Origin: Gammaproteobacteria bacterium
Lineage (GTDB): Bacteria > Pseudomonadota > Gammaproteobacteria > Enterobacterales > Alteromonadaceae
Length of the DNA: 64,000 bases
Direction of reading: 5' to 3'
NCBI GenBank assembly: GCA_017302255.1
Contig: JAFLDV010000019.1
Span: forward strand, 1 to 64,000
The first letter of the stretch is position 1. Every line of letters starts with the position of its first letter. Position numbers and translations under genes: made by a program. Shown piece after piece: positions 1 to 64,000 of the stretch. Below the pieces are notes generated by a model. The model saw only the letters and a list, made by a program, of their open reading frames with translations. It ran no database searches and was not told the DNA's origin.

Positions 1-24
1 ACCCTACGTCGTTGCGAGGCGGCC

Positions 25-52
25 ATTTTAGTCAGTTTTCAGTTCGTGTCAA
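25..52 (-). promoter_or_regulatory. rRNA-type promoter P2, firing leftwards
   Basis: On the minus strand there is a perfect -35 TTGACA (52-47), a 16-base spacer and a -10 TAAAAT (30-25), followed by the GC-rich discriminator GGCCGCC. This is the layout of a bacterial rRNA P2 promoter. It sits about 100 bases downstream of a second promoter of the same type (134-161). Transcription would leave the window at its left edge. The transcript itself is not visible, so the assignment to an rRNA rather than a tRNA operon is inferred. Confidence 0.7.
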
Positions 53-133
53 GCGTCTTTTTATCGACTATTTTCACTTTCTTCAAACTCACCCGGCGTT
101 TCGCTTTCGCACCACCCCGTCGGCATGGTGCGC

Positions 134-161
134 ATTATAGGGAGTTTTCCTAAAGGCGCAA
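134..161 (-). promoter_or_regulatory. rRNA-type promoter P1 with stringent discriminator, firing leftwards
   Basis: The minus strand shows -35 TTGCGC (161-156), a 16-base spacer ending in CTCCC, a perfect -10 TATAAT (139-134) and a GCGC discriminator. The string CTCCCTATAATGCGC is nearly the same as that of E. coli rrnB P1, where the GC-rich discriminator confers ppGpp control. A-T rich sequence lies upstream (about 162-240), where an UP element and Fis sites would be expected. Together with P2 it makes a tandem P1-P2 pair for a stable-RNA operon outside the window. Confidence 0.75.
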
Positions 162-350
162 GCGAGAATTTGAAGTTTTTAAACTGACTGCAGGTTTTAT
201 CGACAATTTGTGGTTAATTTCAGCTAAAAGAGGAAATTTTGACCTAGTTATCCACAATTGATCGCTATATTTATTCCAATTTTGTGCACAATACAGATCC
301 GACGCTCATCTCATTGCTAGTATTTTGGGATTTAGATATGTTGCTTTAAT
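162..350. other. Intergenic stretch between rRNA-type promoters and the metH terminator
   Basis: No open reading frame or RNA gene is visible. The part next to P1 is A-T rich, as an UP-element region would be. A single perfect DnaA box, TTATCCACA, lies at 248-256 but has no cluster around it, so I do not read this as an origin. Confidence 0.5.
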
Positions 351-385
351 GAGAAAGGCCAAATAGTTTTACTATTTGGCCTCTT
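351..385 (-). terminator. Probable terminator of the metA-metH operon
   Basis: An 11-base perfect stem (356-366 pairing with 372-382, arms AGGCCAAATAG and CTATTTGGCCT) closes a 5-base loop. It lies 62 bases past the metH stop. The minus-strand U-tract is short and interrupted (TTTCTC), so efficiency is uncertain; it may work from both sides. Confidence 0.65.
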
Positions 386-447
386 ATATATGATTGAAAC
401 AAGTCTTTTGGTTCTATCTATTCAAGCAATGCTAATTAGTGGCTTAC

Positions 448-3075
448 TTAGCGTAAATTTGGCGCCAACCACATACTTGCTTCTTCCGGACTAAACCCTT
501 TGCGAGTTGCGTAATCAATTAACTGGTCTTGACCTATTTTACTTACCGCAAAGTACTTCGCATCTGGATGTCCAAAATACCAGCCAGACACCGCAGCGCC
601 TGGCCACATGGCAAAACTTTCCGTTAACTCAAGACCTATTTGCTTTGTCACATCCAATAACTCAAACAAAGTACCTTTTTCGGTATGCTCTGGACAAGCC
701 GGATATCCGGGGGCAGGACGAATACCTTGGTAAGCTTCGCGGATCAGCTGTTCATTATCCAGCTTCTCATCAGATGCGTAACCCCAGAACTCTTTTCTTA
801 CTTGTTGATGCAGGTATTCCGCTAGTGCCTCTGCTAACCGATCAGCCAAGGCCTTAACCATAATACTGTTATAGTCATCATGGGCCGCGGCGAATTCCGC
901 AGCCAATTCATCAGCACCATAGCCAGTGCATACTGCGAAGGCTCCAATATAGTCTGGAACACCGGAGTCAACGGGAGCGACAAAATCGGCAAGACAGCTA
1001 TTTGGTGCATTGTTTCTAAGTTGTAATTGCTGACGTAAATTATAGAGCTCCGCTACTACTGTATTACGATCATCATCAGCATAAACTTCAATGTCATCGC
1101 CCTTGCTGTTGGCTGGAAATAGTCCAAAAATCGCTTTTCCGGTAACTTTTCGCTGTTTAATCATCAGATCCAACATGTCATTGGCATCTTGGTAAACCTT
1201 ACGCGCCTCAAGTCCAACCTCAGGGTGATTGAGTATCGCCGGGAATTTCCCTGATAATTGCCAAGTCAAGAAGAATGGCGTCCAATCGATGAAGTCCCGC
1301 AGCACAGTTAGATTTACGTCTTGCCAAACATGCACTCCCAATTTCTTTGGTTTCGGGGCAACTTTGGTTAAATCTAACTTGAAGCGATTCGATCTCGCTT
1401 GCTCCAACGTCAGCATCGACTCACCCGGACGGCTACGTTGATGCTGTTCAATTGCACGACGATATTCATCGTTCACACGAGCTAGGAATTCAGGCTTTTG
1501 TGTTGGACTAATCAGTGACTGCACAACCGACACACTTCTTGAAGCATTAGGCACATAAACCACACCATGCTCGTAGTTTGGTGCGATTTTTATTGCTGTG
1601 TGGGCTTTTGATGTCGTCGCGCCACCTATTAATAGTGGAATGGTAAAACCGAGACGCGTCATTTCTTTTGCGACATGCACCATTTCATCCAACGATGGCG
1701 TAATAAGGCCAGAGAGTCCTATGATATCGACATTCAACTCTTTGGCTTTTTGTAGCAATGTTGCGCAAGGCACCATTACGCCAAGATCGATGACTTCATA
1801 GTTATTGCATTGCAGCACCACACCGACGATATTCTTCCCTATGTCATGCACATCGCCCTTTACTGTTGCCATCAGCACTTTACCTTGAGTGCTTGCGCCT
1901 GAACCGGCTTTCTCTGCTTCTATATATGGCTGCAGATACGCAACAGCTTTTTTCATTACCCGTGCAGACTTTACTACCTGAGGTAAAAACATCTTACCTT
2001 CACCAAACAGATCACCAACCACATTCATCCCGTCCATTAAAGGACCTTCAATGACATGCAATGGTCTCTCGACTTGGAGCCGAGCTTCTTCAGTATCAAT
2101 ATCGATAAAATCAGTAATACCTTTGACTAAGGCATGTTCAAGCCGTTTGTTGACCGGCCAACTTCGCCAAGCTTCGTCTTCTTTTACGACAACGGCACCG
2201 TCACCTTTAAACTGTGCAGCTATCTCGAGTAAGCGTTCAGTGGCATCATCACGGCGGTTAAGAATAACGTCCTCAACACGCTCCCGAAGTAATTCCGGGA
2301 TGTCATCATAAACTGCTAGTTGCCCAGCGTTGACGATGCCCATGTCCATACCGGCTTTAATTGCGTGGTATAGAAATACTGAGTGGATTGCCTCTCGTAC
2401 CGCATCGTTACCGCGGAATGAAAATGACACATTAGATACGCCACCGGATATTTTGGCGTGAGGACATCTTTGCTTAATTTCTCGGGTAGCTTCAATGAAA
2501 TCCACAGCGTAGTTGTTGTGCTCTTCTATACCCGTTGCTACTGCAAAAATATTCGGATCGAAGATAATGTCCTGTGGTGGAAAACCTATTTGTTCAGTTA
2601 ATAATTTATAAGCTCGCTCACATATCTCAACTTTGCGCGCTTTAGTATCTGCTTGCCCCACTTCATCAAATGCCATCACGACAACAGCTGCGCCATAACG
2701 TCGTAGCAATTTAGCTTGATGCAAAAATGGCGCTTCGCCTTCTTTTAAGGAAATAGAATTAACGACAGCCTTGCCTTGGATACATTTTAAAGCCGCCTCA
2801 ATGACTTCCCATTTTGACGAGTCGACCATAATCGGCACTCTGGCGATATCTGGTTCAGATGCCAAGAGATTCAGATAACGCACCATCGCAGCTTTACTAT
2901 CTAACATGGCTTCGTCCATGTTGATATCGATGATTTGCGCACCATTCTCGACTTGTTGACGTGCTACTTGTAAAGCAGCTTCGAATTTCCCATCCAAAAT
3001 CAGCTTTTTAAATCGAGCAGAACCGGTGACGTTGGTCCGTTCGCCGATATTTATAAATCGTGCTTGCTTTTGCAT
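448..3075 (-). CDS. metH: Cobalamin-dependent methionine synthase, folate/B12/reactivation subunit (split MetH, C-terminal part)
   Basis: This 875-residue protein carries the last three modules of MetH: the pterin-binding domain (starts at [12 protein letters not shown], about residues 7-270), the cobalamin module with the axial-ligand motif [10 protein letters not shown] (His near residue 410), and the AdoMet reactivation domain (from about 560, with [12 protein letters not shown] near 790). It transfers the methyl group of 5-methyltetrahydrofolate through B12 to homocysteine. The homocysteine-binding module is missing and is supplied by the preceding gene. Its ATG overlaps that gene's stop as TGATG; a GTG two codons upstream is less likely. 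E. coli MetH is one chain of about 1227 residues, close to the sum of the two parts here. Confidence 0.93.
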
Positions 3076-4142
3076 CACCACTCCAAACTAAAAGCTTCTA
3101 ATCCGGCAAGATTAAATTGGTTGGACACCGCTTTGGGTTGACGAGGTTTTAAACCTCTTACCGCTTCAGCAATTGCCTTGATATGAGATGGTGTGGTGCC
3201 ACAACAACCGCCAACAATATTTAAAAAACCCTGCTGTGCCCAATCTTTAATTTCTACGGACATTTCGTCAGCCGCTAAATCATACTCACCAAATTCGTTG
3301 GGCAAACCTGCGTTGGGATGCACAGAGCAATAACACTCAGCAATACCTGACATAGTTTCCACATAAGGACGCAGCAAATCCGGTCCAAGCGCGCAGTTCA
3401 ACCCGAATGTCACAGGTTCGACATGAGCCAGCGAATTATAAAATGCTTCGGTGGTTTGCCCAGACAGAGTGCGACCAGAAGCATCAGTGATGGTGCCTGA
3501 GATCATCACCGGCAATTTATAGCCAATTTCATCAAACACTTGCAGAACTGCAAAAGCTGCAGCCTTGGCATTTAACGTATCAAAAATCGTTTCCAGCATA
3601 ATAATATCGGCACCGCCCTCGATTAAAGCGCGAGTAGCTTCCGAATAGGCCAGAACCAAGGTATCGAAATCGACATTTCGATAGCCAGGATCATTGACGT
3701 CCGGAGAAATAGAGGCTGTTCTATTCGTTGGTCCGAGTACCCCTGCGACATAACGTGGCTTGCTTGGATCTTTGGCGGTGAATTCTTCGCACAAAATTTT
3801 AGCTAGTCTCGCAGATTCAAAATTGATGCGCGCAGCAAGATGCGACATGTCGTAATCAGCCATCGCAATGGTGGTAGCGTTGAAACTATTGGTTTCTAGG
3901 ATGTCCGCACCAGCATCTAAATATTGCCGATGGATTTCACTAATAATCTGTGGCTGCGTGAGAACCAGTAAGTCGTTATTACCTTTTAAATCCGACGGCC
4001 AGTTGGCAAACTCTTCGCCACGATAATCGGTTTCTTGCAATCGATATGCTTGGATCATGGTGCCCATCGCACCATCAAGCACTAAAATTCGCTCATTTAA
4101 AATATCTCTGAGCGCATCAGCGGTAAGTTTTTGCGTGCTCAT
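3075..4142 (-). CDS. metH: Homocysteine-binding subunit of split methionine synthase
   Basis: This 355-residue protein is the homocysteine S-methyltransferase module of MetH as a separate chain. The barrel opens with [11 protein letters not shown] near residue 21, and the three zinc-binding cysteines are visible at 250 (GLNC) and 313-314 ([10 protein letters not shown]), which activate homocysteine thiolate. It ends just after the barrel, where the pterin domain would follow in one-piece MetH. It starts inside the metA stop (ATGA) and stops inside the next start (TGATG), so the three genes are probably translated in tandem and the two halves made in equal amounts. I see no frameshift remnant: the split is clean and coupled, so both parts should be functional. 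Confidence 0.92.
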
Positions 4143-5071
4143 TGATTTCTCCCTTGACCGACTTGCTCGATATTAAACGGCGTCGCCTGATAGACATAGT
4201 AGTTGAGCCAATTGCTAAACAACAAAAACGCATGGCTTTGCCACAGTTTTCGTGGTGGCAACGTCGGGTCGTCTTGGCGATAGTAATTTTCGGGGATTTT
4301 TGGCACCAAACCAGCTGCAAGATCTCTTTGGTACTCATCATTGAGTGTCGTTAAATCGTATTCCGGATGACCAGTGACAAATACCCGACTGCCAGAACTA
4401 TTCTGCAGTAAATAAGCGCCTGTCACATCGGCCTCAGCAAGAACGTGGATATCCGGATGATGCCGATATTTCTGAGTTGGCACCTGAGCATATCGCGAAT
4501 GTGGCACTAAAAATTCATCGTCAAAACCACGGACTAACGGACTTAATGGCTGCACAACCTGCTGCCAGTAAACTCCGGATAGTTTGTCACCACGAATTTC
4601 GCGCTGTAAACCATAGTAATAGTAGAGGGCAGCATGTGCTGCCCAACATAGGAATAAAGTCGAAGTTACGTGACGATCAGCCCAAGCCAAGATCTCAGAT
4701 AACTGCGGCCAATAACTTACATTTTCATAGTCGACGAGGCCCAGAGGCGCACCAGTGATAATCAATCCATCATACTTTTGACTCTGTACATCGGAAAAAT
4801 AGCGATAAAAACAGTTCAGATGATTTTCCGACGTATGTTTACTGACATGGTTGTCCAAACGAATTAAATCGACATCAACTTGCAACGGACTGTTCGCAAG
4901 CAATCTAAGTAGTTGAATTTCTGTAGTTACTTTATTTGGCATCAAATTGAGAATGGCGATGCGCAACGGCCGAATATCCTGCTTAGATGCACGACTTTCA
5001 GTCATTACGAACACGTTTTCTGCCGATAGCGCCTCGACGGCTGGTAACTGATCAACCACTTTAATTGGCAT
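4139..5071 (-). CDS. metA: Homoserine O-acyltransferase (succinyltransferase type) MetA
   Basis: MetA acylates homoserine, the committed step of methionine synthesis. The 310-residue length matches the family (E. coli 309). The opening [11 protein letters not shown], the nucleophile context [16 protein letters not shown] (Cys near 142) and the catalytic VTGHPEYD (His and Glu near 235-237) are all present. It is the first gene of metA-metH(N)-metH(C), pairing an early and the final step of the pathway in one transcript. MetJ-like boxes sit 60-80 bases upstream. Succinyl versus acetyl specificity cannot be settled from sequence inspection alone. Confidence 0.95.
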
Positions 5072-5129
5072 AATAACTCCACTAACAAAACTGAACAGGC
5101 GCTACTTTGCCGAATCCACCTCAGAATGT

Positions 5130-5153
5130 CAACTTCTATACGTTTAGATGTCT
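5130..5153. promoter_or_regulatory. Tandem MetJ boxes upstream of metA
   Basis: Three adjoining 8-base units compare with the MetJ consensus AGACGTCT: CAACTTCT (5130-5137, 5 of 8), ATACGTTT (5138-5145, 6 of 8) and AGATGTCT (5146-5153, 7 of 8). Abutting 8-base repeats upstream of a met gene are the standard operator of the AdoMet-dependent repressor MetJ. The gene for MetJ is not in the window. Confidence 0.75.
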
Positions 5154-5239
5154 AAATGCCGCGTTATTTTGTTCATTGTGATACCTTATCGTAAAATCTA
5201 CTCTAAGCTTAATTTGTAATTGTCGATCGGAGAGACTCT

Positions 5240-6154
5240 ATGTGGTTGCTGCCAACAAGCAGGCTGCTTGGTTTTTTTGCTTTTTTTGCGACGCTTTTGT
5301 TTTCATTTCCAATTGTCGCAGCCTCACCTGCAGAACCTATTGTCATCTTTATTCGCGATGATGTTTATGAAGACTATCAGCAATTTTTAGCAGGGCGTGA
5401 TGTCCTAAGTATTCATGAATTTCAGCATAAGAATATGCGTCGCGATGTCGCTGATATGGTGCTTCTGCAACAATCACTGGCACTAGGCGGCTTCAAAGGA
5501 AGTTTTTCTTATGTCCCTGGGAAGGTCAATTTCCGAAATACAAAAATGCTGGAAACCGGCGAACTCCTGCTAAGTTTTGATAGTTATTGGCTAAGTGACG
5601 CCAAACTCATGGGCTCTGCGGTATATATATCTGATCCAGTTATCCGTCGCGGTGAATATTTTGCAGGCATTTACACGAGCCCTACCAACCAAAAAACTAT
5701 GCAGTTAAAAACGCTGGAAGACCTGCGCGAGCTAAGTGGAATTTCCACGCCGAAGTGGCAAACGGATTGGAATACGATGTCAGCATTACCGCTTAAAAAA
5801 TTGGTTCGCGACGATGAATGGTTAAGCCAAGCTCGAGTTGTGCATATGGGCTGGGTTGATTTTATGCTGATGCCGTTTTTCACTTCAAATGATGGAAGTT
5901 ATAAACTTGAGCAAATTCAGTTGCAAAGAGTACCTGGCGTTGCAGTGCTGCTAGATGACAGCCGTCATTTTGTCATCAGCAAAGCACATCCTAATGGGAC
6001 GACCGCTTTCAATGCCATTCAAAAGGGTATGAAGATTTTGCGGGATAATGGACAGATTGAAAAAATGTATCGCCAAGCTGGATTTCTAATAGAACCGAAA
6101 AATTACGTAATTTTAAATTCGGCGGTAGGGCTTAAAGCGAAAGATACACCTTAG
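5240..6154 (+). CDS. Secreted solute-binding-like protein (SBP type 3 fold)
   Basis: The 304-residue product has a clear Sec signal: a short basic start, a hydrophobic stretch (about 10-27) and an AAS-type cleavage region near 28-30. The rest resembles extracellular solute-binding proteins of the amino-acid type, recognisable near the C-terminus from the pattern FNAIQKGMKILRDNGQIEKMYRQAGF. No transporter permease or ATPase gene is adjacent, so it may be an orphan sensor or binding protein, as is common in Alteromonadales. An SD (GGAGAG) lies just before the ATG. It runs divergently from metA. Ligand unknown. Confidence 0.6.
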   Translation: MWLLPTSRLLGFFAFFATLLFSFPIVAASPAEPIVIFIRDDVYEDYQQFLAGRDVLSIHEFQHKNMRRDVADMVLLQQSLALGGFKGSFSYVPGKVNFRNTKMLETGELLLSFDSYWLSDAKLMGSAVYISDPVIRRGEYFAGIYTSPTNQKTMQLKTLEDLRELSGISTPKWQTDWNTMSALPLKKLVRDDEWLSQARVVHMGWVDFMLMPFFTSNDGSYKLEQIQLQRVPGVAVLLDDSRHFVISKAHPNGTTAFNAIQKGMKILRDNGQIEKMYRQAGFLIEPKNYVILNSAVGLKAKDTP

Positions 6155-6171
6155 CGTCATGCTAATAGTTA

Positions 6172-6280
6172 GCGAGTTGCGAGTTGCGAGTTGCGAGTTG
6201 CGAGTTGCGAGTTGCGAGTTGCGAGTTGCGAGTTGCGAGTTGCGAGTTGCGAGTTGCGAGTTGCGAGTTGCGAGTTGCGA
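6172..6280. repeat. Heptanucleotide tandem repeat, 15.6 copies of GCGAGTT
   Basis: The 7-base unit GCGAGTT is repeated without a single mismatch for 109 bases, between the stop of the solute-binding-like gene and the recA terminator. There is no open frame through it that looks like protein. Perfect identity implies recent slippage, so the copy number is likely to vary between strains. The exact count in the assembly may also be unreliable. Confidence 0.95.
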
Positions 6281-6297
6281 AAATTATCAAACTAGCA

Positions 6298-6326
6298 GAG
6301 CGTAGAAGGCAATCCTTACTACGCTC
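6298..6326 (-). terminator. Probable recA terminator
   Basis: The 8-base stem GAGCGTAG/CTACGCTC (6298-6305 with 6319-6326), extended inside by AAGG/CCTT, lies 26 bases past the recA stop. The minus-strand tail is only moderately U-rich, so it may be weak. Confidence 0.55.
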
Positions 6327-6351
6327 AATTTGACTAGGCTCTGTTAATTAA

Positions 6352-7413
6352 TCAGAACTCGTCATCCAGCATTTCATCTGGTTCTGCCGCAAGCTCAACA
6401 CCAATTGGTGCAGCACCTTTAGTTGGCTGTAGCAATAAGCGACGACGTAACTCATCTTCAATTTCTTTCGCGACTGCAGGGTTTTCAACTAAGAACTTCA
6501 TCGCATTCGCTTTGCCTTGGCCGATCTTATTACCGTTATAGGCATACCAAGCGCCAGCTTTATCAATCAATTTCTCAGCAACACCAAGGTCGATTAACTC
6601 GCCATTTTTGCTGATACCAGCGCCATATTGAATAATAAATTCGGCTTGTTTGAACGGAGGCGCAACTTTGTTTTTCACAACTTTCACGCGTGTTTCGTTA
6701 CCAACAACCTCTTCGCCTTCTTTCACTGAACCAATGCGACGAATATCTAAACGAACTGACGCATAGAACTTAAGGGCGTTACCGCCAGTGGTCGTTTCTG
6801 GGTTACCGAACATCACACCAATTTTCATCCGGATTTGGTTGATGAAAATACACAATGTGTTTGAACGCTTGATGTTACCAGTCAATTTCCGCAAAGCTTG
6901 AGACATTAAACGCGCTTGCAAACCAACGTGACTGTCACCCATATCGCCTTCGATTTCGGCTTTTGGTGTTAAGGCAGCTACTGAGTCGACAATAATCACA
7001 TCAACCGCAGCAGAGCGCACTAACATGTCGCAGATTTCTAAAGCTTGTTCACCTGTGTCTGGTTGCGATACCAATAAATCAGCAACGTTCACGCCAAGCT
7101 TGGCTGCGTATAATGGATCAAGTGCATGCTCAGCATCGATAAAGGCACAGGTTTTACCCATTTTTTGAGCTTCAGCAACAACTTGCAGCGTTAAGGTTGT
7201 TTTACCTGATGATTCAGGACCGTAGATCTCGACGATCCGGCCACAAGGTAAACCACCTATTCCTAACGCAATATCTAAACCTAATGAACCTGTTGGAATG
7301 GCATCAATTTCCAGCGAAGTGTTATCACCTAAACGCATGATTGAGCCTTTACCGAATTGACGTTCAATTTGACCTAAGGCTGCTGCTAGCGCTTTTTGCT
7401 TGTTGTCGTCCAT
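6352..7413 (-). CDS. recA: Recombinase RecA
   Basis: RecA forms filaments on single-stranded DNA, drives strand exchange and stimulates LexA self-cleavage. The 353-residue chain begins [17 protein letters not shown], has Walker A GPESSGKT and the L2 loop region with [19 protein letters not shown], and an acidic tail ([10 protein letters not shown]). I place the start at 7413, where GGAG precedes the ATG by six bases. Upstream in-frame starts (7428, 7482) lack a good SD, and 7482 is too close to the promoter. The SOS box lies at 7487-7502. pncC is directly upstream on the same strand, as in E. coli. Confidence 0.97.
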
Positions 7414-7486
7414 TTTCTTCTCCGCCATTTTATCTGGTATCTCAGTTCGGGTGGCTTGTCGCTGATTTAGCCGTCGCCACAAAATG

Positions 7487-7502
7487 CTGTATGCTCATAC
7501 AG
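7487..7502 (-). promoter_or_regulatory. LexA (SOS) box of recA
   Basis: The minus strand reads CTGTATGAGCATACAG, a perfect CTGT-N8-ACAG operator and the same 16-base core as the E. coli recA operator. As in E. coli it would sit between the -35 and -10 elements (TAGACT-like and CATTTT-like), placing the transcript start near 7475. This supports the inner recA start. Confidence 0.92.
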
Positions 7503-7506
7503 TAGT

Positions 7507-8007
7507 CTAAGTGAATTCGGCTGTCAACAACAAGATGGTTTGTTGCAGCGCAAAATCGATACTTTGTTGGCGAATTTGCTCCCGGTCTCCAGCAAACACT
7601 AAAGTCGTACTGACCACATGCCCTTCGACCGCAAAGCCAAAACAGACAGTGCCTACAGGTTTCTGAGCAGAACCGCCGGTTGGTCCAGCAATGCCTGAAA
7701 CTGCGATTGCCACGCCCGAGCCTGCCGCGAGTGCAGCGCCTCGAGCCATTTCTACTACAGTTTCCTCACTCACCGCGCCAAACTGCAACAAAGTGGCACT
7801 TTTCACCCCGAGCATTTGTTGTTTTGCTTTGTTGCTATAAGTAATAAAACTGCGGTCGAGATAAGCAGAGCTACCCGATATCGCCGTAATTGCATAGGAA
7901 ATACCGCCACCAGTGCATGATTCTGCGGTGGTTATACTGAGATTTTTCCGTAATAATAGCTGCCCAAGCTCAGTTGCCAATTGTTGGGTAACCGTGGGTA
8001 CTGTCAT
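7507..8007 (-). CDS. pncC: Nicotinamide-nucleotide amidase PncC (CinA C-terminal domain family)
   Basis: This 166-residue stand-alone CinA C-terminal domain deamidates NMN to NaMN in pyridine-nucleotide salvage. The family motifs [11 protein letters not shown] (near residue 25), [11 protein letters not shown] (near 103) and KPVGTVCFG are intact. The N-terminal molybdopterin-binding-like domain of full CinA is absent, as in the enterobacterial form. It stops five bases before the recA SOS box, and read-through into recA is possible. Its start is 33 bases from the divergent mutS start. Confidence 0.9.
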
Positions 8008-8040
8008 GTTTTATCTCTAGCAGGAAAGCAGAATTTCATT

Positions 8041-10725
8041 ATGCCGTCAGAAAAGCCAAGCGCACAAGCGACAAGCGCGCATACACCAATGATGCAACAA
8101 TATCTGGGACTCAAAGCCGAGCATCCAGAAATTTTATTGTTTTACCGAATGGGCGACTTTTACGAGCTTTTCTATGACGATGCCAAAAAAGCTGCGGCGC
8201 TTCTGGATATTTCCCTAACCAAACGCGGACAATCTGCCGGCGCACCTATTCCTATGGCGGGTGTGCCTCATCATGCCATCGAAAACTATCTCGCGCGTTT
8301 AGTCCAGTTGGGTGAATCAGTTGCAATTTGTGAGCAAGTTGGCGATCCGGCGCTAAGCAAAGGTCCTGTCGAACGCAAAGTTGTTCGCATCGTTACGCCG
8401 GGAACTGTTACCGATGAAGCGTTACTCAATGAGCGCCACGATAACTTGGTAGCTGCATTATCTTGCCATAAACAACGCTTTGGTCTTGCCTATTTAGATT
8501 TAAGCGCGGGTCGTTTTTTGCTGACTGAAGTCAATGGCTTAGATGACCTGTATGCGCTACTGCAACGGTTAAATCCAGCAGAGCTACTTTATAGCGAAGA
8601 TATAGATTTGCCCGAAGCCATGCAAAAACGCAAAGGTGTGCGTCGCCGTCCGGCTTGGGAATTTGAACGAACCTCAGCTGAGCGCGTGCTTTGCCAACAA
8701 TTTGGTACCAAAGATCTGCAAAGTTTTGGCATCAGCGAAGCACCAATCGCACTTTTGGCGGCTGGCTGTTTGATGCAATATGTCAAAGATACCCAACGCA
8801 GTGCTTTGCCACACATTAGAGCGGTTGCGCTGGAGCGCTCACAAGATCATATAGTGCTGGATGCAGCAACACGGCGAAATCTCGAACTTACGCAAACGCT
8901 AAACGGCCAATACGAACATAGCCTCGCGGCCGTGCTCGATCGTTGCCAAACGGCAATGGGCAGTCGGTTATTAAAACGCTGGATCCATGCACCACTGCGG
9001 GCCCAGCAAACCGTTGCACTTCGCCATCAAGCAGTTCACGAGTTACAAGAACATCACGAAGAGTTGCAGGGACAACTCAAACAAATTGGCGATATTGAAC
9101 GAATTATCGCTCGGATCGCCCTGCGCTCAGCCCGTCCTCGCGATTTTGCTAGACTGCGGCAAGCCTTGGAGCAACTGCCGCAACTTAGCCAAAGTTTGAC
9201 GCAACTGCAAAGCCCACTGTTGCAACAACAACAGCAACATTGTCAGCCGTTGCCGGATTTATGCGAATTATTACAACGAGCTATCGTTGAAAACCCACCA
9301 ATGCTCATTCGCGATGGCGGTGTCATTGCACCGGGTTATCATGCCCCGCTAGATGAATGGCGGGCTTTAGCTACTGGGGCGACCGACTATTTAGAGATGC
9401 TCGAACAGCGGGAAAAAGCACGAACTGGCATTGCCTCACTGAAAGTCGGCTACAACAAAGTTGCAGGCTACTTCATTGAAACTGGTCGAGCTGCCGCCGA
9501 TGCCGTGCCTGCCGATTATATTCGTCGTCAAACATTAAAGAACAACGAGCGTTACATCATTCCTGAACTCAAGGAATATGAAGACAAAGTGCTTGGCAGT
9601 CAGAGCAAGGCACTGGCTATAGAAAAACAACTGTACGATCAGTTATTTGATGTTATTTCGCTGCAATTGCCGGCCTTACAGCTGCTGGCAGAAAGTTTAT
9701 CTGAGCTCGACGTCCTGACCAACTTTGCCGAACGCGCGCTGGCACTAAACTACCAAGCGCCTACTTTTAGCACTCGTACCGGTATTCAAATTCAAGATGG
9801 TCGGCACCCGGTTGTTGAGCAAATGATTAGCGAGCCATTTATCGCCAATCCAGTCAGGCTCGAGCCAAATCGTCATTTATTGATTGTGACTGGACCCAAT
9901 ATGGGCGGTAAATCGACTTACATGCGACAAACCGCACTCATTGTGTTGATGGCCTATATCGGTAGTTTTGTGCCTGCCGCACAAGCGGTGCTTGGTCCGA
10001 TCGATCGGATCTTCACCCGCGTTGGCGCTTCGGATGATTTAGCGTCTGGTCGTTCGACCTTTATGGTCGAGATGACTGAAACCGCGACTATTTTACACAA
10101 TGCCACTGCGCAAAGTTTGGTATTGATGGATGAGATTGGCCGCGGCACCAGCACTTATGATGGGTTGTCGTTAGCTTGGGCTTGCGCCAGTTATTTGAGT
10201 GAACAACTCAAAGCATTGACGCTCTTTGCCACGCACTATTTTGAGCTGACAGATTTGGCTGCATTATTACCTGGTGTCGCCAATATCCATCTCGACGCGG
10301 TTGAACATGATGAGCACATCGTGTTTATGCATCAAGTGCAAGATGGCGCTGCAAGCAAAAGCTACGGCTTGCAAGTCGCCCAGTTGGCTGGCGTGCCAAA
10401 AACAGTGATCGAGATGGCTAAACAAAAGCTGGCAGAACTGGAGCAACAATCAGCACTGCGCACGGGCGACAACGTGGTTTCGTCAGAACAAGTTTCGCAA
10501 GTCAAAGCAGCGCAAGTCAATGTTGTGCCAGCACAAAATGCTAAGCCGCCGAGTACCCAACAAACCATGCCAAGCCATACGATGCCAAGCCAAGCACTGC
10601 AACAGCAATTGCCGCTTGAAGCCGCAGAGCATCCTGTTGTAACAGCACTGTCGAGCATAGATCCAGACGAGCTAACCGCACGCCAAGCGCTCGATTTGAT
10701 TTATCAGCTGAAACGTCAGTTGTAA
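8041..10725 (+). CDS. mutS: DNA mismatch repair ATPase MutS
   Basis: MutS recognises mismatches and recruits MutL. The mismatch wedge motif is GDFYELF (near residue 38), the connector, lever and clamp regions follow, and the ATPase has Walker [10 protein letters not shown] (near 616) and the [12 protein letters not shown] motif. A Gln/Pro/Ser-rich linker (about 800-850) leads to a C-terminal tetramerisation-like segment ending in [10 protein letters not shown]. With the start at 8041 the protein has 894 residues, slightly longer than E. coli's 853. A longer frame from 7981 would overlap pncC and adds no conserved sequence. The SD (AGGA) is rather distant. Confidence 0.96.
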
Positions 10726-10731
10726 TTGGCG

Positions 10732-10767
10732 AAAGAGCAATGCAGACATACCTTTGCATTGCTCTTT
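10732..10767. terminator. Bidirectional terminator after mutS
   Basis: A 13-base perfect stem (AAAGAGCAATGCA at 10732-10744 with its complement at 10755-10767) sits between convergent mutS and the transglutaminase gene. A-rich and T-rich flanks allow it to end transcription from either side. Confidence 0.85.
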
Positions 10768-10815
10768 ACCTTTCTTTCGATTGCCTTTTTTCGACTCATT
10801 CGCCATCAAAGGTGC

Positions 10816-11703
10816 TTATTGCGGGATCACATCGACCGCGACACTTAGCTCATGCTCACCGCCGCCTTGTAACACGCCTTTTAATGGCACTACATCACTG
10901 TAATCACGGCCATAAGCCAATGTGATATGCGCTGTATCCACGATTAGATTATTGGTTGGATCAAAATCAACCCAACCATAAATCGGGTCGTACACCGAAA
11001 ACCAAGCATGTGACGCGTCAGCGCCCATCAAGCGGGCTTGACCTTCTGGCGGCAATGTTTGCAAATAACCACTGACATAACGGGCTGGCACGCCGATAGA
11101 TCGCAAGCAACTAATCGCCAGTTGCGCAAAATCCTGACAAACACCACGTCGATGCTTGAGCACTTCATCAACTTGCGTCACTACCGAACTAAACTGAGGA
11201 TCATATTGGAAATTTTCGAAAATAAATTGGTTTAGCCTAAGCGCCAACGCCAATGCGGACTGTTCGGAACTTTGCATTTCGGCAATAAAATGCTTGGCCT
11301 CTGGCAAAATTGGGATCATTTTGCTCGGTTGTGTACACCAAAGCGCAAATAACTCTTGTTGATCCTTTGGCGTTTGCAAATACCGAGCAAGTTCAGTAAT
11401 CGGTGTCGCATCAACAAAACTTGCTGGGTAATTCCGTGGCAAAACTTCAACTTCCGCACAAGACAACACCGCCAACTCTGCATGGGGTGCTTGCACATGC
11501 AATAAATGGCGAATATTGCCAAAACCATCAACATACCGACTCACTTGCTGAGCCAATGGCTGCACTTCAATCCAAGCATTTTGTACCTGTTGATGCGCCA
11601 ACGCTCTTGGCTCCAAACATGCCAAGTTATAACTATTCGCCACCGGATGTTGATATCGATAACGGGTCAGGTGACGTAGCTGATATTTCATTGGTGATCC
11701 CAT
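10816..11703 (-). CDS. Transglutaminase-like cysteine peptidase of the ATP-grasp/alpha-E operon
   Basis: The 295-residue protein has the bacterial transglutaminase-like N-terminal domain (YQLRHLTRYRY onward) and a papain-like core. The catalytic triad is visible: Cys in RRGVCQDFAQL (near 194), His in DASHAWFSV (near 231) and Asp in WVDFDPTNN (near 247). There is no signal peptide, so it should act in the cytoplasm. It is the last gene of a four-gene operon, its ATG overlapping the preceding stop (TAATG); an ATG four codons in is also possible. In related operons such proteins are thought to cut or ligate peptide bonds made by the ATP-grasp partners. The substrate is unknown. Confidence 0.85.
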   Translation of the reverse strand: MGSPMKYQLRHLTRYRYQHPVANSYNLACLEPRALAHQQVQNAWIEVQPLAQQVSRYVDGFGNIRHLLHVQAPHAELAVLSCAEVEVLPRNYPASFVDATPITELARYLQTPKDQQELFALWCTQPSKMIPILPEAKHFIAEMQSSEQSALALALRLNQFIFENFQYDPQFSSVVTQVDEVLKHRRGVCQDFAQLAISCLRSIGVPARYVSGYLQTLPPEGQARLMGADASHAWFSVYDPIYGWVDFDPTNNLIVDTAHITLAYGRDYSDVVPLKGVLQGGGEHELSVAVDVIPQ

Positions 11704-14057
11704 TAGAAACTCTGCCAGAGTCGCCGATCAGTGGCGTGATTAAAATAAGACAAAGTAATGCTATCGGATAAACGACGTAATTGCTTTTGTAGCGCTTGTA
11801 ATAACTCCGCCAGCGCTTCGCTGCCTATTTCACCACCAGCACCATCATCAGTAAGCAGACTTTGCGGTTCAGCTAACTGCAACAAGGAGGTGATTTCTAG
11901 AGCTATGCGCTGCTCTGCCGTCAAACCGGTACTTGGATTTAACGAAGGCAACGCATTACATTGCCGCGAGATCCTCGCACACTGATAACCGACAGAGCGC
12001 GGCGTCGTGGTATCTAGTAACAGTAAATCGATTACCGCCAACGGATGTAATTCACTGCGATAACGACGCCGATAGGTCATCACCGTATCTGCCATTTTCA
12101 ATAAGGCTTCCAGAACCCCGGCCCCTGGCCGACGTCGCACAAACACCAATTCGAGTAGGGCACAAGTCTGCAACGCCCGCTCTAAATGCTGACCTAAATC
12201 TAATAAGCGCAGGGTTTGTGTGCGACTCATCGTCTCGTTATTTAGCCCATAAATTGCGCTTTGTAATAACACCACTTCATCAAGTTGACGCAACAACTGC
12301 GCTGGTTGTTGCGAACTCAAATGCGTTGGCCAACTATGAATGGTGTCTTGTAATTTATCGAGCACGAACCAGGTATCTTCGGCGAAATACTCACGCACAG
12401 ATTGCGCATTAAACAGCAGTTGTTCGAGAACTGCGACTATGCCATTCGCGTGATCAGTGGCAAATATTTGCGTTAACAAGCCTATGGCGCTTTGGTCAGC
12501 GGGACTTAACATATTGCCGTTGGCTTTTAAGCAAAACTGTAATAGCGCTTGCGCGTCATCAGTCGCAACCCACTCGTTATTGGTTAAAAGTGGCAGCAAA
12601 GCGCGTAATGATCTGGCCATCAGATTTAACCGCTCATTGTAGCGCCCCATCCAAAACAAATGATCAGCAACGCGGCTAGGCACTAGGCCGCTATGACGCG
12701 ACAACAGCAGCGGATTGTCGCTGCTTTGCAATAAACTGCGGGCTTTGCCGCGATCAGCAAGCACCCATACGTCTTTAAACAGCGGCGCTAACGTGGTCAC
12801 TAAAAAGTCCTCGGCGTTTATCTGCAACATACCAAGCCCGCCTGGCAACAATCTGCTTTTATTGCCAGTCGCAAGCGCGAACACCCGCATCACTGCAGGC
12901 AACTCTTTGTTTGGTATTAATGCTTGTGGCTGCGTTTGTAACTGCGCTCGTTGTTCTGCGACAAAATAATATGGGTTTGCGGAGATTTGTTCGAATAATA
13001 GCCCTTGCTCCGCTGCGCTCAAACTCGCGAATACTCGGGCTTGCGCGCTTTGCAGTTCATGAAAGACAAAATTGTCAGGCTGAGCCAGCACCATTGCTAA
13101 TGAGCCGCTATCGCCCAACCAATAACTTGGCAAAGGGGGCAATAACAATGACTCACCAAGTAGATGTTGGCATAGTGCCGCCAAAAATGGCTTCAACATA
13201 GCTGAGCTAATCAACCCTGCTCCAGGCGGATTTAAACACTGGCAATGATTTGCTTGTCGCAGCACTTGTAAAAAGCCAGCACAGCCGCTGCCAAGGCTAT
13301 CAAGCTCCAAGGCGTCACATTGTGCGTCCGGTAGTTGTCGCAAAATAGCGCTAACCCGTTGCAGCCCAGTGAGGGTTTTTAACCAAAGCGTATTATCCCG
13401 CATCAGTAAATCCGCACCTTGCATCAAGGGGATATCCAAATAGCTGGCTAAAAACGACTGTTCAAAGTAAGCCGCTGTTCGACCGGGTGGCACTAAAATA
13501 CCGGCGATCCCTGCAGTTTGACCGGCTTGTGGTTGTTGCAATTGCTGCAGTAGCGCGCGGAAAAATCCGGCAAGATGCGCTTTATTTGGCAGATCTGGGT
13601 GTCCTGCGGTGACCTGATTAAACGCCAATCGATGCTGCAATAAATACCCTAAACCCTGCACTTGGCTGGCGTGTTCGCGCACAGAAACCCAACGCCCTTC
13701 CGCATCAAAGCCCACATCAAGTGTCAACAAAGGCAACCAATGTGGCGGATTCAAGGTCATCAGCGGTGGCAAAAACTCTGGGTTTTGCAACACCAGTAAC
13801 GGTGGAATTAGCCCAGTTTGCAGCAGTTGCTGCGGCCCATAAAGATCCGCCAACACCATTTGCCATAACTTTTGGCGCTGACTCACCGCCAGTTCTAGTT
13901 GCTGCCAATCCTGTTCGCTCACGCACCAAGGCAAAGCGTCTAACTGGCGATTAGCATCAGTAACACTTGAATAGTTGTGATCGCGCAGCTCGGCTTGCAG
14001 CATGGCATCAATTTGACCTTGCTGCGCCGAACTCAACTGTTGCCACCACTGCTGCAA
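11703..14057 (-). CDS. Fusion of circularly permuted ATP-grasp (type 2) and alpha-E domains
   Basis: The 784-residue protein has an ATP-grasp-like N-terminal half (about 1-460) and an alpha-helical alpha-E half (about 465-784, opening VADHLFWMGRYNERLNLMAR). Both halves also occur as the two preceding separate genes. In the ATP-grasp half, the nucleotide-loop region equivalent to KPANESGGYG of the upstream paralogue reads DNFVFHELQSAQARVF, so the Lys and Gly residues appear lost and the domain may be inactive or structural. Translation probably starts at TTG (14057), five bases after GGAG; no good ATG is available. The function of this family is not established. Confidence 0.8.
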   Translation of the reverse strand: MQQWWQQLSSAQQGQIDAMLQAELRDHNYSSVTDANRQLDALPWCVSEQDWQQLELAVSQRQKLWQMVLADLYGPQQLLQTGLIPPLLVLQNPEFLPPLMTLNPPHWLPLLTLDVGFDAEGRWVSVREHASQVQGLGYLLQHRLAFNQVTAGHPDLPNKAHLAGFFRALLQQLQQPQAGQTAGIAGILVPPGRTAAYFEQSFLASYLDIPLMQGADLLMRDNTLWLKTLTGLQRVSAILRQLPDAQCDALELDSLGSGCAGFLQVLRQANHCQCLNPPGAGLISSAMLKPFLAALCQHLLGESLLLPPLPSYWLGDSGSLAMVLAQPDNFVFHELQSAQARVFASLSAAEQGLLFEQISANPYYFVAEQRAQLQTQPQALIPNKELPAVMRVFALATGNKSRLLPGGLGMLQINAEDFLVTTLAPLFKDVWVLADRGKARSLLQSSDNPLLLSRHSGLVPSRVADHLFWMGRYNERLNLMARSLRALLPLLTNNEWVATDDAQALLQFCLKANGNMLSPADQSAIGLLTQIFATDHANGIVAVLEQLLFNAQSVREYFAEDTWFVLDKLQDTIHSWPTHLSSQQPAQLLRQLDEVVLLQSAIYGLNNETMSRTQTLRLLDLGQHLERALQTCALLELVFVRRRPGAGVLEALLKMADTVMTYRRRYRSELHPLAVIDLLLLDTTTPRSVGYQCARISRQCNALPSLNPSTGLTAEQRIALEITSLLQLAEPQSLLTDDGAGGEIGSEALAELLQALQKQLRRLSDSITLSYFNHATDRRLWQSF

Positions 14058-14074
14058 AAAAGCTCCGTACTGCC

Positions 14075-15037
14075 TTAGGCAGAGATCTGTTGTTCAGTAT
14101 TAAATTGCACCGACGGATTACAAATCACCTGATGTAATGCCGTGATCCCAGTCTGAATATGGTCGATCAGTTGGTGCAACTGTTCGGTCGACAGATCTGG
14201 CAATGCCTTATCTTCGATAAGCGCTTGTAATTGTTTCACCTGTTGCAAAATCGCACCGGCATGCGGCAGACCGCGCGCCGATGCCGCAACTCGGTTTAAA
14301 CAGTACGCGATTGAGCGCGGAAAATCAGCATAGGTCAGCAAATAGTCAATGGCATCGACATCTGCAGCTTGGTGTGCGACATAATATTGGTAGGATTCAA
14401 CCCCGCCTAATGCATTGAGAATTGAAGTCCAGCGAAATTTTGGCCTTTTGATCTGAGTCGGCTGCAACTGCTTCAACACCATCACATCCATAATGCGGGT
14501 TGTCATATCAGCGCGTTCCAAATGCCGACCAATGTTAAATAAATCAAAGGCTTCACTACGCAACATTGTACCGTCTAATACACCAACTACCATCTGACAA
14601 CGCCGACTAATTTCACTCATCAACTGATAACGTTGCTGGCGCGACAAATTCGCACTGCATTGTTGCTGTAAGTGCAATTCCAATGAGTTCAGCTCTTCGA
14701 ACATATCTCGTGGGATAAGCGGCCTACAAGTGCGTGCATTATACTTTAACGCGGTACAGGTATAGCGGATCGACAGGGAACTTTGTGGATCACTAATTAA
14801 GTGATGCATCACCTCTTGCTCAACCTTAGCAACTTCCGGCCCTATTGCGGTCGCCGTTAAATGCGAGGCGACACTTGTTTGTCCAAGCACTTGCAATAAA
14901 ATCGGCCAGCTAAACTGAGTATCCTGATGGCTATCAATCAACAAGTGACTGGTGGCATTAACCAATCGCGCCGTATCATCAAGGCGTTCTAAATAACGAC
15001 CCAACCAAAAAATATGATCTACAGATTTTAATAACAT
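14075..15037 (-). CDS. Alpha-E domain protein
   Basis: This 320-residue all-helical protein belongs to the alpha-E (DUF403, COG2307) family. The signature opening KSVDHIFWLGRYLERLDDTARL is at residues 4-25, and a second conserved segment NIGRHLERADMTTRIMD lies near 165. No catalytic residues are recognised; the family is known only from association with circularly permuted ATP-grasp and transglutaminase genes. The ATG at 15037 follows AGGTG with good spacing and comes one base after the preceding stop; a GTG one codon upstream is also possible. It is similar in its start to the alpha-E half of the downstream fusion. Confidence 0.85.
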   Translation of the reverse strand: MLLKSVDHIFWLGRYLERLDDTARLVNATSHLLIDSHQDTQFSWPILLQVLGQTSVASHLTATAIGPEVAKVEQEVMHHLISDPQSSLSIRYTCTALKYNARTCRPLIPRDMFEELNSLELHLQQQCSANLSRQQRYQLMSEISRRCQMVVGVLDGTMLRSEAFDLFNIGRHLERADMTTRIMDVMVLKQLQPTQIKRPKFRWTSILNALGGVESYQYYVAHQAADVDAIDYLLTYADFPRSIAYCLNRVAASARGLPHAGAILQQVKQLQALIEDKALPDLSTEQLHQLIDHIQTGITALHQVICNPSVQFNTEQQISA

Positions 15038-15040
15038 CAC

Positions 15041-16498
15041 TCACACCTCATCATTGATGATCCAGGTATCTTTACTACCACCACCCTGCGATGAATTCAC
15101 CACCAGCGACCCTTTGCGTAGCGCGACTCGGCTTAACCCACCGGTGCTGCAATACAGTTCTGCGCCTTGCAAAATAAATGGGCGCAGGTCAAGGTGGCGT
15201 GGCTCCAAGAAACCATCACATAAGGTCGGTGCGGTCGACAGTTTTAAGGTCGGCTGTGCGATAAAATTTCGAGGGTTTTCAACAATAGCCTTCGCCATAT
15301 CGGCGCGTTCTTGCTCAGTGGAGCGAGGGCCAATCAAAATGCCATAACCGCCAGATTCATTGGCAGGCTTCACCACTAACTTGTCGAGATTTGCTAACAC
15401 ATAACCACGCGCCGCAGGTTCCGAGCACAGGTAGGTTTCAACATTGTCGATGAGCGGTTTTTCACCCAGATAATATTCAATTATTTGCGGTACGTAGGCG
15501 TAAATCACTTTATCGTCAGCAACGCCAGAACCAGGCGCATTAGCAATCGACACTAAACCATCAGCCCAAGCTTGAAATAACCCCGGCACACCCAGCACTG
15601 AGTCTTTGCGAAACACTAATGGGTCGAGAAAAATGTCATCAACGCGGCGATAAATCACATCAACCCGTTTAGCGCCATGCAAGGTTTTCAGAAATACCCC
15701 TTGCTCGGTGACGAACAGGTCCGAATTTTCGACTAAATCGACGCCCATTTGCTGCGCCAAATAGCTGTGCTCAAAATAAGCAGAGTTAAAAATTCCAGGC
15801 GTCAGCACTACAATACACGGCACATCACCAGGGCGTGGCGATAGCGATGCCAACATCTTCCATAGCTGATACGGGTAATCATCCACTGGCACTATGGTGG
15901 AGTCTGCAAATAACTCAGGGAATACCCTTTTCATCACTGTGCGATTTTCTAGCATGTAGGACACGCCTGATGGGACGCGTAAGTTATCTTCGAGAACTAA
16001 AAATTGGCCATGTTCGTCACGAACCAAGTCAGTGCCACAGATATTGGCCCAAACGCCAAAACGGGGCGACTTGCCCTGACATGGTGCAAGAAAGTTTTTC
16101 GATTCCAACACCAACTCAGCGGGAACTACTCCTGCTTTGAGAATGCGTTGATCGTGATACAAATCATCGATAAACAAATTTAGTGCGGTCAGCCGTTGGG
16201 TGAGCCCTGCACTGGTTTTACGCCATTCACTGTATGGAATGGTGCGAGGCATCACATCTAACGGCCAAGCTCTATCGATGTTTTGGCCTTCGTTGTAGAG
16301 AGTAAAACACACTCCCATGGTGCTAATCGTCTGATCTAATTGAGATTGTCGACGTTTTAGCTCCATTGGTCCGTGTTTTTCAATAAATTTCGCGATGGCC
16401 GCAGCTGGTGCTCGCGCACAGCCGTTTTCTGCGACTAACTCATCGAAACAGTCAGGTGTTCGTTCATAACCACCTGGCAAAAATTGTTGATGGTGCAT
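15041..16498 (-). CDS. Circularly permuted ATP-grasp protein (COG2308, DUF404/DUF407)
   Basis: The 485-residue first gene of the operon is a circularly permuted type 2 ATP-grasp enzyme. The family start (MHHQQFLPGGYERTPDCFDE, close to the usual YDE-containing opening), VLEDNLRVPSGVSYMLENR near 165, and the nucleotide-binding loop VVKPANESGGYGILIGP near 380 are intact. ATP-grasp enzymes of this group are predicted amide-bond-forming ligases acting on peptides or amino acids, but the substrate is unknown. It is the only ATP-grasp copy in the operon that looks fully equipped. A sigma-54 promoter lies 80-100 bases upstream. Confidence 0.85.
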   Translation of the reverse strand: MHHQQFLPGGYERTPDCFDELVAENGCARAPAAAIAKFIEKHGPMELKRRQSQLDQTISTMGVCFTLYNEGQNIDRAWPLDVMPRTIPYSEWRKTSAGLTQRLTALNLFIDDLYHDQRILKAGVVPAELVLESKNFLAPCQGKSPRFGVWANICGTDLVRDEHGQFLVLEDNLRVPSGVSYMLENRTVMKRVFPELFADSTIVPVDDYPYQLWKMLASLSPRPGDVPCIVVLTPGIFNSAYFEHSYLAQQMGVDLVENSDLFVTEQGVFLKTLHGAKRVDVIYRRVDDIFLDPLVFRKDSVLGVPGLFQAWADGLVSIANAPGSGVADDKVIYAYVPQIIEYYLGEKPLIDNVETYLCSEPAARGYVLANLDKLVVKPANESGGYGILIGPRSTEQERADMAKAIVENPRNFIAQPTLKLSTAPTLCDGFLEPRHLDLRPFILQGAELYCSTGGLSRVALRKGSLVVNSSQGGGSKDTWIINDEV

Positions 16499-16580
16499 GC
16501 TATCCCCCTACAAACGCGGTCTGTCGCGACCACTTATTGCTTTTATGCAATCGGCACTGTTGCCGAGCTAGCTTAAGTAG

Positions 16581-16597
16581 AGCAAGGGGTATGCCAA
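16581..16597 (-). promoter_or_regulatory. Sigma-54 (RpoN) promoter of the ATP-grasp/alpha-E operon
   Basis: The minus strand reads TTGGCATACCCCTTGCT. It matches the RpoN consensus YTGGCAcgrnnnTTGCW at every strongly conserved position, with the GG (-24) and GC (-12) pairs ten bases apart. Transcription would start near 16570, giving a leader of about 70 bases. The small inverted repeat CGGCA-CTGT-TGCCG at 16552-16565 falls at the start of that leader. Such promoters need an enhancer-binding activator such as NtrC; no clear NtrC site was seen between here and the rpoS terminator. Confidence 0.78.
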
Positions 16598-16644
16598 CGG
16601 ATGTAATCGCGGCAAATATCGTCGGATCAGGGATTTAGCTGTTG

Positions 16645-16677
16645 GAAAAAACAAAGCCAACAGCGAGCTGTTGGCTT
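16645..16677 (-). terminator. rpoS terminator
   Basis: Stem AAGCCAACA/TGTTGGCTT (16654-16662 with 16669-16677) is followed on the minus strand by TTTGTTTTTT. It is a standard intrinsic terminator about 50 bases past the rpoS stop. Confidence 0.88.
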
Positions 16678-16728
16678 GGTAATTCCCTACGTCGATGTCG
16701 AAGCGGGGTTAAAACGCGAATAAAATAA

Positions 16729-17727
16729 CTATTCTTGGAATAATGTCTCGATATTCAGCCCTTGATGCGTCACGATTTCACGTAACCGACGCAAGGCTTC
16801 AACCTGAATTTGGCGCACGCGTTCCCGCGTCAAACCAATTTCACGACCAACATCTTCTAATGTTGACGGCTCAAAGCCTAACAATCCGAAACGACGAGCC
16901 AAGACTTCGCGTTGTTTTGGATTGAGCTCTTCTAGCCACATTACCAAATGCTGACGAATATCGGCATCTTGTAACTCTGTTTCCGGCCCAAGCTCTTTTT
17001 CGTCTGCGAGCACATCCAGTAACTGCTTCTCTGAGGAACCAGCGACAGGTGTATCAACTGAAGTAATTTTTTCATTTAACTTCAGCATCTTCCTGACTTC
17101 TTCCACTGGGCGATTTAACGCTGCAGCGATTTCTTCTGGAGTTGGCTCATGATCGAGTCGTTGCGATAACTCGCGAGCCGCTCTTAAATAAATATTAAGT
17201 TCTTTCACCACATGGATGGGCAACCGAATTGTCCGCGTTTGATTCATGATCGCGCGTTCAATGGTTTGACGGATCCACCAAGTAGCATAAGTCGAAAAAC
17301 GGAAACCGCGTTCAGGATCGAATTTTTCTACGGCACGAATTAGGCCTAGGTTACCCTCTTCAATCAGATCAAGCAGTGCTAGACCACGATTAATATAACG
17401 TCGGGCAATTTTAACCACTAACCGTAGATTACTTTCAATCATACGTTTACGAGCGGCTTGGTCGCCTTTAAGGGCTAGTCTTGAAAAATAAACTTCTTCT
17501 TCAGCGGAAAGTAGAGGCGAGAAACCGATTTCGCCCAGATAAATCTGAGTGGCATCCATGGCTCTTTGGCTATCATCGCGGGTAAAAACGTCGTCGGGTG
17601 TATTATCTTCTTCAGCGGCTAATGCATTTAAATCAGGCTCTGCCGTATCGTCATCCAACAGCACCACATCATCAGTCATCTCCGACTCTTTAAAGTCGAC
17701 TACATCATCTTCATCTTTATGTCCCAT
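16729..17727 (-). CDS. rpoS: Stationary-phase sigma factor RpoS (sigma-38)
   Basis: RpoS directs transcription of general stress and stationary-phase genes. The 332-residue chain has an acidic N-terminus, region 1.2 ([21 protein letters not shown], about 57-77), region 2 with the -10 recognition helix ([16 protein letters not shown]), region 3 and region 4 with the helix-turn-helix ([20 protein letters not shown]). The match to RpoS rather than RpoD is in the small size and [15 protein letters not shown] lies seven bases before the ATG. It is the last gene of the surE-pcm-nlpD cluster; in relatives its main promoter lies inside nlpD. Confidence 0.96.
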
Positions 17728-17812
17728 ATCCTTCTCCCAAATCTACAAAGGGTGGTCACACCTTTAACTGCCAGAATTCCTTTCTTTTCGTCATGAGTTT
17801 GTGTGGATCTGA

Positions 17813-18643
17813 TTATTTTAGATATTGCAGCGGATCGACAGAACGACCACGGAAACGGATTTCAAAATGCAGCTGAATACGCTCTGCATCGGTGTTACCC
17901 ATTTCAGCGATAAGCTGACCTGCTGTTACCGTATCTCGCTCTTTCACCAGAAGACGGTGATTGTGGGCATAGGCGCTTAGAAAATCATCATTGTGTCGGA
18001 TGATGATCAAATTGCCATAACCCCGCAGCGCATTGCCCGCATAAACAACCTGGCCTGCTGCCGCAGCTTTGATCGGTGTCCCAAGTGCCCCTCCAATGTC
18101 TAGTCCTTTATTGCCATGTTCCTGTTGAGAGAACTTGGCTAAAATCGGCCCTTTGACTGGCCATAACCATTGACCAGATTTTGCATTGAAGGCGGTATTC
18201 TTAGGTTTTTCAGGATCTTTGTCCTGTTGAGATTGACCATATCTGCTTTTATTTGAGGACGCAACAACTTTAGCTTGTTTTGATGAAGTGGCTGAATTTA
18301 CTGGATTTGAATAATTCGCATTTGCCGTTTTGGACTGATTTGAGGGACCGCGCATTACAGTTTGATAACTACTATCTTCAGCAACAACTAACACTTGGCC
18401 GACATAAATTGTAAAGGGTTCAGGGATGCGATTTAGTTTGGCTAAACTGCGGTAATCCATACCGGCACGAAACGCGATGGAAAAAAGCGTATCCCCCTTC
18501 TTCACCTGATAAGTGCGAGCGGTAATTGTCGGTTTTTTCACACGCGCACTGGCAACCTCGTCCACTGGCGCAGGCGCATATGAACTCGAGCAACCGCCAA
18601 GTAAGAATCCTATTGTCAGTGCACTTGCCCAGTATTTAGCCAT
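17813..18643 (-). CDS. nlpD: Murein hydrolase activator NlpD (LysM and M23 lipoprotein)
   Basis: The 276-residue lipoprotein has the lipobox LLGGC (Cys 18), a LysM peptidoglycan-binding domain (about 45-90, YQVKKGDTLFSIAFRAGMD), a low-complexity Ser/Lys/Asn linker and a C-terminal M23 (LytM) domain. The M23 zinc ligands appear incomplete: the GNKGLDIGG region lacks the usual His, as in E. coli NlpD, which activates the amidase AmiC instead of cutting peptidoglycan itself. The start overlaps the yqaA stop by eight bases. Its body probably holds the rpoS promoter. Confidence 0.93.
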   Translation of the reverse strand: MAKYWASALTIGFLLGGCSSSYAPAPVDEVASARVKKPTITARTYQVKKGDTLFSIAFRAGMDYRSLAKLNRIPEPFTIYVGQVLVVAEDSSYQTVMRGPSNQSKTANANYSNPVNSATSSKQAKVVASSNKSRYGQSQQDKDPEKPKNTAFNAKSGQWLWPVKGPILAKFSQQEHGNKGLDIGGALGTPIKAAAAGQVVYAGNALRGYGNLIIIRHNDDFLSAYAHNHRLLVKERDTVTAGQLIAEMGNTDAERIQLHFEIRFRGRSVDPLQYLK

Positions 18644-19217
18644 AGATCAAATACAAAGCCCCTGCTAACAATACCGTGCCCCAGCCTAACCAATCGACAA
18701 TGTCCCGCAGCTTCTGTTGCATGCGTTCACCGCCCCAATACATCAAACCTGCCACCAAGAAAAAGCGGCTAGCACGTCCGATAAAAGAGGCTAGAACAAA
18801 AGGCAGAAATGCCATATGCAGCAGTCCGGCGCTGACGGTAAATAGTTTATAAGGGATTGGCGAGAAACCAGCAATGAACACGACCCAAACACCATATTCA
18901 TGGAACCATTGTTCGACTTTTGCAAAGACGTCTTGATAGCCCATTTTTTCAATGATCGGTTGCACCACCGGATCAAACAACCAATAGCCTAACCAATACC
19001 CGACAATCCCCCCAATCACCGAAGCAATAGTCGTTAACCATGCATACTTCCAGGCTTTATCACGTTCGGCCAAAGCCATTGGCGCTAACATCACATCTGG
19101 AGGAATTGGAAAAATCACTGACTCAGTAAAACTTAGTAGCGCTAAATAACGCGGAGCATGGCGATGTTTAGCCCACTGCAGCGCTTTATCGTACATTTTT
19201 TGGAAAATTTTCAACAC
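18636..19217 (-). CDS. yqaA: DedA-family membrane protein YqaA
   Basis: The 193-residue inner-membrane protein belongs to the YqaA branch of the DedA (VTT/SNARE-associated) family. The conserved N-terminal amphipathic region contains SFTESVIFPIPPDVMLAPMAL, followed by GGIVGYWLGYWL and several membrane segments (about 55-80, 110-140, 150-190). DedA relatives are linked to lipid-carrier transport and envelope integrity; the specific role of YqaA is unproven. It lies between pcm and nlpD, a position typical of this lineage. Confidence 0.85.
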   Translation of the reverse strand: MLKIFQKMYDKALQWAKHRHAPRYLALLSFTESVIFPIPPDVMLAPMALAERDKAWKYAWLTTIASVIGGIVGYWLGYWLFDPVVQPIIEKMGYQDVFAKVEQWFHEYGVWVVFIAGFSPIPYKLFTVSAGLLHMAFLPFVLASFIGRASRFFLVAGLMYWGGERMQQKLRDIVDWLGWGTVLLAGALYLIYG

Positions 19218-19231
19218 AAACTCCGAGACAA

Positions 19232-19885
19232 TTAGGCAAGTTCGCCAGGAATTAACGGGACGAATCGAACCGCTTCAACTTCAATAACCGGAAATTCATC
19301 TTGCCGGCGGGTATAAACTCTTAAGACTTGTTCTTGCGCACCGACAGGGATCACTAATCGACCGCCTTCGGTAAGCTGATGTAACAGGGCATCGGGCACC
19401 TGCGTTGGCGCCGCAGTCACGATAATACAATCAAAGGGTGCTTTGGTTGCCCATCCTAACCAGCCGTCGCCATGCTTCATGGCGACATTGTGCAGATCTA
19501 GCTGCTGCAGACGACGTTTAGCCTGAAACTGTAATGATTTTATGCGTTCCACCGTACAGACTTGTGAAAACAGCTGCGCCAGAATAGCTGTCTGATAACC
19601 GGAACCTGTGCCAATTTCGAGCACCTTTTTTGGCTTCCAGACGATGCCATCGTCCTCTTGCAATAACAACTCGGTCATCTTCGCCACTATGTAGGGCTGA
19701 GAAATCGTCTGTCCCTGACCGATAGGTAGTGCCGTATTTTCATAAGCTTTGTGCGCCAGCACAAGTTCGACAAACAAGTGGCGCGGGATCGCAGCAATAG
19801 CCGCCAGCACTTTTGGATCTTTGATGCCGTCTTGTTGCAATTTCTGCGCGAGCAGCTGAGCGCTGCGAGATGTTGCTACCGCCAT
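19232..19885 (-). CDS. pcm: Protein-L-isoaspartate O-methyltransferase Pcm
   Basis: Pcm uses AdoMet to repair isoaspartyl damage in aged proteins. The 217-residue chain has the family opening around IPRHLFV (near 34), [17 protein letters not shown] (near 60) and the AdoMet site [18 protein letters not shown] (near 90). The start at 19885 overlaps the surE stop (TAATG); a longer frame from 19912 runs into surE and adds nothing conserved. The surE-pcm pairing is a conserved survival operon. Confidence 0.95.
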
Positions 19886-20640
19886 TATTCCAGCCCAACA
19901 TCTGCCAGCCAATCTTGCAACATGGCAATGCTGCGATAGGCGGTCATATCTATTTGCAGTGGCGTCACTGATGCATAACCATTGGCAACTGCATGAAAGT
20001 CGGTACCCTCACCAGCATCAAGCTCAGGCCCTAGCGAGCCATACCAGTAGATTTGTCGACCCCAAGGATCAGTAGTGCTGGTCATAGTTTCGGCTTTATG
20101 CCGACGCCCCAAACGCGTGACTCTAATGCCTTTTAATTCCGACAATGGTATGGAGGGCACATTGATATTTAAAATCTGGTCAGCTGGTAATGGATGGGAT
20201 TTCAGTCGCTCTATCACTTTGACTGTGACATAGGCTGCGGTAGCGAAATGCTCTTCATCGCGTCCGGCAAGCGACACAGCGATGGCTGGTAGGCCCAAAT
20301 GCCGGCCTTCAGTGGCGGCGGCAACAGTGCCAGAATACAACACATCATCGCCCATATTGGCGCCATGATTAATCCCAGCCACCACCAAATCTGGCGCAGG
20401 CTTACACAACTGACTAATAGCTAAATGCACACAATCGGTTGGTGTGCCACTGACAGCAGTAAACCCGTTGTCCATGACATGCGTTCGTAATGGATTGAGC
20501 AAAGTCAGCGAATTGCTGGCACCGCTGCAATTTCGATCAGGAGCCACAGTCGTGACATCAGCAATAGCTGCTAACGCCTGTTGCAGCACAGCAATGCCCT
20601 TGGCATGAACGCCATCATCATTACTTAATAAAATGCGCAT
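19885..20640 (-). CDS. surE: 5'/3'-nucleotidase SurE
   Basis: SurE is a metal-dependent phosphatase of nucleoside monophosphates and short polyphosphates. The 251-residue chain begins [16 protein letters not shown], where Asp 8 and 9 bind metal; Ser in SGASNSLT and Asn in [18 protein letters not shown] complete the site. Its start directly adjoins the truD stop and its stop overlaps the pcm start. Confidence 0.97.
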
Positions 20641-21696
20641 TTAAGACTCCAGAAATGCCAAATCACGACTAATATCTTGATAATTAACAAGTTCTCTTAA
20701 TACCGAAGTCGCAAAACAACCTGCAGGCAAAGCAAACTGCAAGTGCAGTGTATCATGCTGCCATTGATAACTAAGGTTTTTCGGCACTAGCCGAATACTG
20801 CGCCGTTCCGTATTCACATTAAAGGCAATCAACGCATCCACCCAATGTTGCCAAGGCGCTAAGATTTTTTGTTGCCAAGCCAGAGCTTCGCCTTGTTCCA
20901 ACTCTTTGCCAATTCCAGGAAGTAACGCCGTTGGATGAATGTCAAAAGTGTTCAGTCGATGGGTTATGGTCTCGTCCGGTTGTTCAACTTGAAACACCGA
21001 ACCGGAGCCATCCAATTGCACCACGCCACCGGGCTGAACTTGTTGAAACAAGCCTTGCTGCACTCGGGCAGAAACTTGCTGATTGAACAGCATTGAACGA
21101 CTTGCCGACAACGCTAAGCCTCGCAATACCCGATCAGGAATACTGCCACCACGGAAGAGTTTGTCAGCTAACAACAGGTTGCCGCCATTGTGGCCAAAGC
21201 GTTGTTCACCATAATAATTCGGCACACCATTGACGATGAGTTGCAATCGGCTTTGCAAATCATTGATATCACTAACTCCACGCAGCACTAACTGAAAACG
21301 ATTTTGTTTGATTGAACCAATTTTTAGCCGACGTTGGTGGCGCACTGTGTCCAAGATCCTGACACCTTCAATATTCCAATCTTGCCAAGCCAATTCTTGC
21401 TTGATTGGCACCGGTAAACAGAACCATTGCCGAGTTACCGCATGGCGATCTTTTAACCCCGCATAACTAACCAGCCGGGCTTTGAGGCCTGCGGCAGCAG
21501 CAATTTGTTTGGCAACATATTGGGTGTTTTGGCCAATTTTCTCCACCCACAACAGCATATGCTCGCCATGCCCAGTTGGGGTGAAACTTAGCTCTTCATC
21601 AACGATAAAATCCTCGGGCTGGCTGCGCAGGAAAGCACGCGCCTGTGGTTCACCGTAAAGATATGCCGTTGCTGGGAAATTTAAGGTATCGCTCAT
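20641..21696 (-). CDS. truD: tRNA pseudouridine(13) synthase TruD
   Basis: TruD makes pseudouridine 13 in tRNA-Glu. The 351-residue chain has the catalytic motif [15 protein letters not shown] (Asp near 82) and the [14 protein letters not shown] motif near 165. It overlaps the ispF stop by four bases (ATGA) and abuts surE, so translation is coupled along the operon. Confidence 0.96.
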
Positions 21697-22175
21697 TGAC
21701 GCACGACCAGCACAACAGCTTCCACGGCAATGCCTTCTTTACGGCCGACAAACCCAAGTTTCTCAGTAGTGGTCGCTTTGACATTTACCTGATCGATCCC
21801 ACACTGCAGATCGGCCGCAATACATTCACGCATCGCGACGACATGTGGCGCCATTTTTGGCGCTTGTGCCATGATGGTCACATCCAAATTGCCAATCTGA
21901 TAGCCCAGCGCTTTAACATCAGCAAAGACTTTTCGTAATAAAATTCGGCTATCTATACCTTTAAATGCCGCATCCGTATCTGGAAAATGGTGGCCAATAT
22001 CGCCAAGCGCCAACGCACCTAATAACGCATCAGAAACTGCATGTAACACCACATCGCCGTCAGAATGCGCGATCAAACCGTGGCTATGGTCGATTTTAAC
22101 GCCGCCCAAGGTAACCGGACCTTCGCCACCAAATGCGTGCACATCAAAACCATGACCAATTCGAAATGGCATCAT
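21693..22175 (-). CDS. ispF: 2-C-methyl-D-erythritol 2,4-cyclodiphosphate synthase IspF
   Basis: IspF forms the cyclic diphosphate in the MEP isoprenoid pathway. The 160-residue enzyme begins [15 protein letters not shown], with zinc ligands Asp and His in GFDVH, and continues with [21 protein letters not shown] and [10 protein letters not shown]. Two adjacent ATGs overlap the ispD stop (ATGA at 22175, TGATG at 22172); either is possible. A longer frame from 22280 overlaps ispD and is not conserved. Confidence 0.96.
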
Positions 22176-22864
22176 AAGGCTTGCTCCAAATAAAAACGGG
22201 CTAACGCCAGATCTTCTGGCTGAGTAATTTTGAGATTGTCCGCGCGACCAGGGCTTAACAACACAGGTTGGCCAGCCCACTCCATCGCCGAAGCTTCATC
22301 GGTGACCGCCACACCTGCTTTGAGTGCTGCACTCAAAGCATCACGAAGCTGTTTTGTTGGAAACAACTGCGGGGTTAGTGCATGCCATAATTGCTGGCGC
22401 GACACTGTATGATCAACTAAATGACACGGCGAATGTTGTACGCCGCGTTTCATGGTATCTCGGACCTGACAGGCCAAAATGCCGCCGTGTTGAGCTTGTT
22501 GGCAATTTGCAATTAACTGCTGGATATCCTCGGTGCGAACGAGGGGCCTTGCTGCATCATGAACCAGCGCCCATGGGTATTGCTCGGCGTCAATTTGAAC
22601 AAGGGCCGCCAGCACCGAATCCGCGCGTTCATTACCGCCGGTAACTCGATGCACATTGGGCATAGATGCTAAAGGTAAGTGTTGGAAATAAGGATCAGTT
22701 GCGGCCAGAGCGAGATACAAAGGTTGTGAAGGTAAGGCCTGAAACAGCGCATCGACGGTATGCTCTAGCACTGTCTTGCCGTTTAACACCAAATACTGTT
22801 TTGGCCGATCAGCCTGCATCCGCGCACCGACACCCGCTGCCGGGATCACTAGCGCGATGTTCAT
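22172..22864 (-). CDS. ispD: 2-C-methyl-D-erythritol 4-phosphate cytidylyltransferase IspD
   Basis: IspD couples CTP to methylerythritol phosphate. The 230-residue chain shows the nucleotide loop [18 protein letters not shown] (residues 8-25) and the motif [12 protein letters not shown] near 100. It is joined by four-base overlaps to ftsB upstream and ispF downstream, giving two successive MEP-pathway enzymes in one translational unit. Confidence 0.96.
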
Positions 22865-23145
22865 TTTTTTCCTTGCTTGGCAACAAGTCGGAAAAACACT
22901 TCGTTTTGTTTAACTAAGCCTAACTCGTTGCGTGCACGTTCTTCAATGGAATCTAGCCCACTTTGCAGATCTTCAACATCTGCGAGAAACATCAGATTGC
23001 GTTTTTTTAGTTCTAAATTTGTCAGCTCATGACTCTTTAACTCTTTCTGACGTTGCAAATATTGCTCGACACTGTGTTGGCCGAACCACAGTCGATATTG
23101 CAAAGCAGCCATCAGGCCAAGCAGAAGTAAGATCACAATTCGCAT
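22861..23145 (-). CDS. ftsB: Cell division protein FtsB
   Basis: FtsB is a small bitopic membrane protein of the FtsQBL division complex. The 94-residue chain has an N-terminal membrane segment (about 2-18), a leucine-rich coiled coil (about 25-65) and the conserved tail SIEERARNELGLVKQNEVFF. It leads the operon that runs to rpoS, with an ATGA overlap into ispD. Confidence 0.93.
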   Translation of the reverse strand: MRIVILLLLGLMAALQYRLWFGQHSVEQYLQRQKELKSHELTNLELKKRNLMFLADVEDLQSGLDSIEERARNELGLVKQNEVFFRLVAKQGKK

Positions 23146-23239
23146 AAGGCACCTAAACCCAGATATTGCCGTTATTATGAAGCCTATATTCTGACCTGAA
23201 AAGCCCTAACATCGCCAAATCGCGCGGTTTTATTGGCTT

Positions 23240-23905
23240 TTAGCGGACTTTCGGGCTTAGTGGTGCCGATTTTGCTGGATGAGGTTTGGCTAACTGCTGC
23301 CAGTTTAACCGACTAGCCAACAGCATTTCCCGTAAGCTTAATAATCGAGGAGATTTTTTATCGCCATTTCGCCACTGATGGCCACAACAAACAGCGGTAA
23401 AAATGACTTTACTTGGTTTTAGTAATAACTTTTGTTGATTGTCAGGTTCTTGCGGCCAACCCGCCATCGCAAACCAGCCATGCTCGTTACAATGCAAACG
23501 TTGTCCAACGTGATCAATTTCATCGACTGAATCGAGCAAAATTTGCTGCACGCCCTGCTCTTGCTGGTAAACCGGAACTAACAGTCCCAATCGCGCGGAT
23601 TTGGAGTAAAAAGCAAAAATACTTTCTGAGGCATCAACATGGGGTACTGGGCATTGCCGACTTTGACTATGTAACCAACAAGCGTTTTGGCTATCCAATT
23701 GCAGTGGTGAAGGATATTGCAATATTAAACTTGCAGCTTCACGCACATAAAACGACAAACTTTTCAGCCGGCGGGTCAACAATAAATGCTGTTCTGGTGG
23801 GGTTTGTGCCAGACGAGCCAACTCACGCTCGTACAAGGTATTGCACAGCTCAGTGTAGATTAACGTCTGCTCTGGGTTTTGCCAGAGTTGGTTTTGCGTA
23901 GTCAT
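23240..23905 (-). CDS. Hypothetical protein between eno and ftsB
   Basis: I do not recognise this 221-residue protein. It has no signal peptide or membrane segment and contains several Trp and His residues (CCGHQWRNGDKK near 175, CNEHGWFAMAGW near 140) and three N-terminal helix-like stretches. The tail is basic and Lys/Pro rich (KPHPAKSAPLSPKVR). It lies on the same strand as eno, just past the eno terminator, and 94 bases before ftsB. Codon use looks like that of its neighbours, so it is probably a real lineage-restricted gene. Confidence 0.6.
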   Translation of the reverse strand: MTTQNQLWQNPEQTLIYTELCNTLYERELARLAQTPPEQHLLLTRRLKSLSFYVREAASLILQYPSPLQLDSQNACWLHSQSRQCPVPHVDASESIFAFYSKSARLGLLVPVYQQEQGVQQILLDSVDEIDHVGQRLHCNEHGWFAMAGWPQEPDNQQKLLLKPSKVIFTAVCCGHQWRNGDKKSPRLLSLREMLLASRLNWQQLAKPHPAKSAPLSPKVR

Positions 23906-23920
23906 TGCCTGTGTTCAGCT

Positions 23921-23946
23921 GAAAAGGCCAGCGTTAAGCTGGCCTT
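23921..23946 (-). terminator. eno terminator
   Basis: Perfect 9-base stem AAGGCCAGC/GCTGGCCTT (23924-23932 with 23938-23946) around a 5-base loop, followed on the minus strand by CTTTTC. It lies 12 bases past the eno stop. Confidence 0.8.
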
Positions 23947-23958
23947 ATTGCAAACGGC

Positions 23959-26985
<3,027 letters not shown>

Positions 26986-27092
26986 TCAATTACTTATCAA
27001 TAGTTATAAGGTGAAAATCACCAGCAACAGAAATTGAAATAGAATTGATATCAGGACGGGCGGAAAGTATAGCAAAGCTGAAGCAATGGCTC

Positions 27093-27125
27093 AATAAAAG
27101 CTTTTCGGTTCTGACGAAAAGCTTT
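27093..27125 (-). terminator. mazG terminator
   Basis: Perfect 11-base stem AAAGCTTTTCG/CGAAAAGCTTT (27097-27107 with 27115-27125), loop of 7, then TTTTATTG on the minus strand. It lies 38 bases past the mazG stop. Confidence 0.85.
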
Positions 27126-27162
27126 CATTCGTCCGCTATCACCGCAGCATTATCTAGCGCAG

Positions 27163-27939
27163 TTAGCCCTGCTGCTGCTTGACTAACTGCCAAGCGCTTT
27201 CCATCTCGGCCAAATTTGCTTGGCCCACTGGCGTTTCAGTTGCCGCGAGCAATTGCTCTACCGCACGAAAACGTCGTTCGAACTTACGATTAGCTTGGCG
27301 TAGCACTGCTTCCGGCTCAAGACCAGATTTGCGAATAACATTCACTAAGGCAAACATCAAATCACCAAGCTCATCGGTAAGTTCAGCTGAGCCCGGACTC
27401 GTTTGCTCAACTTCAAGGATTTCTTCTTTGACTTTTTCCCAGCAGCCAGCAACATCGGGCCAATCAAAACCAACGTTGGCGCAGCGTTTTTGTAATTTAT
27501 AAGCCCGTGTTAACGCCGGAAGCCCTTGCGGGACATTGTCAAGCACGCTTGGCAACCCAGACATTTGCCGCTCAGCTTGTTTCAACGCTTCCCAATTTTG
27601 CAGTGCCGTCGCGGCATCTGCATGTTGTTCTGACTTGGCAAAGATATGCGGATGGCGACGGACTAATTTGTCGCAAATGGCTGCGACACAATCAGCAAAT
27701 TGAAAATCACCAAGCTCTGCACCAATTTGGCTATAAAACACCACTTGAAACAATAAATCACCAAGCTCATCTTTGAGTTCAGCAATAGCGCCGCGTTCGA
27801 TGGCATCGGCAACTTCATAAGCTTCTTCTAAGGTGTAAGGCACTATGGTTTGATAGGTTTGGGCTTTATCCCATGCGCAGCCTGATTGCGGATCACGCAG
27901 CTTGGCCATGATGGCCAGCAGGTCGTCGATAGTTGTCAT
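27163..27939 (-). CDS. mazG: Nucleoside triphosphate pyrophosphohydrolase MazG
   Basis: MazG hydrolyses (d)NTPs to NMPs and can lower ppGpp effects. The 258-residue protein has two MazG repeats: an N-terminal one with TLEEAYEVADAIE and ELGDLLFQVVFYSQI (near 35-75) and a C-terminal one with EILEVEQ and ELTDELGDLMFALVNVIRKSG (near 165-205). The opening TIDDLLAIMAKLRDPQSGCAWD is typical. GGAG precedes the ATG; a GTG one codon upstream is less likely. It follows relA, as in E. coli. Confidence 0.95.
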   Translation of the reverse strand: MTTIDDLLAIMAKLRDPQSGCAWDKAQTYQTIVPYTLEEAYEVADAIERGAIAELKDELGDLLFQVVFYSQIGAELGDFQFADCVAAICDKLVRRHPHIFAKSEQHADAATALQNWEALKQAERQMSGLPSVLDNVPQGLPALTRAYKLQKRCANVGFDWPDVAGCWEKVKEEILEVEQTSPGSAELTDELGDLMFALVNVIRKSGLEPEAVLRQANRKFERRFRAVEQLLAATETPVGQANLAEMESAWQLVKQQQG

Positions 27940-27951
27940 CACTACTCCAAT

Positions 27952-27984
27952 AGCAAAACCGCCAATGCTCGCTAGCGGTTTGCT
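27952..27984 (-). other. Imperfect hairpin between relA and mazG
   Basis: AGCAAAACCGC (27952-27962) can pair with GCGGTTTGCT (27975-27984) with one bulged base. The minus-strand tail is not U-rich and runs into the mazG SD. It could be a weak relA terminator, an RNase processing site or a translation-modulating stem. Confidence 0.4.
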
Positions 27985-28004
27985 ACAGCTTGAAAATTTC
28001 TAAC

Positions 28005-30191
28005 CTAAAGCGACCTTTTCGCCTCAATCACATCGTCAATCAGACTGACTTTGGTCAGTAGCTTGTTCAGTGAATCAAGATTGTATAACTCTAAGGTCAT
28101 GTTAATGATGGCGGTTTGCTTTGCCACATCGGAGTTACTACTCATCCGCAATACGTTAGCTTTTTCATTAGCCAAAATACTGGTGATATCTCGAAGTAAG
28201 CCGTTGCGGTCGTTGGCTACAATGCGAATGCTCGCCTCGTAACCTGAAGCATATTGATCGCCCCAAGTGGCCTCGACCACACGCTCAGGGTGATGCTCTT
28301 GCAAGTTTTTAAACTGATCACAGTCGTCGCGATGCACGGCAATGCCCCGACCGACCGTAATATAGCCGACAATCGCATCGCCAGGCAGTGGCTGACAACA
28401 ACCCGCCATATGAGTCATTAAATTACCAACGCCTTGCACCACCACATGACTTTTCGCCGGGGTATGCATAGGTTTGCTGATAAGCCGCGGATCAATTTCC
28501 GGCTCGACTTTGACATATTGGCTTTGAATGTAATGGACAACTTGGGTGACTTTGATTTCACCGCCACCAATACCGACCAGTAACTCTTCCATACTACCGG
28601 CATTAAACCGCTGCAGCACTTTGCTCGGATGTTCCATCACTAGATTCAGCCGCGCTAATTCGGCATCAAGCAACTCTTTGCCAGCGGCATAGTTTTTGTC
28701 ACGGTCTTGCAAGCGGAACCAATATTGCACCTTGGAGCGGGCACGACTTGATTTCAAATAACCTAAATTTGGGTTTAACCAATCACGACTTGGGTTTGGT
28801 TCGCGCCCAGTTAAAATTTCAACCTGATCGCCGGTTTTCAGTTGATAGGTAAAAGGCACAATACGGCCAGAAATCTTAGCGCCAATACAGCGATGACCAA
28901 CGTTTGAATGCACGTAATAGGCAAAATCGAGTGGCGTTGAGCCTAATGGCAAATCGACAATGTCACCTTTAGGGGTAAACACGTAAACTCGGTCTTCAGT
29001 AACTTGGTTACGCAGCTCTTCGGCCAAAGAACTATCAACAACCTCTTCCTGCCAGGCCAAGATTTTCCGCAGCCAACCGATTTTTTCATCCAACGCGCCT
29101 TCGCGTCCGGCCGGCCCGCCTTCTTTGTAACGCCAATGCGCGGCAACACCTAATTCGGCATCGTCATGCATTTGTCGAGTACGGATCTGGATTTCAATTG
29201 GTCGCCCATGCGGACCTAACACCACGGTATGAATAGACTGATAACCGTTTTGCTTCGGCGTTGCGATATAGTCATCAAACTCTTTGGGCAAATGCTGCCA
29301 CGAAGTATGCACGATGCCTAGCACCGCGTAACAATCCTGAACGCGCTCAGTAACAATACGTACCGCGCGAATATCGTAAAGCTGATCAAAGCTTAAATGC
29401 TTCTTCTGCATCTTTTTCCAGATACTGAAGATATGCTTGGGACGGCCATAAACTTCACATTGCAGTTTCTCGTCCTGCATACGTTGACGCACCGCAGCGA
29501 CAAAATCTTTCATGTACTGCTCACGATCGAGCCGTTTTTCTTCCAACTGCGCAGCGATTTTTTTGTACACTTGTGGATGCAAATAGCGAAACGCCAGATC
29601 TTCAAGTTCCCATTTCAGCTGACCAATACCCAAGCGGTTAGCCAAAGGGCCAAAGATCGCATTGGTTTGTTTGGCCGCCAGCACCCGAGTTTCCTCGTCG
29701 GCATTTTTTACATCGCGCAGGTAACAAATTTGCGCAGCCAGCTTAATCACCACGGCGCGGACATCTTCGACCATGGTCAGCAACATCTTCCGCAAATTAT
29801 CGGCTTGCTGCGCATTTGGGTTTTGATTGGGTCCAACCGGAATAGTGCGAATAGCTTCCATCTGATTGACTGCGGCAAGCATAGTGACCACAGCGGGAGG
29901 GAATTCAGATTGCACGTCCTCGCAGCTTAATACCTGCGCTTCGACTAGCGGGAACAACAAGGCTGCGGTTAACGCGTCTTTATCCATGCGTAAATCGGCT
30001 AGGATCTCAACCATTTCCCAACCGGTATGCACCTGCGGACAAGCAAGTTCAGTTAAGGCTCGACTTTGTAACCACTGCTCCGCGGCCATCAGACAACTGA
30101 TTTTGCCTTCAGGTAACCCGAGCGAACAGAGCCATTCCATGGTCTCGCCTGGATTATAAACAGTGCTATGCGAATGTCGAACCGTGACCAT
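28005..30191 (-). CDS. relA: GTP pyrophosphokinase RelA
   Basis: RelA makes (p)ppGpp on starved ribosomes. The 728-residue chain (E. coli 744) has a degenerate HD domain (about 60-200, lacking the His-Asp pair, so hydrolase-dead), the synthetase domain with YGRPKHIFSIWKKMQKK and YDIRAVRIV (about 245-380), TGS (YVFTPKGDIVDLPLGSTPLDFAYYV near 405), a zinc-finger region (HMAGCCQPLPGDAIVGY) and a C-terminal ACT domain. It lies two bases after rlmD, an arrangement shared with E. coli. Confidence 0.96.
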   Translation of the reverse strand: MVTVRHSHSTVYNPGETMEWLCSLGLPEGKISCLMAAEQWLQSRALTELACPQVHTGWEMVEILADLRMDKDALTAALLFPLVEAQVLSCEDVQSEFPPAVVTMLAAVNQMEAIRTIPVGPNQNPNAQQADNLRKMLLTMVEDVRAVVIKLAAQICYLRDVKNADEETRVLAAKQTNAIFGPLANRLGIGQLKWELEDLAFRYLHPQVYKKIAAQLEEKRLDREQYMKDFVAAVRQRMQDEKLQCEVYGRPKHIFSIWKKMQKKHLSFDQLYDIRAVRIVTERVQDCYAVLGIVHTSWQHLPKEFDDYIATPKQNGYQSIHTVVLGPHGRPIEIQIRTRQMHDDAELGVAAHWRYKEGGPAGREGALDEKIGWLRKILAWQEEVVDSSLAEELRNQVTEDRVYVFTPKGDIVDLPLGSTPLDFAYYVHSNVGHRCIGAKISGRIVPFTYQLKTGDQVEILTGREPNPSRDWLNPNLGYLKSSRARSKVQYWFRLQDRDKNYAAGKELLDAELARLNLVMEHPSKVLQRFNAGSMEELLVGIGGGEIKVTQVVHYIQSQYVKVEPEIDPRLISKPMHTPAKSHVVVQGVGNLMTHMAGCCQPLPGDAIVGYITVGRGIAVHRDDCDQFKNLQEHHPERVVEATWGDQYASGYEASIRIVANDRNGLLRDITSILANEKANVLRMSSNSDVAKQTAIINMTLELYNLDSLNKLLTKVSLIDDVIEAKRSL

Positions 30192-30193
30192 GC

Positions 30194-31534
30194 TTACTGC
30201 CTCACCGTGTCAAATAACGCCATCACTTCAAGATGACTGGTATAAGGGAACATATCCATTACCCCGATTTTAGCGATGCGGTATCCTTTTGCTAGTAATA
30301 CTTTCGCATCTCGCGCAAAAGTTGTCGGGTTGCAAGATACGTACAAGATCTGTGCCGGTTTCAATCGCGCGATTTCATCAACTGCACCAGGCGCTCCGGC
30401 ACGTGCAGGGTCTAACAGTATTTTTTGGAAATCCGGCTTATTCCAAGCGGCTTTTGGCCATGGCAGATGTAAATCAACATGAGCGAATTCACAATTAGCT
30501 AGACCATTAGCCTTAGCATTGTCCCGAGCCCGTTTCACCATTGCAGGAACGCCCTCAAGCCCAAGCACTTTGGCACCAGATGCTGCCAGCGCTAAGCTGA
30601 AATTGCCGATCCCACAATATAAATCAAGGATGTTATCGTCCACAGTTGGTGCTAACCATTGTAGCGCCTGCTCGACCATCAACTGGTTCACTGCAGCATT
30701 GACTTGAATAAAATCACCGGCTTTAAATGCCAAACGTAGTGGCTCGCGACCACTCAGAGCTAATGAATAACTCGGCTCAGGAGTGTTTGCCTGCCAAGGT
30801 GTTAATTGCTCGGGTTCAGCTTCACCATACCAATAGGCTTCTGGCCAACTTTGCCGTAACAACTCAACATCACCAGCAGTTAACTCTTTGATATGACGAA
30901 CAATAACATAGGCCTGGCCATCAGCATCAAACACCTCTGCATGGGTAATTACTGGGCCATGTTTGAGTTTAGGTAATGTGTCATGCAACACCGACAACAC
31001 TTTAGCAATCACCGGACTGAGCACTAAACATTCGCTAACCGCTAGCACTTCGTGACTTTGCTCTTTACGAAACCCGACTTGAAATTGTTTAGTCGACTTC
31101 TCATACCAAATGCCAATCCGCGCTTTGCGCCGATACCCGGTATTTCCTGCACTTAATGCTGGTTGCCAAGGTAAATCAGTGATTTTCAATTGGTGTGAAA
31201 GCAACTGCGCCACTGCTTGCTGCTTCAAGGTTAAACTATCCTGCGCACCAACATAGTGCAATTGACAGCCACCACATTGCCCCGCAACAGGGCAAGCCGG
31301 TTGAATGCGCAGAGGTGAGGCATTCAGCACTGTCTGTACTTTACCTTTGTTGTACTGCGGTTTTTGCTCGTTGAGTTTGACCTTGACCGTCTCACCGGGC
31401 AAACCACCCTGCACAAAACAAATTTTGCCATCATGATAAGCAATACTCTGCGCTTCATGATCCCAACGTTCAACTGTGAGTGTTAGATGTTGTGGACCCT
31501 GCGCTTTAGCTTTCGCTTTATAAATGCTAACCAT
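30194..31534 (-). CDS. rlmD: 23S rRNA (uracil-1939-C5)-methyltransferase RlmD
   Basis: RlmD methylates U1939 of 23S rRNA. The 446-residue enzyme has an N-terminal TRAM domain (about 10-70), an iron-sulfur cluster region with CPVAGQCGGCQLHYV (near 80-95), an AdoMet fold with NILDLYCGIGNFSLALA (near 305) and the catalytic Cys in LYVSCNPTTFARD (near 400). It is co-directional with relA and divergent from barA. Confidence 0.95.
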   Translation of the reverse strand: MVSIYKAKAKAQGPQHLTLTVERWDHEAQSIAYHDGKICFVQGGLPGETVKVKLNEQKPQYNKGKVQTVLNASPLRIQPACPVAGQCGGCQLHYVGAQDSLTLKQQAVAQLLSHQLKITDLPWQPALSAGNTGYRRKARIGIWYEKSTKQFQVGFRKEQSHEVLAVSECLVLSPVIAKVLSVLHDTLPKLKHGPVITHAEVFDADGQAYVIVRHIKELTAGDVELLRQSWPEAYWYGEAEPEQLTPWQANTPEPSYSLALSGREPLRLAFKAGDFIQVNAAVNQLMVEQALQWLAPTVDDNILDLYCGIGNFSLALAASGAKVLGLEGVPAMVKRARDNAKANGLANCEFAHVDLHLPWPKAAWNKPDFQKILLDPARAGAPGAVDEIARLKPAQILYVSCNPTTFARDAKVLLAKGYRIAKIGVMDMFPYTSHLEVMALFDTVRQ

Positions 31535-31662
31535 AACTGCGTATTTTCCTTAGATATTGCACCGTGCGCCTGCACGTTTTTGCCAACAGAAGCCGTAGGT
31601 TTTTAGCCCCGCTTGTGTCATGATAAAGTTTTCAAGGACCATTGTAGCAAGCAGCGCACAAG

Positions 31663-34458
31663 ATGACGAAGATTGGTTTACGTGACAGGATTTTATTAAT
31701 CACTTTATTGCCAACATTGGTGGTGAGTTTGTGCCTTGGCGGCTACTTTAGTTATGCCCGCTACCAAGATCAAAGTGCCTATTTAGAAGAGCAAGCCAGC
31801 AATATCTCTGAGCCGTTAGCTGTTGCGGCTGAGCATGATTTATTAGCGAGCGATAAAGTCGGTTTGCTACGGTTATTAAATGTCTCATTACGTAGAAATG
31901 CGCCTATGGTGCGAACCATCGCGGTATTTGATACAAAACATCAATTGATTGCCACCTCGAACCAACACAAAGACTTCGCTCAATTACAGGCACCAGCAAA
32001 CTCATCTGTGCCTACCCAATCGACAGTGCAACAACTTGACGATAGCCTCTTAGTGAAAACGCCGATCCAATTGGAATTATCTTACCTTCAACAATTGCTC
32101 AGCGATCCACAAACGCCAGCGACGCTCGTTGCAGAATTACGCGCCAACGAAGGCCGTTTGGGTTATGTGCTCGTGCAGATTCAAAAGGACAAAGTGTTAC
32201 TGGCGCAGCAGCGCTCCATGTTGATGTCATTACTACTGATTTTACTTGGACTGACTGCCGCCTTGTTGATGTCATTACGGTTGTTAAGTCGGGTCAGTAC
32301 GCCTCTACAGCAGCTGCTTTATCAGATCGAAAAGCTTGCTGAAGGTCGTTACTCCAGCCAATTAAAAGGTCCTTATGTCGCTGAATTTGACTTGATGCGC
32401 CTTGGCATCAACCAACTAGCGGACCAACTGAAGCGTTATAAAGATGATTTACAAAACACCCTAGATCAGTCCACCAGCGATTTAGTCCAAACCATGGAAC
32501 AACTCGAGATGCAAAACGTTGCTCTCGATTTAGCGCGGCGTAAGGCGCAAGAAGATAACAAACTAAAATCCGAGTTCTTGGCGAAAATGAGTCATGAACT
32601 GCGTACGCCACTCAATGGCGTTATCGGCTTTACTCGGCAGTTACTAAAAACACAACTGACTTTGCATCAACAAGATTACCTCAACACCATCCAGAAATCG
32701 GCTAATAGCTTGTTGAGTCTGGTCAATGACGTGCTGGACTATTCCAAACTGGAAGAAGGTCGGATGCCGATTAATCCAGAGCCGTTCTCCCTGCGAGAAT
32801 TGGTTAACGATTCTATCGAATTACTCGCGGCCAACGCCTTTGAAAAACAACTAGAGTTGGCGTTGTGGATAGATCCAAATTGTCCAGATGATGTGATTGG
32901 TGACCCGCTGCGTATTAACCAAATCCTGATGAACATTGCTGGTAACGCGATTAAATTCACCGAGCACGGCAGCATCGTGGTCCGAATTACTGCCACCTTA
33001 CAGCCGGACGAACGGGTGATGTTACATGTCTCTGTGCAGGATACCGGTATCGGTATTCCGACCCAGCAGCAAGAACAATTATTTAGCGGTTTCTCGCAAG
33101 CAGACGGCAGTATTGGTCGTAGATATGGCGGTACTGGTCTTGGCTTAATTATCTCGCAACGGCTAGTGAACGCTATGGGCGGTAGCATTGGTTTTGATAG
33201 TAAAACTGACGAAGGTTCCACCTTCTGGTTCACCTTATTGTGCAAAGTGCACAGCCTGAGCGTCAGTGACGCGCTACCAGTCGAGTTGTTGCGTGGCAAA
33301 TCAGTGCTCTACATCGAACCCCAGCAGTATTCGCGTGAAGCGACTTTAACTTTACTCAATAGTTGGGGCATGAAAGTCGCCGCCTGTTCGACGCCTGCGC
33401 AAATTCAGCAAGCACTGGCGCAAAGCCCAAGTTTCGATATCGCCATCATTGGCCGCGCAGTGTCTTTAGATCAAGTGAATCAAATCGTTGAGTTAATCCG
33501 ACAATTACGAGCTCACTGTCAGTATATTTACCTATTGGTCAATACTTTATCGCCAAACCTGCGCGAAGCATTATTGCATTCTGGCGCTCAAGCCTGTTTA
33601 TCAAAACCGGCACATCATCGCAAGCTTGCCAATACGATGGCGCGGCCATATCAAAGCCAAGAGCAAATATTATTGCCACAACCTCAGGGCCCGAAAGCAC
33701 CGTTGCGCATTCTGACTGTCGATGACAATGAAGCAAACTTGAAGCTCATTAATACATTACTCAGTGATTTAGTTGAGCACATCGACTCCGCGGAAAATGG
33801 TGCTGAGGCATGGCAAAAAGCTTCGCATAGTCATTACGATGTTATTTTTATGGACATCAATATGCCAGTGATGGATGGTGTGACTGCTTGCCAAAAAATT
33901 ATGCACAGCAGCTTAAATGAAGCAACGCCAATTATCGCCGTCACTGCACATGCCATGGAAGGTGAACGTGAACGCTTATTAAGCTTGGGGTTTTGTGAGT
34001 TTTTAAGTAAGCCGCTCGACGAGCAAATGCTGCTATTTGCTTTAAAAGAGTGCTGCCCTACCTTTAGTCAGAATCATCAAGCAGAGGCGGTGAAATCAAC
34101 CTTTGACAGCCTACCGCAAAGTCGACACTTAGATTGGGATTTGGCGTTGCAACGAGCTGCAGGGAAAGTCGAACTTGCCAAAGAGATGCTGCAAATTCTG
34201 CTAAAAAGTTTGCCAGATACCCTCACCGACTTGCAAAAACATATGCGTAACGAAGAACGAGAGCCGCTGATCCAACTTATCCATAAGTTACACGGTGCAA
34301 CTTGTTATACCGGCGTGCCGCATATCAAACAATTAACTGAGATCTTAGAAACTCAACTCAAAGCTGGCAGTCCGATTGCCCAACTAGAACCGGAATTGTT
34401 TGATTTGGAAGATCAGTTACAAAGTCTGCTCGATGAATCCGGGAAATGGCAATGGTGA
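31663..34458 (+). CDS. barA: Hybrid sensor histidine kinase BarA
   Basis: BarA phosphorylates the response regulator UvrY/GacA to control the Csr carbon-storage system. The 931-residue inner-membrane protein has two membrane segments (about 10-30 and 185-205) flanking a periplasmic domain, HAMP, HisKA with MSHELRTPLNGVIGF (His near 312), the ATPase with GRRYGGTGLGLIISQRLV, a degenerate receiver-like region, a true receiver with DVIFMDINMPVMDG (Asp near 728), and HPt with LIHKLHGATCYTG (His near 873). Gene position opposite rlmD-relA supports the call. Confidence 0.93.
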   Translation: MTKIGLRDRILLITLLPTLVVSLCLGGYFSYARYQDQSAYLEEQASNISEPLAVAAEHDLLASDKVGLLRLLNVSLRRNAPMVRTIAVFDTKHQLIATSNQHKDFAQLQAPANSSVPTQSTVQQLDDSLLVKTPIQLELSYLQQLLSDPQTPATLVAELRANEGRLGYVLVQIQKDKVLLAQQRSMLMSLLLILLGLTAALLMSLRLLSRVSTPLQQLLYQIEKLAEGRYSSQLKGPYVAEFDLMRLGINQLADQLKRYKDDLQNTLDQSTSDLVQTMEQLEMQNVALDLARRKAQEDNKLKSEFLAKMSHELRTPLNGVIGFTRQLLKTQLTLHQQDYLNTIQKSANSLLSLVNDVLDYSKLEEGRMPINPEPFSLRELVNDSIELLAANAFEKQLELALWIDPNCPDDVIGDPLRINQILMNIAGNAIKFTEHGSIVVRITATLQPDERVMLHVSVQDTGIGIPTQQQEQLFSGFSQADGSIGRRYGGTGLGLIISQRLVNAMGGSIGFDSKTDEGSTFWFTLLCKVHSLSVSDALPVELLRGKSVLYIEPQQYSREATLTLLNSWGMKVAACSTPAQIQQALAQSPSFDIAIIGRAVSLDQVNQIVELIRQLRAHCQYIYLLVNTLSPNLREALLHSGAQACLSKPAHHRKLANTMARPYQSQEQILLPQPQGPKAPLRILTVDDNEANLKLINTLLSDLVEHIDSAENGAEAWQKASHSHYDVIFMDINMPVMDGVTACQKIMHSSLNEATPIIAVTAHAMEGERERLLSLGFCEFLSKPLDEQMLLFALKECCPTFSQNHQAEAVKSTFDSLPQSRHLDWDLALQRAAGKVELAKEMLQILLKSLPDTLTDLQKHMRNEEREPLIQLIHKLHGATCYTGVPHIKQLTEILETQLKAGSPIAQLEPELFDLEDQLQSLLDESGKWQW

Positions 34459-34460
34459 GA

Positions 34461-34530
34461 GCTTAAGTGGCCGAGACGCCTAAGTAGGACTGAAGCATAA
34501 GTGAAGCTAAGTAGCAGAGAAGCTAAGTAG
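34461..34530. repeat. Five imperfect copies of a GCYTAAGTRG-type repeat
   Basis: Related decamers or nonamers occur at 34461 (GCTTAAGTGG), 34478 (GCCTAAGTAG), 34495 (GCATAAGTGA), 34506 (GCTAAGTAG) and 34522 (GCTAAGTAG), with steps of 17, 17, 11 and 16 bases. They fill the gap between convergent barA and acpS. It looks like a decaying tandem repeat; no protein frame or binding-factor match is evident. Confidence 0.55.
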
Positions 34531-34543
34531 AAAAGCCCTACCT

Positions 34544-34924
34544 TTAGGCTCGTTCGAGGATCACTGTCGCAAGCGCATAATCAACTTCGTCACTAAGGGA
34601 TAACCAAATATTGGTCACTCCCAATTCTGACGCCAGTTGCAATGCTGCATCCTGCAGTTTGAGTTGCGGCTGGCCGCGTTCATTGTTGCTGACCACAAAA
34701 TGCTGAAAAGAAATACCACGACCAATGCCGGTGCCAAACGCCTTAGCTGCAGCCTCTTTCGCAGCAAAACGTTTCGCAAAGTATCGAACCGGTTGACTAT
34801 GATTGGCATAAATAACTTGCTCTTCATCAGTCAGCACTCGTTGTACCAAACGCGGTGAGCGGGCTAATGCCTGCTCAATGCGCTTGATCTCAACGATATC
34901 ATTGCCTAAGCCGACGATAGCCAT
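34544..34924 (-). CDS. acpS: Holo-[acyl-carrier-protein] synthase AcpS
   Basis: AcpS transfers 4'-phosphopantetheine from CoA to ACP. The 126-residue chain has the metal-binding [16 protein letters not shown] (Asp 9) and the catalytic [15 protein letters not shown] (Glu near 58). Its ATG overlaps the pdxJ stop (TAATG). The 3' end overlaps a weak hairpin (34534-34550) followed on the minus strand by TTTTC, the likely operon terminator. Confidence 0.95.
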
Positions 34925-35655
34925 TAACGACGAGCATCCACCATCAATTGCTTCATCTGAGCAACTGCCGGGCCTAAACCAGTAAAAATTGCTTGGGCGA
35001 TTAATGCATGGCCAATGTTCAGTTCGTGCATTTGCGGGATAGCTGCAATTGGTTGCACGTTATGCACATGCAAGCCATGTCCGGCATTGACGATAATCCC
35101 CAGCGATGCGGCAAATTCGGCAGCGCTGCGGATCCGATTTAATTCCGCCAGCTGCGCTTTTGGACAAGTTGCATCAGCATAAGCGCCAGTGTGGATTTCA
35201 ATATATGGCGCACCAGCTTTGGCAGCCGCTTCAATTTGTCGATGATCAGCATCGATAAACAAGGAGACTAAAATATTATCAGCAGCCAATTCACTGACAG
35301 CTGTAGTGATACGATCAAGTTGACCGAGAATATCCAAACCGCCTTCTGTCGTCAGTTCTTGGCGCTTTTCTGGGACTAAACAACAAAAATGCGGCTTTAG
35401 CTGCTTGGCGATACCGAGCATCTCATCAGTCAGGCCCATTTCAAAATTCAGACGGGTTTGAATCGTTTGACGAAGTAAGAACACATCGCGATCTTGAATA
35501 TGGCGGCGATCTTCTCGTAAATGCACGGTAATACCGTCTGCTCCATGCTGTTCAGCTAATAATGCGGCATACACTGGCTCTGGATACTGGCTACCACGCG
35601 CTTGTCGAACAGTTGCCACGTGGTCGATATTGACGCCTAAATAAATCGGTTGCAT
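34924..35655 (-). CDS. pdxJ: Pyridoxine 5'-phosphate synthase PdxJ
   Basis: PdxJ closes the pyridoxine ring from deoxyxylulose phosphate and aminoacetone phosphate. The 243-residue barrel starts [17 protein letters not shown], with [14 protein letters not shown] (catalytic His near 46-51), Glu in [10 protein letters not shown] and the late [12 protein letters not shown] loop. It stands between recO and acpS in the classic order. Confidence 0.96.
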
Positions 35656-35682
35656 CGAATTTCCTTTATTGAAGGTGACCGC

Positions 35683-36375
35683 CTAGCTGGTCACAGAAGC
35701 AAATAATGCTCGGCTAGTTAAGGGTTGCGTGCCGAGCAAAGGCTTTAATAACAATCGAGTCAGCTGTTTAGCACAACGCAGTGAATCCTGATACCAATTC
35801 CCTGCGGCTACCGCCTGCAAATCCGCACCTAAAAATCCTTGAGCAGCTGGCATAAACCCCTGTTCAGCGTGCCATTGATAGCAGGTATCTGCTGACAGCG
35901 GGCCACCTAGTGCGTCCGAACTAAAATCAACAGCAATGCCAAGCTCGGCCAATAAAGCGAATTCAAATTGGCGTAAAATCGGCTGTAACATCGGCGGATC
36001 GCCCTGAAAGCGCGCTAAGTTATGCAGGCTTTGCTGATACAAACTAAATAAACCATCACTTTGCGCATCGGCCGGCCAAATCCGACAAATCAATTCATTG
36101 AGATAAAAAGCACTAAATAAAAATTCAGCTTGCAGCTGGACCGTCACACTAGATTCTTCAATCGCCAATACGGTTTTTAATTCGCCACGACCACCTAGTT
36201 GGATTTGGCACAAGGTAAAAAGCGGCCACTGACTGCGGCCGCCTTTCTTTTTCGACGGTCGCCTCGCAACCGCCCGCACTCGCCCGCCGTCTTGTAACAG
36301 CAAGTCAAGTAATAGCTTATCATCCTGAAACGGCCGGCTATGCAGCAGATATGCGGGATGATAAACCCCACGCAT
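35683..36375 (-). CDS. recO: DNA repair protein RecO
   Basis: RecO works with RecR to load RecA on SSB-coated DNA. The 230-residue chain begins MRGVYHPAYLLHSRPFQDDKLLLDLL, an OB-fold start, followed by the GGRVRAVARRPSKKKGG segment and an alpha-helical C-terminal domain. I start at 36375, one base after the era stop; a longer frame from 36420 overlaps era and is not conserved. The zinc-finger cysteines of some RecO proteins are absent, as in E. coli. Confidence 0.92.
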   Translation of the reverse strand: MRGVYHPAYLLHSRPFQDDKLLLDLLLQDGGRVRAVARRPSKKKGGRSQWPLFTLCQIQLGGRGELKTVLAIEESSVTVQLQAEFLFSAFYLNELICRIWPADAQSDGLFSLYQQSLHNLARFQGDPPMLQPILRQFEFALLAELGIAVDFSSDALGGPLSADTCYQWHAEQGFMPAAQGFLGADLQAVAAGNWYQDSLRCAKQLTRLLLKPLLGTQPLTSRALFASVTS

Positions 36376-36376
36376 A

Positions 36377-37306
36377 TTAATCTTCGCCGTAACCAAGACT
36401 GCGCAAGGCGCGCTCGTCATCGGCCCAACCAGATTTTACTTTTACCCACATTTGCAAGAATACTGGTTGCTCAAATAAGTCTTCCATATCTTTACGTGCT
36501 TCTGAGGCAATAGTTTTAATGCGTTCGCCGCCTTTACCAATGACCATGCGTTTTTGCGTGTCGCGCTCAACCAAAATCAAGGCAGCGATGTGGTAATGTT
36601 TTTCTTCCCACTTAAAGCGCTCGATTTCAACCGTCACGGAATAAGGCAATTCATCGCCTAAAAACCGCATCAACTTTTCACGGACAATTTCTGACGCCAT
36701 GAACCGTTGCGAACGGTCCGTAATATAATCTTCTGGGAAGAAAAACTCACAAGGCGGCAGCTGCTTTTGCACGATTTCACGCAGACGCTCGACGTTTGTG
36801 CCTTTTTCCGCAGAAAGAGGAACTATCTCAAGGAAAGTTAATTGCGAACCAAGCCATTGTAAATGTGGCAATAACTCTTCTTTGTCTTTGTATAAATCGA
36901 CTTTATTCACCACCAAAATCACTGGCTTTTTCGCCGCAATCAAGCGGTTTAACACCATCTGATCATCGTCAGTCCAACGAGTCCCTTCCACCACAAACAT
37001 GACTAATTCGACATCGAGAATAGAGCTAGCTGCGGCTTTATTCATTAACCGATTGATCGCTCGCTTTTCTTCAATGTGTAAACCTGGGGTATCCACATAC
37101 ACCGTTTGATATTGGCCTACCGTATCGATACCTACAATACGATGGCGAGTGGTCTGTGGTTTTTTCGAAGTGATACTAACTTTCTGTCCAATCAACTGAT
37201 TGAGCAAGGTTGATTTGCCAACGTTAGGACGACCAACGATTGCAACTAAACCGGCAAAAGTCTCACCAGTGGCTTCAGTCGCTGTTTCTGTAAATTCAAT
37301 CTTCAT
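36377..37306 (-). CDS. era: GTPase Era
   Basis: Era is an essential GTPase for 30S ribosome assembly. The 309-residue chain has G1 [10 protein letters not shown]2-G3 with DTPGLH, G4 NKVD (near 130) and G5 SAEKG, then a C-terminal KH domain with [21 protein letters not shown]. Its start overlaps the rnc stop (ATGA), the conserved rnc-era coupling. Confidence 0.97.
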
Positions 37307-37971
37307 TTTTTCAATTGTTCCAATACCAGATGAGCACAGTCCTGCTCGGCTTTGCGGCGAGAGCTACCCACAGCAACTACAGGAGCCATCCCGGCCACTG
37401 TACATTTGATGGTAAAGGATTGGTCGTGCGCTTCACCTTGAATATCAATAACTTCATACTGAGGTAAAGCCAATCGACGGCCTTGTAAAAACTCTTGTAG
37501 TAAAGTCTTTGAATCTTTTTGCACACCAGGTTCGATGTTGTGCAAACGAGTACCAAACCACGTCAGAATGCGTTGCTGACATACCGCAACACCACCATCG
37601 AGATAAATAGCACCTAGAATCGCTTCAACCGCATCGGCTTGGATAGACTCACGACGAGAGCCACCGCTTTTTAACTCACCAGGGCCTAAGCGTAAAAACT
37701 CGGCAACGTTGAGCTCTTTAGCGACTTCCGCAAGGGTAACTCCTTTTACCAAGGAGGCACGCATCCGCGTTAAATCGCCTTCACGGGTTTTGGGGAAATT
37801 CTGGAACAAGGCCTCGGCGATAACCATAGACAACACGGCATCTCCGAGGAACTCTAAACGTTCATTATGTTGCCCTTTGCAGCTGCGATGCGTTAGTGCT
37901 TGCACTAACAGCGATTCATCAACAAACTGGTATCCCAGTTTTTTCTGCAAAGGAGCTAAAGAAACTTGCAT
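37303..37971 (-). CDS. rnc: Ribonuclease III
   Basis: RNase III cuts double-stranded RNA in rRNA and mRNA processing. The 222-residue chain has the catalytic signature [16 protein letters not shown] (near 36-51) with Asp and Glu metal ligands, a second site with [15 protein letters not shown] (near 115), and a C-terminal dsRNA-binding domain (about 150-222). It lies eight bases after lepB. Confidence 0.97.
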
Positions 37972-37979
37972 GCCTTTCC

Positions 37980-38903
37980 TTATTCAATTGGGCCAAGACG
38001 TTCGAAACGAACTCCGACCGGCACCCAGCGTGGCAATATGCTGTCTGGGTCTTCACTAAACTCAAAACTCATCCACTTAAAGACCGCTTTGCCGACTAAG
38101 TTGTCTGCCGGTACGAAGCCCCAAAAACGACCATCTTGACTGTTATCCCGGTTGTCGCCCATAACAAAATACTGACCTTCCGGGACGATGAACTCATTTG
38201 GCTCTGTTCCTGCTTGGTCATAATAGTTTGGGATATCCTCAGGCAGTTGTTCGTTGTAATAAATCTGATAAGTCTTTTCTTGAATTTGTTCATTGAACCG
38301 TTTTAACGGCACATTGTATTTATAAGCTTCACCCTCAGACAAAAATTCCTGACGGAGTGGATCTAATGTTGGGCAAGCTGTTTGTGCCGATTTATCACAC
38401 GCACGTTGCACAAATAATTGCTTATCTTTGTAAATCACCCGATCGCCAGGCAAACCAATGACTCGTTTAATATAGTCAACCTGTGGCTGTAGTGGGAATT
38501 TAAACACTACGACATCGCCGTGCTCTGGCTTGCTATTGCTATACAATGTTTTGCGCCATACCGGGTCTTTGACGTCATAGGCGTATTTTTCCACCAGAAT
38601 AAAATCACCAACCAGTAAAGTTGGCATCATCGAACCTGATGGAATTTGAAATGGTTCGTACAAAAATGAACGGAAAATTGTGATGATGGCAATCAGTGGG
38701 AAAATCGACTGCGCAGTTTCAGCGATATAAGACTGACTGAGGATAGCTTCTTTAACTTCATCACTGAGTGGCGCTTGCGTTTGTGCAGCCACAGCTGCCA
38801 GTTTTTGCTGGCGCTTTGGAGCCAATACCAAGGCGTCAAATAACCAAACCAAACCACTACCAATGGTTAATACCACTAAAAATATTGCAAAATATCCAGC
38901 CAT
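37980..38903 (-). CDS. lepB: Signal peptidase I
   Basis: LepB removes signal peptides at the outer face of the inner membrane. The 307-residue protein has two N-terminal membrane segments (about 3-22 and 65-82), the nucleophile in [16 protein letters not shown] (Ser near 92), the general-base Lys in [12 protein letters not shown] (near 147) and box [15 protein letters not shown]. It is preceded by lepA, the conserved pair. Confidence 0.96.
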
Positions 38904-38956
38904 GAAACTCTCATTCCTCGTTGCTAATGTATACCGGAAGCTTACCGCTTGAATGG

Positions 38957-38978
38957 CGCGCGCCGAAAGTGGCGCGCG
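38957..38978. other. GC-rich hairpin between lepA and lepB
   Basis: CGCGCGCC (38957-38964) and GGCGCGCG (38971-38978) form a perfect 8-base stem with a GAAAGT loop. There is no U-tract on either strand, so a simple terminator is unlikely. It could be an mRNA-stabilising or processing stem within the lepA-lepB transcript. Confidence 0.5.
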
Positions 38979-39036
38979 TGATTTAATTGTTACGAGCGGT
39001 AACAGGCTGCTAAAGGATCAGCGCTTGTTCCGGAGA

Positions 39037-40836
39037 TCACTTACCGACTTTTAGAATGGCTAAAAACGCTTCTTGCGGAACTTCAACGTTACCGACTTGC
39101 TTCATTCGTTTCTTACCATCTTTTTGTTTCTGTAATAATTTCTTCTTACGGCTAATATCACCACCGTAGCATTTCGCTAAGACGTTTTTCCGCAATTGTT
39201 TTACGGTGGTCCGCGCGATCACGTGGCTACCAATCGCCGCTTGAATGGCGATATCAAACATTTGCCGTGGGATCAGCTCTTTTAACTTCTCAGCTAATTC
39301 ACGACCGCGACCTTGGGCGAAATCGCGGTGACTGATGATAGCCAGTGCATCAACGCGCTCGCCGTTAATCAGGATATCAACGCGTGACATGTCAGAAGTT
39401 TGGAAACGCTTAAACGCATAATCCAAAGACGCATAACCACGGCTAGTTGATTTCAGGCGGTCGAAGAAGTCCATCACAACTTCTGCCATTGGCAGTTCAT
39501 ACACTACTGCAACCTGACGACCGTGATAAGTCATGTTCATCTGCACGCCACGTTTTTCGATACACAAGTTAATCACGTTACCGAGATATTCTTGCGGCAC
39601 CAGAATATGGGCTTCAACGATTGGTTCGCGAATTTCGTCAATACTGGCAACTGCTGGCAGGTCACTTGGGTTATCAACCATGACGATTTCGCCACCTTTC
39701 ACCACAACTTCGTAAACTACAGTTGGTGCAGTGGTGATAAGGTCAAGATCATATTCGCGTTCCAGACGTTCTTGGATAATTTCCATGTGCAACATGCCGA
39801 GGAAACCAATACGGAAACCAAAGCCTAAAGCACCAGAACTTTCTGGTTCGTAAAATAATGATGAATCGTTCAGACTCAGTTTTTCTAAGGCATCACGGAA
39901 ATCTTCATAGTCATCTGAAGATACTGGATAAACACCCGCATAAACCTGCGGTTTGATACGTTTAAAGCCTGGTAAAGGCTCAGTCGCTGGATTCTTGGCA
40001 AGTGTCAAAGTGTCACCAACTGGTGCGCCTTTGATTTCTTTAATACCGGCGATAACAAAACCTACTTCGCCTGTACTTAAAATACCGGTGTTAGTCGCTT
40101 TTGGCGTGAAGATACCGACTTTGTCGACTTCATACACGGCACCGCTAGACATAATTTTGATTTTGTCTTTGGCTTGGATTTTACCGTGTTTCACTCGAAC
40201 TAACGAAACAACGCCTTGGTATGGGTCGAACCAAGAATCGATGATCAACGCTTGAGTTGGTGCATCGACATCGCCTTCTGGCGCAGGAATACCCTTAACG
40301 ATAGTTTCAAGCACATCTTCAATACCAAGACCGGTTTTGGCAGAACATTGCACTGCACCTATGGCTTCAATACCAATGATATCTTCAATTTCTTCAGCAA
40401 CCCGTTCAGGTTCGGCTTGCGGCAAGTCGATTTTGTTAAGAACTGGCAATACTTCCAAGTTCATTTCCAGTGCGGTGTAACAGTTAGCAACTGTTTGCGC
40501 TTCAACCCCTTGACCGGCATCAACAACTAACAAAGCACCTTCACAAGCAGCCAATGAACGGCTTACTTCATAGGTGAAGTCGACGTGACCAGGCGTATCG
40601 ATAAAGTTTAACTGATAGGTTTCGCCGTCTTTTGCTTTGTAATTCAGCGTCACGCTTTGCGCTTTGATAGTAATACCGCGCTCGCGTTCAAGATCCATGG
40701 AATCAAGCACTTGCTCTTGCATTTCCCGATCAGATAAACCGCCGCAAAATTGGATTAAGCGGTCAGATAATGTCGACTTACCGTGGTCGATGTGGGCAAT
40801 TACTGAGAAATTGCGGATGTTAGATATTTTTGACAT
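39037..40836 (-). CDS. lepA: Elongation factor 4 (LepA), ribosomal GTPase
   Basis: LepA/EF4 is a translational GTPase linked to ribosome biogenesis and initiation. The 599-residue length equals E. coli LepA. It begins [22 protein letters not shown] (G1), with G3 DTPGHVDF and G4 NKIDLP, EF-G-like domains, and the LepA-specific C-terminal domain ([22 protein letters not shown] near 560). A frame extending to 40908 adds 24 unconserved residues and is rejected. Confidence 0.97.
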
Positions 40837-41028
40837 TTTTTCCAATATAAAACTGAGCTGATTGCGCCGCCATTCTGCGCTAACCAAGGTTAGTGCCAAC
40901 GGGTCCACAGATTAAAATTGTCGCGAATTGTACTAGATTTAGCGAGCGCTTGCACTGTGTTCTTTTCGCTGGGAGAGTCGTTTTGCACAACCGAGAAGAT
41001 TTACCGCGAACTCGTCGCTAGCAATGAC

Positions 41029-41475
41029 TTATTGTTGACTCACAGCAAGAGTTGGTAAAACTTCTAACAAACTGACTTGTAATGATTTTTCCCGCTTTTG
41101 TTCACTGCGTCTTACCAGCAATAAACTGAGACCACTGCCAAGCAATCCACCCAAAAGCTGCACACCTTCATTAGCGCCCATCTGCACTAACAATCCCATT
41201 GCCAGCATAAATGCGACTATCGGCACAAGGTACACACGTAAGGCCGCTTGGGTCAGTGCAGTCTCATGCAGCCCAATACGGACCTGTTGTCCTGGCAGCA
41301 CTGCAACCGCAGTAGGGATAAACAGACGAGGTTCTTTTGGGGTCAGCGCTTTGGCAACAACACCGCTGGTGCAGGAGTCTTGCTGCTGGCAAGCACCACA
41401 AGTGGTTTTTGCTTGGGTTTTCACCCAAACGCCATCGGCTTCAACACCAATGACAGTTGCAATTTCTTCAATCAT
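41029..41475 (-). CDS. rseC: SoxR-reducing/sigma-E modulator RseC
   Basis: The 148-residue membrane protein has a cysteine cluster CGACQQQDSC (near residue 27) that fits the RseC/RsxC-type redox motif, then two hydrophobic membrane segments (about 75-125). RseC modulates sigma-E activity and participates in SoxR reduction. The start MIEEIATVIGVE at 41475 matches the family; 16 further residues upstream look unconserved. It ends the rpoE-rseA-rseB-rseC series. Confidence 0.9.
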   Translation of the reverse strand: MIEEIATVIGVEADGVWVKTQAKTTCGACQQQDSCTSGVVAKALTPKEPRLFIPTAVAVLPGQQVRIGLHETALTQAALRVYLVPIVAFMLAMGLLVQMGANEGVQLLGGLLGSGLSLLLVRRSEQKREKSLQVSLLEVLPTLAVSQQ

Positions 41476-41530
41476 CGCTGCAATCCCAAATTCAAGTGGA
41501 GCTAGTTTACGCCGAACAGCCAAAACTGAA

Positions 41531-41563
41531 TAGCCCCGAGCTTAGTTACAAAACTCAGGGCTA
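41531..41563 (-). other. Hairpin between rseB and rseC
   Basis: A 10-base stem (41531-41540 with 41554-41563, one G-U pair in the minus-strand RNA) encloses a 13-base loop. The following sequence is only modestly U-rich, so it may be a partial terminator that lowers rseC relative to rseA and rseB, or a processing site. Confidence 0.5.
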
Positions 41564-41587
41564 TGCTTGAAATACTAGAAATGGAAA

Positions 41588-42541
41588 CTATTGCACTGCC
41601 ACAGCAAGTTGATTGGCTATTTTCGGGTTGACTGGGCCAATGACCGTCACATCATAATTTTGCTGAGGCACGACCAAAATCGTGGTAGCGCCATCACGAA
41701 AGGCTTGCGCCTCTGCAATTCCGTTAGACGGTTGCACAAAAATGGAGATCTGGTGAATACCATCCGACAGTAACCAAGATGCCATCACTCGGCCAGATCG
41801 GGTCATCACTGGTTGATGCTGACTGATAATGTCGTAACCTGCCGGTACCCAGCTGAGAGTAAATGGAGCAGCAACACTCGAAACGTCGGTCGGCAAAGCA
41901 GCAGGTTCTGCGGGTAGTTGAGCATTCATCAAGCCAACTAATTCTGCAGGTAAGCTTGGCTTGAGCTGCATATGCACCACCATCCAGCTTTCTAAAACTT
42001 CGTTTTCTTCATTCACGGTGTTAACCCGCAATGGAAAACCGGTTTCAGCATCGAGCCAAAGCCAGTAGCTATATCGACTTGGATCACGAGCAGCTAAACG
42101 CACTAATTGGGCATTACGACCTGACAATGCCACACTACTGCCTGGCACTGCATCAAATAACTTGGCGAGCACTTCTGGCGATTTAAATAAAATCGCCGGT
42201 AATTCCTTAATGCTTGAATTGAGGGTTGCAACAACCGGAGCGTCAGGAGCAGCATAATAAACAAAATTATCGCGGCGAAAAGTGTCAGTGCCGTAACCAT
42301 CTTGCGTCATTAACTGTTCAAGTTCGGTTTGAATTCCAAGCGCACCATTACCTTGATGGATCCCGTGCATCCAACGAAAAGTACTGACGTGATTGGCTTT
42401 TTGCTGCACAAAGGACACGTCAAAATTAAATGTTTTCACCGCTTGCTGACTGTGTTTAACCAACTTCCAGCCATCTTCTGACGCTACAGCTTGGCTGAGC
42501 GTCAGCCACACCAACAACAACCCAACACCATACTTAATCAT
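41588..42541 (-). CDS. rseB: Sigma-E regulatory protein RseB (MucB)
   Basis: RseB is a periplasmic protein that binds RseA and shields it from DegS until lipopolysaccharide intermediates signal stress. The 317-residue chain has a signal peptide (about 1-20, cleavage after SQAVAS), a LolA-like N-terminal domain and a smaller C-terminal domain with SWVPAGYDIISQHQPV. It lies three bases after rseA. Confidence 0.93.
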   Translation of the reverse strand: MIKYGVGLLLVWLTLSQAVASEDGWKLVKHSQQAVKTFNFDVSFVQQKANHVSTFRWMHGIHQGNGALGIQTELEQLMTQDGYGTDTFRRDNFVYYAAPDAPVVATLNSSIKELPAILFKSPEVLAKLFDAVPGSSVALSGRNAQLVRLAARDPSRYSYWLWLDAETGFPLRVNTVNEENEVLESWMVVHMQLKPSLPAELVGLMNAQLPAEPAALPTDVSSVAAPFTLSWVPAGYDIISQHQPVMTRSGRVMASWLLSDGIHQISIFVQPSNGIAEAQAFRDGATTILVVPQQNYDVTVIGPVNPKIANQLAVAVQ

Positions 42542-42544
42542 CGG

Positions 42545-43195
42545 TTATTGACCGCCTGATTTTGGTTCTTGCTCAGCTTTCGCTGCTTTTTCGCGTTCAA
42601 TGGCTGCTTGCTCCATTAAACGAATTTGTTGTTGCCGCGCTTGCATCAGTTCTTGTAACCGACGCTGTTGCTCCAACATTAACTGTTGTTGCTGCGGGTT
42701 ATACTGTGTTTGCACAGTTGTTTGACTCAAACTAACCGGCGCAACGACGTTACCCATAGGACCAGTCTGTAAGACAGGCAATGGCGAAGTTAAAGCGTCA
42801 TCGGCATTATTTTGTTGGTTTTGCACACCAACAACCGCAATGATTGCGACACCTGCAGCAATAGCACCCTGCATTAAGTTCTTAAACCAGCCCGAATTCG
42901 CAGCAGATTTAAATATATTTGCTGATGCATTGTTTGCGCTAGCGACTGCTAACACCGGCACTGCCTCAACCTGCAATACATGCGCTTCTTCTTTGTCTAA
43001 CAAACTGGCAAAGCGGTCGGCGAAATCTAAATCTAAAGCTGGCGGTAATTCATCACGAATTGCAGCGCCTGCCATTTGGAATCGCAGCCATTGATCCTGC
43101 AATTCTGGTTCGGAAATAAGTTGGTCGAGCTGTTGTGCACTGATGCCTTGATTGTCACTTGCGGCTGATAGCCAATCTAGTTGTTCAGACGACAT
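42545..43195 (-). CDS. rseA: Anti-sigma-E factor RseA (MucA)
   Basis: RseA holds sigma-E at the inner membrane. The 216-residue chain has the N-terminal sigma-binding domain (EQLDWLSAASDNQGIS, about 1-75), one membrane segment (about 100-122) and a periplasmic C-terminus that is unusually Gln rich (about 150-200). The glutamine run is longer than I would expect from enteric RseA, but the domain order is normal. It follows rpoE by 25 bases. Confidence 0.92.
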   Translation of the reverse strand: MSSEQLDWLSAASDNQGISAQQLDQLISEPELQDQWLRFQMAGAAIRDELPPALDLDFADRFASLLDKEEAHVLQVEAVPVLAVASANNASANIFKSAANSGWFKNLMQGAIAAGVAIIAVVGVQNQQNNADDALTSPLPVLQTGPMGNVVAPVSLSQTTVQTQYNPQQQQLMLEQQRRLQELMQARQQQIRLMEQAAIEREKAAKAEQEPKSGGQ

Positions 43196-43220
43196 ATTTG
43201 TTCCTGTCTTGGTGCAATAA

Positions 43221-43796
43221 TTAACCGATTAACGGCTTCAGCTTGGTATCAATAGCTTCCCGTGCTCTGAAGATCCGGCTGCGGACAGTGCCAATAGGAC
43301 ACTGCATAATCTCAGCAATTTCTTCATAACTCAGGCCATCCATTTCACGCAGAGTAATAGCACTGCGCAACTCTTCTGGTAATTGTTCAATAGTGTCGAA
43401 CACTACTTGCCGGATTTCCTCGGTTAACAACAGTTTTTCCGGTGAATCCTGCACTCTTAAGGCATCGCTGCCATCATACGAATCGGCGTCTTCAGCATCT
43501 ACATCAGTAGATGGCGGTTTCCGTCCGTTCGCAACCAAATAATTCTTTGCGCTGTTTACAGCAATTCGATACAACCAAGTGTAAAACGCGCTATCGCCTC
43601 TAAATCCAGGTAAAGCCCGATACGCTTTAATAAAGGCATCTTGGCTCACATCAGCAACGTCTCCGTGATTAGAGACATAACGTGAGATTAAGTTCGCTAA
43701 TCTATGCTGATATTTTTTCACCAACAGGTTAAATGCAGCTTTGTCACCTTGTTGTACTCGCTGAACAATCTGCCAATCCAATTCTTGCTCGCTCAT
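43221..43796 (-). CDS. rpoE: Envelope-stress sigma factor RpoE (sigma-E)
   Basis: The 191-residue ECF sigma factor has region 2 (about 10-90, with YQHRLANLISRYVSNHGDVADVSQDAFIKAYR) and region 4 (about 125-190, with GLSYEEIAEIMQCPIGTVRSRIFRAREAI). Length and sequence are close to E. coli RpoE (191). It heads rpoE-rseABC, divergent from nadB as in many relatives. A sigma-E-like promoter lies upstream. Confidence 0.97.
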   Translation of the reverse strand: MSEQELDWQIVQRVQQGDKAAFNLLVKKYQHRLANLISRYVSNHGDVADVSQDAFIKAYRALPGFRGDSAFYTWLYRIAVNSAKNYLVANGRKPPSTDVDAEDADSYDGSDALRVQDSPEKLLLTEEIRQVVFDTIEQLPEELRSAITLREMDGLSYEEIAEIMQCPIGTVRSRIFRAREAIDTKLKPLIG

Positions 43797-43861
43797 GTCC
43801 GAGCCTGTCCCCTGTTTTGCTAACGTCTAAATTTTGCAACTGGCTCTTGTCAAGCGTACCT

Positions 43862-43889
43862 TTATGACGACGCCCTGCTGAAAAAGTTC
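43862..43889 (-). promoter_or_regulatory. Probable sigma-E autoregulated promoter of rpoE
   Basis: The minus strand has GAACTT (43889-43884), a 16-base spacer and TCATAA (43867-43862). This agrees with the sigma-E pattern GGAACTT-N15/16-TCnnA except for the first G. rpoE operons are commonly autoregulated, and the position (about 65 bases before the ATG) is suitable. Confidence 0.6.
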
Positions 43890-44066
43890 GGTTTAATAGA
43901 TAAAAAAGTTACAATACCCTGATCGCCACAGTCCGTTGGGTCATATAGAGACAGGTGTATTATCGGCAAGTCTGCGCTAAATTGGCTTGAATTCAAGGGA
44001 AAACCCCAATAAATTCAGGAAAATGCCAGACCTAAATATTGTTCATTAGTCGGATAAGTGTATCCC

Positions 44067-45677
44067 ATGCCACAACAAAAAGAACATGGTTGCGATGTAT
44101 TAATTATCGGCAGTGGTGCTGCCGGTTTGTCATTAGCGCTGCAATTAGCCGACAGTCAAAATGTCATTGTGCTGAGTAAAGGCCCCTTGCGCGAGGGTTC
44201 AACGCTTTATGCACAGGGCGGTATTGCCGCTGTATTCGACGAAAACGACAGCATCGCCTCGCATGTGAATGACACATTGATTGCTGGTGCCGGGTTATGT
44301 GAAGACGCCGCCGTGCAATTCACTGCCGAAAACGCCAAATCAGCAATGGAATGGTTAATTGACCAAGGTGTGCCCTTTGATCAGTATCGCGATGATGACG
44401 GAGTTCTCAAATATCATTTAACTCGCGAAGGTGGTCATAGCCATCGTCGTATTTTACACGCTGCCGATGCTACCGGCCGTGCTGTACAGATCACCTTAGT
44501 CGACCGCGTCAAACAGCATCCAAATATTCGTTTGCTGGAAAACTATAATGCGGTGGATTTAATCACAGCGGAAAAACTGGGGTTGACCGGCCAACATTGT
44601 TATGGCGCTTATGTCTGGAACCGGCAATCCGAGCAAGTTGAAGTCATTTCAGCTCGGTTTGTGGCTTTAGCGACCGGCGGAGCCAGTAAAGTTTATCTTT
44701 ATACGAGCAACCCAGATGTGGCCTCTGGCGACGGTATTGCCATGGCATGGCGAGCAGGTTGTCGTGTCGCCAATATGGAATTTAATCAGTTCCATCCAAC
44801 TAGCCTTTATCACCCTGACGCGCGTAACTACTTGATTACAGAGGCGATGCGTGGCGAAGGCGCTTATTTAAAACGTCCGGATGGCAGCCGTTTTATGCCG
44901 GACTTTGACGAAAGAGCCGAGCTTGCGCCGCGTGACATCGTCGCTCGAGCTATCGATTTTGAAATGAAGCGATTAGGCGTACCTTGTGTTTATTTAGATA
45001 TTAGCCACAAGCCGAAAGACTTTATTATTGAGCACTTCCCAACGATATACGCCAAATGTTTAAGTGTCGGCATTGATATTACCAAGTCGCCAATCCCAGT
45101 TGTACCGGCTGCGCATTACACCTGTGGCGGTGTGATGACCAATCTAAACGGCCAAACTGATATCGCGAATTTGTATGCGATTGGCGAAGTAGCCTACACC
45201 GGTTTACACGGTGCCAACCGCATGGCCAGTAATTCCTTGTTGGAATGTGTGGTGTTTGCGCAAAGTGCTGCCGAACATATTTTAGCTAATCTATCCACTG
45301 TCGATACACCACCGCCACTGCCTGCTTGGGATGAAAGTAGAGTCAGTAATTCTGATGAAGAAGTGGTAATTACCCACAATTGGCATGAACTGCGGTTATT
45401 CATGTGGGATTTTGTCGGTATTGTCCGTACCACAAAACGCCTCGAACGCGCACTGCACCGAGTTGAGTTATTGCAACGCGAAATTCAAGAATACTACCGC
45501 CATTTCCGCGTCAGTAACAATTTGCTGGAGCTACGGAATCTAACCATGGTTGCAGAACTCATTATTCGCTGTGCAATGGCTCGTAAAGAAAGCCGCGGCT
45601 TACATTACACCTTGGATTATCCAAAACAGCTGTCATCAAGTCAGCCGACCGTGTTAGTCCCTGAAGACAAAGGCTAA
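44067..45677 (+). CDS. nadB: L-aspartate oxidase NadB
   Basis: NadB oxidises aspartate to iminoaspartate, the first step of de novo NAD synthesis. The 536-residue flavoprotein has the FAD-binding loop [15 protein letters not shown] (near 12), the substrate-binding region with [23 protein letters not shown], and the C-terminal helical domain. The ATG at 44067 is preferred over a GTG three codons upstream. It is divergent from rpoE, a conserved arrangement, and followed by a strong terminator. Confidence 0.96.
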
Positions 45678-45683
45678 TAACTA

Positions 45684-45718
45684 AAAAGGCGCGCAAAACA
45701 AAGTTCTGCGCGCCTTTT
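45684..45718. terminator. Bidirectional terminator after nadB
   Basis: A perfect 12-base stem AAAAGGCGCGCA (45684-45695) pairs with 45707-45718, loop 11 bases. It has A and T flanks on both sides and lies between convergent nadB and the PQ-loop gene. Confidence 0.9.
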
Positions 45719-45739
45719 AGCTTCGCCATTAACCGCTGA

Positions 45740-46006
45740 TTATTGCGGTTTTTTCCGATAACGATAAATCAATACAACCACATAAACTTGCAAGCCTGCG
45801 GTTGCCAGTTGACCAAGAATTGACTGCAATTCAGTATATTTTTCTGCATAGATATACAACGAAATATTACCCACGGCAAAGGCTAACCAAGTTAGTGGTG
45901 GCACACCATCTGATGTTTTGGTTTTTAATAGATGCCACAACTGCATTAAGGTTGCTACTGGGAAGATAATGGCTGGGATGTAGCCAATCAGTTCAATCAA
46001 ACTCAT
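45740..46006 (-). CDS. PQ-loop/SemiSWEET-like small membrane protein
   Basis: The 88-residue protein has three predicted membrane helices (about 5-25, 38-54, 62-83), the size and topology of a SemiSWEET half-transporter. The segment LMQLWHLLKTKTSDGVPPLTW (21 residues, 20-40; key residues Gln 22, Lys 28, Asp 32, Gly 33, Pro 35) resembles the PQ-loop motif, but the Pro-Gln pair itself reads Met-Gln. Substrate unknown; sugar transport cannot be assumed. It stands alone between terminators. Confidence 0.65.
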   Translation of the reverse strand: MSLIELIGYIPAIIFPVATLMQLWHLLKTKTSDGVPPLTWLAFAVGNISLYIYAEKYTELQSILGQLATAGLQVYVVVLIYRYRKKPQ

Positions 46007-46117
46007 GTTGATTCTCGGGTTGAAAATGGCCGGTTAACTTAAGGAAAAACAATTGCTGAGTCAAGCAAGGACTATCACCCGAGCGATTTTAGCATTCGCG
46101 TTGGGTTGGAGGCTCTG

Positions 46118-46540
46118 CTAATCCGCATGCTGCCAGCTGATTTGCTGACAATGCCGGCCTAGTAGCCGAAAATTTTCCACCGATATTTGGTCGCGAAACA
46201 ACCAACGCTGTTGTTGCTTGCCGTCCTGCTCTTGCCAACGCAGCCAAACGCCAAATCGACATATCACCGAACCAGCAACTAACTTGCCTGCAGGCCATTG
46301 ATCGGCATGCCAACGAAGCTCGCCACTTCGGCTCAAAGTTAAAAAACGCGGAACAGCGGATTGCGACCATTGTGCTATGCCATAAAAACCTGGCAACAGC
46401 AGTAAAAATGCTGGCAACAACCAAGGACTTGTTGCTGGCCAGCTGAGGACTGATAAACCCAGTAAACCACTAAAGAGCAATGCCAGTAATCGTTGCTGAT
46501 GACTGGATTGAAGTCCGACAGTTGACCAGGCTTGTCGCAT
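46118..46540 (-). CDS. ygfX: YgfX-family membrane protein (CptA-like)
   Basis: The 140-residue protein has two membrane helices (about 16-34 and 38-56) followed by a soluble tail with RSGELRWHADQW and FRLLGRHC, as in YgfX. YgfX was described as an inner-membrane partner of SdhE; a role as toxin acting on cell division was also proposed. It starts at the sdhE stop (TAATG overlap), forming the conserved sdhE-ygfX operon. Confidence 0.8.
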   Translation of the reverse strand: MRQAWSTVGLQSSHQQRLLALLFSGLLGLSVLSWPATSPWLLPAFLLLLPGFYGIAQWSQSAVPRFLTLSRSGELRWHADQWPAGKLVAGSVICRFGVWLRWQEQDGKQQQRWLFRDQISVENFRLLGRHCQQISWQHAD

Positions 46541-46791
46541 TAGACTTTTACTCGTTTTAAAATGAGCTCAACCAATGCCTGTAATTCTGCATCTTTAGAA
46601 CGGGCGTGGCCCATAAACCAAGAAAATAAATCAGGATCGTCAGCAGCCAACAACCGCTCAAAAATATGTTTCTGTTCAAGGGTTAAAGCATCATAGCCTT
46701 CCTCGACAAAAGGAGCCAACAGCACATCTAATTCCAACATTCCGCGACGACAGGCCCAACGTAAACGTGGTTTTATCATTAATTCTGACAT
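46540..46791 (-). CDS. sdhE: FAD assembly factor SdhE
   Basis: SdhE promotes covalent FAD attachment to succinate dehydrogenase and fumarate reductase. The 83-residue protein carries the invariant RGMLELD motif (RGxxE, residues 16-22) and the typical acidic helix-rich remainder with LLAADDPDLFSWFMGH. It leads sdhE-ygfX and is divergent from ygfZ. Confidence 0.93.
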   Translation of the reverse strand: MSELMIKPRLRWACRRGMLELDVLLAPFVEEGYDALTLEQKHIFERLLAADDPDLFSWFMGHARSKDAELQALVELILKRVKV

Positions 46792-46904
46792 ATAAGACTC
46801 TCAGTTATGTTTGGCTAAATTCTAACAAATATTTGGCTTAGGGGTTGTGCTTTTGACTGCATTCCCCAATGATCTGGCTTATTGTGTGGAGAAATTGTCT
46901 TATT

Positions 46905-47876
46905 ATGCAAAGTTCCTGGATAAGTGCTGAGCAACTGGCTCAGCTGTCAAATGAGTTATCTGACGCCTTTATTAGCCCACTCCCTGCCTTTCATATCGTC
47001 AGAATCAGTGGTCCGGATCAAATTAAATTTCTACAAGGCCAAGTAACTTGCGATGTCACCCAATTGTCTGCAGAGCATTTTCTTCGCGGCGCGCATTGCG
47101 ATGCCAAAGGAAAGATGTGGTCGACTTTTCATCTGTGCCAGGCCGAGAGTGATATTCTGCAAATCGGCTTTAGAGATGAGTTGCAAGCCTCACTGCTACA
47201 GTTAAAAAAATACGGCGTTTTTTCCAAAGTTAGTTTCAGCGAAACAATTGGGGAATTAGCTGTGCTCGGCATTGGTGGGCCAAACTCCGCAGAGTTATTG
47301 GCAAACCTCGGGTTTAACGCTATTGAGACTGGCGCGGTGAGCCAGCATCAAGGCAGTTATTTGTTGGCATTGGCAGCAGATCACTTCTTGTGGATTGCGC
47401 CAATCGCAACTGCCCAGCAAGTTATCAAAGATCACGCCGACATTATGGCCGCCCCAACACGCTGGTTAGCGCAACATATTCAGCATGGCATTCCTTATCT
47501 CGAGCAGCCACTTTTGGCCGAGTATGTGCCACAGCAGCTCAATTTACAGTCACTTGCGGCAATTAGTTTTAGCAAAGGCTGTTATATGGGCCAAGAGATG
47601 GTGGCGCGGATGAAATATCTGGGTAAAAATAAGAGGGCTATGTTTTTACTCTCTGCCACCACAGATATTACCCCGGCTGCAGGGAGCGATATTGAGTTAC
47701 AGCTCGAGCAAAATTGGCGCAGAAGTGGTGTCATCGTCAATGCCGTGAACATTCAAGGCAAATTAGCTGTGCTCGCCGTATTACCCAACGATTTAACGTC
47801 AGACAACCATTTGCGTCTGGCGGAAACTCCGGAAGTCATGTTCCGGATTGAACCCCTTCCTTATACTATTGAATGA
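46905..47876 (+). CDS. ygfZ: Folate-binding iron-sulfur protein YgfZ
   Basis: YgfZ is a GcvT-like tetrahydrofolate-binding protein that supports assembly or repair of iron-sulfur enzymes such as MiaB. The 323-residue chain has the diagnostic KGCYMGQEMVARMKYLGKNKR segment (Cys near 226) and the N-terminal GcvT-like fold with FLQGQVTCDV. The start at 46905 (MQSSWISAEQLAQ) is preferred to 46869, which adds a hydrophobic unconserved stretch. It is divergent from sdhE and 12 bases before slyD. Confidence 0.93.
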   Translation: MQSSWISAEQLAQLSNELSDAFISPLPAFHIVRISGPDQIKFLQGQVTCDVTQLSAEHFLRGAHCDAKGKMWSTFHLCQAESDILQIGFRDELQASLLQLKKYGVFSKVSFSETIGELAVLGIGGPNSAELLANLGFNAIETGAVSQHQGSYLLALAADHFLWIAPIATAQQVIKDHADIMAAPTRWLAQHIQHGIPYLEQPLLAEYVPQQLNLQSLAAISFSKGCYMGQEMVARMKYLGKNKRAMFLLSATTDITPAAGSDIELQLEQNWRRSGVIVNAVNIQGKLAVLAVLPNDLTSDNHLRLAETPEVMFRIEPLPYTIE

Positions 47877-47888
47877 TTTGAGGTTTAC

Positions 47889-48380
47889 ATGTCGATTGAA
47901 CAAAACAAAGTCGTGGCGATGCACTACAGCGTCAGCGACAAAGCCGGTAATGAGCTGGATACGTCTGCTGGCAGCGAGCCACTGGTGTTTATCCACGGTA
48001 CTGGTTCGTTAATTAGCGGCTTAGAAAAAGCGCTGGTTGGCAAAAAAGTTGGTGATAAATTTGCGGTCGAAGTAGTCGCAGCAGAAGCTTACGGTGAGCG
48101 TCATGAAGAACTGACGCAAGCAGTGCCACGTGCCATGTTTGAAGGCATGGAAGTTGAAGTCGGCATGCGCTTTCGTGCAGCAGATCCAAGTGGTCGCGAA
48201 CAATCAGTAATTGTGCTTGATGTCACAGACGAAGAAGTTGTGGTTGATGGTAATCACCCACTGTCAGGCATCGATTTAACTTTCGATGTCGAAATCGTTG
48301 CTGTCCGTGATGCCACTGAAGAAGAATTAGCTCATGGTCATGCCCATGGCATCGATGGCCACTCTGGCCACGGCCATTAA
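47889..48380 (+). CDS. slyD: FKBP-type peptidyl-prolyl isomerase SlyD
   Basis: SlyD is a cytoplasmic prolyl isomerase, chaperone and nickel donor for hydrogenase maturation. The 163-residue chain has the FKBP part split by an insert-in-flap domain (about 70-120) and a His-rich metal-binding tail (HGHAHGIDGHSGHGH). The tail is shorter than in E. coli (196 residues) and lacks its cysteines. GAGG precedes the ATG. It is followed by a strong terminator. Confidence 0.94.
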   Translation: MSIEQNKVVAMHYSVSDKAGNELDTSAGSEPLVFIHGTGSLISGLEKALVGKKVGDKFAVEVVAAEAYGERHEELTQAVPRAMFEGMEVEVGMRFRAADPSGREQSVIVLDVTDEEVVVDGNHPLSGIDLTFDVEIVAVRDATEEELAHGHAHGIDGHSGHGH

Positions 48381-48438
48381 TTGCGAAATCAGTGCCGAGC
48401 TAGTTGCTAGGCTGCGCTGAGCTTGTAATGACTACCAA

Positions 48439-48470
48439 CAAAACGGACCCAACTGGGTCCGTTTTGTTTT
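48439..48470 (+). terminator. slyD terminator
   Basis: Perfect 12-base stem CAAAACGGACCC/GGGTCCGTTTTG (48439-48450 with 48455-48466), AACT loop, then TTTT. Confidence 0.92.
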
Positions 48471-48556
48471 ACTAAATTGCCGGCTGTCTGTTGGCTTCCC
48501 GGTCGAAATCAATGCACATTACTCACTTCAGCGTTGTATTTCGCTCCCAGTGCGGA

Positions 48557-48606
48557 GTTATCGGCTATCAGCGCCACTTTATCGGTGCTCAGCCCAGCTT
48601 TATCGG
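48557..48606. repeat. Three TTATCGG direct repeats at 21-22 base steps
   Basis: TTATCGG occurs at 48557, 48578 and 48600, each followed by a similar CAGYGC- or CAGCCC-type segment, giving three imperfect units of about 21-22 bases. Two-turn spacing places them on one face of the helix, upstream of the DUF2804 promoter. They could be operator sites or relic repeats. The remaining intergenic sequence (48470-48556) shows nothing else. Confidence 0.5.
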
Positions 48607-48625
48607 TCATCAGTGCAATCAAAGC

Positions 48626-48654
48626 TTGGTCTGACCATTCAGACCTGATATAAA
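48626..48654 (+). promoter_or_regulatory. Promoter of the DUF2804 gene overlapped by a FadR-like operator
   Basis: -35 TTGGTC (48626-48631), 17-base spacer and -10 TATAAA (48649-48654). The palindrome TGGTCTGACCA (48627-48637) covers the -35 and fits the FadR half-site pattern TGGTC-N-GACCA. A second arm, TCAGACC (48639-48645), pairs with GGTCTGA (48628-48634). A GntR-family regulator of fatty-acid metabolism is a natural candidate; no such gene is in the window. Confidence 0.55.
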
Positions 48655-48682
48655 TTCCAGATGATGACCAAGAGGTGCTGTG

Positions 48683-49711
48683 ATGAACGCCCGTTATTTG
48701 CCGAATGTCCTTGCGACGCCAACGAAATTAATCGATACCAAAGGCCAAGCGCAATTTGGTTTATTTGAAAACTCAGTGACCGAACTGAATTTTGCCGCGT
48801 TTCCCTATTGCACCGTCATGGACAAAGTGGCCGGTAAACTCAGTCGCCATTTTGCCACCAAACAATTTCAGTTTGTCTCAGTCTGTGGCCCGGATTGGCT
48901 GTTGGCTGTCGCCATAGCCGATATTCGTTATGCCAGCTCTGGGTTTGCCTATTTTTTTCAGCAGGGTAAACCGACTATAGAAACTGGCATCCTGTTGCCA
49001 TTGCAAATGGGTTGCCAAATGAGTGAGTCGCCGGTAAAAGGCACCGCCTCATTGCGTCGCGGTGGAATTTCTTGGCAAATCACGCCCAGTGCTGGGGCTT
49101 GGCAGCTATGTATCAACACCCCAGAAATTCAAGCGGAACTGAGTTTAGCAAAAGCTGAGCAATTGCCCGTGGCACTGTGTGGCCCAACCGCTTACCAAGG
49201 CCTCACCTATACCGAAAAAAACAACGCTTTGTCTGTGAGCGGACAGCTTACAGTAGCTAGCCAAACGATTGATCTTTCACAAGCGCTTGGCAATTATGAC
49301 TTTTCTGCCGGCTTTATGCGTCGCGAAACCAGCTGGCGCTGGGCGTCATTAAATACTTGGCTTGATGGCGAAAAACTTGGTTTTAACCTCGCCGCAGGTG
49401 TCAATGAAACCGGCTTAACCGAAAATGCATTATGGTTTCAGGGACAACGCCAGCATCTAAGTAGCGCTCAATTTCAGTTTGACCGCTTAGACAGCAATAG
49501 TATGTGGCAAATCAATACCCTATGTGGTGAAGTGAATTTACAATTCACCCCACAGTTTTGTCGGCAAGAGCGTGTACAAGCGCTAATTCTGGCCAGTAAT
49601 TTCCGGCAATATGTCGGCCACTTTAGTGGCGAATTGCAATTATTGGACGGTCGTCGCTTAACGCTGAATAACCACTTGGGCTTGGTTGAAGATCACTACG
49701 CAAAATGGTAA
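48683..49711 (+). CDS. DUF2804 family protein
   Basis: The 342-residue protein matches the DUF2804 family by its ends and core: LIDTKGQAQFGLFENSV near 17-33, MRRETSWRWASLNTWLDG near 212, and the closing GLVEDHYAKW. There is no signal peptide. The biochemical function is not known. The ATG follows AGAGGTG at suitable spacing; a GTG one codon earlier is less likely. A FadR-like site overlaps the promoter and a creA gene follows at 47 bases, so an operon is likely. Confidence 0.8.
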   Translation: MNARYLPNVLATPTKLIDTKGQAQFGLFENSVTELNFAAFPYCTVMDKVAGKLSRHFATKQFQFVSVCGPDWLLAVAIADIRYASSGFAYFFQQGKPTIETGILLPLQMGCQMSESPVKGTASLRRGGISWQITPSAGAWQLCINTPEIQAELSLAKAEQLPVALCGPTAYQGLTYTEKNNALSVSGQLTVASQTIDLSQALGNYDFSAGFMRRETSWRWASLNTWLDGEKLGFNLAAGVNETGLTENALWFQGQRQHLSSAQFQFDRLDSNSMWQINTLCGEVNLQFTPQFCRQERVQALILASNFRQYVGHFSGELQLLDGRRLTLNNHLGLVEDHYAKW

Positions 49712-49758
49712 CCCAGCCAATCAGACATCAACATGCAGTTATTTACAAGGAATGCACT

Positions 49759-50250
49759 ATGCACATGAAACATTTACTCAGCATCACCGCGGTTGCGCTG
49801 CTTACCGCCTGTTCACCTAAGGAAGTTGGCGATGTGAGTCTTGGGTTGTTTACCACTAAAGATATTAAAATTCAGACCTTTAACGATCCAGCGATCCCTG
49901 GTGTAACTTGTCACATTAGTCATGTACAAGCAGATTTGTCGCTTGCAGATCCATCCGACATGTCGATTGCGTGTCGTCAAACAGGCCAAATCACGGCGTC
50001 GATGTTAAAAGACATCGACAAATCAAAATCCGGAGAAGTCATTTTCACGGCTTCCAAAAGCATTTTGTTTAAGCATCTGAAAATTAGAAGAATTTTCGAT
50101 GCAGATAATCGCACTTTGGTGTATTTGTCATACTCCACCAAAGAAAGTGAAGGCTCTGACAAGCATTCGCTCACTACTGTTCCGCTTTGGGGCAGCCAAG
50201 CATGGCAGGAATTGGAAGACGCTAAACAAGCGGCGAAGCCTAAATCTTGA
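49759..50250 (+). CDS. creA: CreA-family lipoprotein
   Basis: The 163-residue protein has a signal peptide and lipobox LLTAC (Cys near 17), and then the CreA fold: VGDVSLGLFTTKDIKIQTFNDP, VTCHISHVQ, SIACRQTGQI, GEVIFTASKSILFKHLKIRRIFD and LVYLSYS. E. coli CreA is a periplasmic protein of unknown function. The ATG at 49759 follows AAGGA; earlier in-frame starts overlap the preceding gene. The lipidation site is not a feature of E. coli CreA as I know it. Confidence 0.85.
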   Translation: MHMKHLLSITAVALLTACSPKEVGDVSLGLFTTKDIKIQTFNDPAIPGVTCHISHVQADLSLADPSDMSIACRQTGQITASMLKDIDKSKSGEVIFTASKSILFKHLKIRRIFDADNRTLVYLSYSTKESEGSDKHSLTTVPLWGSQAWQELEDAKQAAKPKS

Positions 50251-50273
50251 TTAGTGATTGGCAGTCTTGAGGT

Positions 50274-50307
50274 AACGACTGGCGACACTTGCCGCCGGTC
50301 GTTTTTG
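50274..50307 (+). terminator. creA terminator
   Basis: An 11-base stem with one G-T pair (50274-50284 with 50293-50303), loop ACACTTGC, followed by TTTTT. It separates creA from the convergent oxidoreductase gene. Confidence 0.82.
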
Positions 50308-50318
50308 TAGCAAGCAAA

Positions 50319-51596
50319 TTACTCGTCTTTGGTGCGGTGAATACCGATAGCGCCCAAAATATACTTCTCATAAATTGGTTCACTTGTCCCATTCCGAACC
50401 TTGTACAAGAAGTACTTCTCAAAGGCGATTTTCGCCACATGCACCCATTTTCCCATCGCAGTCCAGTTGGTATTGCGCGGCGGATTTTGTGGTAATGCGA
50501 CAAATGCCGCACCTTTATCGCCCATATCTGCGAGACAAATAGCATTAAGTGTTGGCTTAGTGCTCATCGCTTCACCCCGTTCCAAGCTCAGAATGTTTTC
50601 GACAATAGCCGTTGTCATCGATTCAATCATAAATCCAGTTTTTGGCACACCTACTGGCACCGGAGTTTGCTCAAGCGGCGGCAACGCCACACAGACACCT
50701 GCGGCAAAAATCGCTGGGTATTTAGGGCTACGTTGAAACTCATCGGTGAGAACAAACCCTTTTGGATTACAGAGTTCTGGTACTGCCGCAATAGCCGGTG
50801 AACCTTTAAATGACGGTAAAAACATCGCAAGCTTAAACGGTAATTGATGGGAAAATTCCACTTGGCCTTTGCGATCGAGTTCTTCGACAAAAGCTTGGCC
50901 ATCTTCAAAGTGATCCACTCTCGCGTTACAGATCCAATGGATGCCGCGGTCACGGAATTCGTGCTCCATCAGACCTTTCGAGTCACCAACACCACCTAAG
51001 CCCATGTGGCCAATGTACGGCTCACTAGTTACGAAAGTAATTGGAATGCGATCCCGAATTTTGTTCTTGCGCAGTAAAGTTTCCAGCGACAGCACGTACT
51101 CATAGGCTGGCCCAAAGCAACTAGCGCCCTGCATAGCACCGACCAACACTGGACCTGGATTTGCTAATAGCTGTAAATAGGTTTCATAAGCTTTTTCGGC
51201 ATGACTCACCGTACAAATAGATTGGGTGAAACCATGCTCAGGGCCGGCACCTGCAACAGCTTCGAAGGCTAGTTTGGGGCCAGTACAAAGTACTAAATAG
51301 TCATACGGCAGCTCAAGACCATCGCCGGTAGTTAGGCGATTTGCTGTCGCATCAATACTGGCAACACCAGTTGAATTAAACGGGATCTTAAATTTTTTCA
51401 CATAAGGAGTGAGATCAAGAATAACTTGTTCTCTGGTACGCTCGCCAAGCGCAACCCATGGATTTGATGGAATAAAGTGAAATTCAGCACCTTCGCCGAT
51501 TAACATCACTTCATGATCTTTGGGTAACTTTTGGCGTAATTCGTACACCACCGACATACCACCTAACCCTGCTCCAACGACAATAGTTCTTTTCAT
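50319..51596 (-). CDS. sqr: Sulfide:quinone oxidoreductase (SQR)
   Basis: The 425-residue flavoprotein has the FAD loop VVGAGLGGMSVVYEL at 6-20. Counting from ATG at 51596, cysteines fall at 128 (QSICTVS), 160 (GASCFGPAYEY) and 354 (AICLADMGD), almost exactly where the three catalytic and polysulfide-binding cysteines lie in Acidithiobacillus SQR (128, 160, 356). SQR oxidises sulfide at the membrane and passes electrons to quinone. The amphipathic C-terminus with WVHVAKIAFEKYFLYKV fits membrane attachment. AGGTGG lies just before the ATG. The divergent rhodanese supports a sulfide role. Confidence 0.85.
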   Translation of the reverse strand: MKRTIVVGAGLGGMSVVYELRQKLPKDHEVMLIGEGAEFHFIPSNPWVALGERTREQVILDLTPYVKKFKIPFNSTGVASIDATANRLTTGDGLELPYDYLVLCTGPKLAFEAVAGAGPEHGFTQSICTVSHAEKAYETYLQLLANPGPVLVGAMQGASCFGPAYEYVLSLETLLRKNKIRDRIPITFVTSEPYIGHMGLGGVGDSKGLMEHEFRDRGIHWICNARVDHFEDGQAFVEELDRKGQVEFSHQLPFKLAMFLPSFKGSPAIAAVPELCNPKGFVLTDEFQRSPKYPAIFAAGVCVALPPLEQTPVPVGVPKTGFMIESMTTAIVENILSLERGEAMSTKPTLNAICLADMGDKGAAFVALPQNPPRNTNWTAMGKWVHVAKIAFEKYFLYKVRNGTSEPIYEKYILGAIGIHRTKDE

Positions 51597-51719
51597 AATG
51601 GCCACCTTCTACTGAACGTGTTGTATGCCCAAAAGCCTTAACGCAACCGGGAACTCCGGAACCCCGCTATTAGCCTCAATCCTTTGCAAATCACACTGCG
51701 TTTGCCGAAATTACTGCGC

Positions 51720-51778
51720 TTCTAATTAATTAGAAATTACTAATATTAATTGCAGTGTAGTCCCCACTTCGGTATATT
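51720..51778. promoter_or_regulatory. Control region between sqr and the rhodanese gene
   Basis: A perfect 16-base palindrome TTCTAATTAATTAGAA lies at 51720-51735, followed by further A-T inverted sequence to 51751. A plus-strand promoter (-35 TTGCAG at 51750-51755, 17-base spacer, -10 TATATT at 51773-51778) follows. The palindrome type fits an ArsR-family thiol-sensing repressor of the SqrR/BigR kind. This is a suggestion from context, as no regulator gene is in view. The rest of the 51597-51958 gap shows only weak inverted sequence near 51830-51885. Confidence 0.5.
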
Positions 51779-51958
51779 GCAAAGTAAGTTATATACATAT
51801 GCCTATAAATTCTAAAACAGAGCATGCTCAAGCAATTCCTTTCTGAAGGCAAAGCATAAGCACGCTGTCTTCGAAGGATTGCCTTTATAGAGGACGATGT
51901 TTTAGCAGGACGATGATAAAGCCAAGCCTTGGTTAACTGTGATTATGAGGATCTATTG

Positions 51959-52354
51959 ATGAAAACAGCACAACAATTGGTTGCTACAGCCAAAGCACAA
52001 ATCAATGAAATCGATGTCCAGCAACTTGCTGCTTTGACTAAGCAAGCTGAAATTGTCTTGATTGATGTGCGTGAACCGGATGAGTTTACTGCAGGTCATA
52101 TTGCCCACAGCATTAACTACCCGCGCGGCGTGTTGGAGATGCGTATTCATCAGCATCCAAAAGTTGCCGCAGTTTGTGATACCTTGCAGGCCCTGACAAC
52201 TTTGGCAGATGAACCGATTTACTTGTTATGTCGCTCTGGCGCTCGTTCAGTGCTCGCTGCGCAATCGCTACAAGCGATGGGTTTCCATAAGGTGTATTCG
52301 GTTGAAGGTGGTTTCCAAGCTTGGCTGGATGCTGGCTTTCCAGTGAGTCAATAA
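51959..52354 (+). CDS. Rhodanese-like sulfurtransferase
   Basis: The 131-residue single-domain rhodanese has VLIDVREPDEFTAGHI (near 35-50) and the active-site loop CRSGARSVLAAQ (Cys near 94). An N-terminal extension of about 25 residues precedes the domain. It likely accepts persulfide sulfur. GAGG precedes the ATG at 51959. It is divergent from sqr and probably uses the promoter at 51750-51778. Confidence 0.88.
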   Translation: MKTAQQLVATAKAQINEIDVQQLAALTKQAEIVLIDVREPDEFTAGHIAHSINYPRGVLEMRIHQHPKVAAVCDTLQALTTLADEPIYLLCRSGARSVLAAQSLQAMGFHKVYSVEGGFQAWLDAGFPVSQ

Positions 52355-52365
52355 TACTTCCCAAA

Positions 52366-52396
52366 AAAATAACCCGCTTTATCAGCGGGTTATTTT
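52366..52396. terminator. Bidirectional terminator after the rhodanese gene
   Basis: A 12-base perfect stem (52366-52377 with 52385-52396, core AATAACCCGC) with A-rich and T-rich flanks, between convergent genes. Confidence 0.9.
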
Positions 52397-52452
52397 ATTT
52401 TCTAGCGGTACAAACTGGTTAATGAGCCAAACACCAACCAGGAATTAACACC

Positions 52453-55400
52453 TTAGATTTTTATCACGTTATCTGCAGCATCCCGATCAATCAATTTAAT
52501 CAGTGGATCAATACCAACAAAGGCTGCACCAGCAGGCACTGTAATAACTATAGTGTTATCGCCAGTTTTGATTTGGTGCTTTTGCAGATACAGGGTTTTA
52601 TTGTCTTTTGAAAACTCGTCAGGATCTGCACTAAAAGCACCAATCTCAATCTGTTCTGCCAATGGCTGCGCTGTCTCTTGGCCTTTGCCATCAGCCGTCA
52701 TTTTCGCGGCCTTAATTTGCAGGGTCAGTTTCAGCTGATCTTTGCCAACAGGTTCGCTTTTTATGTCCATCACGCGCAAATCATAGAGCGTGATGTTCAC
52801 AAACAAATCATCGACAAATGCTTGATCAGCAATTGATAAGTCAGTTTTTAAATGACGCACTAAATCCAAGGTCGTTGGGTATGGATTTTGTTTGTATTGG
52901 AACTCCTGTAAGAAGGCTTTCAGGTTTTCATCCAAACGCTTGACGCCAATTCGATCTTTCAGCGCCATCATCACCACCGAACCTTTACGGTAATGGATAT
53001 ACCCTTGGTTTTCAGCACGTAATAGCGGCATTTCTTCCAACTTTTCTTCAGAGCGGCCGCGTAAATAACGGTCAAGTTCATACTTCAGGAATTTCCGCAG
53101 CTTCAACTCGCCATATTTTTGCTCCATCACCCGCAGCGCACTATATTGCGCCAAAGTTTCCGGAATAACCGCACTGCCTTGCACATTGGCAGAACCGACT
53201 TGATGTCCCCACCACTGATGCGCCATTTCGTGCGCAGTCACGTAATAAGGCATGTCGATTTCATCTTCATCGCGTAAGTCACTGATAAACCCAATTTGCT
53301 CAGAGTAAGGCACAGTGTTGGCAAACGACTGAGCAAAACTGCGATAACCAGGGAATTCAATGATGCGCATTTGCTGGTGCTGATACAGCCCGAACGCGTC
53401 ATTAAAATAATCTAGCGAGTCTTTCATCGATGCCATCATGCGCTCGACGTTCCAGTGGTGCGCAGGATGATAATAAATCTCCAACGACACGCCTTTGTAT
53501 TGCTCTTTCTTCACCGCTAAACGCGCCGATAAAAAGGCATAGAAATTAAAGATCGGTTTATCCATTTGGTAATGGAAGTAACGACGGCCTTTATCAACCC
53601 ACTGTTGCTGCAGATAGCCCGGTGCGATGGCCATCTGATCTTCGCTGGTCGATACTGTCGCGTTAAAGCTAATGAAGTCTTCACCGCGACCAAAACCACT
53701 TTCACTGTAACGCTTGCTGTCTTCCAGTTTGAACATGCGTTCCACAGGTTTTAGACCACGTTTCGAGCGTTCGTGGCGATCTTGCAATTCAGCACCAGGC
53801 TGATAGCCAAACACTGGCAATAACTCAGAGTTATTGATGAAGGTGCCGTTTTCAACCAATGAGGTATCAACGTTGGCATCAACAAACCCCAGGGTTTGCC
53901 GAACAATCCGAGTCGTCACAGTCACTGATGCGCCGGCTGGGATCGGCGTGGCAAAGTTAAGCCAAGCAGTCCGCGAATTACCTGCAATTTTCGCCAATTC
54001 GCCGCCTGCAACCTCAATTTCAAGCGACTGCGTATAATCAGGGATATTCACCAACATTTTACTAATTGGCGTATCGAACTTATTGCGCATTTGCTGCACA
54101 ACTTCAGCCTTGATCAGCCGCTGCTCTGGGAAAATATCGACTTTTGCTTCGACACCAGTCGCGACTAAAATCGGGTCATCTTGCCCAGCCTTAAATTGCT
54201 TTTCGTACTCAGCCTGTAAATCCATTTGCTGCTCAGCGTTGGTGTAAGTGTTGAGCACACGAGTGTTGTAAAAAATCCAACTGCCGACCCCAGAAAATAC
54301 AAAGAGCCCGCACATAGCCGCAATTAGCCCGCTTTTACCAATTTGATAACGCAGTAAACCGAAACGGGTGCGCAGCGACTGCGCAGGGCCGCGTTGGTAC
54401 AAACCAAAGCCCAATACAAACATCACCGCGACCAAACCGCCCCAGTACAACAAATACCAACTTTGGGTCTCTAGTGTCCAACCAAAGCGATTTAAGTCAG
54501 AAAATGGTGCCTCTGGCGTGCTGGCGAACTGATACATGTTGTGGCTGAAGCCCCATGAACTCATCACCAAAGAGATGGCATAGTAGATAACAAAACCCAA
54601 CATACCAACGTACTTATTCGGACTTAGCACTTGGATAAAAAACGCCAATACCACCGTCATTAAGAATGGCAGCAGACTAAAGAAACCCAATCTAACCAGA
54701 TATTGTGGCATGTCTAAATCAGTGAAGCCGCTGCCGAGTTGATATAACAGGGTTGCAGCCATACAAAGTGCATATAGACTGGTCATGAGTAACGAAACCG
54801 CCACTAACTTCGACAACCAGAACACCATGTTGCTGACTGGCAAACTGTCGACGATATCACCCATGCCACTAGAACGTTCGCGCCATACTACTTCGGCACA
54901 GTAATAAATGACTATTAGTACAAAGAGTAAGCTTGTGGCGTCTGTAACCAAAGTCACCATCGTCTGGGTCAATGGCCAATCAGGCGTGCCGTATAACCCC
55001 TGCGGATCAATTAATGGCGCGACCATGTCAAAAATACAAATCAAACTGAGGATGATAAAAGGTGCGCTCAAGAAAATCTGACGCATTTCAAATCCAGTCC
55101 TCGTGACAAATTGTTGCCAAGCGGAAGGGATACTAGCTGCAGTTTGGATAGCTGAAAGTGGGAAATCTGGAGTCACTAACTGCGCTTTTTTCGACTTTTT
55201 GCCACCAGCACGGCTTAGGGTCAATTTGCCGAAAAGCCCGCCAAACGCCAGTAAAATCCCGACACCTACCGCGGTCCACAGCAGGCGGTTATTCAGTAAA
55301 ACACCTGTAAATTCAGGCATTAACGTATTTTTCTCGCTAATTGTCCAGTAACGAGAAACTTCAGCAAAAGTTCTTAAACCAAAAGGATCAATGATTGCAG

Positions 55401-56010
55401 CTAACTGACGATATTCTGGCTCCCGCGATAACGCCATAGAAACCACATAAAGCACAAATAAGGTCACGGCCACTAAATACATTGCCATCATCGAACGGAA
55501 TTTATTGGCGATTGCATAAAAAGTGGCAGACAGTACAAAAATAGTTGGTACCGCAAAAAATAGGTACGCATTTGCGTAATAATGCAATTGGGTTGGGCCA
55601 AATCGCTCTTTATCGACCCATGGCATTATTGAACCTAACAAGGTTCCCAGCGGCACAAACGCAAACACTGCAAGGACAACAGCATAACAGCCAAAAAAAC
55701 GGCCAAGTTGATACTGCCAAACCACAAAAGGCTTACTGTACGCGAGCTCTTCCATCTGAAAGGTCGTGTTACGAATTGCGGTGCTGCCGACAAAATTCAC
55801 CACCAAAAACATCGAGAAAATGAGCATGGTTACCAAGGTCCGGATCACGCTAAACGGACCATTCCCAAGCACTTCGCCGCCACCACCGATCTGAATAGAC
55901 TCAGAGGAAGCCGCTAAAAACGTCATCAAAAAGAACAGTAACGAGGTTACATAAAACGACGGTTGGCGCAAATAATAGCGCCATTCAAAACGAATTGATT
56001 GCCACAACAT
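52453..56010 (-). CDS. ABC permease fused to M1-family metallopeptidase
   Basis: The 1185-residue protein joins an ABC-2-type permease to an M1 aminopeptidase-like domain. Many hydrophobic segments fill the first 590 or so residues. The C-terminal half (from about 620) holds the zinc motif HEMAHQWWGH near 927, with the third ligand Glu in IPETLAQYSA about 20 residues on. The usual GAMEN exopeptidase motif is not seen; the corresponding stretch reads around SFANTVPYSEQIGF. The start at 56010 follows GAGG at eight bases. It is paired with the ATPase gene just upstream (10-base gap). Substrate is unknown; peptide processing with export or envelope maintenance are possibilities. Confidence 0.85.
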   Translation of the reverse strand: MLWQSIRFEWRYYLRQPSFYVTSLLFFLMTFLAASSESIQIGGGGEVLGNGPFSVIRTLVTMLIFSMFLVVNFVGSTAIRNTTFQMEELAYSKPFVVWQYQLGRFFGCYAVVLAVFAFVPLGTLLGSIMPWVDKERFGPTQLHYYANAYLFFAVPTIFVLSATFYAIANKFRSMMAMYLVAVTLFVLYVVSMALSREPEYRQLAAIIDPFGLRTFAEVSRYWTISEKNTLMPEFTGVLLNNRLLWTAVGVGILLAFGGLFGKLTLSRAGGKKSKKAQLVTPDFPLSAIQTAASIPSAWQQFVTRTGFEMRQIFLSAPFIILSLICIFDMVAPLIDPQGLYGTPDWPLTQTMVTLVTDATSLLFVLIVIYYCAEVVWRERSSGMGDIVDSLPVSNMVFWLSKLVAVSLLMTSLYALCMAATLLYQLGSGFTDLDMPQYLVRLGFFSLLPFLMTVVLAFFIQVLSPNKYVGMLGFVIYYAISLVMSSWGFSHNMYQFASTPEAPFSDLNRFGWTLETQSWYLLYWGGLVAVMFVLGFGLYQRGPAQSLRTRFGLLRYQIGKSGLIAAMCGLFVFSGVGSWIFYNTRVLNTYTNAEQQMDLQAEYEKQFKAGQDDPILVATGVEAKVDIFPEQRLIKAEVVQQMRNKFDTPISKMLVNIPDYTQSLEIEVAGGELAKIAGNSRTAWLNFATPIPAGASVTVTTRIVRQTLGFVDANVDTSLVENGTFINNSELLPVFGYQPGAELQDRHERSKRGLKPVERMFKLEDSKRYSESGFGRGEDFISFNATVSTSEDQMAIAPGYLQQQWVDKGRRYFHYQMDKPIFNFYAFLSARLAVKKEQYKGVSLEIYYHPAHHWNVERMMASMKDSLDYFNDAFGLYQHQQMRIIEFPGYRSFAQSFANTVPYSEQIGFISDLRDEDEIDMPYYVTAHEMAHQWWGHQVGSANVQGSAVIPETLAQYSALRVMEQKYGELKLRKFLKYELDRYLRGRSEEKLEEMPLLRAENQGYIHYRKGSVVMMALKDRIGVKRLDENLKAFLQEFQYKQNPYPTTLDLVRHLKTDLSIADQAFVDDLFVNITLYDLRVMDIKSEPVGKDQLKLTLQIKAAKMTADGKGQETAQPLAEQIEIGAFSADPDEFSKDNKTLYLQKHQIKTGDNTIVITVPAGAAFVGIDPLIKLIDRDAADNVIKI

Positions 56011-56020
56011 AGCGTAATCC

Positions 56021-56902
56021 TCAGGCTTGGCGCCGTTGACGGGCATTAAATAAGGTTGAGAAATACACGTCTTCAAGATTTGCTGCGACTGGGCTAAATC
56101 CTTCCGGTTGGCTTATCGCAAACACATTTAATACAGTGCGACCAGCAAACAAGCGTTTCGAGATCACAGGTAATTGCGACTCGAGTATTTGCGCTTCAGC
56201 CTGAGTGACAGTTTTGCTCCAGACTTGTCCCTGCAACTCGGCGACCAGGTCTAATGGATTGCCTTGTAACAAGATTTTCCCGCCCGCCAGCACCGCCATT
56301 TTGGGGCATAACTCGGCAACGTCATCGACGATATGGGTGGATAAAATAATGACTTTTTCCTCGCCTAAGCTCACCAGTAAGTTATGAAAGCGATTGCGCT
56401 CTTCCGGATCCAGCCCCGCGGTTGGCTCATCAACAATCAACAATTTTGGATCGCCAAGCAATGCCTGAGCAATACCGAAACGCTGGCGCATACCGCCGGA
56501 AAAACTAGAAACAGCTTTGTCTTTATGCACATACAAATTGGTGTGCGCAAGCAAGGCTTCGACGGTTTCGCGGCGAATCTTCTTATCGTTCAGGCCTTTC
56601 AGCACCGCTAAATGATCAAGCAAATCAAAGGCACTGATCCGCGGGTAGACATTAAAGTCCTGCGGTAAATAACCGAGAGTTTGCCGCAGCGCTTTGGGAT
56701 CTTTCATCACATCGATACCATCAAAAGTGATGCTACCACTGTCGGCGCTTTGTAAGGTCGCGATGGTGCGCATTAAGCTTGATTTACCCGCGCCGTTCGG
56801 GCCGAGTAAGCCAAACATACCTTTTGGAATTGTTAGTGTGACGTCATCGAGGGCTTTAACCCCGTTGTCGTAAGTTTTAGACAATGCTTGAATTGCTAAC
56901 AT
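56021..56902 (-). CDS. ABC transporter ATP-binding protein
   Basis: The 293-residue ATPase has Walker A GPNGAGKSS (near 34-42), the Q-loop GYLPQDFNVYP, the ABC signature SFSGGMRQR (near 137), Walker B LLIVDEPTAGLDP and the H-loop STHIVDD. A C-terminal extension (about 220-293) is usual in ABC-2 exporters. It should energise the permease-peptidase encoded right after it. Confidence 0.92.
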   Translation of the reverse strand: MLAIQALSKTYDNGVKALDDVTLTIPKGMFGLLGPNGAGKSSLMRTIATLQSADSGSITFDGIDVMKDPKALRQTLGYLPQDFNVYPRISAFDLLDHLAVLKGLNDKKIRRETVEALLAHTNLYVHKDKAVSSFSGGMRQRFGIAQALLGDPKLLIVDEPTAGLDPEERNRFHNLLVSLGEEKVIILSTHIVDDVAELCPKMAVLAGGKILLQGNPLDLVAELQGQVWSKTVTQAEAQILESQLPVISKRLFAGRTVLNVFAISQPEGFSPVAANLEDVYFSTLFNARQRRQA

Positions 56903-57157
56903 GAAACACCCATTTTTTTGTTATGTCAGCAGAGCATGCCTGAATTTTCGCCAATACCCTATTGTTCAATCTTTACAAATTATTTCCAAGCGCAAACATT
57001 ACCCACTTTTCACTCGGCTGCTGCCAGTAAATAGCCAACTCGCAGCCCATCGCAAGCACAAAGTTTCGATCTAAACACATCATTAAAATTTGTTGTTAAA
57101 ACATAAAGTTAAAATATCTTGCTAGCGCGAGCACAACCCACTCTGGGAGCTGAACAT
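56903..57157. other. Intergenic region upstream of the ABC genes
   Basis: No gene, repeat or clear terminator is visible. It contains A-T rich sequence (57060-57120) and must hold the promoter of the leftward ABC-permease-M1 pair and the end of the piuC transcript. Confidence 0.5.
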
Positions 57158-57838
57158 TTACAAGTCAGCCCATTGCCGCAGTAAATTGTGATAATGGCCA
57201 GTTAAACTAAGCACTTCCGGCGCATCGCCAATCTTGCCGCGCAGACTTTGAATACTGCTATCGAGTTCAAATAACATCGCTCGCTTGGCATCATCCTTTA
57301 CCAAGCTTTGGGTCCAGAAAAAACTGCAAACCCGCTCGCCTTCAGTCACGGGCAACACTTGATGCAGACTAGTCGACGGATACAAAATCAAATCACCAGC
57401 AGGCAATTTCACTTCATGTGCGCCATAGGTATCTAATACCTGTAGTTCGCCACCAACATATTCCTCTGGCTCAGACAGAAATAATGTCGAAGAGACATCC
57501 GTCCTTAAGCTCAAATTACTGCCAGGTAACAAACGAATAGCGCCATCTACATGCAAACCATAGTGCTCACCACCGGCGTAACTGTTAAAAAGTGGCGGCA
57601 CGCTGCGATGCGGGATAGCTGCGGCAAGGAACAGCGGATGTTGATACAGTCGCTGCAAGATGATTTCGCCAAGTTGTCTGGCTAATGGACTATCAACGGG
57701 CAGCTGGCGATTGCGTTTGACCTGCGCGCCCTGCTCACCAACTGTCGCCCGGCCATCGGTCCAATTGCTTTGTGCGAGGAGTAAACGAAACTCAGCCACC
57801 TCAGCTTTGCTCAGAATTTCCGGGATATGTAACATCAT
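57158..57838 (-). CDS. piuC: PKHD-type Fe(II)/2-oxoglutarate hydroxylase PiuC/YbiX
   Basis: The 226-residue protein has the facial triad of a prolyl-4-hydroxylase-like dioxygenase: HVD in YGLHVDGAI (near 96-98) and His in [10 protein letters not shown] (near 158), followed by the 2-oxoglutarate Arg in GERVCSFFW. PiuC/YbiX is encoded next to iron-siderophore receptors, and it lies just downstream of a Fiu-type receptor here. Its precise substrate is unknown. Translation starts at 57838 or one codon later. Confidence 0.9.
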
Positions 57839-57847
57839 AATGTCGCT

Positions 57848-57903
57848 TCCTAAAAAGGCCTTAGTTGTGGCAATCCGCTCAACACCAGACTAACTAAGGC
57901 CTT
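57848..57903 (-). terminator. Long stem with U-tract between the receptor gene and piuC
   Basis: A perfect 12-base stem AAGGCCTTAGTT/AACTAAGGCCTT (57855-57866 with 57892-57903), loop of 25 bases, followed on the minus strand by TTTTTA. It sits 33 bases after the fiu stop and just before the piuC SD, so it would lower piuC expression relative to the receptor or act as an attenuator. Confidence 0.75.
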
Positions 57904-57936
57904 CACTGCATTTATTGATTTAGCTTAGTAAGATGA

Positions 57937-60228
57937 TTAGAACGCGAAGTTCAAGCCAAGTTTGGCACTGCGCACATTACCCGCAAAGTAGCGCGAACCG
58001 CCGTTATTCAAGCTGCTGATATATTCTTCATCAAGCAAGTTAAACATGTTCAGTTGCACCTGTACTGATGGTGTAACGTCATAAGCCGCCATCGCATCAA
58101 CCACCCAATAATCAGGAACTTCCAGCATTGAGTTCGCAGTTGGATCCAAATTCACCGTGTTGGAACGCTTCACAGAATCCATGTAACGCGCACCGCCGCC
58201 AAAGCTAAATTGCTCAAGCTTATAATTTCCCCAAAGCGTAAAGGTCGTTTTCGGCGTCCATTGGATCACCGCACCTTCGGTTGGCGCAGAAGCATAACGT
58301 GCACCACGAGTTATTTCTGGGTCAAGTAATGCTAAGCCAGCACTCAATTCAAATCCTGACAACGGCATGCCGACTAAGCCAAATTCGACACCGCGCACCG
58401 TCTTTTCACCCGCGCTCAAATAGGTGTTGACGTCATCACGCACTAATTCGTTTTTATTGACACTTTCAAATACCGCTGCCGTTGCAAATAGTTTGTTATT
58501 CAACAAGTTCCATTTGGTCCCAAGCTCCAAGTTACTGCCTTTTTGCGGCGCTAACATCGGATTGTTTTGGTTGGTGGCTGCAGTGCTTAATGAGAAGTTG
58601 GCGCCGCCCGGCGGTAGCTGCGAGGTGGCATAACTTAAATACACCGAACCATCAGCGGTTGGCTTGTAAACAGTACCAATTTTGTAGCTGAACAAATTAT
58701 CTGAAGATTTGGCGTCAGAGCCTAATAAAGTACCGACCGGAATGGTTTGCGGCGTTGCTGCCTCCTGCACGGTAATAATATCGGTCGTGGTGCTGTAATG
58801 CTCTGCACGTAAACCCGCACTGATTTGCCACTGGTCAGTTAAATCAATGGTATCAAGTAGATAAATTGCTGCTGTACTGGTGGCGCCATCGGTTTTTGCG
58901 CCAGTGCGCACAGGCATAGCAAAGGTATCGCTGGTCGATGGCTGATATAAATTGGCATTCACTTGCGTCACGCCAGTCGGTAATCCGAGCGTGTAATTGA
59001 GCTGGCTTTCATAACTAAATTCCATGCCACTTGCCACAGTATGGGTCAAACCGGCGGCACTAAACGCAGCTGTTAAGTTGGTTTGGTTGGTTAGAATTTG
59101 GTTTTTCTGATCTTTACCTTGACGGCTTCGTGTCACACTCCAAGTTGCTGGATCGGTTTTAGTTGCTGTTGGCAATGCCAAGGCGTTAATCCCGGTCAGC
59201 ACATACTCTTGACTCGATACTCCATAACGTGAGGTATTTTGCAGGCTCACTTTGTCATTAAAATCATGCTCCACGCGCAGTGTCAGCATATCGGCCAGAA
59301 TATGGTCATAGTCCTCTGTAGAGCCGTAGAAATTTTCGCTAGCTACTTCGGCAATTGCCGGACCATCATTATTCGGGAATGCCGCTTTGTAGGTCGCGCT
59401 GTAATAGCCTGGAAGACCTGCAGTAGAAATACCGCCATCAGGAATATTATCTTGCTGCACATGCAATAGGTTTAAGGTGGTACGAGTATCGGTGTCTAAC
59501 CCGAAAGCTAGCGAAGTCGCGATGCCTGTTGTGTTATTTTCCACGACATCCCGACCTACCACGCCGCTATCTTGGCGTAACAAGTTCACCCGAACTGCGG
59601 CATTTTCCACAGACAGCGCACGATTAACATCGGCAGTAACGCGTTTGTGAGCCCCAGTACCCACAGTTACACTCCCGGCGGTAAAGTCTTCTAAACCTGC
59701 CATTTTGCTAGTTAAATTGATATAACCTGAAGACGAGCCACGGCCGTTATCGACGCCTGCCGGCCCTTTGGCAATTTCTACTTGCTCAGTGTTAAAAGTA
59801 TCTCGGCTAATAGTACCTAAATCGCGAATGCCATCGACGTAAATGCTGCTTTGCGTATCAAAACCGCGCATGAAAATTGAATCACCAGTGGCAGTGTTGC
59901 CGTTTTCACCCATTAACATGGTGATACCTGGTGTGTTGCGCAGCGTATCGCTTAATGTCACTGCAGCTTGTTGTTTAAACAGTTCTTTTTTCACAACGAC
60001 TATGGTTTGTGGTGTATCAACCAAAGGTTTTACTTGTTTGGCTGAGCTGGCTTTTTCCGCGATAAATTCTGGTTCAATCGCATCCGCCGTGACTTTTACT
60101 TCTGCCATCTTGCCCGGCTCATTTTGCGAAGATGCTGGTTGGGCGGCGACCGGCAAGGCCAATAACAACGCGCTAGCTAAGGCGCTGCGACTTAAAGTTG
60201 GATGCTTTTTAGATTGGATAAAACTCAT
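57937..60228 (-). CDS. fiu: TonB-dependent catecholate siderophore receptor, Fiu-like
   Basis: The 763-residue outer-membrane receptor has a signal peptide (about 1-29), a plug domain (about 65-175, DTPQTIVVVKKELFKQQ, IFMRGFDTQSSIYVDGIRD, RDTFNTEQVEIAKGPAG) and a beta-barrel ending in the terminal aromatic Phe (KLGLNFAF). The plug is close to Fiu, a receptor for monomeric catecholates and dihydroxybenzoylserine. Fur-like boxes lie upstream, and piuC follows, as in E. coli fiu-ybiX. Confidence 0.88.
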   Translation of the reverse strand: MSFIQSKKHPTLSRSALASALLLALPVAAQPASSQNEPGKMAEVKVTADAIEPEFIAEKASSAKQVKPLVDTPQTIVVVKKELFKQQAAVTLSDTLRNTPGITMLMGENGNTATGDSIFMRGFDTQSSIYVDGIRDLGTISRDTFNTEQVEIAKGPAGVDNGRGSSSGYINLTSKMAGLEDFTAGSVTVGTGAHKRVTADVNRALSVENAAVRVNLLRQDSGVVGRDVVENNTTGIATSLAFGLDTDTRTTLNLLHVQQDNIPDGGISTAGLPGYYSATYKAAFPNNDGPAIAEVASENFYGSTEDYDHILADMLTLRVEHDFNDKVSLQNTSRYGVSSQEYVLTGINALALPTATKTDPATWSVTRSRQGKDQKNQILTNQTNLTAAFSAAGLTHTVASGMEFSYESQLNYTLGLPTGVTQVNANLYQPSTSDTFAMPVRTGAKTDGATSTAAIYLLDTIDLTDQWQISAGLRAEHYSTTTDIITVQEAATPQTIPVGTLLGSDAKSSDNLFSYKIGTVYKPTADGSVYLSYATSQLPPGGANFSLSTAATNQNNPMLAPQKGSNLELGTKWNLLNNKLFATAAVFESVNKNELVRDDVNTYLSAGEKTVRGVEFGLVGMPLSGFELSAGLALLDPEITRGARYASAPTEGAVIQWTPKTTFTLWGNYKLEQFSFGGGARYMDSVKRSNTVNLDPTANSMLEVPDYWVVDAMAAYDVTPSVQVQLNMFNLLDEEYISSLNNGGSRYFAGNVRSAKLGLNFAF

Positions 60229-60298
60229 GATGGATCATTTCCCTGCAAGTCATTGCCAAGTATCAAAACTTGGTCGTGATAAAAACTGCAGGCATATT

Positions 60299-60342
60299 AA
60301 CGAGAATCATTCTTATTTGCAAATAAGATCTATTATCATTTG
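60299..60342 (-). promoter_or_regulatory. Fur boxes upstream of fiu
   Basis: GAGAATCATTCTT at 60302-60314 is a strong inverted Fur core (compare GATAATCATTATC). A second A-T rich unit, CTATTATCATTT (60331-60342), matches Fur hexamers on the minus strand. The location 75-115 bases before the ATG fits an operator over the promoter. The remaining intergenic sequence (60343-60480) shows nothing else. Confidence 0.72.
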
Positions 60343-60480
60343 AGCTAATTTTGGTAAATTATGTTTTTGCCCTTTGCAACAGTCAACGATTGCCCCCGCG
60401 CTCAACTGAGCCAAAGCGTTAGCAAGCCTCTGCGCTATCGAGCTGAGCACAAGCCTAGGCACAAACCTAAACTTTCGCCC

Positions 60481-60507
60481 ATAAAAAAACCGACGTTGCC
60501 GTCGGTT
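60481..60507 (-). terminator. lysS terminator
   Basis: Stem AACCGAC/GTCGGTT (60488-60494 with 60501-60507) with a GTTGCC loop, followed on the minus strand by TTTTTTTA. It lies 27 bases past the lysS stop. Confidence 0.9.
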
Positions 60508-60533
60508 CTTTAGTACAGATGACTCAATAGCTA

Positions 60534-62051
60534 TTATTTATCGCTATGACGCATGTGTGGGAACAGAATAACATCACGGATGCTTGGTGCATCAGCCAAC
60601 AACATGACTAAGCGGTCGATACCAATACCTTGACCAGCTGTTGGTGGTAAGCCGTGCTCAAGCGCTGTCACGAAGTCTTCATCGTAATACATCGCTTCAT
60701 CATCGCCCGCTTCTTTTTGCGCAACTTGCTCGCGGAAACGTTCAGCCTGATCTTCAGCATCGTTTAACTCGCTAAAACCATTGCCTAATTCGCGGCCGCC
60801 GATGAAGAATTCAAAACGGTCAGTAATTTCTGGGTTGTGGTCGTTACGACGTGCCAATGGCGAAATTTCCGCTGGATATTCAGTGATAAAAGTTGGTTGC
60901 TGTAACTTGGTCTCAACCAATTCATCAAACACTTCCATCAGAATACGGCCATGACCATAGTTTGCTTTCACTTCAATCCCCAGAGATTTCGCAAGCTCAG
61001 CAACCGCTTCACGGGTAGTTAACTGCTCAAGTTTCACTTCTGGGTTGTAGTGCAGAATAGATTCAGTCACTGACATCCGCGCAAATGGCTTACCAAAGTC
61101 AAACACGTTGCCTTGGTATTGCACTTCAGTAGTGCCGAGCACTGACTGCGCTAAACCACGGAACAATTCTTCTGTGATATCCATTAAATCGTTGTAATCA
61201 GCATAAGCCCAGTAGAATTCCAGCATGGTGAATTCTGGGTTATGGCGAGTCGACACGCCTTCATTACGGAAGTTACGGTTTAGCTCGAACACTTTCTCGA
61301 AACCACCGACTACTAAACGCTTCAGATACAACTCTGGAGCGATCCGCAGGAACATTTGCATGTCCAACGCGTTGTGGTGCGTTTCAAAAGGACGTGCTGA
61401 AGCCCCACCTGGAATGCTTTGCAGCATTGGCGTTTCTACTTCTAAGAAACCTTTGCTGTTGAAAAACTGGCGAATATAAGCCACTGTTTTTGAACGAATT
61501 AAGAATGTCTTGCGTGATTGATCATTGACGATCAAATCCAAATAACGCTGACGGTAACAAGCTTCTTGGTCAGTTAAACCGTGGAACTTATCTGGCAGTG
61601 GGCGTAACGCTTTAGTCAACAAGCGAACTTCATCCAACCACACAGTTAATTCACCAGTTTGGGTTTTGAATAACACACCGCTACCGCCGATGATGTCACC
61701 TAAATCCCACTTTTTGAACCCTTCTTCGTATACACCTTCAGGCAAGCTTTTCAGTGCAACGTACAGCTGGATTTTGCCGCCAACATCTTGAATAGTCGCG
61801 AAACTTGCTTTACCCATCACTCGGCGCAGCATAATACGACCAGCCACAGTGACGCGCACTTGTTTTGCTTCCAGCTCTTCTTTGCTCAACTGCTCATATT
61901 GTGCGTGCAGCTGATCTGAAGTTGCATCACGACGAAAATCATTAGGGAAGGCATTACCTTGTTCCCGCAACGCCGCCAGCTTATGTTTACGCTCAGCAAT
62001 CAGTTTGTTGACGTCCTGATGTTCTTCAATCGGCGTATTCTGTTCAGACAT
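60534..62051 (-). CDS. lysS: Lysyl-tRNA synthetase (class II)
   Basis: LysS charges tRNA-Lys. The 505-residue chain has an N-terminal OB-fold anticodon-binding domain (about 55-150, [23 protein letters not shown]) and the class II core with motif 2 ([18 protein letters not shown], near 265-282) and motif 3 ([11 protein letters not shown], near 480). Length equals E. coli LysS (505). It follows prfB by 38 bases, the usual recJ-prfB-lysS order. Confidence 0.97.
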
Positions 62052-62089
62052 GATAAATTCCTGATATTAAGCGTTTAATTGTCGTGTTA

Positions 62090-63188
62090 TTACAAACCAG
62101 CTTTTAAGCTAGCTTCGATAAATTTATCTAAATCACCGTCAAGTACCGACTGGGTATTGCGTGTTTCGACACCAGTGCGCAAATCTTTAATGCGCGAATC
62201 ATCCAATACGTAAGAGCGGATCTGGCTGCCCCAACCGATATCTGATTTGGTATCTTCCAGCGCTTGCTTTTCAGCATTTTGCTTTTGCAATTCAAACTCA
62301 TACAGCTTAGCGCGTAATTGTTTGTACGCATTGTCACGGTTTTTATGCTGTGAACGGTCGTTTTGACATTGCACCACGATATTGGTTGGTAAATGCGTAA
62401 TACGTACCGCAGAGTCTGTCCGGTTAACGTGCTGACCACCAGCGCCTGATGCCCGGTAGGTATCAATACGCAAATCGGCTGGGTTGATCTCGATTTCGAT
62501 ATCATCATCAACTTCTGGCGACACAAACACTGAAGCAAATGAAGTGTGGCGACGGTTACCAGAATCAAATGGGCTCTTACGCACTAAGCGATGAACACCA
62601 GTTTCGGTGCGCAACCAGCCATAAGCGTATTCGCCAGTGAATTTGATGGTACAGCCTTTAATACCGGCTACGTCACCATCAGTCACTTCGTAAAGTTCTG
62701 GTTTAAAGCCTTTGGCTTCACCCCAACGCAGATACATCCGCATCAGCATGCTGGCCCAATCTTGGGCTTCAGTGCCGCCTGAACCTGACTGAATATCTAA
62801 ATAACAATCTGAAGGATCGCTTTTGCCAGAGAACATCCGGCGGAATTCCAGTTTAGCCAACTGCGCTTCTAAATCAGCCAGCTCAGTTTGCGCCTCGATA
62901 AAAGTATCTTCGTCTTCTGCTTCAATAGCTAATTCGACTAAACCTGCGACATCTTCAAGACCTTGGTCCAGTTTATCGATGGTGTTGACGATTTGTTCTA
63001 AAGCAGAGCGTTCTTTCCCCAAAGCTTGGGCTTTTTCTGGATTATTCCAAACCGCGGAATCTTCAAGCTCACGGGAAACTTCTTCTAACTTTTCTTTCTT
63101 GGCTTCGTAGTCAAAGATACCCCCGAAGCACGTTAGTGCGTTCAGCTAAGTCTTTGATACTGTTATAAACTGGATTAACTTCAAACAT
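62090..63188 (-). CDS. prfB: Peptide chain release factor 2, with programmed +1 frameshift
   Basis: RF2 terminates translation at UGA and UAA. Reading starts at ATG 63188 ([15 protein letters not shown]) for 25 codons and meets in-frame TGA at 63113-63111. The site reads GGGGG-TAT-CTT-TGA-C: an SD-like G run, the slippery CTT and a UGA followed by C, as in E. coli. A +1 shift skips T 63113 and continues with GAC (63112) to 62090, giving 365 residues, the same as E. coli RF2. The tripeptide anticodon SPF ([10 protein letters not shown]) and the catalytic GGQ ([15 protein letters not shown]) are intact. RF2 thus regulates its own synthesis through UGA recognition. Confidence 0.96.
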
Positions 63189-63351
63189 GATGATCTTATG
63201 CGCCTCAAAAATAAGGCGGAGATTGTAGCAAAAAATCGCCACAAGGTGCAGCAATGGTTTTGGGTATTTTCGCTTCACCCTTGCACAGCCAAGGGTGTTG
63301 GCATACTTAGCGCCCTTTATTCACTTACTAAAGTATGCTCCTAAAGTTCTC
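63189..63351. other. Gap between recJ and prfB
   Basis: No gene or strong stem is visible. It should hold the prfB promoter or be the untranslated link of the recJ-prfB-lysS series. Confidence 0.5.
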
Positions 63352-64000
63352 TTAGCTAGCGACAACCATATGCTTCACCATTAGCTGCAAATTTTGCTGG
63401 TCGCGAAATTCGTTAATGTCTAACTGATAGGCTAATTCCACCCACTGCACATTCGGATTTGGCCAAGCTTTGTAATCACAGTTGAACCAGATCGCATCTA
63501 ACAGCTTACCGTCACTCGCTTGCAGCACTACTTTCAGGTGTTTTTCGCCTAACAGACGCTGTTGCAATAAGCGGAATTTGCCGTGAAATACCGGTTCCGG
63601 GAATGCTTGCCCCCACGGCCCCGCTTGCTGCAGCGCTTCGGCAAGTTCCATCGAAAGATCGGATGCAGAAAGTTCGCCATCACTGTAAATCACTGAGGTT
63701 AACAACTCATCCGCGATAGATTTTTCAGCAATTTCAGTAAAAGCTTGTTCAAACAAGGGAAGTTTATCTGCGACTATCGTTAAACCGGCCGCCATGGCAT
63801 GGCCGCCAAATTTCAGGATCAATCCGGGCCAACGCGTGGAAATTTCGTCCAGTAAATCACGAATGTGCACGCCATGCACTGACCGCGCTGAACCTTTCAG
63901 TTGATTGTCGTCGCCTTGGGCAAATGCGATAACTGGCCGGTGATAAAGCTCTTTCACTCTCCCCGCCAAAATACCAATAACCCCTTGATGCCAATCGGCT
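63352..64000 (-). CDS. recJ: Single-stranded-DNA exonuclease RecJ (3' part, cut by window edge)
   Basis: About 215 C-terminal residues are visible. The frame runs in from the edge with DWHQGVIGILAGRVKE, the RecJ DHHA1 nucleic-acid-binding region, followed by KFGGHAMAAGLTIV and a C-terminal OB-fold part with WFNCDYKAWP. RecJ degrades single strands 5' to 3' in recombination and mismatch repair. The N-terminal catalytic domain lies beyond 64000. Placement before prfB supports the call. Confidence 0.92.
   Translation of the reverse strand, partial: ADWHQGVIGILAGRVKELYHRPVIAFAQGDDNQLKGSARSVHGVHIRDLLDEISTRWPGLILKFGGHAMAAGLTIVADKLPLFEQAFTEIAEKSIADELLTSVIYSDGELSASDLSMELAEALQQAGPWGQAFPEPVFHGKFRLLQQRLLGEKHLKVVLQASDGKLLDAIWFNCDYKAWPNPNVQWVELAYQLDINEFRDQQNLQLMVKHMVVAS

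Follow-up and report, generated by a model that had tools for sequence, protein, structure and literature searches.

A four-gene ATP-grasp/Alpha-E/transglutaminase operon between rpoS and mutS, without detectable DUF2126 or Anbu

The window (the whole 64,000-nucleotide stretch of gammaproteobacterial DNA analysed here) carries four codirectional, nearly gapless genes in the rpoS-mutS interval, in the order rpoS - CP - Alpha-E - FUS - TG - mutS. The features of the locus are as follows:

15041-16498, minus strand: CP, the stand-alone, circularly permuted ATP-grasp protein, 485 aa (PF14403, 528 bits; PF04174, 453 bits)
14075-15040, minus strand: Alpha-E protein (AE), 321 aa (PF04168, 218 bits)
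11703-14057, minus strand: FUS, a CP-ATP-grasp/Alpha-E fusion, 784 aa, TTG start (PF14403, 271 bits; PF04168, 207 bits)
12831-13931, minus strand: degenerate (pseudo) ATP-grasp domain of FUS, residues 43-409
11742-12680, minus strand: Alpha-E domain of FUS, residues 460-772
10816-11703, minus strand: TG, a transglutaminase-like protein with a Bact_transglu_N domain, 295 aa (PF08379 and PF01841)
16581-16597, minus strand: sigma-54 -24/-12 promoter element TTGGCATACCCCTTGCT, its first base 99 bases upstream of the CP start codon
16654-16677, minus strand: intrinsic terminator-like hairpin 3' of rpoS, which sets rpoS apart from the operon
10732-10767, plus strand: terminator-like hairpin of 15 pairs between the convergent TG and mutS

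The CP stop TGA directly adjoins the GTGATG of Alpha-E, a 17-base gap separates Alpha-E from FUS, and the stop codon of FUS overlaps the start codon of TG in a TAATG, bearing out the single operon with overlapping or near-zero junctions proposed in a preliminary description of the locus. The end that it gave, position 16597, is the first base of the sigma-54 element. Its domain assignments for the four genes agree with the Pfam matches, and a four-gene set with scores this high is no chance reading. All three families of the CP-ATP-grasp/Alpha-E/transglutaminase systems are thus found in one operon; none of the four proteins has a match in NCBIfam. Terminator-like patterns in the region number 11, against 7.6 expected.

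In TG, a transglutaminase-like Cys-His-Asp protein, the core Cys, His and Asp are legible in the translation (VCQDF, HAW, FDP). Alpha-E is modelled as all-helical (pLDDT 87.8) and consists of two homologous halves (hhalign probability 99.0, E 4e-18), each with an R-x-x-E-R type motif. Its fold had a best match of E 0.79 in the PDB, a single-protein sequence search against solved structures returned none up to E 1, and a profile search returned just two matches (E 0.21 and 0.98); a fold assignment was therefore dropped. The DUF403 passage of the HEPN paper holds nothing on the present gene family.

We then asked how far the four genes behave as a unit in 21 same-genus genomes (probably Rheinheimera; 22 with the window's own). 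The whole set is present in 13/21, interrupted by contig ends in 3/21 and absent from 5/21, and the order CP-AE-FUS-TG is found in the 13 complete loci, in agreement with a conserved unit. The five empty genomes contain no Alpha-E gene genome-wide, and none of the four genes occurs in their rpoS-mutS interval (where alone the other families were sought); in four of them rpoS and mutS are spaced by 64-82 bases, and in the fifth by one PhoD-like gene. In relatives, this interval is also home to a PhoD-like gene, a TonB-dependent receptor and an SDR + AraC pair. Median dN/dS within the genus (44-50 pairs per gene, only pairs with dS 0.05-1.5) is 0.021 for CP, 0.031 for AE, 0.038 for TG, 0.026 for the FUS Alpha-E domain and 0.068 for the FUS ATP-grasp domain, values which indicate that the latter is under looser selection, still constrained in the genus.

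CP is the only member of the operon with the full invariant ATP-grasp residue set (D157, E170, N172, K330, K377 and Gly 383/384/386, in its own numbering). E170 with N172, K330, K377 and the Gly loop are kept in 45/45 stand-alone CP rows (44 distinct), so that CP has the conserved metal and ATP residues of a catalytic ATP-grasp ligase, with roles given by analogy; those of the metal ligands follow from motif analogy to trypanothione synthetase (a passage of PMC3581523). CP matches PDB 3n6x with E 2.6e-150. The depositors of 3n6x named it a putative glutathionylspermidine synthase. With glutathione, glutathionylspermidine and trypanothione synthetases, CP has in common the CP-type ATP-grasp fold and the D...E-x-N pattern with a Ser five residues on; it differs from them in being encoded with an Alpha-E protein, and its profile had no detectable relation to E. 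coli Gss (hhalign, single Gss sequence). According to excerpts of PMC6376114, a CP relative encoded in an Anbu operon of Yersinia released phosphate from ATP, and Gln or Glu did not raise this release; the assay did not distinguish ligation from plain hydrolysis.

The ATP-grasp half of FUS is strikingly different. E170 with N172, K330 and the Gly loop, each kept in 45/45 CP rows, are found in 0/94 FUS rows (92 distinct), and the second ligase that the preliminary description implied in the fusion is not supported, given the loss of this likely metal pair, one Lys and the loop. FUS thus lacks the conserved metal and ATP residues of a catalytic ATP-grasp ligase and, unlike the synthetases above, the E-x-N pair. 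Outside the genus set (17 rows, 15 distinct, including one Alkalimonas MAG, L054), FUS keeps D157 in 68/77 rows, D171 + R172 (a D-R motif) in 70/77, Q174 in 72/77 and K377 in 58/77; because D157, K377 and the D-R motif are kept there, its pocket may still bind something. Inside the genus set, no row keeps R172 or K377 (0/17 each) and, K330 and the Gly loop being absent from 94/94, the site therefore appears to be gone at least in the genus. It is thus unlikely that FUS works as a second ligase. Nevertheless its fold is retained: in the structure model (pLDDT 88.0, pTM 0.85) the ATP-grasp half matches 3n6x (E 6.0e-24), and the model also matches glutathione and glutathionylspermidine synthetases. 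The Alpha-E half has fared otherwise, as genus FUS proteins retain 34/103 CP-invariant positions versus 10/12 Alpha-E-invariant ones. W12, R15, E18, R19 and R25 of Alpha-E are conserved in 94/94 FUS rows; other residues mostly stand at the Alpha-E-invariant W45 and N118 and at the near-invariant R182, D185 and W204, and of the 29 positions that at least 93% of Alpha-E rows conserve, genus FUS keeps 18. CP and FUS are split in the tree with support 1.0 (its use is limited to this split and the genus grouping; midpoint rooting places the root next to the long branch of the genus). Two contigs are duplicated among the rows (L034 = L052; L045 = L053).

Neighbouring genes were searched for partners around 80 FUS loci, the best 80 of at least 590 relatives, which, going by title, span many bacterial phyla and are not a random sample because they were selected for their resemblance to the FUS of the window; their flanks often end at contig ends. 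A TG-DUF2126 amidoligase lies in the fetched flanks of 51/80 loci and elsewhere in the genome for 18 of the remaining 29. Anbu was found in the flanks of 5/80 (one-sequence query; four matches at E <1e-46 and L127 at 7e-18). The neighbourhood search for Anbu and other partners proposed in the preliminary description thus yields a main partner, and this is TG-DUF2126, Anbu being found in few of the flanks. Its statement that Anbu is absent stands: the sole PF00227 match in the window's genome adjoins hslU and is HslV, and each genus genome has one PF00227 protein. In the order-level relative G037 (L049), CP, AE, TG and a PF00227 protein occur in a row, with no FUS within the 19 kb fetched. The minimal form lacking Anbu, as the operon had been described, is not supported by these counts or by the Anbu set in G037, where no FUS was found in the stretch fetched. 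TG-DUF2126 itself is found, at the locus or elsewhere, in 0/22 genus genomes, the window's own included, and on its gene content the operon is a DUF2126-type system without DUF2126.

FUS decay and DUF2126 absence coincide in the Rheinheimera/Alkalimonas/Marinobacter mangrovi clade. That loss of DUF2126 led to the decay is not established: five other FUS loci (L062, L076, L087, L088 and L101, titled MAGs) have no DUF2126 found in the genome, and four of these keep R172 + K377.

A -24/-12 element upstream of CP and an rpoN gene in the genome are the features expected of a sigma-54 (RpoN) regulon member. The element scores at least 10 of 12 in 14/14 genus loci versus 3/146 other genes (start regions <430 bases excluded from the controls) and is nearly the sole conserved stretch in 11 aligned upstream regions. 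One locus, L043, has an element at -227 (score 10) plus the conserved one at the usual place, and that of Alkalimonas (L054) scores 9. Outside the genus set, a score of at least 10 was obtained for 13/31 CP genes versus 16/533 controls, and before 2/47 TG-DUF2126 genes (L052, L053, L054, L055, L057 and start regions <430 bases being excluded from these counts). Some high-scoring elements outside the genus set sit at or inside the called ORF start. Excerpts of PMC5491218 list a B. cenocepacia DUF404/407-DUF403-TG-large TG cluster among sigma-54/NtrC targets, and an excerpt of PMC3325844 lists P. putida PP2685-2687, one of them transglutaminase-like, as changed under nutrient limitation including nitrogen. 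By analogy, the operon is probably induced by nitrogen limitation in the window's organism.

This kind of gene set is already known, and the window's operon is a form of it without detectable DUF2126 or Anbu. The DUF2126-containing system, commonly ordered CP, AE, TG-DUF2126, FUS, TG, shares CP, AE, FUS and TG and their relative order with the window's operon, including the fusion followed by TG, and has in part of the relatives a sigma-54-like element upstream of CP; the window's operon differs in that TG-DUF2126 is not found. Anbu operons, described in excerpts of PMC6376114 and PMC5666114 as ATP-grasp/alphaE/transglutaminase/Anbu, have the CP, AE and TG families in common with it, and it differs from them by the presence of FUS and the absence of Anbu. 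The cluster I35_5080-83 of B. cenocepacia H111 has DUF404/407, DUF403 and transglutaminase-like genes, as here; its sigma-54/NtrC dependence is reported. Its last member is a 'large protein containing transglutaminase-like domain', and those excerpts of PMC5491218 name no fusion.

We propose that the operon is an amide-ligase module induced by nitrogen limitation, composed of one active ATP-grasp enzyme, a pseudo-ligase/Alpha-E partner and TG, a proposal about equally likely to be right or wrong. Sigma-54 would drive the operon, and CP, as its sole working ligase, would use Mg-ATP to convert a carboxylate into an acyl phosphate, in the manner of glutathione and glutathionylspermidine synthetases, and then couple it to an amine. 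The product would most likely be a small metabolite of peptide or isopeptide type. Alpha-E would be the likely partner subunit of CP, and FUS a paralogous ATP-grasp + Alpha-E pair in one chain, in which the ATP-grasp half may have turned into a non-catalytic scaffold or ligand-holding domain and the Alpha-E half may still function. The Cys enzyme TG could hydrolyse or transfer the amide formed by CP, and the two might run a synthesise-and-release cycle for nitrogen. Against a complex, co-expressed Yersinia operon proteins showed no specific interaction with an Anbu bait (a passage of PMC6376114). A bolder and doubtful extension is that Alpha-E is itself active or substrate-holding and that the pseudo-ATP-grasp domain is kept across many phyla only as its chaperone or scaffold; in such a two-station assembly CP:AE would make the bond and the pseudo-CP-AE would hold the growing peptide or amine, yielding an undescribed nitrogen-stress isopeptide.

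Protein tagging, an idea for the family from Iyer et al. 2009 (as cited in passages of PMC6376114 and PMC5666114), would mean that CP and AE modify proteins with a peptide or amino acid, which the TG-like enzyme attaches or removes. Two amide-handling enzymes do share the operon, and Anbu, a proteasome relative, accompanies other family branches (G037 and the few FUS loci above); but the genome yielded no proteasome-type partner besides HslV, the CP fold (3n6x, and the synthetases matched by the FUS model) is that of small-molecule ligases, and neither tag nor tagged protein was found in the literature searched, making tagging unlikely. Rather less plausible still, FUS could be a second, unconventional enzyme, in which D-R-x-Q replaces the E-x-N metal pair for another reaction and which decayed secondarily in the clade; the residues kept outside the genus set and the purifying selection on the ATP-grasp domain in the genus would fit, and the universal loss of K330 and the Gly loop, with that of R172 and K377 in the genus, argues against it. 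Finally, block-wise presence at a spot that holds other genes in relatives could reflect a defence or mobile cargo cassette, which we consider highly improbable given the conserved sigma-54 promoter and the low dN/dS of all four genes; a defence cassette was rejected, as none of the four proteins matched a PADLOC model.

Altogether, the evidence is that, of the two ATP-grasp domains, just one can be catalytic, and that the Alpha-E signature of FUS is far better kept, a caution that Pfam names alone are poor ground for assigning ligase activity to fused proteins. Excerpts of the literature searched name no product for such gene sets, as the preliminary description had stated. The variant without DUF2126 or Anbu, under a conserved sigma-54 promoter, makes a small and probably inducible system, so that its product could be sought via one deletion combined with metabolomics.

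The operon encodes a circularly permuted ATP-grasp protein (CP), a stand-alone Alpha-E protein (AE), a fusion of both kinds of domain (FUS) and a transglutaminase-like protein (TG). Pfam families agree with the domain make-up that the preliminary description had given for the four genes, and the overlapping or near-zero junctions that it listed read the same in the sequence. The flanking mutS and rpoS were named from translations and position, with no family scan. The features are as follows:

7981-10725, plus, mutS, flanking the operon on the TG side
10816-11703, minus, TG (Bact_transglu_N and Transglut_core)
11703-14057, minus, FUS (CP-ATP-grasp at residues 43-409, Alpha-E at residues 460-772)
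14075-15040, minus, AE (Alpha-E)
15041-16498, minus, CP (CP_ATPgrasp_2/1)
16581-16597, minus, in CP's orientation, candidate sigma-54 -24/-12 element TTGGCATACCCCTTGCT, starting 99 bases 5' of CP
16729-17727, minus, rpoS, flanking the operon on the CP side

Terminator-like hairpins lie 3' of rpoS and between TG and mutS. None of the four proteins matched NCBIfam or PADLOC models. Among solved structures, CP matched 3n6x ('putative glutathionylspermidine synthase', E 2.6e-150); Alpha-E gave no match as a single sequence and two weak ones as a profile (E 0.21 and 0.98), and its all-helical model (pLDDT 87.8) found nothing better than E 0.79 in a PDB fold search. By hhalign, the two halves of Alpha-E are homologous (probability 99.0, E 4e-18), each with an R-x-x-E-R type motif, and the operon's two Alpha-E domains are the only ones in the genome (4.03 Mb, 77 contigs).

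Elsewhere in the window, a pair of overlapping minus-strand genes encodes B12-dependent methionine synthase in two pieces (448-3081, pterin/B12/activation, 877 aa; 3075-4142, homocysteine methyltransferase, 355 aa). The genus relative G008 (contig L158) has two ORFs of matching sizes, and in the same-family genome G022 (L163) a single ORF of 1243 aa carries all five domains.

The window's genus is probably Rheinheimera, since two same-genus loci are identical to a Rheinheimera texasensis contig and a gammaproteobacterial MAG contig, and close FUS matches include Rheinheimera and Alkalimonas. Synteny in 21 genus genomes bears out the claim that the four genes form one unit: Alpha-E is present in 16, 13 of which have the complete CP-AE-FUS-TG order while in the other three the operon runs into a contig end, and partial sets were seen only at such ends. 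The remaining five (searched genome-wide for Alpha-E and at the locus for the other families) have no gene of the set between rpoS and mutS, which lie 64-82 bases apart in four of them; in the fifth (L158) a single gene separates them, 87% identical to another relative's PhoD-like protein. The rpoS-mutS interval is a variable cargo spot in relatives, holding PhoD-like and TonB-dependent receptor genes (L032), SDR and AraC-type regulator genes (L035) or the PhoD-like gene alone (L158). In Marinobacter mangrovi (L068, 7335-13221) the set occupies the same neighbourhood at a different junction, between mutS (plus two other ORFs) and cinA-recA; its proteins are 75% (CP), 48% (AE) and 51% (TG) identical to the window's, and either transfer or shared descent may account for it. 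In the relative G014, recA (L042, 16872-17890, plus) reads as three consecutive short ORFs, perhaps through a sequencing or assembly error. The same-family genome G023 (L047, 7764-11667, minus) has a CP-AE pair adjoining two genes, one of the Band_7/SPFH family and one for a 156-aa product that matched nothing in Pfam; the 19 kb fetched contained neither TG nor FUS.

The preliminary description had taken the operon for a minimal form lacking Anbu, a proteasome-like protein (PF00227). No Anbu was indeed found: each of the genus genomes carries just one PF00227 protein, which in the window's genome is HslV, adjoining HslU. The reading as an Anbu system fares less well. Among the best 80 of 590 FUS loci, a common gene order is CP, AE, TG-DUF2126 (a transglutaminase-like protein with PF09899), FUS, TG. 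A DUF2126 gene lies inside the fetched stretch in 51/80, and 18 of the other 29 have a PF09899 match elsewhere in the genome (two as fragments), versus Anbu in 5/80, all Methylobacter or Methylococcales, with a single query sequence (the PF00227 protein of G037). Of the 11 loci without any DUF2126, six are from Rheinheimera, Alkalimonas, a group MAG and M. mangrovi (L052, L053, L054, L055, L057, L068), and the remaining five are from MAGs of other groups; DUF2126 was found in none of the 22 genomes of the window's genus, its own included. G037, from the window's order, does have consecutive CP, AE, TG and PF00227 genes, but no FUS within the 19 kb fetched. Because DUF2126 commonly accompanies FUS, Anbu rarely does and the genus has a single PF00227 protein, the operon is a version of the DUF2126 system in which DUF2126 is missing, rather than an Anbu operon lacking Anbu.

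We compared 45 CP rows (44 distinct) with 94 FUS rows (92 distinct; 77 outside and 17 inside the genus set). D157, E170, N172, K330, K377 and Gly 383/384/386 (CP numbering) are invariant in all 45 CP rows. In trypanothione synthetase, Asp330, Glu344 and Asn346 coordinate two Mg ions, Lys513 and Lys548 touch the phosphates, and Ser351 lies five residues after Asn346, as S177 does after N172 (accessible text of PMC3581523); by this analogy E170-x-N172 and D157 are likely metal ligands. The E170+N172 pair, K330 and the Gly loop occur in 0/94 FUS rows. D157 persists in 68/77 outside the genus set and 17/17 inside; a D171-R172 motif (70/77) and K377 (58/77) are frequent outside, and R172 and K377 are found in 0/17 genus rows. 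The fused ATP-grasp domain is probably a pseudo-enzyme. The fold itself is kept in the AlphaFold2 model of FUS (pLDDT 88.0, pTM 0.85), whose best match is 3n6x (E 6.0e-24, target TM 0.74), followed by human glutathione synthetase, E. coli glutathionylspermidine synthetase and trypanothione synthetase. In a tree, CP and FUS separate cleanly (support 1.0) and genus FUS rows cluster with M. mangrovi (support 1.0). Five of the 81 TG-type ORFs in the best 80 of 590 FUS loci lack the Cys...His...Asp pattern, and in four of the five Ala replaces the His of HAW, so certain TG copies may likewise be pseudo-enzymes; this concerns extra TG ORFs in L108, L115, L123 and L126.

What FUS retains best is Alpha-E. 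At least 90% of genus and of other FUS rows keep 34 and 35, respectively, of 103 CP-invariant positions, and 10 and 10 of 12 Alpha-E-invariant ones; when the threshold is relaxed to positions conserved in at least 93% of rows, the counts become 43 and 45 for CP (of 152) and 18 and 14 for Alpha-E (of 29). W12, R15, E18, R19, R25 and G171 stand in 94/94 FUS rows, E175 in 90/94 (D in the other four) and R176 in 88/94. Against this, W45, N118, R182, D185 and W204 are mostly substituted, so the fused Alpha-E domain has diverged as well. Genus median dN/dS is highest in the FUS ATP-grasp half (0.068; FUS Alpha-E half 0.026, CP 0.021, AE 0.031, TG 0.038), and constraint on this half is therefore looser but real.

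Across the 64 kb window the pattern TGGCAY-N5-TTGC occurs once, within TTGGCATACCCCTTGCT, where 0.76 occurrences are expected, and the genome carries rpoN. The best GG-N10-GC element before CP scores at least 10 of 12 in all 14 genus loci whose CP gene is complete (the window's among them), versus 3/146 other genes from 12 of these loci; further genus-set contigs score 11 (L055), 10 (L057) and 9 (L054, Alkalimonas). In 11 aligned upstream regions little else is invariant. Outside the genus set, 13/31 CP genes reach at least 10, versus 16/533 other genes and 2/47 TG-DUF2126 genes, so sigma-54 control of CP would be common there, not universal. In the accessible parts of the sources, a B. cenocepacia DUF404/407-DUF403-TG-large TG cluster is among common sigma-54 and NtrC targets (PMC5491218), column 1 of a table on nutrient limitation gives 6.6 to 11.1 for P. 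putida PP2685-2687 (one transglutaminase-like; PMC3325844), an RpoN-like site is listed 5' of a Bradyrhizobium CP_ATPgrasp_1 gene (PMC13207237), and a correlation with urea metabolism domains is reported from metagenomes (PMC3597751). High Anbu expression is reported under nitrogen starvation (PMC6376114, PMC5666114), and the expression of these genes reportedly stays unchanged under several other conditions (PMC5666114). Nitrogen control of the operon draws its support from these other species.

Iyer et al. 2009 is reportedly the founding comparative-genomics paper for the family, and the literature searched, with subscription journals largely outside its scope, assigns it no product. The nearest working analogy for an ATP-grasp ligase paired with an amidase is E. 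coli Gss, a single protein with both glutathionylspermidine amidase and synthetase in its annotation; its amidase is of the Cys type. Counting against the reading proposed below, neither Gln nor Glu increased phosphate release by an ATP-grasp relative (accessible text of PMC6376114). Since FUS joins both domains in one chain, we infer, in the Rosetta-stone manner, that the separate CP and AE touch. The operon is most likely a nitrogen-stress amide-ligase module, in which CP would be the single active ligase with Alpha-E as its partner, FUS would act as scaffold or holder, and TG, a Cys-type enzyme, would transfer or cleave the product.
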